A stretch of 41,298 nucleotides of DNA from an uncultured Opitutaceae bacterium. GTDB lineage: Bacteria; Verrucomicrobiota; Verrucomicrobiia; Opitutales; Opitutaceae. Positions 1 to 41,298 of this stretch are shown one piece after another. Within the stretch, counting starts at the first letter, position 1. The number at the start of each line of letters is the position of its first letter. Below the pieces are notes generated by a model. The model was given only the letters and a program-made list of their open reading frames with translations, was not told where the DNA came from and did not search any database. Location: NCBI GenBank assembly GCA_903891325.1, contig CAITEC010000108.1:1-41298 (forward strand), written 5' to 3'. The position numbers and the translations under genes were made by a program.

Positions 1-1146
<1,146 letters not shown>

Positions 1147-1198
1147 GGCAATGGGGAAAGGATGCGGGGGATGAAAGGGTTTCGGGCGGGGGGAAGGG

Positions 1199-1594
1199 TC
1201 AGACGGCGGACCGGAGGGTCGCGAGCTGGGAGGCGACGGAGGTCTCGTAGACGTCGTCGCCGAGGCGAACGCGCAGGCCGGCGATCAGCGAGGGATTGGT
1301 GCGCTCGGTGGCGGTGATCGGCCGGCCGCGGGACTTGCTCAGCGAGGCGGCGATGTCGGCGAGGAGGGTTGCGGGAAGCTCGCCGGCATGCTCGACCACG
1401 GCGCTGCTGCGCGCGATTTCCGCGGCGATCAGCCGGTGGTAGGCCTTCAGGACGGCCAGCGGGTTGGCGGGCCGGCTCTTCTCCACATACTCCAGCACGC
1501 CGGAGACGCGCTCGGCGGAGACGGCGCCGTCGACCAGGCTCAGCTGGAAGAACCGGCGGGCAAGCTGCTGGGCTTTCTTTGAAGCGACGCTCAT
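1199..1594 (-). CDS. atpH: ATP synthase F1 subunit delta, unusually short
   Basis: This is the delta subunit (OSCP homologue), the peripheral-stalk connector between F1 alpha and the b-subunit dimer. The 131 residues begin [16 protein letters not shown]. The C-terminal half ends with a recognisable delta signature ([21 protein letters not shown]), so the b-binding part is present. The family usually runs about 175-180 residues. The missing 45 or so residues come from the N-terminal helical domain that binds the alpha N-termini. The start overlaps the atpF stop by 4 bp (1591-1594), which fixes both reading frame and start and suggests translational coupling. The call rests on position and C-terminal motif; the short length is real in this sequence, not a truncated reading frame. 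Confidence 0.9.
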
Positions 1595-2142
1595 ACGTTC
1601 GTGATCTCGCGGGCGGCGGCCTCGTTGTACCGGGCGCGGTCGTGCTCGGACATCTCGCGGGCCAGGACGCGCTCGGCGGTGGCAACGACGAGGCGGGAGA
1701 TCTCGGTCCGGGCCTCGGCGAGCATCTTGGTCTTCTCGAGCTCGATCGCGGCCTGCGCCTTGGTGATGATCCCATTGGCGCGTTCGGCGGCGTCCTTCTG
1801 CTGGCGGTCCGAGAATTCCTTCGAGGCCTTCTGTGCGTCGGCAATGATCTGCTGGCCCTTCACCTGAGCCTCCCTGACCTGGGCGGCGATCTCGAGCTGG
1901 GAGGCCTCGAGCTTGGCCTTCATCTCCTCGGCGTAGCCCAGGCCGGAGGCGATCTTCTTCTGGCGCTCATCGAGCGTGGCGAGGACCGGCTTAAACGCGA
2001 AGCGCCACAGGACGAAGGCGACAATCGCGAAGCTGAGCATCTGGGCCAGGATTCCCGGCAGGTTGATGCCGAACTCCTGGGTGATCCGGGTGACCGGATT
2101 GGATTCTTCGGCGACGGCGAGGGCGAGGAGATGGTGGGACAT
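1591..2142 (-). CDS. atpF: ATP synthase FO subunit b
   Basis: This is the peripheral-stalk subunit that anchors delta and F1 to the membrane sector. The 183-residue protein has one N-terminal membrane helix (about residues 26-48, GINLPGILAQMLSFAIVAFV followed by LWRFAFKPV). A long charged, alanine- and lysine-rich coiled coil follows (about residues 55-170), as expected for a dimerising b subunit. The start ATG at 2140-2142 places an MSHHLLALAVAEES leader before the helix. It lies between atpE (57 bp upstream) and atpH (4-bp overlap). The length is slightly above the usual 156-170 residues. Confidence 0.95.
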   Translation of the reverse strand: MSHHLLALAVAEESNPVTRITQEFGINLPGILAQMLSFAIVAFVLWRFAFKPVLATLDERQKKIASGLGYAEEMKAKLEASQLEIAAQVREAQVKGQQIIADAQKASKEFSDRQQKDAAERANGIITKAQAAIELEKTKMLAEARTEISRLVVATAERVLAREMSEHDRARYNEAAAREITNV

Positions 2143-2199
2143 GTCTGAAAAAGTGCTGAGGACGCGCCGCCCCGTCCAGCGGGTGCGGCGCGACCGGGA

Positions 2200-2475
<276 letters not shown>

Positions 2476-3372
2476 CTAGTGGTGGGCGCCGTGGGGTTGG
2501 TCTTTTCCGGCCGCCTCGGCGTGCCCGTCGCCGTGGTTGGTCAGCAGCCCGACGTACACGGCGATGAGGAGGGTGAAGACGAAGGCCTGGACGAGGCCGA
2601 CGAGCAGCTCCATGAAGTAGAAGGGCACCGGCAGGCCCCAGCGGCAGATGGCCGACATGGAGTGCAGCAGGTTCTCACCGCCGAAGATGTTCCCGTAGAG
2701 ACGAAACGAGAGCGAGATGGGCCGGGCGAAGAAGATCGAGACCAGCTCGAGGACGCCGACGGCGACGAAGATGATCGAGAGCGGGTAGTAGACGAAGGGC
2801 GAGACGTCGCCCTTGGTCGCCTTGTTGCCGAAGACGTCCACCAGGACCGTCTTGATGCCCGCGAAGCGCAGGACGAGGATCAGCCCGGCGATAAAGGCGC
2901 AGAAGGACAGCGCGATCGTCCCGTTCATGTCGGAGTGGGCGGGACGGACAAACTCCATCCACTCCCCCGCCGTGCCGTGGCGCATCATGATGGTGCCGAC
3001 GCCCGGGATCAGGCCGCTCCAGTTCTGGATCAGGATGTAGGTGAAGAGGGCGATCAGGAGCGGGAAGGTCGCCTTGATGGCCTTCGAGCCGACGATCGGG
3101 TCCACGATGTCCTTGATGCCCGTGACCAGGCTCTCGACGATCGCCTGGCCGTGCGAGGGCACCAGCTTGGGACTGCCGACAACGATCCGAATCGCGATGA
3201 TCAGGACAATCGCGACGATCCAGGTCATGACGATGCTGTTGGACACCGGAAGCGGGCCGACGTGGAACATCGGGTGAGCCATCGGCTCAAGGCCCTTCCC
3301 CTCGGCGCCGAACGCCGGCAGGACGGCGGCAAGTGACGTGAAAATTAATGCGATATGTCTGACCCGGGGCAT
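2476..3372 (-). CDS. atpB: ATP synthase FO subunit a
   Basis: This is the stator subunit that forms the proton half-channels next to the c-ring. The 298-residue protein starts with a signal-like hydrophobic segment (residues 1-22, ending AFGAEGKG). Several membrane helices and the conserved LSLSFRLYGNIFGGENLL block follow, carrying the essential arginine. Helix 5 (LVGLVQAFVFTLLIAVYVGLL) is typical. The C-terminus is an added polar, histidine-rich tail (last ~20 residues, five His). It is the first gene of the atp run; no atpI lies upstream, where glpK ends 66 bp away. The start was chosen as the first ATG after the glpK stop. Confidence 0.95.
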   Translation of the reverse strand: MPRVRHIALIFTSLAAVLPAFGAEGKGLEPMAHPMFHVGPLPVSNSIVMTWIVAIVLIIAIRIVVGSPKLVPSHGQAIVESLVTGIKDIVDPIVGSKAIKATFPLLIALFTYILIQNWSGLIPGVGTIMMRHGTAGEWMEFVRPAHSDMNGTIALSFCAFIAGLILVLRFAGIKTVLVDVFGNKATKGDVSPFVYYPLSIIFVAVGVLELVSIFFARPISLSFRLYGNIFGGENLLHSMSAICRWGLPVPFYFMELLVGLVQAFVFTLLIAVYVGLLTNHGDGHAEAAGKDQPHGAHH

Positions 3373-3408
3373 GCGCGCGCTGGATGGTGTTAAGAGTTAA
3401 AAGGGAAA

Positions 3409-3437
3409 ACTAAGAAGAATGGTTTTGCCGCAGTCAA
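3409..3437 (-). promoter_or_regulatory. Candidate promoter for atpB operon
   Basis: On the minus strand a TTGACT hexamer (3432-3437) is followed by exactly 17 nt and then CTTAGT (3409-3414), inside the 66-bp gap between glpK and atpB. The -35 is close to the sigma-70 consensus and the -10 is weak. A CTTCTTAGTTT motif occurs twice here. It suggests that the atp genes can be transcribed independently of glpK. This is a consensus match only. Confidence 0.4.
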
Positions 3438-3438
3438 A

Positions 3439-4938
3439 CTAAGAAGAAGCCCACCCCTTGGCGCAGGCGAGCGCCCGGGTCCATCCGCGCCTGTATTCTT
3501 CCATAACAGACTGGTCCCTAGAGGGTTTGAATTCCACATCCCCAGCCGCAGTCCGCGCGATTTCATCGCGGCCGGACCAAAATCCTGTCGCGAGCCCCGC
3601 GAGGCACGCGGCACCCAGTGCGGTGGTCTCCGTAATTCTCGGGCGGACGACCGGTACCCCGAGCAAATCGGCCTGAAACTGGAGCAGGGGCGCGCTGCGC
3701 GCCGCCCCGCCGTCGACGCGAAGCTCGTGGAGCGCAATCCCCGAATCCCTCTCCATGCAGCCGATGAGGTCCGCGGACTGGAACGCGATGGCCTCGATCA
3801 CCGCCCGGCAGAGGTGGGCGCGGTTCGTCCCGCGCGTGATCCCGACGAACGCGCCCCGGGCGAAGGGATCCCAGTGCGGGGCGCCGAGGCCGGTGAAGGC
3901 GGGGACGAGGTAGGCTCCGCCGGCATCGGGGACCGACGCTGCAAGCGCATCGACCTCCTGCGCCGTGGCGACGATCCGCAGCTCGTCGCGCAGCCACTGG
4001 ATTGCTGCGCCGGCCGTGAAGACGGAGCCCTCGATCGCGTATTCGGTCCTGTCGGCGATCCTCCAGGCGACCGTCGTGAGCAGGTTGTTGGTGGAGGGGA
4101 CGGCCCGGTCCCCGGTGTTCATCAGGAGGAAGCAGCCGGTCCCGTAGGTGTTCTTGGCCATCCCGGGTCGGAAGCAGGCCTGGCCGAAGAGGGCGGCCTG
4201 CTGGTCCCCGGCGATCCCGGCGATCGGGGCCCCGGCGGGGAAGTGCCGCCGGCCGACCTCCCCGTACACCTCGGACGAGGTGCGGACCTCGGGGAGCACG
4301 GCGCGGGGAATGCCGAAGAGAGCGAGCAGCTCGGCGTCCCACGCGCCGGTGTGGATATTGAAGAGGAGCGTGCGCGACGCGTTGCTCGGGTCGGTGACGT
4401 GCAGTCGTCCGCCGGTGAGCTGCCAGAGCAACCAGGTGTCCACGGTCCCGAAGCAGAGTTTTCCCGCGGCCGCCCTCTCCCCCGCCCCGGGCACGTTGTC
4501 GAGGAGCCAGCGCAACTTGGTGGCCGAGAAATAGGGATCGATCCGAAGCCCCGTGCGGGAGGTTACCATCGGCTCGCAACCGTCCTTCCGGAGGCGCGCG
4601 CACGCATCCGCGGTGCGGCGATCCTGCCACACGATCGCATTGTGGACCGGCTTCCCCGTCTCCCGGTCCCAGAGGATTGCGGTCTCGCGCTGGTTGGCCA
4701 CGCCCACCGCCGCGAGGTCCTCCCCGGACAGCCCGGCGCGGGCCATCGCCTCCGCGGCGGTGGCTTCCTGGCTCGCCCAAATTTCCAGCGGATCGTGCTC
4801 GACCCAGCCGGGCCGGGGATAGATCTGGACAATCTCCCTCTGTGCGGAGGAGACGACGCCTCCCGCGCGGTCAAAGACGATGGCCCGCGAGCTGGTGGTG
4901 CCCTGGTCGAGCGCGAGAATGTGCTGCGGGCGGCTCAT
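3439..4938 (-). CDS. glpK: Glycerol kinase
   Basis: This is a FGGY-family kinase that phosphorylates glycerol to sn-glycerol 3-phosphate with ATP in the cytoplasm. The 499 residues match the family length. The N-terminus carries the phosphate-binding [16 protein letters not shown]. Substrate-contact blocks [20 protein letters not shown] and the catalytic-base region [13 protein letters not shown] follow, then [16 protein letters not shown], and [20 protein letters not shown] near the FGGY signature. The start overlaps the trmB stop by 4 bp (4935-4938), so it is probably translated from the mnmG-trmB transcript. No glpF or glpD is adjacent. It occupies the slot between the mnmG block and the atp operon, where parA/parB often lie in other bacteria. 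Confidence 0.97.
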
Positions 4939-5537
4939 GGCGCGATGGCGACCAGCGAGTGGCGGGCCCGGGCCCTGCTCTGGAAAACCGTCGGCGATTC
5001 AAAGGGCCAGGACTCCTCCGAGAGCGGCCAGGAGGGGTTGGCGGCAATCACCGACCGGGCCTCCGTGAAATACGGCTCGTAGTCGGTGCGAAAATAGAGC
5101 CGGGCCCCCTGCCCTGCCCGCGCGGCGATCCTCCCGATGAAATCCGGCCGAATGAGCCGGTTTTTGTGATGGCGGCGCTTGGGCCAAGGGTCGGGAAAAA
5201 GGATATAGAGCGCGGAAAAACGAGCGCCCTCGGGCAATACGGCGAGAAAATCATCAGCGTCGGCCTGGATGAAGTGGAGATTGGCAAGCCCGGCGCGGTG
5301 GCGCTTTCGCTCGGCGCGCGCGATCCTCTCCGCGATGATGTCGATCCCGACGCAGGTGGTCTCGCGGTGGAGCGCCGCATAGGCGGTCAGGAAGTGGCCG
5401 TGCCCGCTGCCGATTTCCCAGACGAAGGAGGCGCCCGGCTTCAGGATTTTCGCGCAGGTCTTCCGCAGGTTGGCGCGGCGCTCGACAAGGACTGCGGCGT
5501 ATTCCGGGCTCAGGGGAGAATTGACTCGAGTCGTCAT
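4935..5537 (-). CDS. trmB: tRNA (guanine-N7-)-methyltransferase TrmB
   Basis: This SAM-dependent class I methyltransferase makes m7G46 in the tRNA variable loop. The 200-residue protein shows motif I as [12 protein letters not shown] (about residues 38-49) and [10 protein letters not shown]. The family hallmark [15 protein letters not shown] follows at about residues 118-132. The start overlaps mnmG by 4 bp (5534-5537) and the stop overlaps glpK by 4 bp, giving a tightly coupled mnmG-trmB-glpK set. In many bacteria the gene after mnmG is another RNA methyltransferase, rsmG; here trmB holds that place. Confidence 0.95.
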
Positions 5538-7396
5538 TTTCCAGCGCCCGCCGCGATCTTGACCATCAGGAGGCTGATATCAGATGGATTGACGCCGCTG
5601 ATCCGACTGGCCTGCCCGAGGGTATAGGGTTTGAACGCGGCGAGCTTTAGGGCACTTTCGCGACGCAACCCCTTGATTGTTAGGAAGTCCATTTCAGACG
5701 GAATCCGGATTTTTTCGATATGTTCAAGTTTTCCAATCTGGCGCTGCTCCCTATCTATATATCCCTTATATTTAACATGATAGTAGACTTCAGAGCGGAC
5801 TTCGATGGACTCTGCGAGGAAGGCTGCGGGAAGCGAAGCGCCCTCCCCTTCCCTCCTGATGGCATCGGCAATTGTAATACCATGGATACGAGTCGTTTCC
5901 ATCGAAGCAACCCAGGTTCTTACCTGTTGGCGCTTCGCTTTGATTCGATCTAACCTACTTTTAGATAACAGGTTAAAATTTTCGGCATGATCGAGAAGCC
6001 GAAGCTCGGCACTTCCATGGTTAAAGAGAAGACGGTGCTCCGCCCTACTCGTAAACATCCTGTAAGGTTCTTTAGTGCCTTTGGTTACGAGATCATCGAT
6101 CAAGACTCCGATGTAGCCTTCGTGCCTCCCGATAATCAATGGTTGCCCTCCCCTAGCCCGTTGGACAGCATTTACCCCGGCAATCAATCCCTGGGCCGCT
6201 GCCTCTTCGTAACCCGAGGTTCCATTGATCTGTCCAGCAAAGAAGAGGTTTTCAACCTTCTTGGATTCAAGCGACGGATAAAGTTGGGTCGGTGGCGCGA
6301 AGTCATATTCGACTGCATAAGCCGGTCTAAGGATAACGGCATTTTCAAGACCAGGTATGCTATGGACAATCTCTAGCTGGATATCAAACGGCAAGGACGT
6401 GGAAAGGCCGTTAACATAATATTCGTTCGTGCTGCGACCTTCGGGCTCGAGGTACAGGAGATGCCGCGGCTTGTCGGCAAAGCGCACAAACTTATCTTCA
6501 ATGCTTGGACAGTACCGTGGACCAATGCCGTGGATCTCGCCGCCATAAAGGGCCGACTTATCCAGATTCGTCCGAACAATGTCGGCAGTTTCCGGCGTGG
6601 TGTACGTCATCCAACAGGATACCTGTTGAGATCCGGGCTGCCATCCGAGACGTGTCTCATCGGAATGTTCCACGTGGAACAAATCGACTTCATCCCTCGT
6701 ATCGTGGAAGGCAAAAAGGGTGGGAGTGAGATCACCTTTCTGCTCCCGCATCTTTGTGAAATCAATACTTCTTCCGAGGAGGCGAGGAGGTGTTCCCGTC
6801 TTCAGGCGCTGGAGTTCTATACCGGCTTCTAAAAAGCTGTTGGATAATGTCTTGGAACTAAAGTCACCCAGGCGACCGCCTTCATTTTTATTCTTTCCAA
6901 TGTGCATCAATCCCTTCAGAAAAGTGCCCGTCGTAATCACTACCGACGTACCAAAAAAATCAATATCGAGATTGGTGTGGCACCCGACGACCCGACCGTC
7001 CTTAAAAATCAATCCGGAGACCGTTGCCTGAAAAATCTGGAGGTGGGGTTGGAGCTCCAGGGTGTGCTTCAGGCGGAACTGGTAGGCCTTCTTGTCGCAC
7101 TGGGCCCGGGGAGATTGAACGGCCGGACCTTTGGATTCGTTGAGAAGCCGGAACTGAATGGCGGTGACATCGGTGTTGATCGCCATCTCGCCCCCGAGGG
7201 CATCGATCTCCCGGACCATCTGGCCCTTGGCCTGGCCGCCTATGGCCGGGTTGCAGCTCATCTGGGCGATCGTGTCGATGTTCCCAGTGAGGAGCAGGGT
7301 ATTGGCCCCCATGCGGGCCGCCGCCAGCGCCGCCTCGACCCCCGCATGGCCGGCGCCGCAGACGATGACGTCGAAATGTATCTTATTGTAGATCAA
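5534..7396 (-). CDS. mnmG: tRNA uridine-5-carboxymethylaminomethyl(34) synthesis protein MnmG (GidA)
   Basis: This is the FAD-dependent partner of MnmE in making cmnm5U34 at the tRNA wobble position. The 620 residues match the family length. The FAD-binding motif [18 protein letters not shown] is at the N-terminus, followed by [23 protein letters not shown]. The [17 protein letters not shown] and [20 protein letters not shown] blocks hold conserved family signatures, and the C-terminal helical MnmE-binding domain is complete. Two things are odd. The middle and 3' parts (about 5560-7030) are visibly richer in A+T than the first 300 bp and the neighbours. A parS-type palindrome at 6666-6681 codes for the FHVEH residues near position 240, in a segment that appears longer than in E. 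coli MnmG. Confidence 0.96.
6666..6681. promoter_or_regulatory. parS: parS-type centromere site inside mnmG
   Basis: TGTTCCACGTGGAACA is a perfect 16-bp palindrome and matches the bacterial ParB-binding consensus TGTTNCACGTGAAACA closely. It lies inside the mnmG reading frame, where it encodes FHVEH. In many bacteria parS sites cluster near mnmG/parAB and oriC, and mnmE-mnmG-atp is an origin-proximal gene set. The role as ParB/Spo0J loading site is inferred. No parA or parB is in the window, and I saw no second match. Confidence 0.8.
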
Positions 7397-7532
7397 ACTA
7401 ATGAGGTGTCGGGGTGGGGCGGTCGACGGAAAGAATTATTGTATCCAAAATAATCTTACAAATGAGGGCGGGAAAGGAGGGTATACAGGGCGGGTGGCGG
7501 ATTCAATACGCAGAAATAGGAGGGTTAGCGCC

Positions 7533-7677
7533 CAATAGCCCGGGAATACCCCCTGCGCCGCTCCACTGCGCAAGGCCCGATCTGGTCGCCAGACCGCCGT
7601 CCAGCCTCATGGGTGGACGGCAAAAGGCGACCAATGAGCTCCGTTAATGCGGCTCCGGAGGTATTCCCGGGCTATTG
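7533..7677 (-). repeat. Structured palindrome-ended element, copy 1 (nested stems)
   Basis: This lies in the 517-bp gap between mnmE and mnmG. The ends are a perfect 18-bp inverted repeat (7533-7550 CAATAGCCCGGGAATACC, 7660-7677 its complement). Inside are nested stems TGGTCGCC/GGCGACCA and GCCGTCCA/TGGACGGC around a 10-nt loop. Read on the minus strand, the core (about 90 nt after the left arm) is nearly the same as the element at 22734-22887, while the outer arms are unrelated to that copy's arms. Stem differences between copies are compensatory (T-A to C-G, A-T to C-G). It could be a structured RNA, or a mobile core inserted in a palindrome. The remaining sequence of this gap at 7397-7532 shows nothing recognisable. 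Confidence 0.8.
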
Positions 7678-7701
7678 AGTGCAATTGGAGGGGGGATTGC
7701 G

Positions 7702-7750
7702 GCAGAAACCTGAAACCTGAGACCTGAAACCTGAGTCGATCCTTCAAACT
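7702..7750 (+). repeat. Heptamer repeat (AAACCTG family) with GTCGATCC tail
   Basis: The sequence is built of 7-nt units AAACCTG, AAACCTG, AGACCTG, AAACCTG, preceded by GCAG and followed by AGTCGATCCTTCAAAC. The same GCAG-heptamer block recurs between genes at 18994, 19545, 31140, 32667 and 33997, and in reverse at 19623-19662. The long tail is shared only with the 19545 and 19623 copies. No coding role is seen here. Confidence 0.75.
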
Positions 7751-7818
7751 TCAGGGCTGATAGTCCGGCAGCTTGTCCGGCGCAACGAAGTGGAGGCGGA
7801 GAACGGAGTGTAGACGGA

Positions 7819-7884
7819 AGACCCCGGGGCTTGGGGTCCTATGTTCGATCACCAATCACCGGCCTCTAGGAGGCCGGCTACAAC
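7819..7884 (-). repeat. REP-like element, shortened copy
   Basis: This segment (GACCCCGG, CTTGGGG, GATCACCAATC, then the GGCCTC...GAGGCC hairpin and GGCTACA) is an inverted, end-trimmed copy of the element at 9343-9444. The two copies flank mnmE in opposite orientation. The terminal CCGGGGTC hairpin halves are partly missing here. The element ends 30 bp before the mnmE stop. Confidence 0.7.
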
Positions 7885-7913
7885 GATCCCCGAAAAAAAA
7901 CCGCACCGGGTGC

Positions 7914-9269
7914 TTACTTCCCAATGCAAAATTCGGCGAACAGGCGATCAAGCATCTGCTCGTTGTCGATTTTTCCGGAAATTTCTCCGAAGGCGCCGAG
8001 GGCGCCGCGCAGGTCGCTGGCGATGAGCTCGAGCGGGGCGTCGGAATCCAGCTTGTTCAGGGCATCCGAGAGGCACTCCTGCGCCTGGAGAAGGGAACGG
8101 GAGTGGCGGGCGTTGATCACGATGCCGTCCTCGCCGGCCGTGCGGGTGAAGCCGTCGGCCAGCGAGGCCACGGCGGCCATCAGCGCGGGGATGCCATCGC
8201 CCGTCAATGCGGAGACCGGGATCGCCGGGAGTCCCGCGGGCGCGGAGGCGAGGGGAGGCCCGCGAAGGAGGTCGGTTTTGTTCAGTGCGACCACCGCGGT
8301 GCCGGGAAGCAGCCGGGCGGCAAGGTGGGCGGGCAGGGGAGGGGACGGGCGGCCGGCGTCGAGGACGAGGATGATTATATCAGAATCTTGGATACGATCT
8401 TCTGTCCGCGATATCCCCAGCCGCTCGACTTCGCCGGGAGAGGGGTTGAGCCCGGCCGTGTCGATCAGCCGGAGGCAGTGGGGTCCGGCGATGATCCGCT
8501 CCTCGATGAAGTCGCGCGTCGTGCCCGGCTCGGGGCTCACGATCGCCCGCTCGCTTCCCACGAGCCGGTTGAGCAGCGAACTCTTGCCGGCGTTGGGCTC
8601 GCCGACGATGACGGTCTTCACGCCGTCGCGGAGCAGCTCGCCGTGGCGGCGCGTGGCCAGGAGCCCGGCGGTCGCGCGCAGGAGGGGCTCGACCGCGGCC
8701 CGCAGGGCGGCGCGGTCCTCCGCCGGGATATCCTCCTCGGGAAAGTCGATCTGCGCCTCGACCCGGGCCAGCGCGGCGAGGAGCGAGCCGGAAAGCGACT
8801 CCAGGTGCCGGCCAAAGGCGCCGCGAAGCTGCCGCTGCGCGGCGGCCAGCGCGAGATCGCCCCGGGCGCTGATTACGTCCATGACCGCCTCGGCCTGGCT
8901 CAGGTCGAGCCGGCCGTTGAGGAAAGCGCGCCGCGTGAATTCCCCCGGTTCCGCCGGCCGGCAGCCGCGGGCGTGGAGGTCCTCGAGGATCCGCTGGGCG
9001 ATGTAGGGATTCCCGTGGCAGGAGATTTCAAGCAGGTCCTCGCCGGTGTACGAGCGGGGCGCGGGGAAGAGCGTGAAGAGGGCATCGTCGAGGACGGTCC
9101 CCGCCCGGTCGCGGTAGTCACCCCGGGTCGCCGCGCGGGGAGGGGGGAGGGGGCCGAGGATGTCACTGGCGACCCGTGTTGTATCAGATCCTGTGATACG
9201 AATAACCGCCAGGGCCGACGTGCCCGCGGGCGTCGCGAGCGCGGCGATGGTGTCGAGCGGCCGTTCCAT
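7914..9269 (-). CDS. mnmE: tRNA modification GTPase MnmE (TrmE)
   Basis: This GTPase dimer works with MnmG to install the cmnm5 group on U34 of tRNAs, using a folate cofactor. The 451 residues show the N-terminal folate-binding domain (TIAALATPAGTSALAVIRITG). The G domain sits in the middle: G1 GEPNAGKSSLLN, G3 DTAG and G4 NKTD. The C-terminal catalytic FCIGK closes the protein with the invariant cysteine. The ATG at 9267-9269 is the natural start just after an intergenic REP-like element. It is separated from mnmG by 517 bp of repeats, so the pair may not share one transcript as they often do elsewhere. Confidence 0.97.
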   Translation of the reverse strand: MERPLDTIAALATPAGTSALAVIRITGSDTTRVASDILGPLPPPRAATRGDYRDRAGTVLDDALFTLFPAPRSYTGEDLLEISCHGNPYIAQRILEDLHARGCRPAEPGEFTRRAFLNGRLDLSQAEAVMDVISARGDLALAAAQRQLRGAFGRHLESLSGSLLAALARVEAQIDFPEEDIPAEDRAALRAAVEPLLRATAGLLATRRHGELLRDGVKTVIVGEPNAGKSSLLNRLVGSERAIVSPEPGTTRDFIEERIIAGPHCLRLIDTAGLNPSPGEVERLGISRTEDRIQDSDIIILVLDAGRPSPPLPAHLAARLLPGTAVVALNKTDLLRGPPLASAPAGLPAIPVSALTGDGIPALMAAVASLADGFTRTAGEDGIVINARHSRSLLQAQECLSDALNKLDSDAPLELIASDLRGALGAFGEISGKIDNEQMLDRLFAEFCIGK

Positions 9270-9342
9270 GGGCCTATCGAAGCAAGGGCGGCGGCATAAT
9301 CAAACCGTAACGCCGGGGATGATCGTTGTGCCTCCGGGTTCG

Positions 9343-9444
9343 AATGTAGCCGGGGTCCCAGACCCCGGCCGGCCTCGGAGAGGCCGGGGATTGGTGATCA
9401 GAAATAGGGCCCCAAGCACCGGGGTCTGGGACCCCGGCCACAAT
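9343..9444 (+). repeat. REP-like element with inverted terminal hairpins (full copy)
   Basis: About 100 bp between the YceH gene and mnmE. The left end TGTAGCCGGGGTCCCAG and the right end (complement TGTGGCCGGGGTCCCAG) form 24-bp near-perfect terminal inverted repeats, and each end is itself the palindrome CCGGGGTCNNNGACCCCGG. A GGCCTC/GAGGCC hairpin lies between. The layout of two inverted REPs around a spacer is that of REPIN/MITE-like elements. Related units occur at 7819-7884, 19036-19062 and 19598-19621. Confidence 0.75.
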
Positions 9445-9454
9445 TTTCGAAGGC

Positions 9455-10108
9455 CTACTCCAGCGACTTTTTGAATTCCTCGAACGCCGTGCGGAGCTCA
9501 GTCAGCTCGCGGCGGAGCGCGGCGGTCTCCTCCTCGAGCCGGGCGAGGCGGCCGTCGTCGGGAGGGGCGGCGGGGGCGGCGCCGGGCGCCACGGGGACGG
9601 TTTCGCCGCTGAGGAGATGGATGCAGCGCTGCTCCTTCATCCCGGGCTGGCGCGGAAGCCGCGCGGCGAGCGGCTTCGGGGACTTGGCGGCCAGGGAGTC
9701 GAGTGCGCCCTCGGCGTCGGCCAGGGTGGGGAAGTCGTGCATCCGGCCGGTCCGGCCGCGGATTTCGCCGACCGTCTGCGGACCGCGGAGCATCAGGACG
9801 CAGAGCGCGGCGACTTCCGGCGGGGTGAGCTCGAGCGACTCGGCGAGCCGGTGGCCGTAGCGCTTCACCCGGCTCTGGGCCCCGTCGTAGAGAAACGCCA
9901 GCTTGCGGTCGCGCAGCGAGTCGAGGGCGCGCATCACCGTCGGCTCGTCGAGCTCCACGACCGGGTCCCGGTTCGACACCTGGTTGCAGGCGATCGTCAG
10001 CGCATTAAGCGAGAGCGGGTAGTAATCGGGCGTGGTGAGCTGCTTCTCGACCAACGAGCCCAGCACCCGCACCTCGGTGGGGTTGAGAACACTCTCTTCC
10101 TGGGTCAT
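9455..10108 (-). CDS. YceH-like DUF480 protein
   Basis: This 217-residue protein belongs to the DUF480/UPF0502 (E. coli YceH) family of paired winged-helix proteins with unclear function. The start LNPTEVRVLGSLVEKQLTTPDYYPLSLNAL is a clear family signature. NQVSNRDPVVELDEPTVMRALDSLRDRKLA completes the first winged helix, and LTPPEVAALCVLMLRGPQTVGEI opens the second. The C-terminus (about residues 180-217) is an alanine/glutamate-rich coiled-coil tail. It starts 4 bp after the recA stop and is probably cotranscribed with recA. The winged helices suggest DNA binding, but no target is known to me. Confidence 0.9.
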   Translation of the reverse strand: MTQEESVLNPTEVRVLGSLVEKQLTTPDYYPLSLNALTIACNQVSNRDPVVELDEPTVMRALDSLRDRKLAFLYDGAQSRVKRYGHRLAESLELTPPEVAALCVLMLRGPQTVGEIRGRTGRMHDFPTLADAEGALDSLAAKSPKPLAARLPRQPGMKEQRCIHLLSGETVPVAPGAAPAAPPDDGRLARLEEETAALRRELTELRTAFEEFKKSLE

Positions 10109-10112
10109 CGTC

Positions 10113-11216
10113 TTATTCGGCGGTCTCGGCGCCGGTCACCGTCTCGCCGACCTTGACGGTCACCTTCTCGAGGACCGCCTTGATGATCTTGTCGGCGAGC
10201 GCGGGATTCTCCCGGAGCGCCTGCTTGGCGGCGTCGCGGCCCTGGCCGACCAGCTCGCCCTGGAAGGCGATCCACGCGCCCTTCTTCTCGAGGATCCCGT
10301 GCTCGACGCCCAGGTCGATGATCGAGCCGGTACGCGAGATGCCCTCGTCGTACATGATGTCGAATTCGCACTCGGTGAACGGCGGGGCCACCTTGTTCTT
10401 GACCACCTTGATCTTGGTCCGGTTGCCGATGACCTTGCCCTCGGGGGTCTTGATCTGGTCCTTGCGGCGGATGTCGATTCGGATGCTCGAGAAGAACTTG
10501 AGCGCGCGGCCGCCGGAGGTCGTCTCGGGGTTGCCGAACATGACGCCGATCTTCTCGCGGATCTGGTTGGTGAAAATGCAGATGCACTTCGTCTTGCTCA
10601 CGACGCCGGTGAGCCGGCGCATGGCCTGGCTCATGAGGCGCGCCTGCGAGCCGACCGTCGCGTCGCCCATCTGCCCGTCGAGCTCCTGCTTGGAGATCAG
10701 CGCGGCGACCGAGTCGATGACGATGACGTCGATTGCGTTGGAGCGGATGAGGGTCTCTGTGATGTTCAGGGCGTCCTCGCCGCTGTCCGGCTGGGAGACG
10801 AGCAGGTCGTCGAGGTTGACGCCGACCACGCGGGCGTACTTCGGGTCCAGGGCGTGCTCAACATCGATGAAGGCCGCCAGCCCGCCGTTTTTCTGCGCCT
10901 CGGCGATCACGCTGAGGCAGAAGGTCGTCTTTCCGGATGATTCCGGCCCGTAGATCTCCATGATGCGGCCGCGGGGCAGCCCGCCGACGCCGAGGGCCAG
11001 GTCGATCGCGAGCGAGCCGGTCGAGAGGGTCTCGACCTTCATCTTGTGGTTGTCGCCCAGCCGCATGATCGAGCCCTCGCCGAACTGCTTGGTGATGGCG
11101 CTGAGCGCGAGCTCGACATTCTTGCGCGCGGCCGGGTCGGCTGCGGTTGCGGTGCTTCCGGCGGCCTTGGGGCGCTCGGCAAATTCGGTCTTGGAGGTGG
11201 CTGCGGCTTTGGACAT
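10113..11216 (-). CDS. recA: Recombinase RecA
   Basis: RecA is the DNA strand-exchange protein and SOS co-protease. It has Walker [10 protein letters not shown], the [21 protein letters not shown] block, Walker [11 protein letters not shown], the [19 protein letters not shown] loop, and [19 protein letters not shown] with the conserved ATPase-to-DNA coupling region. I start at ATG 11216 ([12 protein letters not shown], 367 residues). A longer reading would need a TTG at 11264, which overlaps a perfect TATAAT. The N-terminus is about 30 residues longer than in E. coli and rich in Ala/Lys. No E. coli-type or Bacillus-type LexA box was seen upstream. Confidence 0.97.
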
Positions 11217-11263
11217 GGAGCGGGGGAGTGTTACAGTGGGGGGACGATTGGGATCCAGCTTCA

Positions 11264-11269
11264 ATTATA
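11264..11269 (-). promoter_or_regulatory. Candidate recA -10 element
   Basis: A perfect TATAAT on the minus strand lies about 48 nt before the recA ATG, in an otherwise GC-rich leader. The -35 region at the usual 17-nt spacing is weak, though a TTGCAT lies closer. The position supports the ATG at 11216 as the recA start. Confidence 0.45.
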
Positions 11270-11307
11270 GCACGTGCGATGCAAGCGGAGAGAGAAGACG
11301 GAAAGTA

Positions 11308-11336
11308 GAAAGTAGTAATTTCTAATTACTACTTTC
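11308..11336 (-). terminator. Hairpin over the stop codon of the epimerase gene
   Basis: A perfect 13-bp stem (GAAAGTAGTAATT with its complement, 3-nt loop) overlaps the TAG stop at 11329-11331. It is followed on the minus strand by a T/C-rich stretch but no clean U-tract. It probably marks the transcript end between the epimerase and recA. The stem is AT-rich against GC-rich surroundings. Confidence 0.45.
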
Positions 11337-12297
11337 CATAATACGTCCCATACCACTCCACGAACCGCGAAAGTCCTTCCTCCAGCGGCACCTTCGGGGA
11401 GAACCCGTACGCCGCCTTCACCTTCGTCAGGTCGGCGCAGGTCTCGAGCATCTCCCCGGGCTGGGGCGGCAGGAGCTCGACGATCGCCTTCCGGCCGAGC
11501 AGCGACTCGAGCAGGCGGACGAAATGGTGCGTGTCGACCGCATGGCTGTTTCCCAGGTTGAAGAGCCGGGGGGCGGGGCCGGATTCCACGGGATAGAGCG
11601 CCACCTTGACGATCCCGTCGACGATGTCGTCGACATAGGTGAAGTCGCGGCGATTCTTCCCATGGTTGAAGAGCCGGATCGGCTTTCCGGCGCTGATCGC
11701 ACTTGCGAAGAGGGTGGGTGCCATGTCCGGCCTTCCCCAGGGCCCGTAGACCGTGAAGAAGCGAAGCCCGGTGACCGCGAGCCCGTGGCTGCGCGCATAG
11801 CTCTGGGCCATCACCTCGTTGCACTTCTTCGTGGCGCCGTAGAAGGAGACCGGCTGGGCGGTGTCGTCGTCCTCGCGGAAGGGGGCCCGGGCACCGGAGC
11901 CGTAGACGCTGCTGCTCGATGCATACACGAGGTGGCGGGGCGGCGTGCGCCGGCAGGCCTCCAGGACGCTGGCGAAGCCGTCCAGGTTGCTGCGCACGTA
12001 GGGGGCCGGGTCCTCGAGGCTTCCCCGCACGCCGGTCTGCGCGCCGAGATGGACGACGTAGTCGGGGCGGAAGTGCGCGACAATCCCCGCGAAGGCCCCA
12101 GCCTCCGCGAAATCCGACTGGATGAAGCGGAAGCCCGGGAGCGGCTCGAGTGCGGCCAGGCGGGGGCGCTTCAACCCTCCCTCGCCGTCGCCGGCCACGC
12201 TGTCGACCCCGAGCACCTCGCAGTTTCCCGTCCCGGCCAGGCGGCGCGCGACGTGGTGCCCGATGAAGCCGGCGGCGCCGGTTACGAGAACTTTCAT
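11329..12297 (-). CDS. NAD-dependent epimerase, UDP-glucuronate 4-epimerase-like
   Basis: This 322-residue short-chain dehydrogenase-type sugar nucleotide epimerase has the Rossmann motif VTGAAGFIGHHVARRL at the N-terminus. A HLGAQTGVRGSLEDP block, a catalytic serine region (YASSSSVYG) and the YGATK catalytic Tyr/Lys pair follow. FFTVYGPWGRPDMAPTLF and the DFTYVDDIVDGI segment are typical of UDP-glucuronate 4-epimerases, which supply UDP-galacturonate for surface polysaccharides. No glycosyltransferases are adjacent, so the substrate is inferred from motif similarity alone. The ATG at 12297 gives a normal length and no N-terminal extension. Confidence 0.85.
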   Translation of the reverse strand: MKVLVTGAAGFIGHHVARRLAGTGNCEVLGVDSVAGDGEGGLKRPRLAALEPLPGFRFIQSDFAEAGAFAGIVAHFRPDYVVHLGAQTGVRGSLEDPAPYVRSNLDGFASVLEACRRTPPRHLVYASSSSVYGSGARAPFREDDDTAQPVSFYGATKKCNEVMAQSYARSHGLAVTGLRFFTVYGPWGRPDMAPTLFASAISAGKPIRLFNHGKNRRDFTYVDDIVDGIVKVALYPVESGPAPRLFNLGNSHAVDTHHFVRLLESLLGRKAIVELLPPQPGEMLETCADLTKVKAAYGFSPKVPLEEGLSRFVEWYGTYYGK

Positions 12298-12417
12298 CCG
12301 AAGGTTGATAGGGCAGCATCCGCGGCGCCGCCAACGAAAATTATCAAGACAGTGCTTGATCGCCGCAAATCACGACGTATAGCTTGCACGGTTTGTGCTT
12401 ACAGTCACCTTGAAGTC

Positions 12418-12753
12418 ATGAAAATCAAAGCCTATCTCAAGCCGCAGTGCGGGTGGTCCAACGGGGTCCGCGTCATCCTGCGCAAGCATGGATTGGAGTT
12501 TGATGACATCGACATCATCAACAACCGCGCCAATTACGCGGAGATGGTCGCCAAGTCGGGCCAGCCGCTTTCCCCGTGCGTCGAGATCGACGGTGTCATG
12601 CTCGCCGACGTCTCAGGCGAGGAGGTGGAAAATTACCTGCTCAGCAACGACTTGGTGAAGCCCAGCGACGCCCCTGTCGGCGCAGCGACCAATGCGGGCT
12701 GCTCCGACGAGGATCACGCGAAAATGGCCACCAAAACCATCCGCTTCTTTTGA
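12418..12753 (+). CDS. Glutaredoxin-like protein with CGWS active site
   Basis: This 111-residue protein has a thioredoxin fold. The start ATG at 12418 gives MKIKAYLKPQCGWSNGVRVIL; upstream in-frame codons belong to the shadow of the epimerase gene. The active site is CGWS, so the resolving cysteine of dithiol glutaredoxins (CPYC) is replaced by serine, which points to a monothiol type. The cis-proline loop is SPCVEIDG. A further cysteine occurs in the C-terminal tail (NAGCSDEDH), which is longer than in minimal glutaredoxins. It could act in disulfide reduction or Fe-S handling, which would suit the next gene, Fe-S enzyme GltB, though that link is an inference. Confidence 0.85.
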   Translation: MKIKAYLKPQCGWSNGVRVILRKHGLEFDDIDIINNRANYAEMVAKSGQPLSPCVEIDGVMLADVSGEEVENYLLSNDLVKPSDAPVGAATNAGCSDEDHAKMATKTIRFF

Positions 12754-12784
12754 GACCGAGAGCTCGCCACAACTGACAATACCG

Positions 12785-12820
12785 GGCCGCTCTCGCAAGA
12801 TCGAGACCGGCCATTTTTTT
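12785..12820 (+). terminator. Rho-independent terminator-like hairpin before gltB
   Basis: The stem GGCCG-C-TCTCG / CGAGA-C-CGGCC (one C-C mismatch, 6-nt loop) is followed by ATTTTTTT at 12813-12820. It would end the glutaredoxin transcript. The U-tract stops only 6 nt before the gltB ATG (12827), and no other in-frame gltB start exists before the catalytic cysteine, so a gltB mRNA starting upstream must cross it. An attenuator in the gltB leader is possible. Confidence 0.7.
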
Positions 12821-12826
12821 GCGTAA

Positions 12827-15800
12827 ATGACAAAGCACACTCCCCCCGAAGACCCCGGCGCCCCAGGCACCGGTGCTGGCCGGAGGCTTGGCCCTCCCGC
12901 GAAGCAGGGCCTTTACGATCCGTGGTTCGAGCACGACTCCTGCGGCGTTGGCTTCGTCGTCGACATGAAGGGGCGCAAGTCCAACCAGATATTGCAGCAG
13001 GCCATCCAGGTGCTGAGAAACCTCGACCACCGGGGAGCCTCGGGCAGCGAGTCCAACACCGGCGACGGGGCCGGCGTCCTCATCCAGACCCCCCACGCCT
13101 TCTTCAAGGAGGTCGCCAAGAAGGCCCGGATCACGCTCCCCGGCCCCGGGGAGTACGGCAGCGGGCTCATCTTCCTCTCCCGCGACCGGATCAAGCGCCG
13201 GCGGCTCGAGGAGCGCTTTGAGCAGATCATCCAGTCCGAGGGCCAGGTGGTTCTGGGCTGGCGGACGGTTCCCACCGACAACTCCAAGCTCGGCGAGACC
13301 GCCAAGGCGTCCGAGCCCTTCATGCGGCAGATCTTCATCGGGCGCGGCCCTGGGCTGGCCGACGACCTGGCCTTCGAGCGCAAGCTGTATGTGATCCGCA
13401 AGCGCGCCTACAGCGAGATCCGCACCTCGACGATCGACGGGGCGGAGTATTGGTACGTCGCGAGCCTCTCGTTCAAGACATTCGTCTACAAGGGCATGCT
13501 ATTGACCGAGCAGCTCGGCGAGTACTTCACCGACCTTAAGAATCCCGCGATTGAGACCGCGCTGGCGCTGGTCCACTCGCGGTTCAGCACCAACACCTTC
13601 CCGAGCTGGGACCGCGCGCATCCCTACCGCTACCTGGCGCACAACGGCGAGATCAACACCCTGCGCGGCAATATCAACTGGATGCACGCCCGGCAGGCGC
13701 TCTTCGACTCCGAGCTCTTCGGCGAGGACATCAAGAAGATACTTCCCGTCGTCAACCCGCAGGGCAGTGACTCGGCGATGTTCGACAACACCCTGGAGCT
13801 GCTCGTCCTGGCCGGGCGGCCCCTCGCGCACGCGATCATGATGATGATCCCGGAGCCGTGGTCGAACCATGAGAGCATGGACGACCAGCGGCGCGCCTTC
13901 TACCAGTACCATTCCTGCCTGATGGAGCCCTGGGACGGCCCCGCGTCGATCGCCTTCACGGATGGAAAGCAGATTGGGGCGATCCTCGACCGCAACGGGC
14001 TGCGCCCGTCGCGCTTTTACGTCACCAAGGACGGGCTGGTGATCATGGCCTCCGAGGCCGGCGTCCTGGACCTTCCCCCGGAGAGCATCCTTTCCAAGGG
14101 CCGGCTGCAGCCCGGCCGCATGTTCCTGGTGGACACCGAGCTGGGCCGGATCGTCGATGACGACGAGATCAAGAAGGCCATCTGCTCGGAGCGGCCTTAC
14201 CGCGAGTGGCTGAACGAGCACCTGGTGCACCTATCCGACCTTCCGGAGGCCCCCGAGGTGCCGGTCCCCGACCACAAGACCCTGCTTCAGCGGCAGATCG
14301 CCTTTGGGTACACGCACGAGGACGAGCGAATCATCCTCGCGCCGATGGCTCGGGACGGCGTCGAGGCCATGGGCTCGATGGGAACGGACGCGGCGCTGGC
14401 CGTCCTCTCCAACAAGCCCCGGCTCCTCTACGATTATTTCAAGCAGCTCTTCGCGCAGGTCACCAATCCGCCGATCGACTGCATCCGCGAGGCGATCGTC
14501 GTTTCAGCGGAGACCCGGCTGGGCTCGGAGGGCAACCTCCTCAACCCCCAGCCCTCGGCCTGCCGGCGCGTCGAGTTGAAGTGGCCGATCCTCACCAATG
14601 AGGAATTTGCCAAGCTCAGGCGGCAGAGCCTGCCCGGCCTGAAGGTCGGCGTCCTGCCGATCCTCTTCCGGGTGACCCGGGGGGAGAAGGGCCTCGCCAA
14701 GTCCATGGAGGAATTGTGCGCGATGGCCCGCCGGATGATCGAGGAGGACGAGTACAACGTCATCATCCTCACCGACCGGGGGGTCGACCGCGACTTTGCG
14801 CCCGTCCCGTCGCTGCTGGCCGTCGCCGGCCTGCACCACTACCTGATCCGGGAGGGCCTGCGGACCCGCGTCAGCCTCGTGCTCGAGACCGGCGAGGCGC
14901 GCGAGGTGCACCATTTCTCGCTGCTCATCGGCTACGGCTGCAGCGCGATCAACCCCTACCTCGCCTTTGAGACGATCGACGACATGATCCGCGAGCGGCT
15001 GATCACCGGCGTCGAGCACAAGAAGGCCTGCAAGAACTTCGTCTACGCGGCGGCCGCCGGCGTGGTCAAGGTGGCGTCGAAGATGGGGATTTCCGCGATC
15101 CAGAGCTACCGCGGCGCGCAGGTGTTCGAGGCCCTCGGGCTGCGGCAGGATGTGATCGACCACTACTTCACCTGGACGGCCTCCCGCGTCGGCGGGATCG
15201 GGCTGGACGTGGTCGCGCAGGAGGTGCTGGCCCGGCACCACATGGCTTTCCCGGAGCGGCCCACCGATGCCGGGACGCTGGCGGTCGGGGGACTCTACCA
15301 GTGGCGCAGCGACGGGGAGTACCACCTTTTCAACCCGGAGTCCATCCACCGGCTGCAGAAGGCGGTCCGGACGGGAAGCTACGCCACCTACAAGGACTAC
15401 GCGGGAATCATCAACGGCCAGGCGAAGAACCTGTGCACGCTGCGCGGGCTGCTCGACTTCAAGGCGGCCACGGCCATCCCGATCGAGGAGGTCGAGCCGG
15501 CGGAGGCGATCATGAAGCGCTTCAAGACCGGCGCGATGTCCTATGGGTCGATCAGCAAGGAGGCTCACGAGACGCTCGCGATCGCGATGAACCGCATCGG
15601 CGGCCGGAGCAACACGGGCGAGGGCGGCGAGGACCCCGAGCGCTTCCTGCCGATGGCCAACGGGGACTCCAAGAATTCCGCCATCAAGCAGGTGGCCTCG
15701 GGGCGGTTCGGCGTGACCAGCGAGTACCTGGTCTCCGCTCGCGAGCTGCAGATCAAGATGGCGCAGGGCGCCAAGCCCGGCGAGGGCGGGCAGCTCCCGG

Positions 15801-17476
15801 GCAGCAAGGCCTATCCCTGGATCGCAAAGACCCGGCACACGACGCCGGGCGTGGGCCTCATCTCGCCGCCCCCGCACCACGACATCTATTCGATCGAGGA
15901 CCTTGCGGAGCTGATCCACGACTTGAAGAACAGCAACCGCGAGGCCCGGATCAGCGTGAAGCTGGTCGCCGAGGTGGGGGTGGGCACGATTGCCGCGGGC
16001 GTAGCCAAGGCGCACGCCGATGTCGTCCTGATCAGCGGCTACGACGGGGGAACCGGGGCGTCCCCGCAGACCTCGATCATACACGCGGGACTGCCCTGGG
16101 AGCTCGGCCTGGCCGAGACCCACCAGACGCTTGTCCTCAACAATCTGCGCAGCCGGATAGCGGTCGAGACCGACGGCCAGCTCAAGACCGGCCGCGACGT
16201 CGTCATCGCCGCGCTGCTCGGCGCCGAGGAATTCGGCTTCGCGACGGCCCCGCTGGTCGCCACCGGATGCATCATGATGCGGGTCTGCCACCTGAACACC
16301 TGCCCGGCGGGCGTGGCGACCCAGGACCCGCGGCTTCGCGAGAAGTTCGCCGGGAAGCCCGAGCACGTGGTGAACTTCATGAAGTTCATTGCGGAGGATG
16401 TCCGGGAGCTGATGGCGCAGCTCGGGTTCCGCACGATCAACGAGATGATCGGGCACGTCGAGCGGCTGGAGGCGAGGAAGGCCGTGGACCACTGGAAGGC
16501 CAAGGGGCTGGATTTCAGCAACATCCTCTACCAGCCCGACGTCGACGCCGACGTGGGCCGGTACTGCCAGATGAAGCAGGACCACGGGCTGGACAAGTCG
16601 CTGGACGTCACGGTGCTCCTGGAGGCGTGCAGGCCGGCGATCGAGCGCGGCGAGAAGGTCGCGATCGAGATGCCGATCCACAACGTCAACCGCGTCGTGG
16701 GCACGATCACCGGCTCGGAGATCACCCGGAAGTGGGGCGCGGCGGGCCTCCCCGAGGACACCATCCGGGCCCACTTCAAGGGGTCGGCGGGCCAGAGCTT
16801 CGGCGCATTCATGCCCCCGGGCATGACCTTCTCAATCGAGGGCGACGCCAACGACTATGTCGGCAAGGGCCTGTCGGGCGGAAAGATCATCATCTACCCG
16901 GCGCCGACGGCCACCTTCGTTGCCGAGGAGAACATCATCATCGGGAACGTCGCGCTCTACGGCGCGACGAGCGGGGAGGCCTACATCCGCGGCATGGCCG
17001 GCGAGCGCTTCTGTGTGCGAAACAGCGGCGTGAACGCGGTCGTCGAGTCGGTGGGCGACCACGGCTGCGAGTACATGACCGGCGGCCGGGTGGTCGTGCT
17101 GGGTCCGGCGGGGCGCAATTTCGCGGCCGGCATGTCCGGCGGCGTCGCCTACGTCCTGGACGAGCGCGGCGACTTCAAGGGCCGGGTCAATCCCGCGATG
17201 GTGGGGATCGAGAGCCTCGAGGACCCCGCGGAGATCGCGGAGGTCCGCGCCATGGTCGAGAAGCACCTCGCCTACACCGGCAGCGCGCGGGCGCGGGCGG
17301 TTCTCGATGCCTGGGCGGCGATGGTCCCGCGCTTCGTCAAGATCATGCCGAAGGACTACAAGCGCATGCTCGCCTGCATCAAGCGGGTCCACGACCAGGG
17401 CCTGACCGGCGAGGAGGCCATCATGGCCGCATTTGAGGAAAACGCCCGCGATCTCTCCCGCATCGGGGGAAACTGA
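12827..17476 (+). CDS. gltB: Glutamate synthase large (alpha) subunit
   Basis: GOGAT large subunit: it hydrolyses glutamine, channels ammonia and reductively aminates 2-oxoglutarate to glutamate. The 1549 residues match the family. The N-terminal nucleophile is Cys39 in [13 protein letters not shown], preceded by a propeptide that would be removed. The central domain, the FMN-binding synthase domain ([35 protein letters not shown]) and the 3Fe-4S ligands C-x5-C-x4-C (in [20 protein letters not shown]) follow. The C-terminal GXGXG beta-helix domain starts near VGTITGSEI. gltD begins 31 bp downstream. No Shine-Dalgarno is visible; the leader is the terminator-like hairpin. Confidence 0.97.
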
Positions 17477-17507
17477 TCCGGGCGCACCACCGCAACGAAC
17501 TCGCACG

Positions 17508-18992
<1,485 letters not shown>

Positions 18993-18993
18993 G

Positions 18994-19029
18994 TGCAGAA
19001 ACCTGAAACCTGAGACCTGAAACCTGAAA
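18994..19029 (+). repeat. Heptamer repeat (AAACCTG family)
   Basis: GCAG followed by AAACCTG/AGACCTG units, starting 2 bp after the gltD stop. The same block order is seen at 7702. It abuts a CCGGGGTC hairpin at 19036. Confidence 0.7.
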
Positions 19030-19035
19030 ATGGTC

Positions 19036-19062
19036 GATGGTGCCGGGGTCGCTGACCCCGGT
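19036..19062. repeat. CCGGGGTC hairpin (REP-like half-unit)
   Basis: GCCGGGGTCGCTGACCCCGG forms a perfect stem with a 3-nt loop, of the same family as the ends of the 9343-9444 element. It lies just upstream of the DUF5069 gene. Confidence 0.6.
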
Positions 19063-19076
19063 CCGGACTCACGCCA

Positions 19077-19538
19077 ATGCCTTCCAAGCCGATTCCGGGG
19101 TCCACGGGGGTGGTGCTGACTTGCCTGCCTTCGCCTTATGTGGCGCACGGGGCGACGGGGCTTCTCTATTTGCCCCGGTTCATCGCAAAAATCCGGTATG
19201 TGAAGGAGCACGGGGCGCTGCCGGCGAGTTATGCGAAGAATTTCAAGCGGGGGCTCGACCGGTTTCTCTGCATGCACCTGGGCGTTGAACCGGACGCGGT
19301 CGAGAAGATCGTGCGCGAGGCGGCCGACGACGCGGCGGTCGATGCCGGGCTGGCGGCGCTCTTCCCAGCGGATATTCGCGCGGCGCGCTGGAACCGGGAC
19401 CTCGCGCAGAAGGGGCTGACACCGGCCGGCCAGGAATTCCTGAAGGAGGCGCTCACCGCCATGGGCTGCGCCGACCGGGTCGGCGAGATCCGGACAGTCC
19501 CGGACCTCATCGACTTCGACGAGGGCAGGATAGAGTAG
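19077..19538 (+). CDS. DUF5069 family protein
   Basis: This 153-residue soluble protein is of the DUF5069 type, recognised by GLLYLPRFIAKIRYVKEHGALPASY followed by a KRGLDRFLCMHLGV segment and a short C-terminal alpha-helical part ending VPDLIDFDEGRIE. The family is frequent in Verrucomicrobia and has no assigned function known to me. The start is the only ATG before the conserved region. It is flanked on both sides by heptamer and CCGGGGTC repeats, so it looks transcriptionally alone. No signal peptide, membrane segment or catalytic motif is visible. Confidence 0.75.
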   Translation: MPSKPIPGSTGVVLTCLPSPYVAHGATGLLYLPRFIAKIRYVKEHGALPASYAKNFKRGLDRFLCMHLGVEPDAVEKIVREAADDAAVDAGLAALFPADIRAARWNRDLAQKGLTPAGQEFLKEALTAMGCADRVGEIRTVPDLIDFDEGRIE

Positions 19539-19544
19539 GCTCTT

Positions 19545-19660
19545 GCAGAAACCTGAAACCTGAGTCGATCCCCCAAACCCTGAGGCCCGCTGTCCGATGT
19601 GGCCGGGGTCCCAGACCCCGGGGTTTGAAGGATCGACTCAGGTTTCAGGTTTCCAAGTTT
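19545..19660. repeat. Composite inverted repeat: heptamer arms around a CCGGGGTC hairpin
   Basis: The left arm is GCAG plus AAACCTG units and GAGTCGATCC (19545-19571). The right arm is its complement, GGATCGACTCAGG followed by TTTCAGG units (about 19629-19655). Between them lies TGTGGCCGGGGTCCCAG with its complementary half (19598-19621). The whole can fold into a long hairpin, MITE-like. The right arm forms the last codons and the TGA stop of the gene at 19638-20705. Confidence 0.7.
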
Positions 19661-20705
19661 CAGCCTTCTGCAAAGTTCGGCGGACGGACTCGAGGTTCTC
19701 GCGGACCAGGGCTCCCATCGAATCGCACTTGAGGTACTCGGCGCGGCCGTAGTGCTCCCCGAGCGAGGCGGCAAGGGTTCGCACCTTCTCGGGCGGTGAG
19801 ATCGGGTCGGCCGCCATTGCGTTCAGGAGGAGCTTGAGCCTCTCGGCGGCGAGTTCGGCCCGCTGGAGCATCGCCACCTGCTCCTCCCTCCGGTACTGGT
19901 TCGCCGTCTCGGCGTGGAGGTGTCTCATGCAGAAGCGGCCCAGCTCGGTATTTTCCTTGAAGAACTGCGGAAGGTAGAAATTCATCCGGCCGTTGTACGA
20001 CTGCTGATCGAAGTCCATAGCGCGGATCCGGAGCTGCGCATCCTCGAAGTCGGGGGTGACGACGAAGAGGAAGTTGTAGCTGCGCATGTCGCCCAGCAGC
20101 CGGACGAAGCAGCGCTCGTTGAACTTCACCAATTCCTTCGCCACGCGGATGGGACGGAGGTCGGGCCGGCCCAGCCAGTCCCTGATGAAGATGTCGCCGG
20201 GGATCCCGGCGATGTGCTCCTCGACGAGGGTCGATCCGTGCGTGAAGAAATTCAGCCGGTTGGGTGAGAGCAGGTGCTCGAGCTCCAGGCCGTAGACTCG
20301 CGAGGCGTCCGCCTTCTTTATGTAGTAGTAGTCCTGGTTGTCATTGTAGGCGTTTACGATCCGGATCCGGAAGGGCGTGGAATTCCCGAAGGTGCAGAAG
20401 TCCACCCGGTCGACGTACAGGTGCTGCATGACGGAGGAATCCCCGTCCACCCTCAGGAGGGAGTAGACGCGCTTGAGCGACTCGTTCAAGGCGGCCATCT
20501 CGCCGACCGGATAGATGACCGTGTCCCAGAGGGTCGGCTTCCCGTCGGCGTCAACCAGGGGGATCGCCTCGTGAAAGGCCCGCAGGCGCTCGTAGGAGAG
20601 GGGAAGCTCGCGCTCGCGGCGGTACCGGCTGAGGTAGCCGCGCAGGTCGTCGCGCACCGGATAGTGGGGCTTCTTCTGAGTCGGTTTCGGATCGGGCCCG
20701 TCCAT
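19638..20705 (-). CDS. Uncharacterised protein with kinase-like motifs
   Basis: I do not recognise a named family. The 355 residues (start ATG 20705, MDGPDPKPTQKK; an upstream ATG at 20768 is possible) are soluble. The middle reads like a diverged kinase or phosphotransferase core: a lysine in YYYIKKAD, a VEEHIAGIPGDIFIRDWL helix region, then LLGDMRSYNFLFV (catalytic-loop-like GD-x4-N) followed about 14 residues later by RAMDFDQQSYNG (metal-binding DFD in place of DFG). The C-terminus is helical. The last residues (ETWKPET) and the stop come from a heptamer repeat, so the original end may have been replaced. The function is unknown; the kinase-fold suggestion is an inference. Confidence 0.65.
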   Translation of the reverse strand: MDGPDPKPTQKKPHYPVRDDLRGYLSRYRRERELPLSYERLRAFHEAIPLVDADGKPTLWDTVIYPVGEMAALNESLKRVYSLLRVDGDSSVMQHLYVDRVDFCTFGNSTPFRIRIVNAYNDNQDYYYIKKADASRVYGLELEHLLSPNRLNFFTHGSTLVEEHIAGIPGDIFIRDWLGRPDLRPIRVAKELVKFNERCFVRLLGDMRSYNFLFVVTPDFEDAQLRIRAMDFDQQSYNGRMNFYLPQFFKENTELGRFCMRHLHAETANQYRREEQVAMLQRAELAAERLKLLLNAMAADPISPPEKVRTLAASLGEHYGRAEYLKCDSMGALVRENLESVRRTLQKAETWKPET

Positions 20706-20801
20706 TGGGGCCAAGCGTGTCCAATGCCCCCCGCAACGCAACCCGCCTCTCCTGATGAGTTGCTTCACCCGGGGCCTCGGCTACGCTTCGGCCCGACGTC
20801 C

Positions 20802-22148
20802 ATGCTGAGTTTTCCAATCGAGCTGCTGATCCTGGGCCTTTTAATGCTCGCCAACGGGCTCCTCGCCATGGCCGAGACGGCCGTGGTTTCCTCCCGGAAG
20901 GCGCGGCTTCGCGCGCTCGCCTCCACTGGCGACATCCGCGCGGGACGCGCGCTCGCGCTGGCCGAGCAGCCGGCGCGCTTCCTGTCGCTCGTCCAGTTCT
21001 GGCTGACACTTTCAGGGATGATCGCCGGGGTGATCGGCGGCGCCGAGCTGTCCGGGCAGCTCGCCGCCAGGATCGCCCGGGTCGCGGCCCTGGCGACCGT
21101 CGCCCGGCCGCTCGCCTTCGCCCTTGTGACGCTCGGCCTCTCGGCCTTCATGCTTCTTTTCGGGGAGCTGGTCCCCAAGCGGATCGGCCTGGCGCACCCC
21201 GAAAAGGTCGCGAGCCTCCTCGCCGGGTGGATGCGCGCGCTCGCCTGGCTGGCCGCACCCTTCCTTGCGGTCCTCGAGCTGGCAACGAACGCGATCACGC
21301 GGATTGTCAGGCTGCGGCTTCGCCCCGCGGCGGAAAGGGTGGGCGACGACGAGGTCCGGGCCCTCGTTGAGGAGGGCCTGCATGCGGGGGTGTTCCAGCG
21401 GGCGGAAAAGGAGATGGTCGAGGGAGTGCTGGCGCTCGACCACCTCCGCGTGACCGCCCTGATGACCCCCAGGCCGAAGATTGTCTTCCTCAACCTGGAC
21501 GACCCCGAGGAGGCGAACTGGCGGAAGATCGTCACCAGCGGACACTCGTATTTTCCCGTCTACCAGGGACACCGCGACCAGATCGTGGGCATGGTTTCGG
21601 TGAAGGCGCTCTGGGCCCATTCGGCGATCGGCCTTCCGACCTCGTTGAAGAACCTGCTCATCCGGCCGCTGCTTGTTTCCGAGACGATGACTGCGATCCA
21701 ACTGCTGGAGCAGTTCAAGAAAGTCGGCCGGCACACGGCCATAGTCACCGACGAATTTGGCGCGGTGCAGGGCCTCGTGACCCTCATCGACGTCCTGGAG
21801 GCCATTGTCGGCGACTTGCCGGAGCCCGGGCAGCGCGGCATGCCCGAGGCCAAGAAGCGCGAGGATGGAGCCTGGCTGGTCGACGCAACACTCCTGACCG
21901 GCGAGATGAAGACCCTCCTTGGACTCGACGCCGACCTTCCGCAGGAGCGCGAGGCGGAGTATCAGACCGTGGGAGGCTTTGTCGTCACCCAGTTCGGCCG
22001 GATCCCGGCCGTCGGCGACCGATTTGACTGCCTGGGCTGGCGCTTTGAGGTTGCGGAGATGGACCGTCGCCGGGTCGACAAGGTCGTCGTCTCAAGGATC
22101 CCGCCCGGCGGCGCCGGCTCGGAGATCAGTTCTTCTGGGACGCAATGA
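20802..22148 (+). CDS. CNNM/CBS-domain membrane protein (HlyC/CorC family)
   Basis: This 448-residue inner-membrane protein starts at ATG 20802. The CNNM transmembrane domain (about residues 1-180) has three to four helices, with NGLLAMAETAVVSSRKARL after the first and FGELVPKRIGLAHPE as hallmark. A cytosolic CBS pair follows: the MTPRPKIVFL region and SYFPVYQGHRDQIVGMVSVKAL, then TAIVTDEFGAVQGLVTLIDVLEAIVGDL. The C-terminal CorC/HlyC domain (YQTVGGFVVTQFGRIPAVGD) closes it. The family is linked to magnesium or cobalt export and often mis-annotated as hemolysin. Its 3' end overlaps the convergent peroxiredoxin gene by 23 bp. Confidence 0.92.
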   Translation: MLSFPIELLILGLLMLANGLLAMAETAVVSSRKARLRALASTGDIRAGRALALAEQPARFLSLVQFWLTLSGMIAGVIGGAELSGQLAARIARVAALATVARPLAFALVTLGLSAFMLLFGELVPKRIGLAHPEKVASLLAGWMRALAWLAAPFLAVLELATNAITRIVRLRLRPAAERVGDDEVRALVEEGLHAGVFQRAEKEMVEGVLALDHLRVTALMTPRPKIVFLNLDDPEEANWRKIVTSGHSYFPVYQGHRDQIVGMVSVKALWAHSAIGLPTSLKNLLIRPLLVSETMTAIQLLEQFKKVGRHTAIVTDEFGAVQGLVTLIDVLEAIVGDLPEPGQRGMPEAKKREDGAWLVDATLLTGEMKTLLGLDADLPQEREAEYQTVGGFVVTQFGRIPAVGDRFDCLGWRFEVAEMDRRRVDKVVVSRIPPGGAGSEISSSGTQ

Positions 22149-22650
22149 CCTCGAGGACGTCCGCAGCCTGCTGTGCGGTTGAGGCGTGGTAGTCGGCCCA
22201 GATGATCGCCCCGTTCCTGATCAGGTAGGCCTGGCGCTTGGCAAGGCCCACCATCGGGTAGTTGGGCACCCCGAACGCCTTGGACACCAACTGGTCGGGA
22301 TCGGCGATCAGGGTGAAGGGAAAGCTGTATTTTGCCTTGAAGGCCGCCTGGGCATCCACGTCGTCGTGGCTGACCCCGATGACTGCGAGCCCGTCCTTGG
22401 TGAGCTGGTCATAGGCGTCCCGGAGGGAGCATCCCTGCGCCGTGCACCCGGACGTGTCCGCCTTGGGGAAGAAATAGACGAGCGTATAGGTCTGTTTCTT
22501 GTAAAAATCCCCGAAATTGAGCTTGGCCCCGGTCTCGGTGATCCCGGTGACGTCGGGCGCCTTGTCCCCGACCTTGAGCGGATCGGCCTTGGCGGAGGAA
22601 AAGAGTGAAAAAGCCATGAGGGGAAGGAGGATTAGGTGGCGGTATTTCAT
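22126..22650 (-). CDS. Secreted peroxiredoxin (Bcp/AhpC-TSA type)
   Basis: This thiol peroxidase reduces hydroperoxides. The 174 residues from ATG 22650 begin with a signal peptide (MKYRHLILLPLMAFSLFSSA, cleavage near AKA), so it acts in the periplasm; cytoplasmic Bcp proteins lack this. The active site FFPKADTSGCTAQGCSLRD carries the peroxidatic cysteine and a second cysteine four residues later, as in Bcp. VIGVSHDDVDAQAAF and the FTLIADPDQLVSKAFGV block are typical. A longer reading from 22716 would bury the signal peptide and is less likely. It overlaps the convergent CNNM gene by 23 bp. Confidence 0.9.
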   Translation of the reverse strand: MKYRHLILLPLMAFSLFSSAKADPLKVGDKAPDVTGITETGAKLNFGDFYKKQTYTLVYFFPKADTSGCTAQGCSLRDAYDQLTKDGLAVIGVSHDDVDAQAAFKAKYSFPFTLIADPDQLVSKAFGVPNYPMVGLAKRQAYLIRNGAIIWADYHASTAQQAADVLEVIASQKN

Positions 22651-22733
22651 ACCGTGACACCCTAACCCCCCCTTTGGTTCGATGCAAGCCGCCCACTTTC
22701 CCAAAAACACCAGCATTTATCCGGATCCTATGT

Positions 22734-22887
22734 CAAAAACAGGCCCGATAAGCCCTCCGGAGCGGCACTAGCGGAGCTCATTGGCCGCCTCTTGCCGTCC
22801 CCCCATGAGGCGGGACGGCGGTGTGGCGGCCAGATTGGGCCTTGCGAAGCGACCGCCGCGAAGGGGGGCTTATCGAGCCTGTTTTTG
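22734..22887 (+). repeat. Structured palindrome-ended element, copy 2 (nested stems)
   Basis: Second copy of the element at 7533-7677, in the 376-bp gap between peroxiredoxin and the delta-60 gene. The arms are 22734-22755 and 22866-22887 (22 bp, one mismatch), unrelated to the arms of copy 1. The core from about 22756 matches copy 1 over about 90 nt with some ten differences. The nested stems are TGGCCGCC/GGCGGCCA and GCCGTCCC/GGGACGGC around loop CCCATGAGGC; both stem changes relative to copy 1 keep pairing. The right arm ends in GCCTGTTTTTG and could work as a terminator. The flanks 22651-22733 and 22888-23026 hold no recognised motif. Confidence 0.8.
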
Positions 22888-23026
22888 TCCCCGATTTCCG
22901 CCCTTTCGCCAGACATGAACTAAATCCTAATTTCGCTGGAACTTCCCCCCGTTTGGATTGAACTAATCCCCTCCCGATGCGCGGCATTGCAATTGCCGGC
23001 ATTCCTTGTCAGCTATTTCCCTCTTC

Positions 23027-26000
23027 ATGGCATATTTCTCGTTCTCACGGTATCCCCGGGCAGGCCTCCTGGCCGCCGGCCTGGCTCTTCTGGCGGCCTC
23101 TGGCCAGGCGCTCCTTGGGCAGGCGAACACGCCGGGCGGCAATGACGGGTTTGATCCGAACGTGAATGGCATCGTGAACGTCGTGGCCACCCAGCCGGAT
23201 GGCAAAGTCATCATCGGCGGCACTTTTACGCAACTGACACCCAATGGCAGCGCCGCCCAGATCAACCGGAACAACCTGGCGCGCCTGAACCCGGACGGCT
23301 CGGTCGACGGGTCCTTTTCGCCCCAGCCCAACGGCCTTGTTGACGCTATCGCAGTCATGCCCAACGGGCAGATCCTCATCGGCGGCACCTTTACCACCGT
23401 TTTGCCAAGCAACGGCGCCTCGTCCCCGGCAGTCACCCGCAACGGCCTCGCCCGGCTCAATGCCGACGGTACCCTGGATACGACCTTCAACCCCAATCCC
23501 CAGGGTCTTTACACCTCCCAGGTCAACGCGATCGCACTTCAGTCCAACGGGCAGATCGTCATCGGCGGCTACTTCACCTCATTGCGGCCCAATGGCACCG
23601 GAACCGCGGTTGCCGTCGGCCACCTGGCCCGCCTGAACTCGGACGGATCGGTCGACAGCACCTTCAATCCAAACACCAACGCCGAGGTTTCCACCCTCCT
23701 GGTCACGCCCAGCGGCCAGATCCTTGTCGGCGGGGGTTTCACGACGATCCAGCCGATTGGCTCGGCCTCCGCCATCGCCGCGCCCTTCCTGGCGAGGATC
23801 AATGCCGACGGCACGAATGACAGCACGCTCATCAATCCGAATCTGAACGGCGCGGTCCTTTCGATCGCCCTCCAGCCCGATGGGAACATCATCCTCGGGG
23901 GCAACTTCTCGACGATCCAGCCTCCCGGGGCGGGCGGCACGACAAACGTCGACTTTATCCTGCGGATGAGCCCCACGGGCACCCCTGATTCGACCTTTCT
24001 GACGAACTTGAGCGGGCCGGTCCAGAAGGTCCTCGTCCAGTCCGACGGAAGGATCCTTGCGGCCGGCCTTTTCACAACGATCACGAACGGGACGGCTGCC
24101 TATTTCTCGGTGGGCGATATCGCCCGGCTAAACCGGGACGGGACGCCTGACATGACGTTCAGCCCCAACGCCAACTACACGGTCAACTCGATGGCGCTGA
24201 TGTCGGACGGCCGGATTGTCATCGGCGGCGCGTTCAGCCAGCTCCAGCCCAACAACGAGACGGCTCCGGCAAACCGCAACTGCGTGGCCCGGCTCAATGC
24301 GGACGGCACGCTCGACCAGGATTTCAATCCCAACGCCTTCGGCGGTGTGGGCGTGCTCGCGGTCCAGACCAATGGCAAGATCCTGGTGGGCGGCAGCTTC
24401 AGCAGCATCAATGGCGTGACCCGGACCAATTTCGCCCGGATTAATGCGGACGGCACGCTCGACACGACCTTTGCGCCCGCGGTCAACGGCGCCGTCTACG
24501 CGGTCGCCCTCCAGTCCGACGGCAAGATCCTGATCGGCGGCGCTTTCTCCATGGTGAACAACACCCCGATCCAGGTACTGGCCCGGCTGAACACCGACGG
24601 CACCCTGGACACGGGCTTCAAGCCGAATCCCAACAATGGGAATATCTATGCCATCACGGTGCAGCCAAACGGGAAAATCATCGTTGGCGGCTCGTTCTTT
24701 GGCTTCGGGCCGGCAATCGGCCCGCCCTCGGCAACCACGACATCCATCTTCTACATGGGACGGATCAACACGGACGGCTCCATCGACACGACCTGGCAGC
24801 CCAATCCGACCGGCCCGGTCTATTCGATCGCCTACAATGCGTCGAACAACACGGTCATTTTCGGCGGCAGTTTCTCGTCCGTCGCGCCGATCGACTTCTC
24901 GGACTTCCAGGGCGGTTCCTATGCGGAGGTGAACTACATTAACCCCCACATCGCCCTGGTGGATGGCACCAGCGGCCTGTGCTACGCCAGTTTCCTGCCC
25001 AATCCCAACGGGACCGTCTACTCGATCGCGCTGGTGGCCGGCGGCCAAATCGTGATCGGCGGGAATTTCACCTCGCTGCAGCCGAACCCGACCTCCACGA
25101 CCCAGGTTATCAACGGAGTTGTAGTGACAACGACCACGCCGATCAGCTACCGGCCCTACATCGCCCGCATCAACTCCGACGGCACGCTTGACGCGACCTT
25201 CGCGCCGGCCGTCAACGGCCCCGTCCTGTCCGTGGCGTACAATTCCACGACAAAGAATGTCGTGATCGGCGGAACCTTCACGACCGCGAGCCAGGTCACC
25301 AACGCGACAAGCAACACGACCAGTCCGAGCGTCCCGCGCAACTATATCGCCCGCATCAAGACCGATGGCACCATCGACACCGCCTTCACCACCGGCCTCA
25401 ACGGCGTCGTCGACTCCGTCGTCTATGCATCCAGCACGGTCATCCTGGCGGGCGGCAGCTTTACCAGCGCGGTCCTGGCCAACGGGAGCACAGTCCCGGC
25501 CATTCACCTCATCGAGTTCAACGATGATCCGGGCGAGGTTTCGGATGACTCGATCAATTCGGCGCTCCTGTCGCCCTTCCAGGCCAGCGTGCCGATCACT
25601 TCGGTGGCGGTTGAGCCAAACGCGCGCATCGACGTGGGCGGCAACTTCATCAGCATTGCCGGCGTCTACGCGACGAACATCGCCCGCTTCAGCCCGGACG
25701 CGATCCAGGATGTGAGCTTCTACGCCAATGCCAACGGGCCGGTGAACTCGTTTGTGTGCCAGACGGACGGAACGTACTTCGCGGGCGGGGCGTTCACCTC
25801 GATCGGCCATCACCAGGCGAATTATTTCGCGCACCTTAACCCGGACAGCACGCTCGATACGACCTACAGCAATTTCCCTGACGGCCCCGTGAATGCCATC
25901 GCGGCGCAGACGAATGTCCCCGCCGTCATCGGCGGGGCCTTCGCGAATGTCGGCACGGTGGCCGTGGCGAACCTTGCGCGAATCATGACAAACGGGACCG

Positions 26001-28054
26001 TTGACGCGACCTTCACCCCGAATCCCAACGGCGCGGTGACCGTGGTGGTCACCCAGCCAAACGGGCAGTACCTGGTCGCCGGAGCCTTCACGTCGATCGC
26101 CGGAGGTTCGAGGAACTTCCTGGCCCGGCTCAACGCCAACGGCACGCTCGATGCCTCGTTCAATCCCAACCCCAACGCCGCGGTCGCCGTGATCCAGGTC
26201 CAGCCCGACGGGAAGATCCTGGTTGGCGGAAGCTTCACGACCATCGGCGGGGCGGGACGGGCCTACATCGCCCGCCTGAACGCTGACGGCTCCGTCGACT
26301 CGAATTTCAACCCGTCGGCGAACGCCGCGGTGAGCACGATCGTCCTTCAGGCCCCGGGAATCGGGGCGGCCACATCGCAGGGAAGCAACAGCGTCGACCG
26401 GATCCTGGTCGGCGGGTCCTTCACCAGCATGGGGGGCACCGCGATCAACTATCTTGCCCGGCTGAACTACGACGGAACCCTCGACGCCACCTTCAATCCC
26501 AACCCGAACGGCGCCGTGACCGCCCTTGCGATCCAGGCCGACGGCAAGCCGCTTGTGGCCGGTTCGTTCTCAATCATCGGCGGACTGCCCCGCAACGGCT
26601 TCGCCCGGCTGTCGAACCCCGCGGCCTCGCAGCAATCCCTGACCGTCAGTTCCGACCTGTCGACCCTCACCTTCTCGATGCAGGGCGGACCCGAGCTGGC
26701 GAATGTGACCTTTGAGGTTTCAACCGACGACCTGACATGGTCGACGATCGGGTTTGGCACGCGCGTCGGCCTGGCGAACACTTGGCAACTCGGCAACGTC
26801 GGCGTCCTTCCGGCGAACACGAACTTCTACGTCATCGCCCTCGGGCAGTCGTTCACGTCCAACGGGTCCACGACGAGCATCTTCGGAGGCGTGCAGCAGT
26901 TCTACGTCAACCCGACGTCCGACATCGGCAGCGCGGCGACGGCGAGCGCCGTTGTCGGCCAGCCGTTCTCCTACCAGATAGCGGCGACGAATTCGCCCAC
27001 GACCTACACCGCCGCCAACCTGCCGGCGGGATTGACCTTCAATGCGGCGACGGGGGTCATTTCCGGGGTGCCTGTCAGCCCGGGGAGCACCACGGTCACG
27101 CTGACCGCGACCACGGCCGCCGGCACGACGACCGGGAGCCTGACAATAACCGCGATATCGAGCGGGGCCGGGGGAAGCCCGGTGGCGCCGCTTTCCCGCC
27201 TGATCAACCTGTCAACGCAATCGTTGGTAACCCCGACGAGCCCGCTGGTCGCCGGATTTGCCGTGGCGGGCGCCGCGCCCAAGACCGTGCTCATCCGGGC
27301 GGTCGGCCCGGGCCTGACCACCTATTTTGGACAGGCCGGCTCCCTCTCCAATCCCAAGCTTGGCCTCTATAACAGTTCCCAGCAGCTGATCCTGAGCAAC
27401 GGCGCGTGGAGCGGGGCTGCGGCGATGATGCAGATCTTTGCGAAATTCGGCGCCTTTCCGCTGGTCGTCGGAAGCGCGGATGGGGCGGCTGTCACCAGCC
27501 TTTCCCCGGGCAATTATACCGCCCAGGTCACCTCCCAGCTCACAAGCGGGACCGGCTCGAGCGGAAACGTCCTCGCGGAGATCTATGATGCGGATGAATT
27601 CACCGCCAACCTGCCGCAACGGATTGTGAACCTGTCGGGCCGCGGCTACGTGGACGCCACCCACATTGTCACCGGGGGATTCGCCATAACCGGCACCCAG
27701 ACGATGACCGTGCTCTTGCGGGCGGTCGGGCCCGGGCTGAACAGCACGTTCGGCATTCCCGCGGCCAGCGTGGCCTCGCTTCCGACCCTCCAGCTGGTCA
27801 ACGGTTCGAATGTCCTGCTTGAGGCGAACACGGGCTGGGGCAACCCTGTCACGAGCAACGGATCATACCCCGCGGCGAGCGCCGCCACGATTGCAGCGGA
27901 CAGCGCGATTGTCGGAGCATTTCCGCTGGTTTCAGGCAGCGCCGATTCGGCAATTGTTGTTACGCTTCCCCCCGGCAACTACACCGCGCAGGTCAAGGGC
28001 AACGGCGGCGTGGGCACGGTCCTCTTCGAGATTTACGAAATCTCGTCGCCCTGA
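23027..28054 (+). CDS. Giant secreted delta-60 repeat protein with Ig-like and paired C-terminal domains
   Basis: This 1675-residue exported protein starts at ATG 23027 with a signal peptide (MAYFSFSRYPRAGLLAAGLA to about residue 35, GQALLGQA). About 20 delta-60 repeats follow, each of the form Q-x-DGKI(L/V)-(I/V)GG-x-F, then ARLN-x-DG(T/S)-(L/V)D-x-x-FNPNPNG. Spacing is about 55-65 residues; a few units are longer or degenerate. These predict a beta-propeller- or solenoid-like extracellular body. Near residue 1290-1370 is a He_PIG Ig-like domain (LPAGLTFNAATGVISGVPV). Two related C-terminal domains of about 140 residues carry VLIRAVGPGL and VLLRAVGPGL and end near PGNYTAQV. Delta-60 proteins are usually surface-associated; the ligand is unknown. 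Confidence 0.9.
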   Translation: MAYFSFSRYPRAGLLAAGLALLAASGQALLGQANTPGGNDGFDPNVNGIVNVVATQPDGKVIIGGTFTQLTPNGSAAQINRNNLARLNPDGSVDGSFSPQPNGLVDAIAVMPNGQILIGGTFTTVLPSNGASSPAVTRNGLARLNADGTLDTTFNPNPQGLYTSQVNAIALQSNGQIVIGGYFTSLRPNGTGTAVAVGHLARLNSDGSVDSTFNPNTNAEVSTLLVTPSGQILVGGGFTTIQPIGSASAIAAPFLARINADGTNDSTLINPNLNGAVLSIALQPDGNIILGGNFSTIQPPGAGGTTNVDFILRMSPTGTPDSTFLTNLSGPVQKVLVQSDGRILAAGLFTTITNGTAAYFSVGDIARLNRDGTPDMTFSPNANYTVNSMALMSDGRIVIGGAFSQLQPNNETAPANRNCVARLNADGTLDQDFNPNAFGGVGVLAVQTNGKILVGGSFSSINGVTRTNFARINADGTLDTTFAPAVNGAVYAVALQSDGKILIGGAFSMVNNTPIQVLARLNTDGTLDTGFKPNPNNGNIYAITVQPNGKIIVGGSFFGFGPAIGPPSATTTSIFYMGRINTDGSIDTTWQPNPTGPVYSIAYNASNNTVIFGGSFSSVAPIDFSDFQGGSYAEVNYINPHIALVDGTSGLCYASFLPNPNGTVYSIALVAGGQIVIGGNFTSLQPNPTSTTQVINGVVVTTTTPISYRPYIARINSDGTLDATFAPAVNGPVLSVAYNSTTKNVVIGGTFTTASQVTNATSNTTSPSVPRNYIARIKTDGTIDTAFTTGLNGVVDSVVYASSTVILAGGSFTSAVLANGSTVPAIHLIEFNDDPGEVSDDSINSALLSPFQASVPITSVAVEPNARIDVGGNFISIAGVYATNIARFSPDAIQDVSFYANANGPVNSFVCQTDGTYFAGGAFTSIGHHQANYFAHLNPDSTLDTTYSNFPDGPVNAIAAQTNVPAVIGGAFANVGTVAVANLARIMTNGTVDATFTPNPNGAVTVVVTQPNGQYLVAGAFTSIAGGSRNFLARLNANGTLDASFNPNPNAAVAVIQVQPDGKILVGGSFTTIGGAGRAYIARLNADGSVDSNFNPSANAAVSTIVLQAPGIGAATSQGSNSVDRILVGGSFTSMGGTAINYLARLNYDGTLDATFNPNPNGAVTALAIQADGKPLVAGSFSIIGGLPRNGFARLSNPAASQQSLTVSSDLSTLTFSMQGGPELANVTFEVSTDDLTWSTIGFGTRVGLANTWQLGNVGVLPANTNFYVIALGQSFTSNGSTTSIFGGVQQFYVNPTSDIGSAATASAVVGQPFSYQIAATNSPTTYTAANLPAGLTFNAATGVISGVPVSPGSTTVTLTATTAAGTTTGSLTITAISSGAGGSPVAPLSRLINLSTQSLVTPTSPLVAGFAVAGAAPKTVLIRAVGPGLTTYFGQAGSLSNPKLGLYNSSQQLILSNGAWSGAAAMMQIFAKFGAFPLVVGSADGAAVTSLSPGNYTAQVTSQLTSGTGSSGNVLAEIYDADEFTANLPQRIVNLSGRGYVDATHIVTGGFAITGTQTMTVLLRAVGPGLNSTFGIPAASVASLPTLQLVNGSNVLLEANTGWGNPVTSNGSYPAASAATIAADSAIVGAFPLVSGSADSAIVVTLPPGNYTAQVKGNGGVGTVLFEIYEISSP

Positions 28055-28067
28055 CCCCGGGGAGCCG

Positions 28068-29615
28068 TCACCACGAGTCGCTCCGAAACGGCGAGGCTGG
28101 AAGCCCCGCCCCATTGTACAGGTTCGCATCGGGCGCGTTGCGCCAGGCGTAGCGGACGGCCACGGGTTCGGGCACCTCGGGCGCCTGGACGCGAAGGGTG
28201 TCCCCGGCAATCGCGGCGGAGGCCGGGTGAAATATCCGGTCTGCGCCGGCAATCTCAAAGGACTGCAGCGGCCGGTCGCCGGCCGTGAGACCGGTCCCAG
28301 CAAAGCGGAACCTCACCCGCAGGGCGCGCCCCTCCCGCGTGGCACTTGCGAAAACGGGGCCGGAGTAGTCGACAGGGGTCCCGTAGACCAGCGCCTTCGC
28401 TATCAGGGCGAGCCTGCGTCCGACTTCCTGCTTGTTGGTCGGATGGATGTCCTTGGGGTCGCCGACGTCGATGGTCACCGCCTGGCCGGTCGCCGGCAGG
28501 CTCAGGGCCTGCCCCTGCGCCTCGCGGAGGTACGCCCAGGTCTCCTGGGTAGGATCGTCGGGACGACCGTAGTTGGCGAGCTGGACCCAGAAGAATGGGA
28601 AGTCCCCCTGACCGAACTTCTCGCGCCACGACGTGATCATGGCCGCGAAGAGACGGTGGTATTCGTTCGCGCGCCGGGCGTTCGACTCGCCCTGGTACCA
28701 GATGGCTCCCCGGATCGAGTAGGGGATCAGCGGCTGGATCATCCCATTGTAGAGCCCGGAGGGCGTGTCGGGCGAGCCCGGGCCCACCGGCAGGTTGGGC
28801 CGCGGATTGGCAACGAGAAATGCCGCGAGCCGCGCGGGACCGGCGGCAGCCGCTGCGGCCCGGGCCTTGTCCCAGGCCGGGCGAGCCAGCTTGTAGGCGG
28901 CCAGCTTCTCCGGGTAGTCCGCGAGGGCCTGGCGCCAGCGCTGCCCGACGACTGCGAACGCCGGGTCGGACTGAAGCGTGTCGGCGCTCATCCATGACTC
29001 AATCTGCGTCCCTCCCCAGGAGCTGTTGATCAGGCCGACGGGAACCTGCAGCTTCCGGGAGATCTCGCGCCCAAAAAAGTACCCTACCGCGGTGAATTGG
29101 CCCACCGTAGCCGGCGAGCAGACGGCCCAGGAGCCGGACGCCGCGTCCATGGGAACTCCCGATACGTCGTGCGCGACCTTGAAGTGGCGAATCAGGGGAT
29201 GTTTCGCCGCGGCCACCTCCTGGTCGGAGTTCATGAGGCGCAGGTTGGTCCCGTGGACGAGGAATTCCATGTTGGACTGCCCGGAGCAGATCCAGACCTC
29301 GCCAATCAGGATGTCGTGAAGCGCAATCGTGTTCCGGCCGGCAACGACCAGGTCGGCGCCCTGTGAAGCCGCCGGGAGCGGGGACAGCTGCACGGCCCAC
29401 CGGCCGTCCCGGTCGGTCTTTGTCGAGACATCCTGCCCGTGGAACGAAACAGTCACATTCTCACCCGGGCTCGCATGCCCCCACACGGGGATTACCCTGT
29501 CGCGCTGGAGGACCGCGTGGTCGGTAAAGAGGGGGGCCAGGGTGACATCGGCCCTCAGGGCTCCGCCGAAAATGACGGCACAAAAAATTGCCAGGACGGA
29601 ACGGGGGTGGTTCAT
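28068..29615 (-). CDS. Secreted sialate O-acetylesterase
   Basis: This 515-residue SGNH-type esterase removes O-acetyl groups from sialic acids or related glycans. A signal peptide (MNHPRSVLAIFCAVIFGGAL, cleavage near RAD) precedes an Ig-like domain (LAPLFTDHAVLQRDRVIPVWG). The catalytic serine motif is ICSGQSNMEF, the oxyanion blocks are SSWGGTQIESWMS and WYQGESNA, and the Asp-x-x-His pair is in GDPKDIHPTNKQEVG. The C-terminal beta domain is complete. It converges on the delta-60 gene with a 13-bp gap. The substrate is inferred from the family; many such enzymes act on plant or host polysaccharides. Confidence 0.9.
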   Translation of the reverse strand: MNHPRSVLAIFCAVIFGGALRADVTLAPLFTDHAVLQRDRVIPVWGHASPGENVTVSFHGQDVSTKTDRDGRWAVQLSPLPAASQGADLVVAGRNTIALHDILIGEVWICSGQSNMEFLVHGTNLRLMNSDQEVAAAKHPLIRHFKVAHDVSGVPMDAASGSWAVCSPATVGQFTAVGYFFGREISRKLQVPVGLINSSWGGTQIESWMSADTLQSDPAFAVVGQRWRQALADYPEKLAAYKLARPAWDKARAAAAAAGPARLAAFLVANPRPNLPVGPGSPDTPSGLYNGMIQPLIPYSIRGAIWYQGESNARRANEYHRLFAAMITSWREKFGQGDFPFFWVQLANYGRPDDPTQETWAYLREAQGQALSLPATGQAVTIDVGDPKDIHPTNKQEVGRRLALIAKALVYGTPVDYSGPVFASATREGRALRVRFRFAGTGLTAGDRPLQSFEIAGADRIFHPASAAIAGDTLRVQAPEVPEPVAVRYAWRNAPDANLYNGAGLPASPFRSDSW

Positions 29616-29664
29616 CCGGCGACACTACGGGGCCGGTTTATGTCCAAACAACCGAAATTTTGCG

Positions 29665-31119
29665 TCACGCACCCACGAGGAACGCATGAACCTCCGCCGC
29701 CAGCTTCGGGCCGAAGCCCTCGACCTCGCGAATCGCCTCGACGGTGGCGGCCCGCAGCCGGTCGATCCCGCCGAAATGCGCCAGGAGCGCGGCCCGGCGC
29801 ACCGGGCCCAGCCCGGGCACGTCATCGAGGACCGACTCCCGGATCTTTCTGGAGCGCAGGTCCGCGTTGTAGGTGTTGGCGAATCGGTGGGCCTCGTCGC
29901 GAATCCGCTGGATGAGCTGCAGCCCCGGGTGGCTGAGGGGCAGGTTCAGCGGCGGGCGCCCGTCGGTGAAGAGGATCGTCTCCTTCTTCTTCGCCAGCCC
30001 GATGAGCGGCGGTGGCGCAATATCGAGCCGCAGAAAGCCCTTCAACGCGGCGCCGATCTGGCCGGCCCCGCCGTCGATCACCACCAGGTCGGGCAGGGGG
30101 CGGCTCTCCCCGCGCAGCCGGCGATAGCGCCGGCCGACGACCTCCTCCATCGACCGGAAGTCGTCGTTGCCCACGAAGTCCCGGATCTGGAAGCGCCGGT
30201 ATTGGTCCTTGTCCGGCCGTCCGTCGGCGAAGCGCACCATTGAGGCGACGACAAAGGTCCCGGAAATGTGGGAGATGTCGAAGCACTCGATGCTCCTCGG
30301 CGGGCCGGCCAGGGCGAGGGCCTCGCCGAGCATCCGGACCGCGACTTCGCTCGCGCTTACGGCCGTCGGGTCCGTGCGCTCAAAGTGCCTGGTCTTTGCG
30401 AGGGTCTTCTCGAGGGCGAAGACCAGGTCCCTCAGTTCCGCCGCCTTCTCGAACGCCTGCTCGGCGGCCGCCACCTGCATCTCCGCCCTCAGGGTGGTCA
30501 GCCATTCGCGCGACTTGCCATCGAGAAAGGCGCAGGCCTGCGCGAGTCGGAGGCGGTACTCCTCCCCGGTGACCGTGTTGGGAAAGGCGTAAAGGTCCCG
30601 CCTGACATCGTCGTACAGCTGCCAGGAGCCGTCGGGGAGCCTCTTTGGGTTCGCGTCTCCCAGGAGGATCCCAAACTGCCGGCGCATCTGCGCCAGGGTC
30701 TTTCTGAGCAGCCCGCTGTGCGCGAAGGGCCCGAAGTAGCGCGAGCGCTCGTCCTTTCGCACGCGCGTCAGCCGGAACCGGGGCAGGGCCTCCGCTTCGT
30801 CGACGCGGACGAGCAGGAAGCGCTTGTCGTCCGTAAAATCGGTGTTGTAGCGCGGGCGCCACTGCTTGATCAGCTTGCCCTCGAGCAGGATGGCCTCCGG
30901 CTCCGACTTGACCGAGTAGGTGTCGAAGTCGGCGATCATCCCGATCAGCGCCCGGATCTTCGGGTGGAGGGTCTGCATCCGCCCCCGCTGGAAATAGGAC
31001 GACACCCGCTTTTTCAGGCTGCGCGCCTTGCCTACGTAGATGATCCGGCCCAGCTTGTCCTTCATCAGGTACACCCCCGGCTCGTTCGGAAGGTGCCTCA
31101 CCTTTTCCTTTAGGCTCAT
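29665..31119 (-). CDS. uvrC: Excinuclease UvrC, short form lacking Fe-S cysteines
   Basis: UvrC makes both incisions in nucleotide-excision repair. The 484 residues hold the GIY-YIG nuclease (PGVYLMKDKLGRIIYVGKA), a UVR helix pair for UvrB contact (EQAFEKAAELRDLVFALE), the RNase H-like half (ECFDISHISGTFVVASMV; VVIDGGAGQIGAA; RDEAHRFA) and a C-terminal HhH pair (DVPGLGPVRRAALLAHFGG). It is shorter than the usual ~600 residues. The segment where UvrC normally carries four Fe-S ligand cysteines (about residues 145-190) has none. Catalytic residues are kept, so it is probably active. The start is ATG 31119. Confidence 0.93.
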   Translation of the reverse strand: MSLKEKVRHLPNEPGVYLMKDKLGRIIYVGKARSLKKRVSSYFQRGRMQTLHPKIRALIGMIADFDTYSVKSEPEAILLEGKLIKQWRPRYNTDFTDDKRFLLVRVDEAEALPRFRLTRVRKDERSRYFGPFAHSGLLRKTLAQMRRQFGILLGDANPKRLPDGSWQLYDDVRRDLYAFPNTVTGEEYRLRLAQACAFLDGKSREWLTTLRAEMQVAAAEQAFEKAAELRDLVFALEKTLAKTRHFERTDPTAVSASEVAVRMLGEALALAGPPRSIECFDISHISGTFVVASMVRFADGRPDKDQYRRFQIRDFVGNDDFRSMEEVVGRRYRRLRGESRPLPDLVVIDGGAGQIGAALKGFLRLDIAPPPLIGLAKKKETILFTDGRPPLNLPLSHPGLQLIQRIRDEAHRFANTYNADLRSRKIRESVLDDVPGLGPVRRAALLAHFGGIDRLRAATVEAIREVEGFGPKLAAEVHAFLVGA

Positions 31120-31139
31120 TTGTTCGGAAGGATGAGGGA

Positions 31140-31158
31140 TGAGACCTGAAACCTGAAG
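31140..31158 (+). repeat. Heptamer repeat fragment
   Basis: GAGACCTGAAACCTGAA lies in the 187-bp gap between divergent uvrC and cinA. It is a short piece of the AAACCTG family. A small AGGGCGGCGCCCT palindrome follows at about 31189-31202. Confidence 0.6.
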
Positions 31159-31306
31159 CCAATCCTCGACACATCAATTGGCGGGTGTAGGGCGGCGCCC
31201 TAAGTCAAGGACCGGTCATCGGCGCGATGACGCTTAAGGAAACTGTGCGAAGATTGTGACGAGAGAATGGCAATTTCCGAAATATCACCTACCATTGACT
31301 CAAAGC

Positions 31307-32644
31307 ATGGCATCCCCCGAAAAGCCATCCGGCCAAGCATCGCCGAAGCCCGTCGCCCAGGTCCGCTACGAACTGCTGACCCTGGGCGACGAGTTGCTGC
31401 TCGGGCTCACGGCCAACAGCCACCTCACCTTTATCGGGGCTGAACTGGGCCGGCGCGGGGCCATGCTCCAGCGCAACGTCACGATCACCGACGAGGCTGA
31501 GGCAATCGCAGCGCAGTTTCGCGAGAGCTGGGCCCGATCCGATGTCGTCATCACCAGCGGCGGCCTCGGGCCGACCTGCGACGACCGCACCCGGGAGGCG
31601 ATCGCCGCCGAGCTTGGCATGAAGCTCGTCTTCGACACGTCGATCGAGAAGGCGATCAACGACCGATTTGTCCTCTTTGGCCGCAAGCCGACCGCCAACA
31701 ACCTGAAGCAGGCGTACCGCTTCGAGCACGGCGAGGTCATTGCCAACGCGAACGGCACTGCGCCGGGCCTCTGGGTGGAGCGCGACGGCAAGGTCCTCTG
31801 CATGCTGCCGGGGCCGCCGAACGAGCTTCAGCCGATGTTTGTCGATCAGGTGCTTCCCAGGCTCGCCCGCCTCGGGCTTCTGCTCGACCGCGAGGCGTAT
31901 GTCCAGATCCGCACCGCCGGGGTGGGGGAATCCTCGCTTGAGACCAAGCTTCAGCCGATTTTCGACGCCCAGGGGGAGGCCCTGAGCGTGGCCTACTGCG
32001 CCCACGCGGGACACGTGGACTGCAGGATCAGCTCGCCGAGCGGCGCGCTTGCGATGCCGCAGCTTGAGTCGATCGCCGCGGAGTGCGCCCGGCTGCTCGG
32101 CGAGGATTTTGTCTGCTTCGGTTCCGATTCCCTTGCCAAGGTCTGCGCCGACGCGCTTCGCGCCGCCGAGCGGACGCTGGCGGTTGCGGAGACGGCGACC
32201 GGAGGCCTGCTGACCAACGCATTCGCCGACATCTGCGGCGCCGCGAAATTCTTTGCGGGCGGCTGCGTCTGCACGACCTACGACGCGAAGATGCAGTTGG
32301 TCGACGTGCCCGAGAGCATCCTCCAGCAGCACGGCGCCGCCAGCGCCGAGGGCGCGGTCGCGATGGCGACCGGCGCCGCCGAGAAGCTCAGCGCCGACTA
32401 CGCGCTGGCGGTGACCGGCTTTTCCGGCCCCTGCGCCGGGCCGAACGAAAATCCGATTGGCACGATCTTCATTGCGCTTCATTCCCCGCACGGAGTCTGG
32501 TCTAAGAAGCTGAGCTACCCGGGTCCGCGGGCCACCGTGAGGCGTCGGGTGGTGAATGCAGCGCTCGACTGGCTGCGCCGTGAGCTTGTCCGCGAGCGGA
32601 GCGGTGCGACCGCCACCGACCAGTGCCAGAGCGTGATGCAGTAG
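31307..32644 (+). CDS. cinA: CinA-family protein (MoCF domain plus C-terminal NMN deamidase-like domain)
   Basis: The 445 residues (start ATG 31307; a GTG at 31256 would add an unlikely leader) hold an N-terminal MoaB/MogA-like domain and a C-terminal PncC-like domain. The first carries LLTLGDELLLGLTANSHL, SGGLGPTCDDRTREA and MLPGPPNELQPMF. In the family the second deamidates nicotinamide mononucleotide in pyridine-nucleotide recycling. Its usual ESCTGG motif is here ETATGG (residue 296 Thr for the catalytic Ser), and the conserved Tyr is displaced (CVCTTYDAK). Deamidase activity is therefore uncertain. GFSGPCAGPNENPIGTIFIAL is otherwise normal. Confidence 0.88.
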   Translation: MASPEKPSGQASPKPVAQVRYELLTLGDELLLGLTANSHLTFIGAELGRRGAMLQRNVTITDEAEAIAAQFRESWARSDVVITSGGLGPTCDDRTREAIAAELGMKLVFDTSIEKAINDRFVLFGRKPTANNLKQAYRFEHGEVIANANGTAPGLWVERDGKVLCMLPGPPNELQPMFVDQVLPRLARLGLLLDREAYVQIRTAGVGESSLETKLQPIFDAQGEALSVAYCAHAGHVDCRISSPSGALAMPQLESIAAECARLLGEDFVCFGSDSLAKVCADALRAAERTLAVAETATGGLLTNAFADICGAAKFFAGGCVCTTYDAKMQLVDVPESILQQHGAASAEGAVAMATGAAEKLSADYALAVTGFSGPCAGPNENPIGTIFIALHSPHGVWSKKLSYPGPRATVRRRVVNAALDWLRRELVRERSGATATDQCQSVMQ

Positions 32645-32666
32645 GCGGCGGCGGGGCCGCCACCTT

Positions 32667-32688
32667 GCAGAAACCTGAGACCTGAATT
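32667..32688 (+). repeat. Heptamer repeat fragment
   Basis: GCAGAAACCTGAGACCTGAA stands directly before the palindrome at 32690. It is of the same family as 7702 and 18994. Confidence 0.65.
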
Positions 32689-32689
32689 T

Positions 32690-32762
32690 GGGTGGAGCGC
32701 GATCTCCGAGCGCGCTGAGCGACGATAGCCCAAGTCAGCGCGCTCGGAGATCGCCTCCACCC
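32690..32762. repeat. Palindromic element (GGTGGAGCGCGATCTCC family), copy 1
   Basis: Left arm 32690-32718 and right arm 32735-32762 are complementary over about 28 bp with a 16-nt loop (GCGACGATAGCCCAAG). The element ends 7 bp before the purC stop. The left arm and loop start match the element at 34079-34155, on the other side of purC. It may serve as a bidirectional terminator for cinA and purC. Confidence 0.75.
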
Positions 32763-32769
32763 CAATCGA

Positions 32770-33687
32770 CTACCCAACCAGGTTCCTGAACGCGCTGATG
32801 TACTTCGCCTGCGTCTGGCTGATGACATCGGCGGGCAGCCGCGGCGCCGGGGGCTTTTGGTCCCATTTCAGGGCCAGCAGGTGATCCCGGACAAACTGCT
32901 TGTCGTAGCTCGGCGGCGAGCGTCCCGGTGCGTAGCTGTCCGCGGGCCAGTAGCGCGATGAATCCGGCGTGAGGACCTCGTCGATGAGGAGGAGATTGCC
33001 GGCAGCGTCGGTTCCAAACTCGAACTTTGTGTCAGCGAGGATCATTCCGGCGGCCTTCGCCCGGTCGTGGCCCCGGCGATAGAGGGCGAGGCTCGTGGCC
33101 TTGACCTTCTCATAGAGGGCCGCCCCGACGGCGGCGGCACCCTGTGCGTCGTTGATCGGCTCATCGTGCTGGCCCTTCGGGGCCTTGGTGGTCGGCGTGA
33201 AGATCGCCTCGGGAAGCCGGTCCGCCTGGCGAAGTCCCGGCGGAAGCCGAAGCCCGCACACCGTCCCATCCTTCTGGTAGGAGCTCCAACCGCTTCCGAC
33301 GAGGTAGCCGCGGACGACGCACTCGATAGTCAGCGGCTTGAGCTTGCGCACGATCATGCTCCGCAACTGGAGATCCCGGTCATTCAATCCGCGGCGCGTG
33401 AATTCGCCGGCCTGGTCGGGGAGAAGGTGATTGGCGATCACGTCCCCAGTGGCGGCGAACCACCAATTGCTCATCTGGGTGAGGATGATCCCCTTGCCCG
33501 GTATTCCGTCGGGCAGGACCACATCGAAAGCCGACAGCCGGTCGGTGGCGGATAGAAGCAGGGCGTCGCCCAGATCGAAAATCTCGCGGACCTTTCCAGA
33601 AGCGATCCGGGGGTAGGGAAGACCGTCAATCGAGGTGACGGCATTCTTTGGCAGGGAGGCGATTACGGAGGCAGTATCCATGCCCAT
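32770..33687 (-). CDS. purC: Phosphoribosylaminoimidazole-succinocarboxamide synthase
   Basis: SAICAR synthetase condenses CAIR with aspartate in purine synthesis. I place the start at ATG 33687 (MGMDTASVIASLPKNAV; 305 residues); 33681 is an alternative. The open frame continues upstream to 34236, but that part encodes only translated intergenic repeats. Family blocks: GKVREIFDLGDALLLSATDRLSAFDVVLPDGIPGKG split over residues 27-62, VRGYLVGSGWSSYQKDGTVCG, ADTKFEFG and LIDEVLTPDSSRYWP. The length matches the eukaryote-like ~300-residue form rather than the ~240-residue E. coli form. It stands alone, bracketed by palindromic elements. Confidence 0.93.
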   Translation of the reverse strand: MGMDTASVIASLPKNAVTSIDGLPYPRIASGKVREIFDLGDALLLSATDRLSAFDVVLPDGIPGKGIILTQMSNWWFAATGDVIANHLLPDQAGEFTRRGLNDRDLQLRSMIVRKLKPLTIECVVRGYLVGSGWSSYQKDGTVCGLRLPPGLRQADRLPEAIFTPTTKAPKGQHDEPINDAQGAAAVGAALYEKVKATSLALYRRGHDRAKAAGMILADTKFEFGTDAAGNLLLIDEVLTPDSSRYWPADSYAPGRSPPSYDKQFVRDHLLALKWDQKPPAPRLPADVISQTQAKYISAFRNLVG

Positions 33688-33730
33688 TAGCCGACCCATC
33701 CCGCGCAAGGTCGTCAAGCGCCGAGCCACC

Positions 33731-33790
33731 ATCCCCGAAAATCCTTGCTCGCAACCTCCCACGAGGTAGGTTGCCCGGCTCGGCATTCCG
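33731..33790 (+). repeat. 58-bp direct repeat, copy A
   Basis: CATCCCCGAAAATCCTTGC through GGCTCGGCATT matches 34168-34226 with about six differences. It contains the small hairpin CCTCCCACGAGG. In copy B the block lies immediately before tRNA-Glu. Here a 160-bp palindromic element separates it from a tRNA-Glu fragment. Confidence 0.8.
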
Positions 33791-33950
33791 CCCGGAGATT
33801 TCACGAAGCACGGGCGAATCTCGGCCAAATTGCGGGCATAAAAGCCCTCATGCTCCCTCGATGGCCTAGTGAGGCCACCTTCGGTCGCCTTCGGCCTTTT
33901 CTGCTCCACAATTTGGCCGATCTTCATCCCGTTTTCGTGAAATCTCCGGG
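33791..33950. repeat. 160-bp palindrome-ended element (MITE-like)
   Basis: Left arm 33791-33832 and right arm 33909-33950 are 42 bp each and complementary at most positions, with ends CCCGGAGATTTCACGAA and TTCGTGAAATCTCCGGG. The 76-bp interior has no coding capacity. It lies exactly between repeat copy A and the tRNA-Glu fragment, an interval that is absent at copy B, so it looks like an insertion. Confidence 0.75.
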
Positions 33951-33953
33951 CTG

Positions 33954-33986
33954 GTCCCCATCGTCTAGCCTGGCCCAGGACACCAC
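33954..33986 (+). pseudogene. 5' fragment of tRNA-Glu
   Basis: These 33 nt are identical to the first 33 nt of the intact tRNA-Glu at 34229 (acceptor 5' strand, D arm and start of the anticodon stem). The match then breaks into unrelated sequence and a heptamer repeat. It is not a functional tRNA. Confidence 0.9.
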
Positions 33987-33996
33987 GCGTTTCTTC

Positions 33997-34027
33997 AGAG
34001 ACCTGAAACTTGAGACCTGAAACCTGA
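33997..34027 (+). repeat. Heptamer repeat (AAACCTG family)
   Basis: GAGACCTGAAACTTGAG followed by ACCTGAAACCTGA lies about 10 bp beyond the break point of the tRNA-Glu fragment. It suggests that this repeat family sits at a rearrangement junction. Confidence 0.65.
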
Positions 34028-34078
34028 AAAAGGATCAAGGCGATTGGGCACAGGATAGATTCAATATGGCGCAATTCC

Positions 34079-34155
34079 GAGGTGGAGCGCGATCTCCGAG
34101 CGCGCTGAGCGACGATAGTCCCAAACCAGCGTGCCCGGAGGTCCCGCTCCACCTC
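34079..34155. repeat. Palindromic element (GGTGGAGCGCGATCTCC family), copy 2
   Basis: The left half (GAGGTGGAGCGCGATCTCC, GAGCGCGCTGAGCGACGATAG) is the same as at 32690. The right half has drifted (CAGCGTGCCCGGAGGTCC) but still pairs imperfectly. Copies 1 and 2 flank purC. Confidence 0.7.
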
Positions 34156-34167
34156 GGAGCCACAAGC

Positions 34168-34226
34168 CATCCTCGAAAATCCTTGCCCGCTACCTCCCAC
34201 GAGGTAGGTTGCCGAGCTCGGCATTT
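34168..34226 (+). repeat. 58-bp direct repeat, copy B (upstream flank of tRNA-Glu)
   Basis: See copy A at 33731. This copy ends 2 bp before the 5' end of tRNA-Glu, so it is part of the native tRNA upstream region that was duplicated. Confidence 0.8.
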
Positions 34227-34228
34227 GG

Positions 34229-34306
34229 GTCCCCATCGTCTAGCCTGGCCCAGGACACCACCCTTTCACGGTGAGAACCGGGGTTCGAATCCCCGTGGGG
34301 ACGCCA
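34229..34306 (+). tRNA. tRNA-Glu (anticodon TTC)
   Basis: Acceptor stem GTCCCCA (34229-34235) pairs with TGGGGAC (34296-34302). Discriminator G and an encoded CCA end follow (34304-34306). The anticodon TTC is at 34265-34267 in loop CTTTCAC, and the T arm is CGGGG-TTCGAAT-CCCCG. The outermost anticodon-stem pair is a C-A mismatch. Sequence layout matches bacterial tRNA-Glu. The 3' end (34282-34306) was used as an attachment site: the same 25 bp recur at 36477. Confidence 0.95.
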
Positions 34307-34503
34307 GCTAAGTAGCTGGCATTCAATGACCGCCCTTAGCCTGACGAAAGATTTGCGAGTTGACGTGCCAAATCGGGCATGAATCTAAACCATTCGTTCG
34401 TCATTTCTCAGTTCACGAATCTGACGTTCTCCCGCCACCCGTCCCCGTAAAAGTCAGTGGCCAGGAATCGGGCAGCTACCGTTCTCATCGACGGCTGCAG
34501 GTC

Positions 34504-35724
34504 CTAGTTCCAGAGCGCCGAAATCGGTGCGGCAAAGAGGTTAAGGCCAAAGGGTACGACGGAGTCTCCGTCGTAGAGAACCAGCCCTAAGGTGAATCGT
34601 TTGCCCGCCGATTCCGCCAATTTCCGTAGTCCATTGAAATCTGCGGTGACAACGGTTGCGCTCGCCTTCACTTCGAGGCCGACGATCTTGCGCTCCTGAT
34701 CCTCGATGACGATATCGACCTCGTTCTGTTCCTTGTCGCGATAATGCGACAACGAGAAGCGCTGTCCGGACCAACTGGAGAGTTTGAGTACCTCTGAGAG
34801 AACAAATGTCTCCAGCACCGCTCCGAAGGCGCTTCGGTCATCCGCAATCCGCTGCGGTGACAGGTCCCTCAACGCCGCCAAAAGCCCTGAATCCAGGAAG
34901 TGGATTTTCGGCGTCTTGATCAGTCGCTTGAGTTCGTTGTTCGACCACGGCGGCAACAGCCGGGTCAGGAAGAGTTGCTCAAATAGGCCAGCATACTTCT
35001 GGGTTGTGACATGGGTCAGTCCAAGCGGCGCCCCTAGACCGGAGTAGTTAACGAGTTGACCGGAATGATGGGCCAGCACGCGGAGTAAGCGCGGCAATTG
35101 CTGCGCCTTGTCGATTTGGGCGATGTCACGAACGTCGCGTTCCACAATCGCCCGCACATAATCGAGGCACCAGTCCCTTCGCCGGTTCCAAGTACTTCGC
35201 AGGAGCACCTCAGGATAGCCGCCGGTCAACACCGCCGTCACCAAGGCTTCACCGAGGACCAAATCCTTTGGTTTTGGAGCATGGCCACGAAAAGCCTCCT
35301 CCAGAAAGTGCGACGGATGTCGCCGGATTTCCGAAACGGACAGTGGCAATAGATCAACAATGGCCATGCGCCCTGCCAACGAGTCCGCCACGAGCGGGAG
35401 GGTCAGCAGGTTGGCGGACCCGGTCAGGAGGAAGCGCCCTGGGCGGGTGTCCTCGTCCACGGAGCGCTTGATCGCGAGGATCAAGTCCGGAGCGCGTTGG
35501 ACTTCGTCGATGGTCGCCCGATCCAAGCCGCGGACAAAGCCAACCGGATCGTCCTTCGCGGCACTCAACACGGTGGGATCATCGAGCGTCAGGAAGGTGG
35601 CGTGCTCCTCCGCCACCTTCTTGGCCAAGGTCGTCTTCCCGGCTTGGCGCGGGCCGGCCAGCAGCACCACGCGGGTATCGGACAGTTCGGCCCGGACGCG
35701 TCGCTCAATCCAACGAGGATACAT
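34504..35724 (-). CDS. AAA ATPase with C-terminal DUF4143 domain
   Basis: This 406-residue protein has an AAA_14 ATPase and a DUF4143 C-terminal domain. Walker A is GPRQAGKTTLAK, Walker B ATIDEVQR, followed by sensor-like FLLTGSANLLTLP. DUF4143 shows the PD-(D/E)XK-like core EVDIVIEDQERKIVGLEVKAS (Asp/Glu/Lys). Such proteins are common cargo of mobile islands; their role is unclear, with defence or toxin-type functions suggested. It is the only intact gene in the tRNA-Glu island. Its promoter would lie in the 22-bp repeat array just upstream. The start ATG at 35724 gives the complete MYPRWIERRVRAEL opening. Confidence 0.92.
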   Translation of the reverse strand: MYPRWIERRVRAELSDTRVVLLAGPRQAGKTTLAKKVAEEHATFLTLDDPTVLSAAKDDPVGFVRGLDRATIDEVQRAPDLILAIKRSVDEDTRPGRFLLTGSANLLTLPLVADSLAGRMAIVDLLPLSVSEIRRHPSHFLEEAFRGHAPKPKDLVLGEALVTAVLTGGYPEVLLRSTWNRRRDWCLDYVRAIVERDVRDIAQIDKAQQLPRLLRVLAHHSGQLVNYSGLGAPLGLTHVTTQKYAGLFEQLFLTRLLPPWSNNELKRLIKTPKIHFLDSGLLAALRDLSPQRIADDRSAFGAVLETFVLSEVLKLSSWSGQRFSLSHYRDKEQNEVDIVIEDQERKIVGLEVKASATVVTADFNGLRKLAESAGKRFTLGLVLYDGDSVVPFGLNLFAAPISALWN

Positions 35725-35750
35725 GGTCAGTTACTGGGTTCAGTTTCAAT

Positions 35751-35832
35751 CTGGCCAATTGAAAGTTAGGTTCCGACCAATTGAAAGTCTAAAGACGTCC
35801 ATTTGAAAGTATCGGGCCGTCCAAATGATCAT
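35751..35832 (+). repeat. 22-bp tandem repeat array resembling an IS21-family end
   Basis: AATTGAAAGT occurs at 35757 and 35779, ATTTGAAAGT at 35801, exactly 22 bp apart, each preceded by a (G/C)(G/A)(T/C)CC-type half (GGCC, GACC, GTCC). A fourth degenerate unit starts near 35823. IS21-family elements carry such multiple terminal repeats. No istA or istB remains. The array also sits 27 bp upstream of the DUF4143 start and could alternatively be an operator. Confidence 0.6.
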
Positions 35833-35834
35833 CT

Positions 35835-36010
35835 ACTGCCTCAGGACGGCGATGATGTCGGTGGCTGCGGAGCCCGCATTCGCGCTCTTCAACGATGGCG
35901 AGGCTCGACAATCGGTCGAGCCCGAGCCGACGACGCATGCCGGGTGGAAGCGTAAGCGTTCCGCGTTTACCGTTACGTTTTCCAATGAGTTTTTTATCAG
36001 GTAGAATTTC
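35835..36010 (-). pseudogene. Decayed AbrB-like antitoxin fragment
   Basis: The minus-strand reading KLIGKRNGKRGTLTLPPGM followed by RRRLGLDRLSSLAIVEERE resembles a SpoVT/AbrB swapped-hairpin domain (GTLTLPPGMRRRLGL). It has no start codon in place and loses the frame after the VEERE segment. No partner toxin is next to it. The assignment is by motif only. Confidence 0.4.
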
Positions 36011-36070
36011 AGACGGCGGCGAGACGCGACACGTCGAAGGTCGGGGTCAATTTATCAGATGCCGTCTGAA
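36008..36070. repeat. Inverted pair of GCCGTCTGAA 10-mers
   Basis: TTCAGACGGC at 36008-36017 and ATGCCGTCTGAA at 36059-36070 form a 10-bp inverted repeat with a 41-bp spacer. The right copy equals the 12-mer DNA uptake sequence of Neisseria. It lies in the island and may be chance or an acquired segment. Confidence 0.5.
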
Positions 36071-36095
36071 AAATCTGTTCCGGCGGCCGAGTGAG

Positions 36096-36260
36096 CTAAA
36101 GCCGCTTCATCTGGCTCAGGTGAACCACTCCGAAGCCGCGGCCTGGTTTGGCCGTCAGGTCGCGGGTCAGCCGTGCGATCGGCTCCTCTCCATAGGCGGC
36201 CTGCCTTTCTGCCCCCTTACTCGAACTCCACAATCCGGCCGCGAAATTGCCGGCTAACGC
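36096..36260 (-). pseudogene. Frameshifted fragment of a DUF1016 (YhcG-type) nuclease
   Basis: The minus strand encodes GRIVEFE in one frame, then QAAYGEEPIARLTRDLTAK and GRGFGVVHLSQMK in another. Together they match the DUF1016 N-terminal signature (G-R-x-I-V-E-x-E, then YGE-x-L-x3-L-x-x-D-L-T-x-x-F-G-R-G-F-x4-L-x-Q-M). The nuclease domain is absent. These proteins are accessory-genome nucleases, consistent with an island. Confidence 0.6.
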
Positions 36261-36532
36261 ATTGGAAATGTCCGGCCACCAGGGCAGCGACCGGCCAGCC
36301 GGCGGCTGAACCGCCATCGCGGGATGAATCCGCCCACAATTTGCCACGGATTTGCCAGTAAACCTGTTCTTAGCTGGCATTTGAAGCAGCTGGCCGCATC
36401 CAGTTGCCTTTTCTAACGTACTGCACTTTAAGTTAAAGCACGCTCAGCGAAGCACTTCAATTGTTTGGCGACAGGCGGTTCGAATCCCCGTGGGGACGCC
36501 AACGGCGCCGCGCAGCGGTTCGCCAGACCTCA

Positions 36533-36829
36533 TTACTTCAGCAGCTTCAGGATCACCGCGATGGCGGCAAGCTGCGCAACCCAGAAAGCGAAATTCCAGC
36601 GGACGGTGCCCTTGATTTCAGCGATCAGCTCGGCCCGCTGAGCTTCAATTTTGAGCTCAAGCTTATGGAGGCCGCCGAGAATGTCGGCTTTATACGCGAG
36701 CAAATCGGCCTTGGTGGCGAGCGAGCTGTCATGGGCTGCGAGCTCAGATTCCATGACTTGGAGGATGGCTCGGGCCTGTGTCGGGGGCAACTCGGCATTT
36801 TCAAGGACTTCTAGGCTGGAGGTTTTCAT
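36533..36829 (-). CDS. Small coiled-coil protein with C-terminal membrane anchor
   Basis: 98 residues from ATG 36829 (MKTSSLEVLENAELPPTQA); ATGs at 36838 and 36877 would add a leader. The middle (LATKADLLAYKADILGGLHK) is a heptad coiled coil and the C-terminus (WNFAFWVAQLAAIAVILKLL) one membrane helix. The MKTSSLEVLE opening and LATK-x-D motif are seen in many small proteins of unknown role near mobile elements. It begins just outside the tRNA-Glu island, with its stop 31 bp from the attR repeat. Confidence 0.7.
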   Translation of the reverse strand: MKTSSLEVLENAELPPTQARAILQVMESELAAHDSSLATKADLLAYKADILGGLHKLELKIEAQRAELIAEIKGTVRWNFAFWVAQLAAIAVILKLLK

Positions 36830-36899
36830 CAACCGCATAATAGCAAGGCAGCGAACATGCGGCCAAACCAGGGTCATAACGATTCGCCTCCTTTAAGGG

Positions 36900-37505
36900 T
36901 CACTTTGGACCGGTTGGCTGATCGGCCCCTTCGCCGTCTGAGACCTCCGGTTGCCGGAGATCAATCTTCATCTTGCCGAGGCGGCGCTGCAACGCGCCGC
37001 GGCGCCAGAGAGGCCACCAATCATACAGATAGATCTCCATCGGACGCCACATCGCCACCCAGCCGCCGATCGTGAAACCTTCGCGGGCAATCGACCGTGC
37101 CGCACTGATTTCACCGGGGGCAATCAGGCGGCCGAGGAGGAGGCAACCCGCGAGAAACACAGTGCCAATCAGAAGGCTCATACGGCCCTGCTTTAGAAGC
37201 TGCCGGAGTTCGAGCTGGGTGATGGTCGCGCGGTAGGTGAAATAATGGTGAATGGCATCGGCGACAGTCGCGCCGCTTCTGCCTGGTGGAAGGGGCCTCC
37301 CCAGGTGCACGACAAGATGGAGAGGGCGATTGGCCGGCAGCTCCCGCGCCCACCCAACAATGAATTCCTCCGCGTCACTATCGAGGTCCTGTTCGTTAAA
37401 AGGGGAGGGATCGAGCGAATTGAAGAGCTGCGAGATATCGCGCAGCTTTAGCTCGATGGAACGAGTGGCTGAGGCTGACTCGACAGACGGGAGGCGGGGC
37501 TGCAT
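36900..37505 (-). CDS. Conserved membrane protein of unknown function
   Basis: 201 residues from ATG 37505; a GTG at 37529 would add eight. A soluble N-terminal half (RSIELKLRDISQLFNSLDPS and DAEEFIVGWARELPANRPL) precedes one clear membrane helix (MSLLIGTVFLAGCLLLGRLI) and a second amphipathic stretch with GFTIGGWVAMWRPMEIYLYD and WWPLWRR. This layout is widespread in bacteria as an uncharacterised protein. No catalytic motif is seen. It is separated from the 36533 gene by 70 bp on the same strand. Confidence 0.75.
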   Translation of the reverse strand: MQPRLPSVESASATRSIELKLRDISQLFNSLDPSPFNEQDLDSDAEEFIVGWARELPANRPLHLVVHLGRPLPPGRSGATVADAIHHYFTYRATITQLELRQLLKQGRMSLLIGTVFLAGCLLLGRLIAPGEISAARSIAREGFTIGGWVAMWRPMEIYLYDWWPLWRRGALQRRLGKMKIDLRQPEVSDGEGADQPTGPK

Positions 37506-37634
37506 CAGGTTTCCCGTCGAAACTGACACAGTATCCGCGCTGCATCAACTTGCGCCTGTCATTAAACGCCGTGTTGCAATTCGGCCGGGCATTCAGAATT
37601 TACAAGGAGCGCGACGCCTAACCCCCCATCGCCT

Positions 37635-38615
37635 ATGCATCCCCTGCGCCACCCCGTGCTCCCCTGGATACTGCCGCTTTTCCTCGCCCTCGCCGCGTTC
37701 CCGGCACGGGCGGCGGACAGCTACGACATCGCCGTCGTCCCGATGGGAAGCACCCACGTCTTCTGGAAGGCCATCCACGCCGGGGCCCTGAAGGCGGAGC
37801 GCGAGCTCAACGCCTCGGGCGTGCGGGTGCGGGTCATCTGGAAGGGGCCGCTGCGCGAGGACGACCGCGACCAGCAGATCCAGGTGGTGGAGAATTTCGT
37901 GGGCCGGCAGATCAGCGGGATCGTGCTCGCCCCGATCGACAGCCGTGCGCTCGTGCGGCCGGTCGAGGAGGCGGTGGGCTCGGGGATCCCCGTGGTGATC
38001 ATCAACTCACACCTTCGATCCTCCGCGCCGGCGAGCCTCGTGGCGACGGACAACCGCCAGGGCGGGCTCCTGGGGGCGCACCGGCTGGGCGTGCTGCTCG
38101 GCGGCAAGGGCCGGGCGATCATGCTGCGCTGCCAGGCCGGCGCCGACGCGGCGGAGGAGCGCGAGGCGGGATTCCTCGAGGGCATGCGCCGGGAGTTTCC
38201 CGCGATCGAGCTGATCTCGACGGACCAGTACGGCGGCCCCTCGCGCGACACGGCCCGCCGCGCCGCCGAGAACCTGCTCAACCGGTTCGGGGACAAGGTC
38301 GACGGCATCTTCGCCTCCAACGAGTCGTCGGCGACCGGCATGCTGCTCGCGCTGCGCGACGCCGGGCTCGCCGGCGGCCGGGTCAAGTTCGTTGGATTCG
38401 ACTCCGACGCCACGCTCCTCGCCGCGCTCCGGGCAGGAGACATCCAGGGGCTGGTCGTCCAGGATCCCTTCGGCATGGGCTACACGGGCGTGGAGACCCT
38501 GGTCACCGTCCTGCGCGGCGGCCGCGTTGCCGCCGTCGTCAAAACCCCCGTCGCCATGGTGACCGCCGGGAACCTGAACGACCCGGTCATCGCGGCCCTT
38601 CTGAACCCGAGGTAG
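37635..38615 (+). CDS. Periplasmic sugar-type substrate-binding protein
   Basis: This 326-residue type I periplasmic-binding protein (Peripla_BP_4, RbsB-like) has a signal peptide (residues 1-26, LFLALAAFPARAADSY). It opens with YDIAVVPMGSTHVFWKAIHAGA, then QQIQVVENFVGRQISGIVLA, TDNRQGGLLGAHRLG, DGIFASNESSATGMLLALRD and VVQDPFGMGYTGVETL. In the family these bind ribose, inositol or similar sugars for ABC import. No permease or ATPase gene is next to it, so it may serve a distant transporter or a sensor. The start ATG at 37635 is the first in frame. Confidence 0.9.
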   Translation: MHPLRHPVLPWILPLFLALAAFPARAADSYDIAVVPMGSTHVFWKAIHAGALKAERELNASGVRVRVIWKGPLREDDRDQQIQVVENFVGRQISGIVLAPIDSRALVRPVEEAVGSGIPVVIINSHLRSSAPASLVATDNRQGGLLGAHRLGVLLGGKGRAIMLRCQAGADAAEEREAGFLEGMRREFPAIELISTDQYGGPSRDTARRAAENLLNRFGDKVDGIFASNESSATGMLLALRDAGLAGGRVKFVGFDSDATLLAALRAGDIQGLVVQDPFGMGYTGVETLVTVLRGGRVAAVVKTPVAMVTAGNLNDPVIAALLNPR

Positions 38616-38687
38616 GCGGCGCGACCCCACTATTTCACCTGGAGGCACGGGTTGCCTCCGCCCGTCTTGACCCCTATTCAACGGACC

Positions 38688-39356
38688 ATGGAAGAAGAAG
38701 CCCTCTCCACTCCCCATGCGACCGGCTACAGGATGCGATGGGAACCCGTCCTCGCATTTCTCGTTGCCGGCGGCATCTCTTACGCTTTGCCGGAGTCGCT
38801 CAGCGTGGGGCCACGGTGGCTGCTCCTTGCCACCGTTTTGATTTTGCTCGTTCCAACTATCCTCGCCCATCGAAGCGGCCGCCACTCGTTGAATCACCTG
38901 TTTGGTATTTTAGCCAACGCCGTGATTACGGTTTCACTGTGTGGATCTCTTGCTTTATTGGTCGCTGCGCTACCCGCTCATAAAGAGGCCCCAACAACGC
39001 TTTTGATCTCAGCATTTCTTCTGTGGTGGGCGAACATCCTGATCTTTTCGCTGTGGTACTGGAGACTTGATGGGGGAGGTCCGATAATTCGGCAAAAAAA
39101 CGCTCCCTATGGGAGCCGAGGCTTCCTTTTTCCGCAGTTGCAGATTGAGAGCGGGGAACGGAAGGCGATGGGCGCGGATAAATGGACCCCGGGCTTTGTC
39201 GATTACCTGTTCGTCGCTTTCAACACCAGCACCGCATTTTCTCCCACGGACACGCTGGTTTTGGCTCGATGGGCGAAGCTTCTCATGATGGCCCAAGCCA
39301 TGATCTCCCTGCTTGTCCTTGTTCTGCTCGTCGCCCGAGGGATCAATATCCTTTAA
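38688..39356 (+). CDS. Multi-pass membrane protein, ion-channel-like C-terminus
   Basis: 222 residues from ATG 38688 (MEEEALSTPHATGYRM; a TTG at 38652 would add 12). About five membrane helices are visible (VLAFLVAGGISYALP, WLLLATVLILLVPTIL, LFGILANAVITVSLCGSLAL, LLISAFLLWWANILIFSLWY, LLMMAQAMISLLVLVLLVARG). Before the last comes DYLFVAFNTSTAFSPTDTLVL, reminiscent of a pore-loop region. This is a known conserved hypothetical type; no substrate is assigned. GC content drops from here to the right. Confidence 0.75.
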   Translation: MEEEALSTPHATGYRMRWEPVLAFLVAGGISYALPESLSVGPRWLLLATVLILLVPTILAHRSGRHSLNHLFGILANAVITVSLCGSLALLVAALPAHKEAPTTLLISAFLLWWANILIFSLWYWRLDGGGPIIRQKNAPYGSRGFLFPQLQIESGERKAMGADKWTPGFVDYLFVAFNTSTAFSPTDTLVLARWAKLLMMAQAMISLLVLVLLVARGINIL

Positions 39357-39402
39357 AATGATTCCCCTTCGGGGAGATCAGCCCGCTTTCTGGCTTCCGT
39401 GG

Positions 39403-39431
39403 GCGGAAGATAGCCACTTCGCTATTTCCGC
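39403..39431 (+). terminator. Hairpin between membrane and secreted protein genes
   Basis: GCGGAA-g-ATAGC pairs with GCTAT-TTCCGC around loop CACTTC, one bulged G, 47 bp after the stop of the membrane protein. No U-tract follows, so Rho-independent termination is uncertain. A smaller CCCCTTCGGGG hairpin lies at 39364-39374. Confidence 0.35.
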
Positions 39432-39560
39432 ACATTCAGGAGAGTTGGCAACCCCGTGATTATCCACTCTAGTTAGGGAATTCCCTCCTTTATCCGATCT
39501 TTGTCGCTCGGCCAAAATAGGAGTGGAAAGAAATAGACGCTGTCTCACGGGAGGATAGCT

Positions 39561-40394
39561 TTGAACTCCAATAGGTCTCGAATGCCATCCGGACTTGGAC
39601 GATTTTTATTTGCCTGGGCGCTGATCGCGTTCCCTAGCGAGGCACTGTGGGCTAAGAGGTCCGGTCCGGTCCCAGTGGTGCCAATCGTCTATCTTGGTGT
39701 CAGGTACGAGGCCCCTCCGTGGGGCAGCGATGTTGGTATTCCTCAGAATGGAGGGATTGTTGAGGCGTACGATGTAAGGACGAACGCCCCTTTATGGCGC
39801 AAGATCGTGTATCATATTCATTATGATCCGGATATGGAGGACGATGTGCAGGATGTCTTTATCACTTCGTTGCGGATTCGAGGGAACGACCTGATTGTCT
39901 CGAACGAACGGGGGAGGGAGTTTGCCGTGGACCTTTCCAGCCACGAGGTACGGGAGTTGGCTTTCACCCCGCCCGCATCTCGCGGTGCCAAATCAACAAT
40001 CGACTATTCCAAAGACCAGGACGTACAGGCTCTTTCCCAAACGGAGTGGTTTGCGTTTGGTCCAGTTGGGCTGTCTGGAAAGAGAGTTGACGGTGAAGCC
40101 ACGCTGGCCCGCATTCTGAAACGGGATAATGTGATCAGGCCTCTGATTTATGTTTACAATAAGGGGACGCCGGGGGCCAGGGTTTACGCGTTGGCGGCGT
40201 TCCACTTTCTCGCGCCGCAGCTCTTCGCACAGTGCAGAAGGGACTTGGTTGGCGGGTATAATCCAATCGTGAAATCAATGGCCGGATGCGTGTCCCGCGA
40301 GGGAAATCTCCTGGAATTCCTGATTCGCATTCAAGATGGTGAATACGACTCCTACGTTCGGAAATACTCCGAAGAAATAAAGGAGCCGAATTAA
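39561..40394 (+). CDS. Exported protein of unknown function (TTG start)
   Basis: 277 residues. I use the TTG at 39561 because GGGAGG (39549-39554) stands 6 nt before it; the next ATG (39582) would be too far. A signal peptide covers about residues 1-31 (LFAWALIAFPSEALWA). The mature part begins SGPVPVVPIVYLGVRYEAPP and has beta-rich stretches (FITSLRIRGNDLIVSNERG, EFAVDLSSHEVREL), then a helical C-terminal part. I recognise no family or catalytic motif. Codon use is more AT-rich than in the rest of the window. The next gene starts 21 bp later. Confidence 0.7.
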   Translation: MNSNRSRMPSGLGRFLFAWALIAFPSEALWAKRSGPVPVVPIVYLGVRYEAPPWGSDVGIPQNGGIVEAYDVRTNAPLWRKIVYHIHYDPDMEDDVQDVFITSLRIRGNDLIVSNERGREFAVDLSSHEVRELAFTPPASRGAKSTIDYSKDQDVQALSQTEWFAFGPVGLSGKRVDGEATLARILKRDNVIRPLIYVYNKGTPGARVYALAAFHFLAPQLFAQCRRDLVGGYNPIVKSMAGCVSREGNLLEFLIRIQDGEYDSYVRKYSEEIKEPN

Positions 40395-40414
40395 CCCCCA
40401 CGAATTGCTTGCAA

Positions 40415-40837
40415 ATGGAGAGTTCAAATCAACAGGCCGGGCTGGAACGGAAGGGTGAGTGGAGGAAGCGATCCGACGCGGAATTGGCCGCAGATAGAAG
40501 CAGAGAAAAGAGCCGCAGTTCACGGATACGGGCAGTCTTGGCCGTCCTGGCATTTTGGGCGTTCCTTCTTCTTCCCCACCGCAGTCGCAGAACGGGAATT
40601 AATTATCCGCCAATCGTCCGGCTGGACAACGTGCCAGATGTATCGTTGTTCGTAGGTTACTCCTGCATTGTCGCGGTGATAGCCATGCTTCCGATCTGGA
40701 GCAGTTTGTATCGATTATTTTATCCTTCCCAGGTGGTTTGCCCAAGATGCGGAATCATTAAGCGCGATGACGGAAATGGAGCATGCGCTTGTGGAGGCAA
40801 TTTTATGCCTAGGGATGCGGTCGAATGGGTTGAGTAG
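40415..40837 (+). CDS. Small membrane protein with C-terminal zinc ribbon
   Basis: 140 residues from ATG 40415. The N-terminus is charged (ERKGEWRKRSDAELAADRSR). Two membrane helices follow (IRAVLAVLAFWAFLLLP and VSLFVGYSCIVAVIAMLPIW). The C-terminus holds CPRCG then CACGG, four cysteines that fit a short zinc ribbon. No family is recognised. It lies 21 bp after the exported protein and may be cotranscribed with it. Confidence 0.65.
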   Translation: MESSNQQAGLERKGEWRKRSDAELAADRSREKSRSSRIRAVLAVLAFWAFLLLPHRSRRTGINYPPIVRLDNVPDVSLFVGYSCIVAVIAMLPIWSSLYRLFYPSQVVCPRCGIIKRDDGNGACACGGNFMPRDAVEWVE

Positions 40838-40862
40838 TGGCCGCCTTAACGGCGCAACCCTG

Positions 40863-41298
40863 TTATTTACGCTTCTGCAGCTCGAGCCGCCTTACTTCTG
40901 TTGCCAACCAGGTGCCGCCGCCGATCCGGCCGAGATGAGCCTTGAGGATTGCGATGGTTGCGGGGGAGCGGTCGACAGCAAGGACATCGTCGGCGAGCGC
41001 CCGCGCTTCTCGGCCATCCCTGACTCCACCCAAGGCCTCCGCCATGGCCGCCCCTACTTCGATCTCATAGGATTTCTCCTCCGGAGTGACGGACTTTGGA
41101 TTTGCGGCAATGCGCTTGAGCGTTTCGTGAACGAACCTCGGAGGTTGGGCGGCGATGGCGCCTGCGTAACGCCGGTTATTGACAAGTTTTTGGAACAGCT
41201 CCTTGCCCACGAACAGACGCGTCAGTCCAGGCGGGAGGTTGTCGTATACTTTCAATGTGGCGGCATCTGCACCAAGGGCTGAATTTATCCCCACTAGC
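40863..41298 (-). CDS. Uncharacterised protein, 5' end cut by window edge
   Basis: The frame is open to the right edge; a GTG at 41294 is possible, but the gene may begin outside. At least 143 residues: GINSALGADAATLKVYDNLP, then LTRLFVGKELFQKLVNNRRYA, and ending GTWLATEVRRLELQKRK. It looks soluble and helical with no membrane segment. I do not recognise the family. It converges on the zinc-ribbon gene with a 25-bp gap. Confidence 0.55.
   Translation of the reverse strand, partial: LVGINSALGADAATLKVYDNLPPGLTRLFVGKELFQKLVNNRRYAGAIAAQPPRFVHETLKRIAANPKSVTPEEKSYEIEVGAAMAEALGGVRDGREARALADDVLAVDRSPATIAILKAHLGRIGGGTWLATEVRRLELQKRK

Follow-up and report, generated by a model that had tools for sequence, protein, structure and literature searches.

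A dispersed nested hairpin repeat with partly copy-specific outer arms in an uncultured Opitutaceae bacterium

The window, which is the whole analysed stretch of 41,298 nucleotides from an uncultured Opitutaceae bacterium (contig CAITEC010000108.1), contains two long nested hairpins with similar cores and dissimilar outer arms, each arm pairing with its own partner. The question raised by this locus is what kind of element keeps such arms paired. Two-sided stem changes are commonly taken to prove that an RNA is functional. Here these changes are strong, but the scarcity of wobbles and the decoupling of arms from core point to copying at the DNA level, and about twenty replicate stems in one genome offer material in which template switching can be separated from selection on pairing. 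In the preferred reading, to which a probability of about 0.45 is given, both hairpins belong to a dispersed MITE-like repeat that is restricted to this lineage and apparently non-coding; template switching maintains its arms, and its core is exchangeable.

Structure, copy number and distribution

Element A is located on the minus strand at 7533–7677, between mnmE and mnmG, and element B on the plus strand at 22734–22887, between a redoxin-domain gene and a divergent DUF5122 gene (neighbours identified by Pfam). The first-pass annotation, made from the sequence of the window, had proposed nested hairpins at both places, and folding bears this out, with minimum free energies of -95.5 kcal/mol for A (z -9.1) and -104.4 kcal/mol for B (z -9.4); none of 200 shuffled sequences folded as well in either case. 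The core is bounded by a GNA trinucleotide and a partner GNA, which together form a symmetric three-by-three internal loop. Measured from GNA to GNA in the core alignment, it comprises 103 nt in A (7554–7656, minus) and 104 nt in B (22759–22862, plus), and 87 of the 104 aligned columns are identical. The 17 differences and these lengths replace the earlier estimates of about ten differences over about 90 nt. According to the arm-pair analysis, the 5' outer arm of A (7657–7677, minus; 21 nt) and its 3' outer arm (7533–7553, minus) form 20 Watson-Crick pairs and one T.G pair. The corresponding arms of B (22734–22758, plus, 25 nt; and 22863–22887, plus) form 23 Watson-Crick pairs, one T.G and one C.A. 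Each arm was thus rightly said to pair with its own partner, over 21 and 25 pairs, respectively, not the 18 and 22 bp given at first, and the two sets of compensating changes reported in the nested stems are both present in A and B.

The annotation recognised two copies, but the window's own genome (G000; 3.29 Mb in 140 contigs) holds about 21 loci, as counted from a DNA search, a covariance model, and split and interrupted copies. The DNA search identified 20 places, among which are fragments and two cross-matches between the arms of A. The first covariance model, built from 14 copies, gave 20 matches: 15 to family I, each at least 119 bits, one to a truncated copy, three to a second subfamily with a longer centre (38–47 bits), and one reverse-strand reading. 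A further copy seems to be split between two contig ends, whose arms pair at 36 of 39 positions. Each copy spans about 145–200 nt and consists of a core, the GNA/GNA internal loop and an outer stem of 20–38 pairs; the core is about 103 nt in family I and longer in the second subfamily.

One copy in G000 (L018) is interrupted by another repeat. It was considered as an autonomous element and rejected: part of its interior matches other places of the genome, and the interior is therefore regarded as another repeat. The gene before L018 lacks the stop position of its relatives. At L080 4070–4302, the interior of a copy is replaced by another repeat of G000, and the preceding gene extends beyond the end point seen in relatives, with its stop lying in the arm.

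Distribution of the element is narrow. The 14-copy model had matches in two of 38 genomes of the order. When a broader model of 19 copies was applied to 252 family genomes, matches came from G000 and from four places in a same-genus relative (G011); the other 250 genomes gave no match under its stricter filters, which can miss weak matches. The covariance search proposed with the annotation therefore did uncover further homologues. In collection scans with a sequence pattern that recovers 15 of the 20 known copies, genome_contigs yielded the contig of G011 and one Pseudohoeflea place, which was judged by eye to be a chance match, and viral_contigs yielded no match at this sensitivity. Rfam searches of the window at the gathering score returned a tRNA only, and five loci searched down to E 1 had no match.

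Pairing and descent of arms and cores

Changes that keep pairing extend over the whole family. In a structure-fitted alignment of 19 copies, 22 pairs have two-sided changes as compared with 7.3 in shuffles, and 97.3% of the cells are paired; in an unfitted MAFFT alignment, two-sided changes are found in 10 of 36 pairs. Beyond the fifth outer-arm pair, 510 of 529 cells in 23 copies are Watson-Crick, a perfection somewhat overstated by the local alignment used to set the arm ends, which trims mismatches. The exceptions are five G-U, three A-C, nine other mismatches and two gaps, so wobbles in the outer arms are no commoner than other departures from pairing, and the excess that marks an RNA stem is not seen there. 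For these counts L097 was dropped, its 3' GNA not being placeable, and the truncated copy L014/L036 was left out. The inner five arm pairs do have a wobble excess (100 Watson-Crick, 14 G-U, no A-C and one mismatch). In all 14 of these wobbles the T is on the 5' side, and in each of 20 copies the wobble-bearing strand (plus) gives a better fold than its complement. It is probably this strand that works as a single strand, more likely as DNA than as RNA.

Homology between arms was assessed in 136 pairs of 17 G000 copies, with positions counted from the core and the best of the shifts -1, 0 and +1 taken. Agreement is 69% at positions 6–10 and 71% at positions 11–15, as against 38% and 44% in shuffled arms, with none of 200 shuffles as high. 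Positions 16–20 show weak likeness (z 3.9), positions 21–25 are at chance (z 1.0, 55 pairs), and positions 26–29 are slightly above it (z 2.9, 36 pairs; 2 of 200 shuffles as high). The arms are homologous near the core and copy-specific further out. The proposal that they share no sequence consequently describes positions 21–25 well and positions 6–15 wrongly; for A and B, 10 of 17 aligned arm columns agree, which decides nothing for this pair alone. Departures from the arm consensus at positions 6–15 comprise 34 transitions and 28 transversions in 20 G000 copies, which argues that arm change does not proceed mainly by the G-U route. Arms of G011 copies fit the G000 arm consensus, and different cores (family I, second subfamily and G011 type) sit in arms of this one consensus. 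Within G011, arms agree with one another at 0.68–0.91 and cores at 0.73–0.87 (six pairs). Arms there are as conserved as cores, and the contrast between the two is seen in G000 only. A local palindrome within each arm was also considered and rejected, own halves scoring 3.57 and the halves of other copies 3.57 (1154 of 2000 permutations as high).

Cores and arms were compared in 15 family I copies (105 pairs), L018 being left out of core comparisons. Core identity averages 0.86 (0.75–0.98) and arm identity, at positions 6–20, 0.59. The two similarities are nearly uncorrelated (rank correlation rho 0.09; Mantel 277/1000). In controls, a 15-nt slice of the core compared with the rest of the core gave rho 0.51 (3/1000), and the 5' core compared with the 3' core gave rho 0.50 (0/1000). 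Simulated arms that were inherited together with the core and evolved at three to eight times its rate gave mean rho of 0.45–0.58, with at most one of 200 runs per rate as low as observed. The 12 pairs with cores at least 93% alike have arm identity of 0.62 and the rest 0.59, a difference expected from the simulations to be about 0.2. For example, the cores of L005 and L008 are identical at 100 of 102 positions and their arms are 61% alike. The low correlation, taken with the simulations, indicates separate histories for cores and arms. In the simulation no arm site is constrained; since the signal would fade earlier in arms tied to a consensus, constrained co-inheritance is only made less likely. 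A recombination or conversion footprint within the cores was not significant (108 of 2000 permutations). This result and the equal conservation of arms and cores in G011 both count against the preferred reading.

Genomic setting and possible origins

Gene context was obtained with a simple codon-score gene caller, the orientation of L008 coming from an overlapping gene call. Nineteen copies (18 from G000 and one from G011) are intergenic, in 10 divergent, seven tandem and two convergent gaps. The right-hand gene is on the strand of the element in 17 of 19, a weak count because ten of those gaps are divergent, where the same strand is automatic, and only tandem pairs inform. In the tandem gaps of G000, the element runs with the genes in eight cases to none (the seven tandem cases and L018), and of three further G011 copies two run with the genes and one does not. 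Together, elements between tandem genes are co-directional in 10 of 11 cases, the G011 share being 2 to 1, which is only suggestive of a bias in element orientation.

Insertions are specific to the lineage. The mnmE–mnmG gap is without the element in all 11 same-genus loci read, and six of eight further loci tried are empty in two to four relatives each. Target site duplications were not obvious by eye in the flanks, the ends of the element being such that they cannot be fixed. An insertion shared with G011 was considered for L038 and L096, both near pgm (recognised by eye from its start), and rejected, as they occupy different gaps and run in opposite directions. At three loci, with genes similar to rplM, rpmH and obg (identified by eye from their N-terminal residues), promoter hexamers seen by eye just downstream of the element are common to element-free relatives. 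The element therefore lies upstream of the promoter there and outside the leader of the downstream gene, and a role as its 5' leader was rejected, since at these loci the promoters lie between element and gene. A conserved promoter was not seen by eye in the left flanks. In the right flanks of L001, L037 and L038, and partly of L002, L012 and L013, the motif CGCTAAC or CGCTA was noted by eye just outside the 3' arm; it was not seen in the G011 copies.

The preferred reading accounts for the arms by copying of DNA. Near-perfect arms, the lack of a wobble preference and transversions almost as frequent as transitions fit such copying better than drift under RNA pairing. One arm would be rewritten from the other, either by template switching in replication or by fold-back synthesis during movement of the element, and through this rewriting a change in one arm would turn up in both. 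Template switching creates and maintains perfect hairpins with multi-base compensatory change, as described in the sections consulted of PMC8794818. The present element resembles those hairpins in its perfect stems, its multi-base two-sided changes and the DNA-level explanation; the cases in these sections are RNA and protein-coding genes, unlike the dispersed repeat with many copies in one genome found here. Hairpins maintained by template switching are also the subject of PMC8604942. Cores, for their part, may pass between resident hairpins by ectopic conversion or an equivalent exchange, the arms staying with the site. From the decoupling of core and arm it follows that the core now in a hairpin is often not the original one of its arms, which leaves two routes: conversion of cores between copies, or movement of the core itself. 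The first, as conversion or exchange among hairpins already in place, is favoured because the arms share a consensus in two species, unlike arms derived from the target, and because the parts searched contained no bare hairpins of that consensus. Core exchange requires a sharp boundary near the GNA loop, for which the basis here is the fall in arm similarity alone.

In a stronger and decidedly tentative form, the element would be a mobile hairpin of two parts, in which the core is a GNA-bounded cassette exchanged between, or inserted into, resident hairpins, and the site-bound arms are continually re-made as perfect complements, one arm serving as the template for the other by way of a single-stranded DNA intermediate. 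In that case the "terminal repeats" would be no inherited part of the element.

A structured non-coding RNA, an option already put forward from the two copies, is unlikely. In this alternative the core is conserved, selection on the closing stem acts on its pairing only, and the genes have multiplied in the lineage. The two-sided changes described above favour it, as do the preference for one strand, which carries the U.G wobbles of the inner arm and core and gives the better fold in all 20 copies, and the co-direction with tandem genes. The proposal is weakened by the outer arms, where wobbles are no commoner than other mismatches, and by the difference between core and arm histories. It is also at odds with the position upstream of promoters shared with element-free relatives at three loci, the lack of a conserved promoter seen by eye in the left flanks, and the lack of an Rfam match.

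Insertion of a mobile core into hairpins already at the site, the outer stem being resident DNA, is a little less probable again. The part of this earlier proposal that gives the core its own history agrees with the uncorrelated core and arm similarities, and the occurrence of family I, second subfamily and G011-type cores in arms of one consensus is in its favour too. It also calls for outer palindromes without a core, the check suggested with the annotation, and these were not found in the G000 places or in the relatives' loci examined. The consensus hairpin pattern occurs at 20 places in G000 and nine in the control, and the 15 of these 20 places that were examined extend by at most five more pairs. 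In the relatives' loci scanned (about 173 kb), no long near-perfect inverted repeats other than the G011 copies were found. With the exception of one 18-bp hairpin at L080 9631–9669, the short-gap hairpins in the G000 loci scanned are parts of other repeats. A half-arm motif is found 13 times in G000 as against five in the control reading, six relatives being near their controls, and none of the 13 is convincingly matched by a partner arm (best score 23).

An ordinary MITE or insertion-sequence remnant, with terminal repeats merely evolving faster than the core, is improbable, and the objection raised to it from the two copies holds in the larger set. The element is dispersed, intergenic and lineage-specific, with empty sites in relatives, and it forms an imperfect palindrome, all of which would suit a MITE. 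Terminal inverted repeats common to the copies and inherited with the element were not found, however: the arms are homologous near the core only and do not follow it, and faster arms inherited with the core would have given the correlations of the simulations and not the one observed. Y1 was the only transposase type sought, and its genes do not track the element. Their numbers in five genomes are six in G000, none in G011, one in G012, none in G009 and three in G002; the element occurs in G000 and G011 only, so that Y1 is absent from a genome with the element and present in the element-free G002.

That the arms arose through inverted duplication of flanking target DNA when the element inserted is doubtful to a slightly greater degree. 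It would account for arms that are near-perfect, variable in length and copy-specific in their outer half, but not for an arm consensus common within and between two species. The arms moreover match upstream regions of relatives little better than they match shuffles (mean z 0.48 over 18 comparisons, two at p ≤0.025, with data from six of eight genes, none from L009 and L002), a comparison limited by divergence. A transcription terminator is hardly credible: element B ends in a T tract after its GC stem and is called terminator-like on both strands, but A is not called, five consecutive T at the arm end were not seen by eye in any other listed copy, and ten of 19 copies lie between divergent genes.

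Relation to known repeats and other repeats of the window

ERIC consists of one long stem-loop, according to the sections consulted of PMC2267715. The element is similar to ERIC, bcr1 and Correia in being a dispersed intergenic hairpin of 100–200 nt that is lineage-restricted and non-coding. Copies of these MITE-like or palindromic bacterial repeats share terminal repeats, whereas in the present element each copy has outer arms of its own, which do not follow the core. REP/REPIN elements go with Y1 (RAYT) transposases. They resemble the element as bacterial palindromic repeats in one strand sense, and Y1 genes are present in G000. REPs are, however, 20–40 bp in the parts consulted of PMC3733652, as compared with about 145–200 nt here, and the Y1 genes do not follow the element. 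The hairpin elements of mitochondrial genomes, among them the double-hairpin elements and RHE, are likewise mobile-looking repeats made of hairpins, but they belong to another genetic system. Exchange of cores between site-bound hairpins, if it takes place, would be a mode of spread for which we know of no bacterial example. The sections consulted of the literature on template switching, REPs, MITEs, hairpin elements and mitochondrial hairpins (including PMC8794818, PMC6649704 and PMC2267715) contain no bacterial repeat with copy-specific perfect arms and a separately inherited core, which is a weak absence.

Other repeats occur in the window. A palindrome at 33790–33951 has 19 places in the genome and provides a contrast, its ends being conserved in the copies not cut by contig ends or truncated; it is flanked by CTAG-like sites (by eye). 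At 33729–33991 it lies between a 59-nt repeat and a partial tRNA-Glu copy, and at 34167–34306 an intact tRNA-Glu (TTC) is found with the same 59-nt repeat and tRNA pieces adjacent. The interrupted arrangement and the adjacent one make a natural pair of filled and empty sites. A repeat built on CCTGAAACCTGA is present at 7693–7734, 18986–19027, 19536–19577 and 33986–34027, often with an inverted partner near by, and matches the genome at many places. REP-like TGTAGCCGGGGTCCCAGACCCCGG repeats with a GTAG start are located at 9344–9368, 19037–19061 and 19597–19621, in a genome with six Y1 transposase genes. The hairpins at 32688–32765 and 34076–34158 have a 41-nt stretch in common (98%) and outermost arms that are different yet paired, a small case of the same pattern as in A and B.
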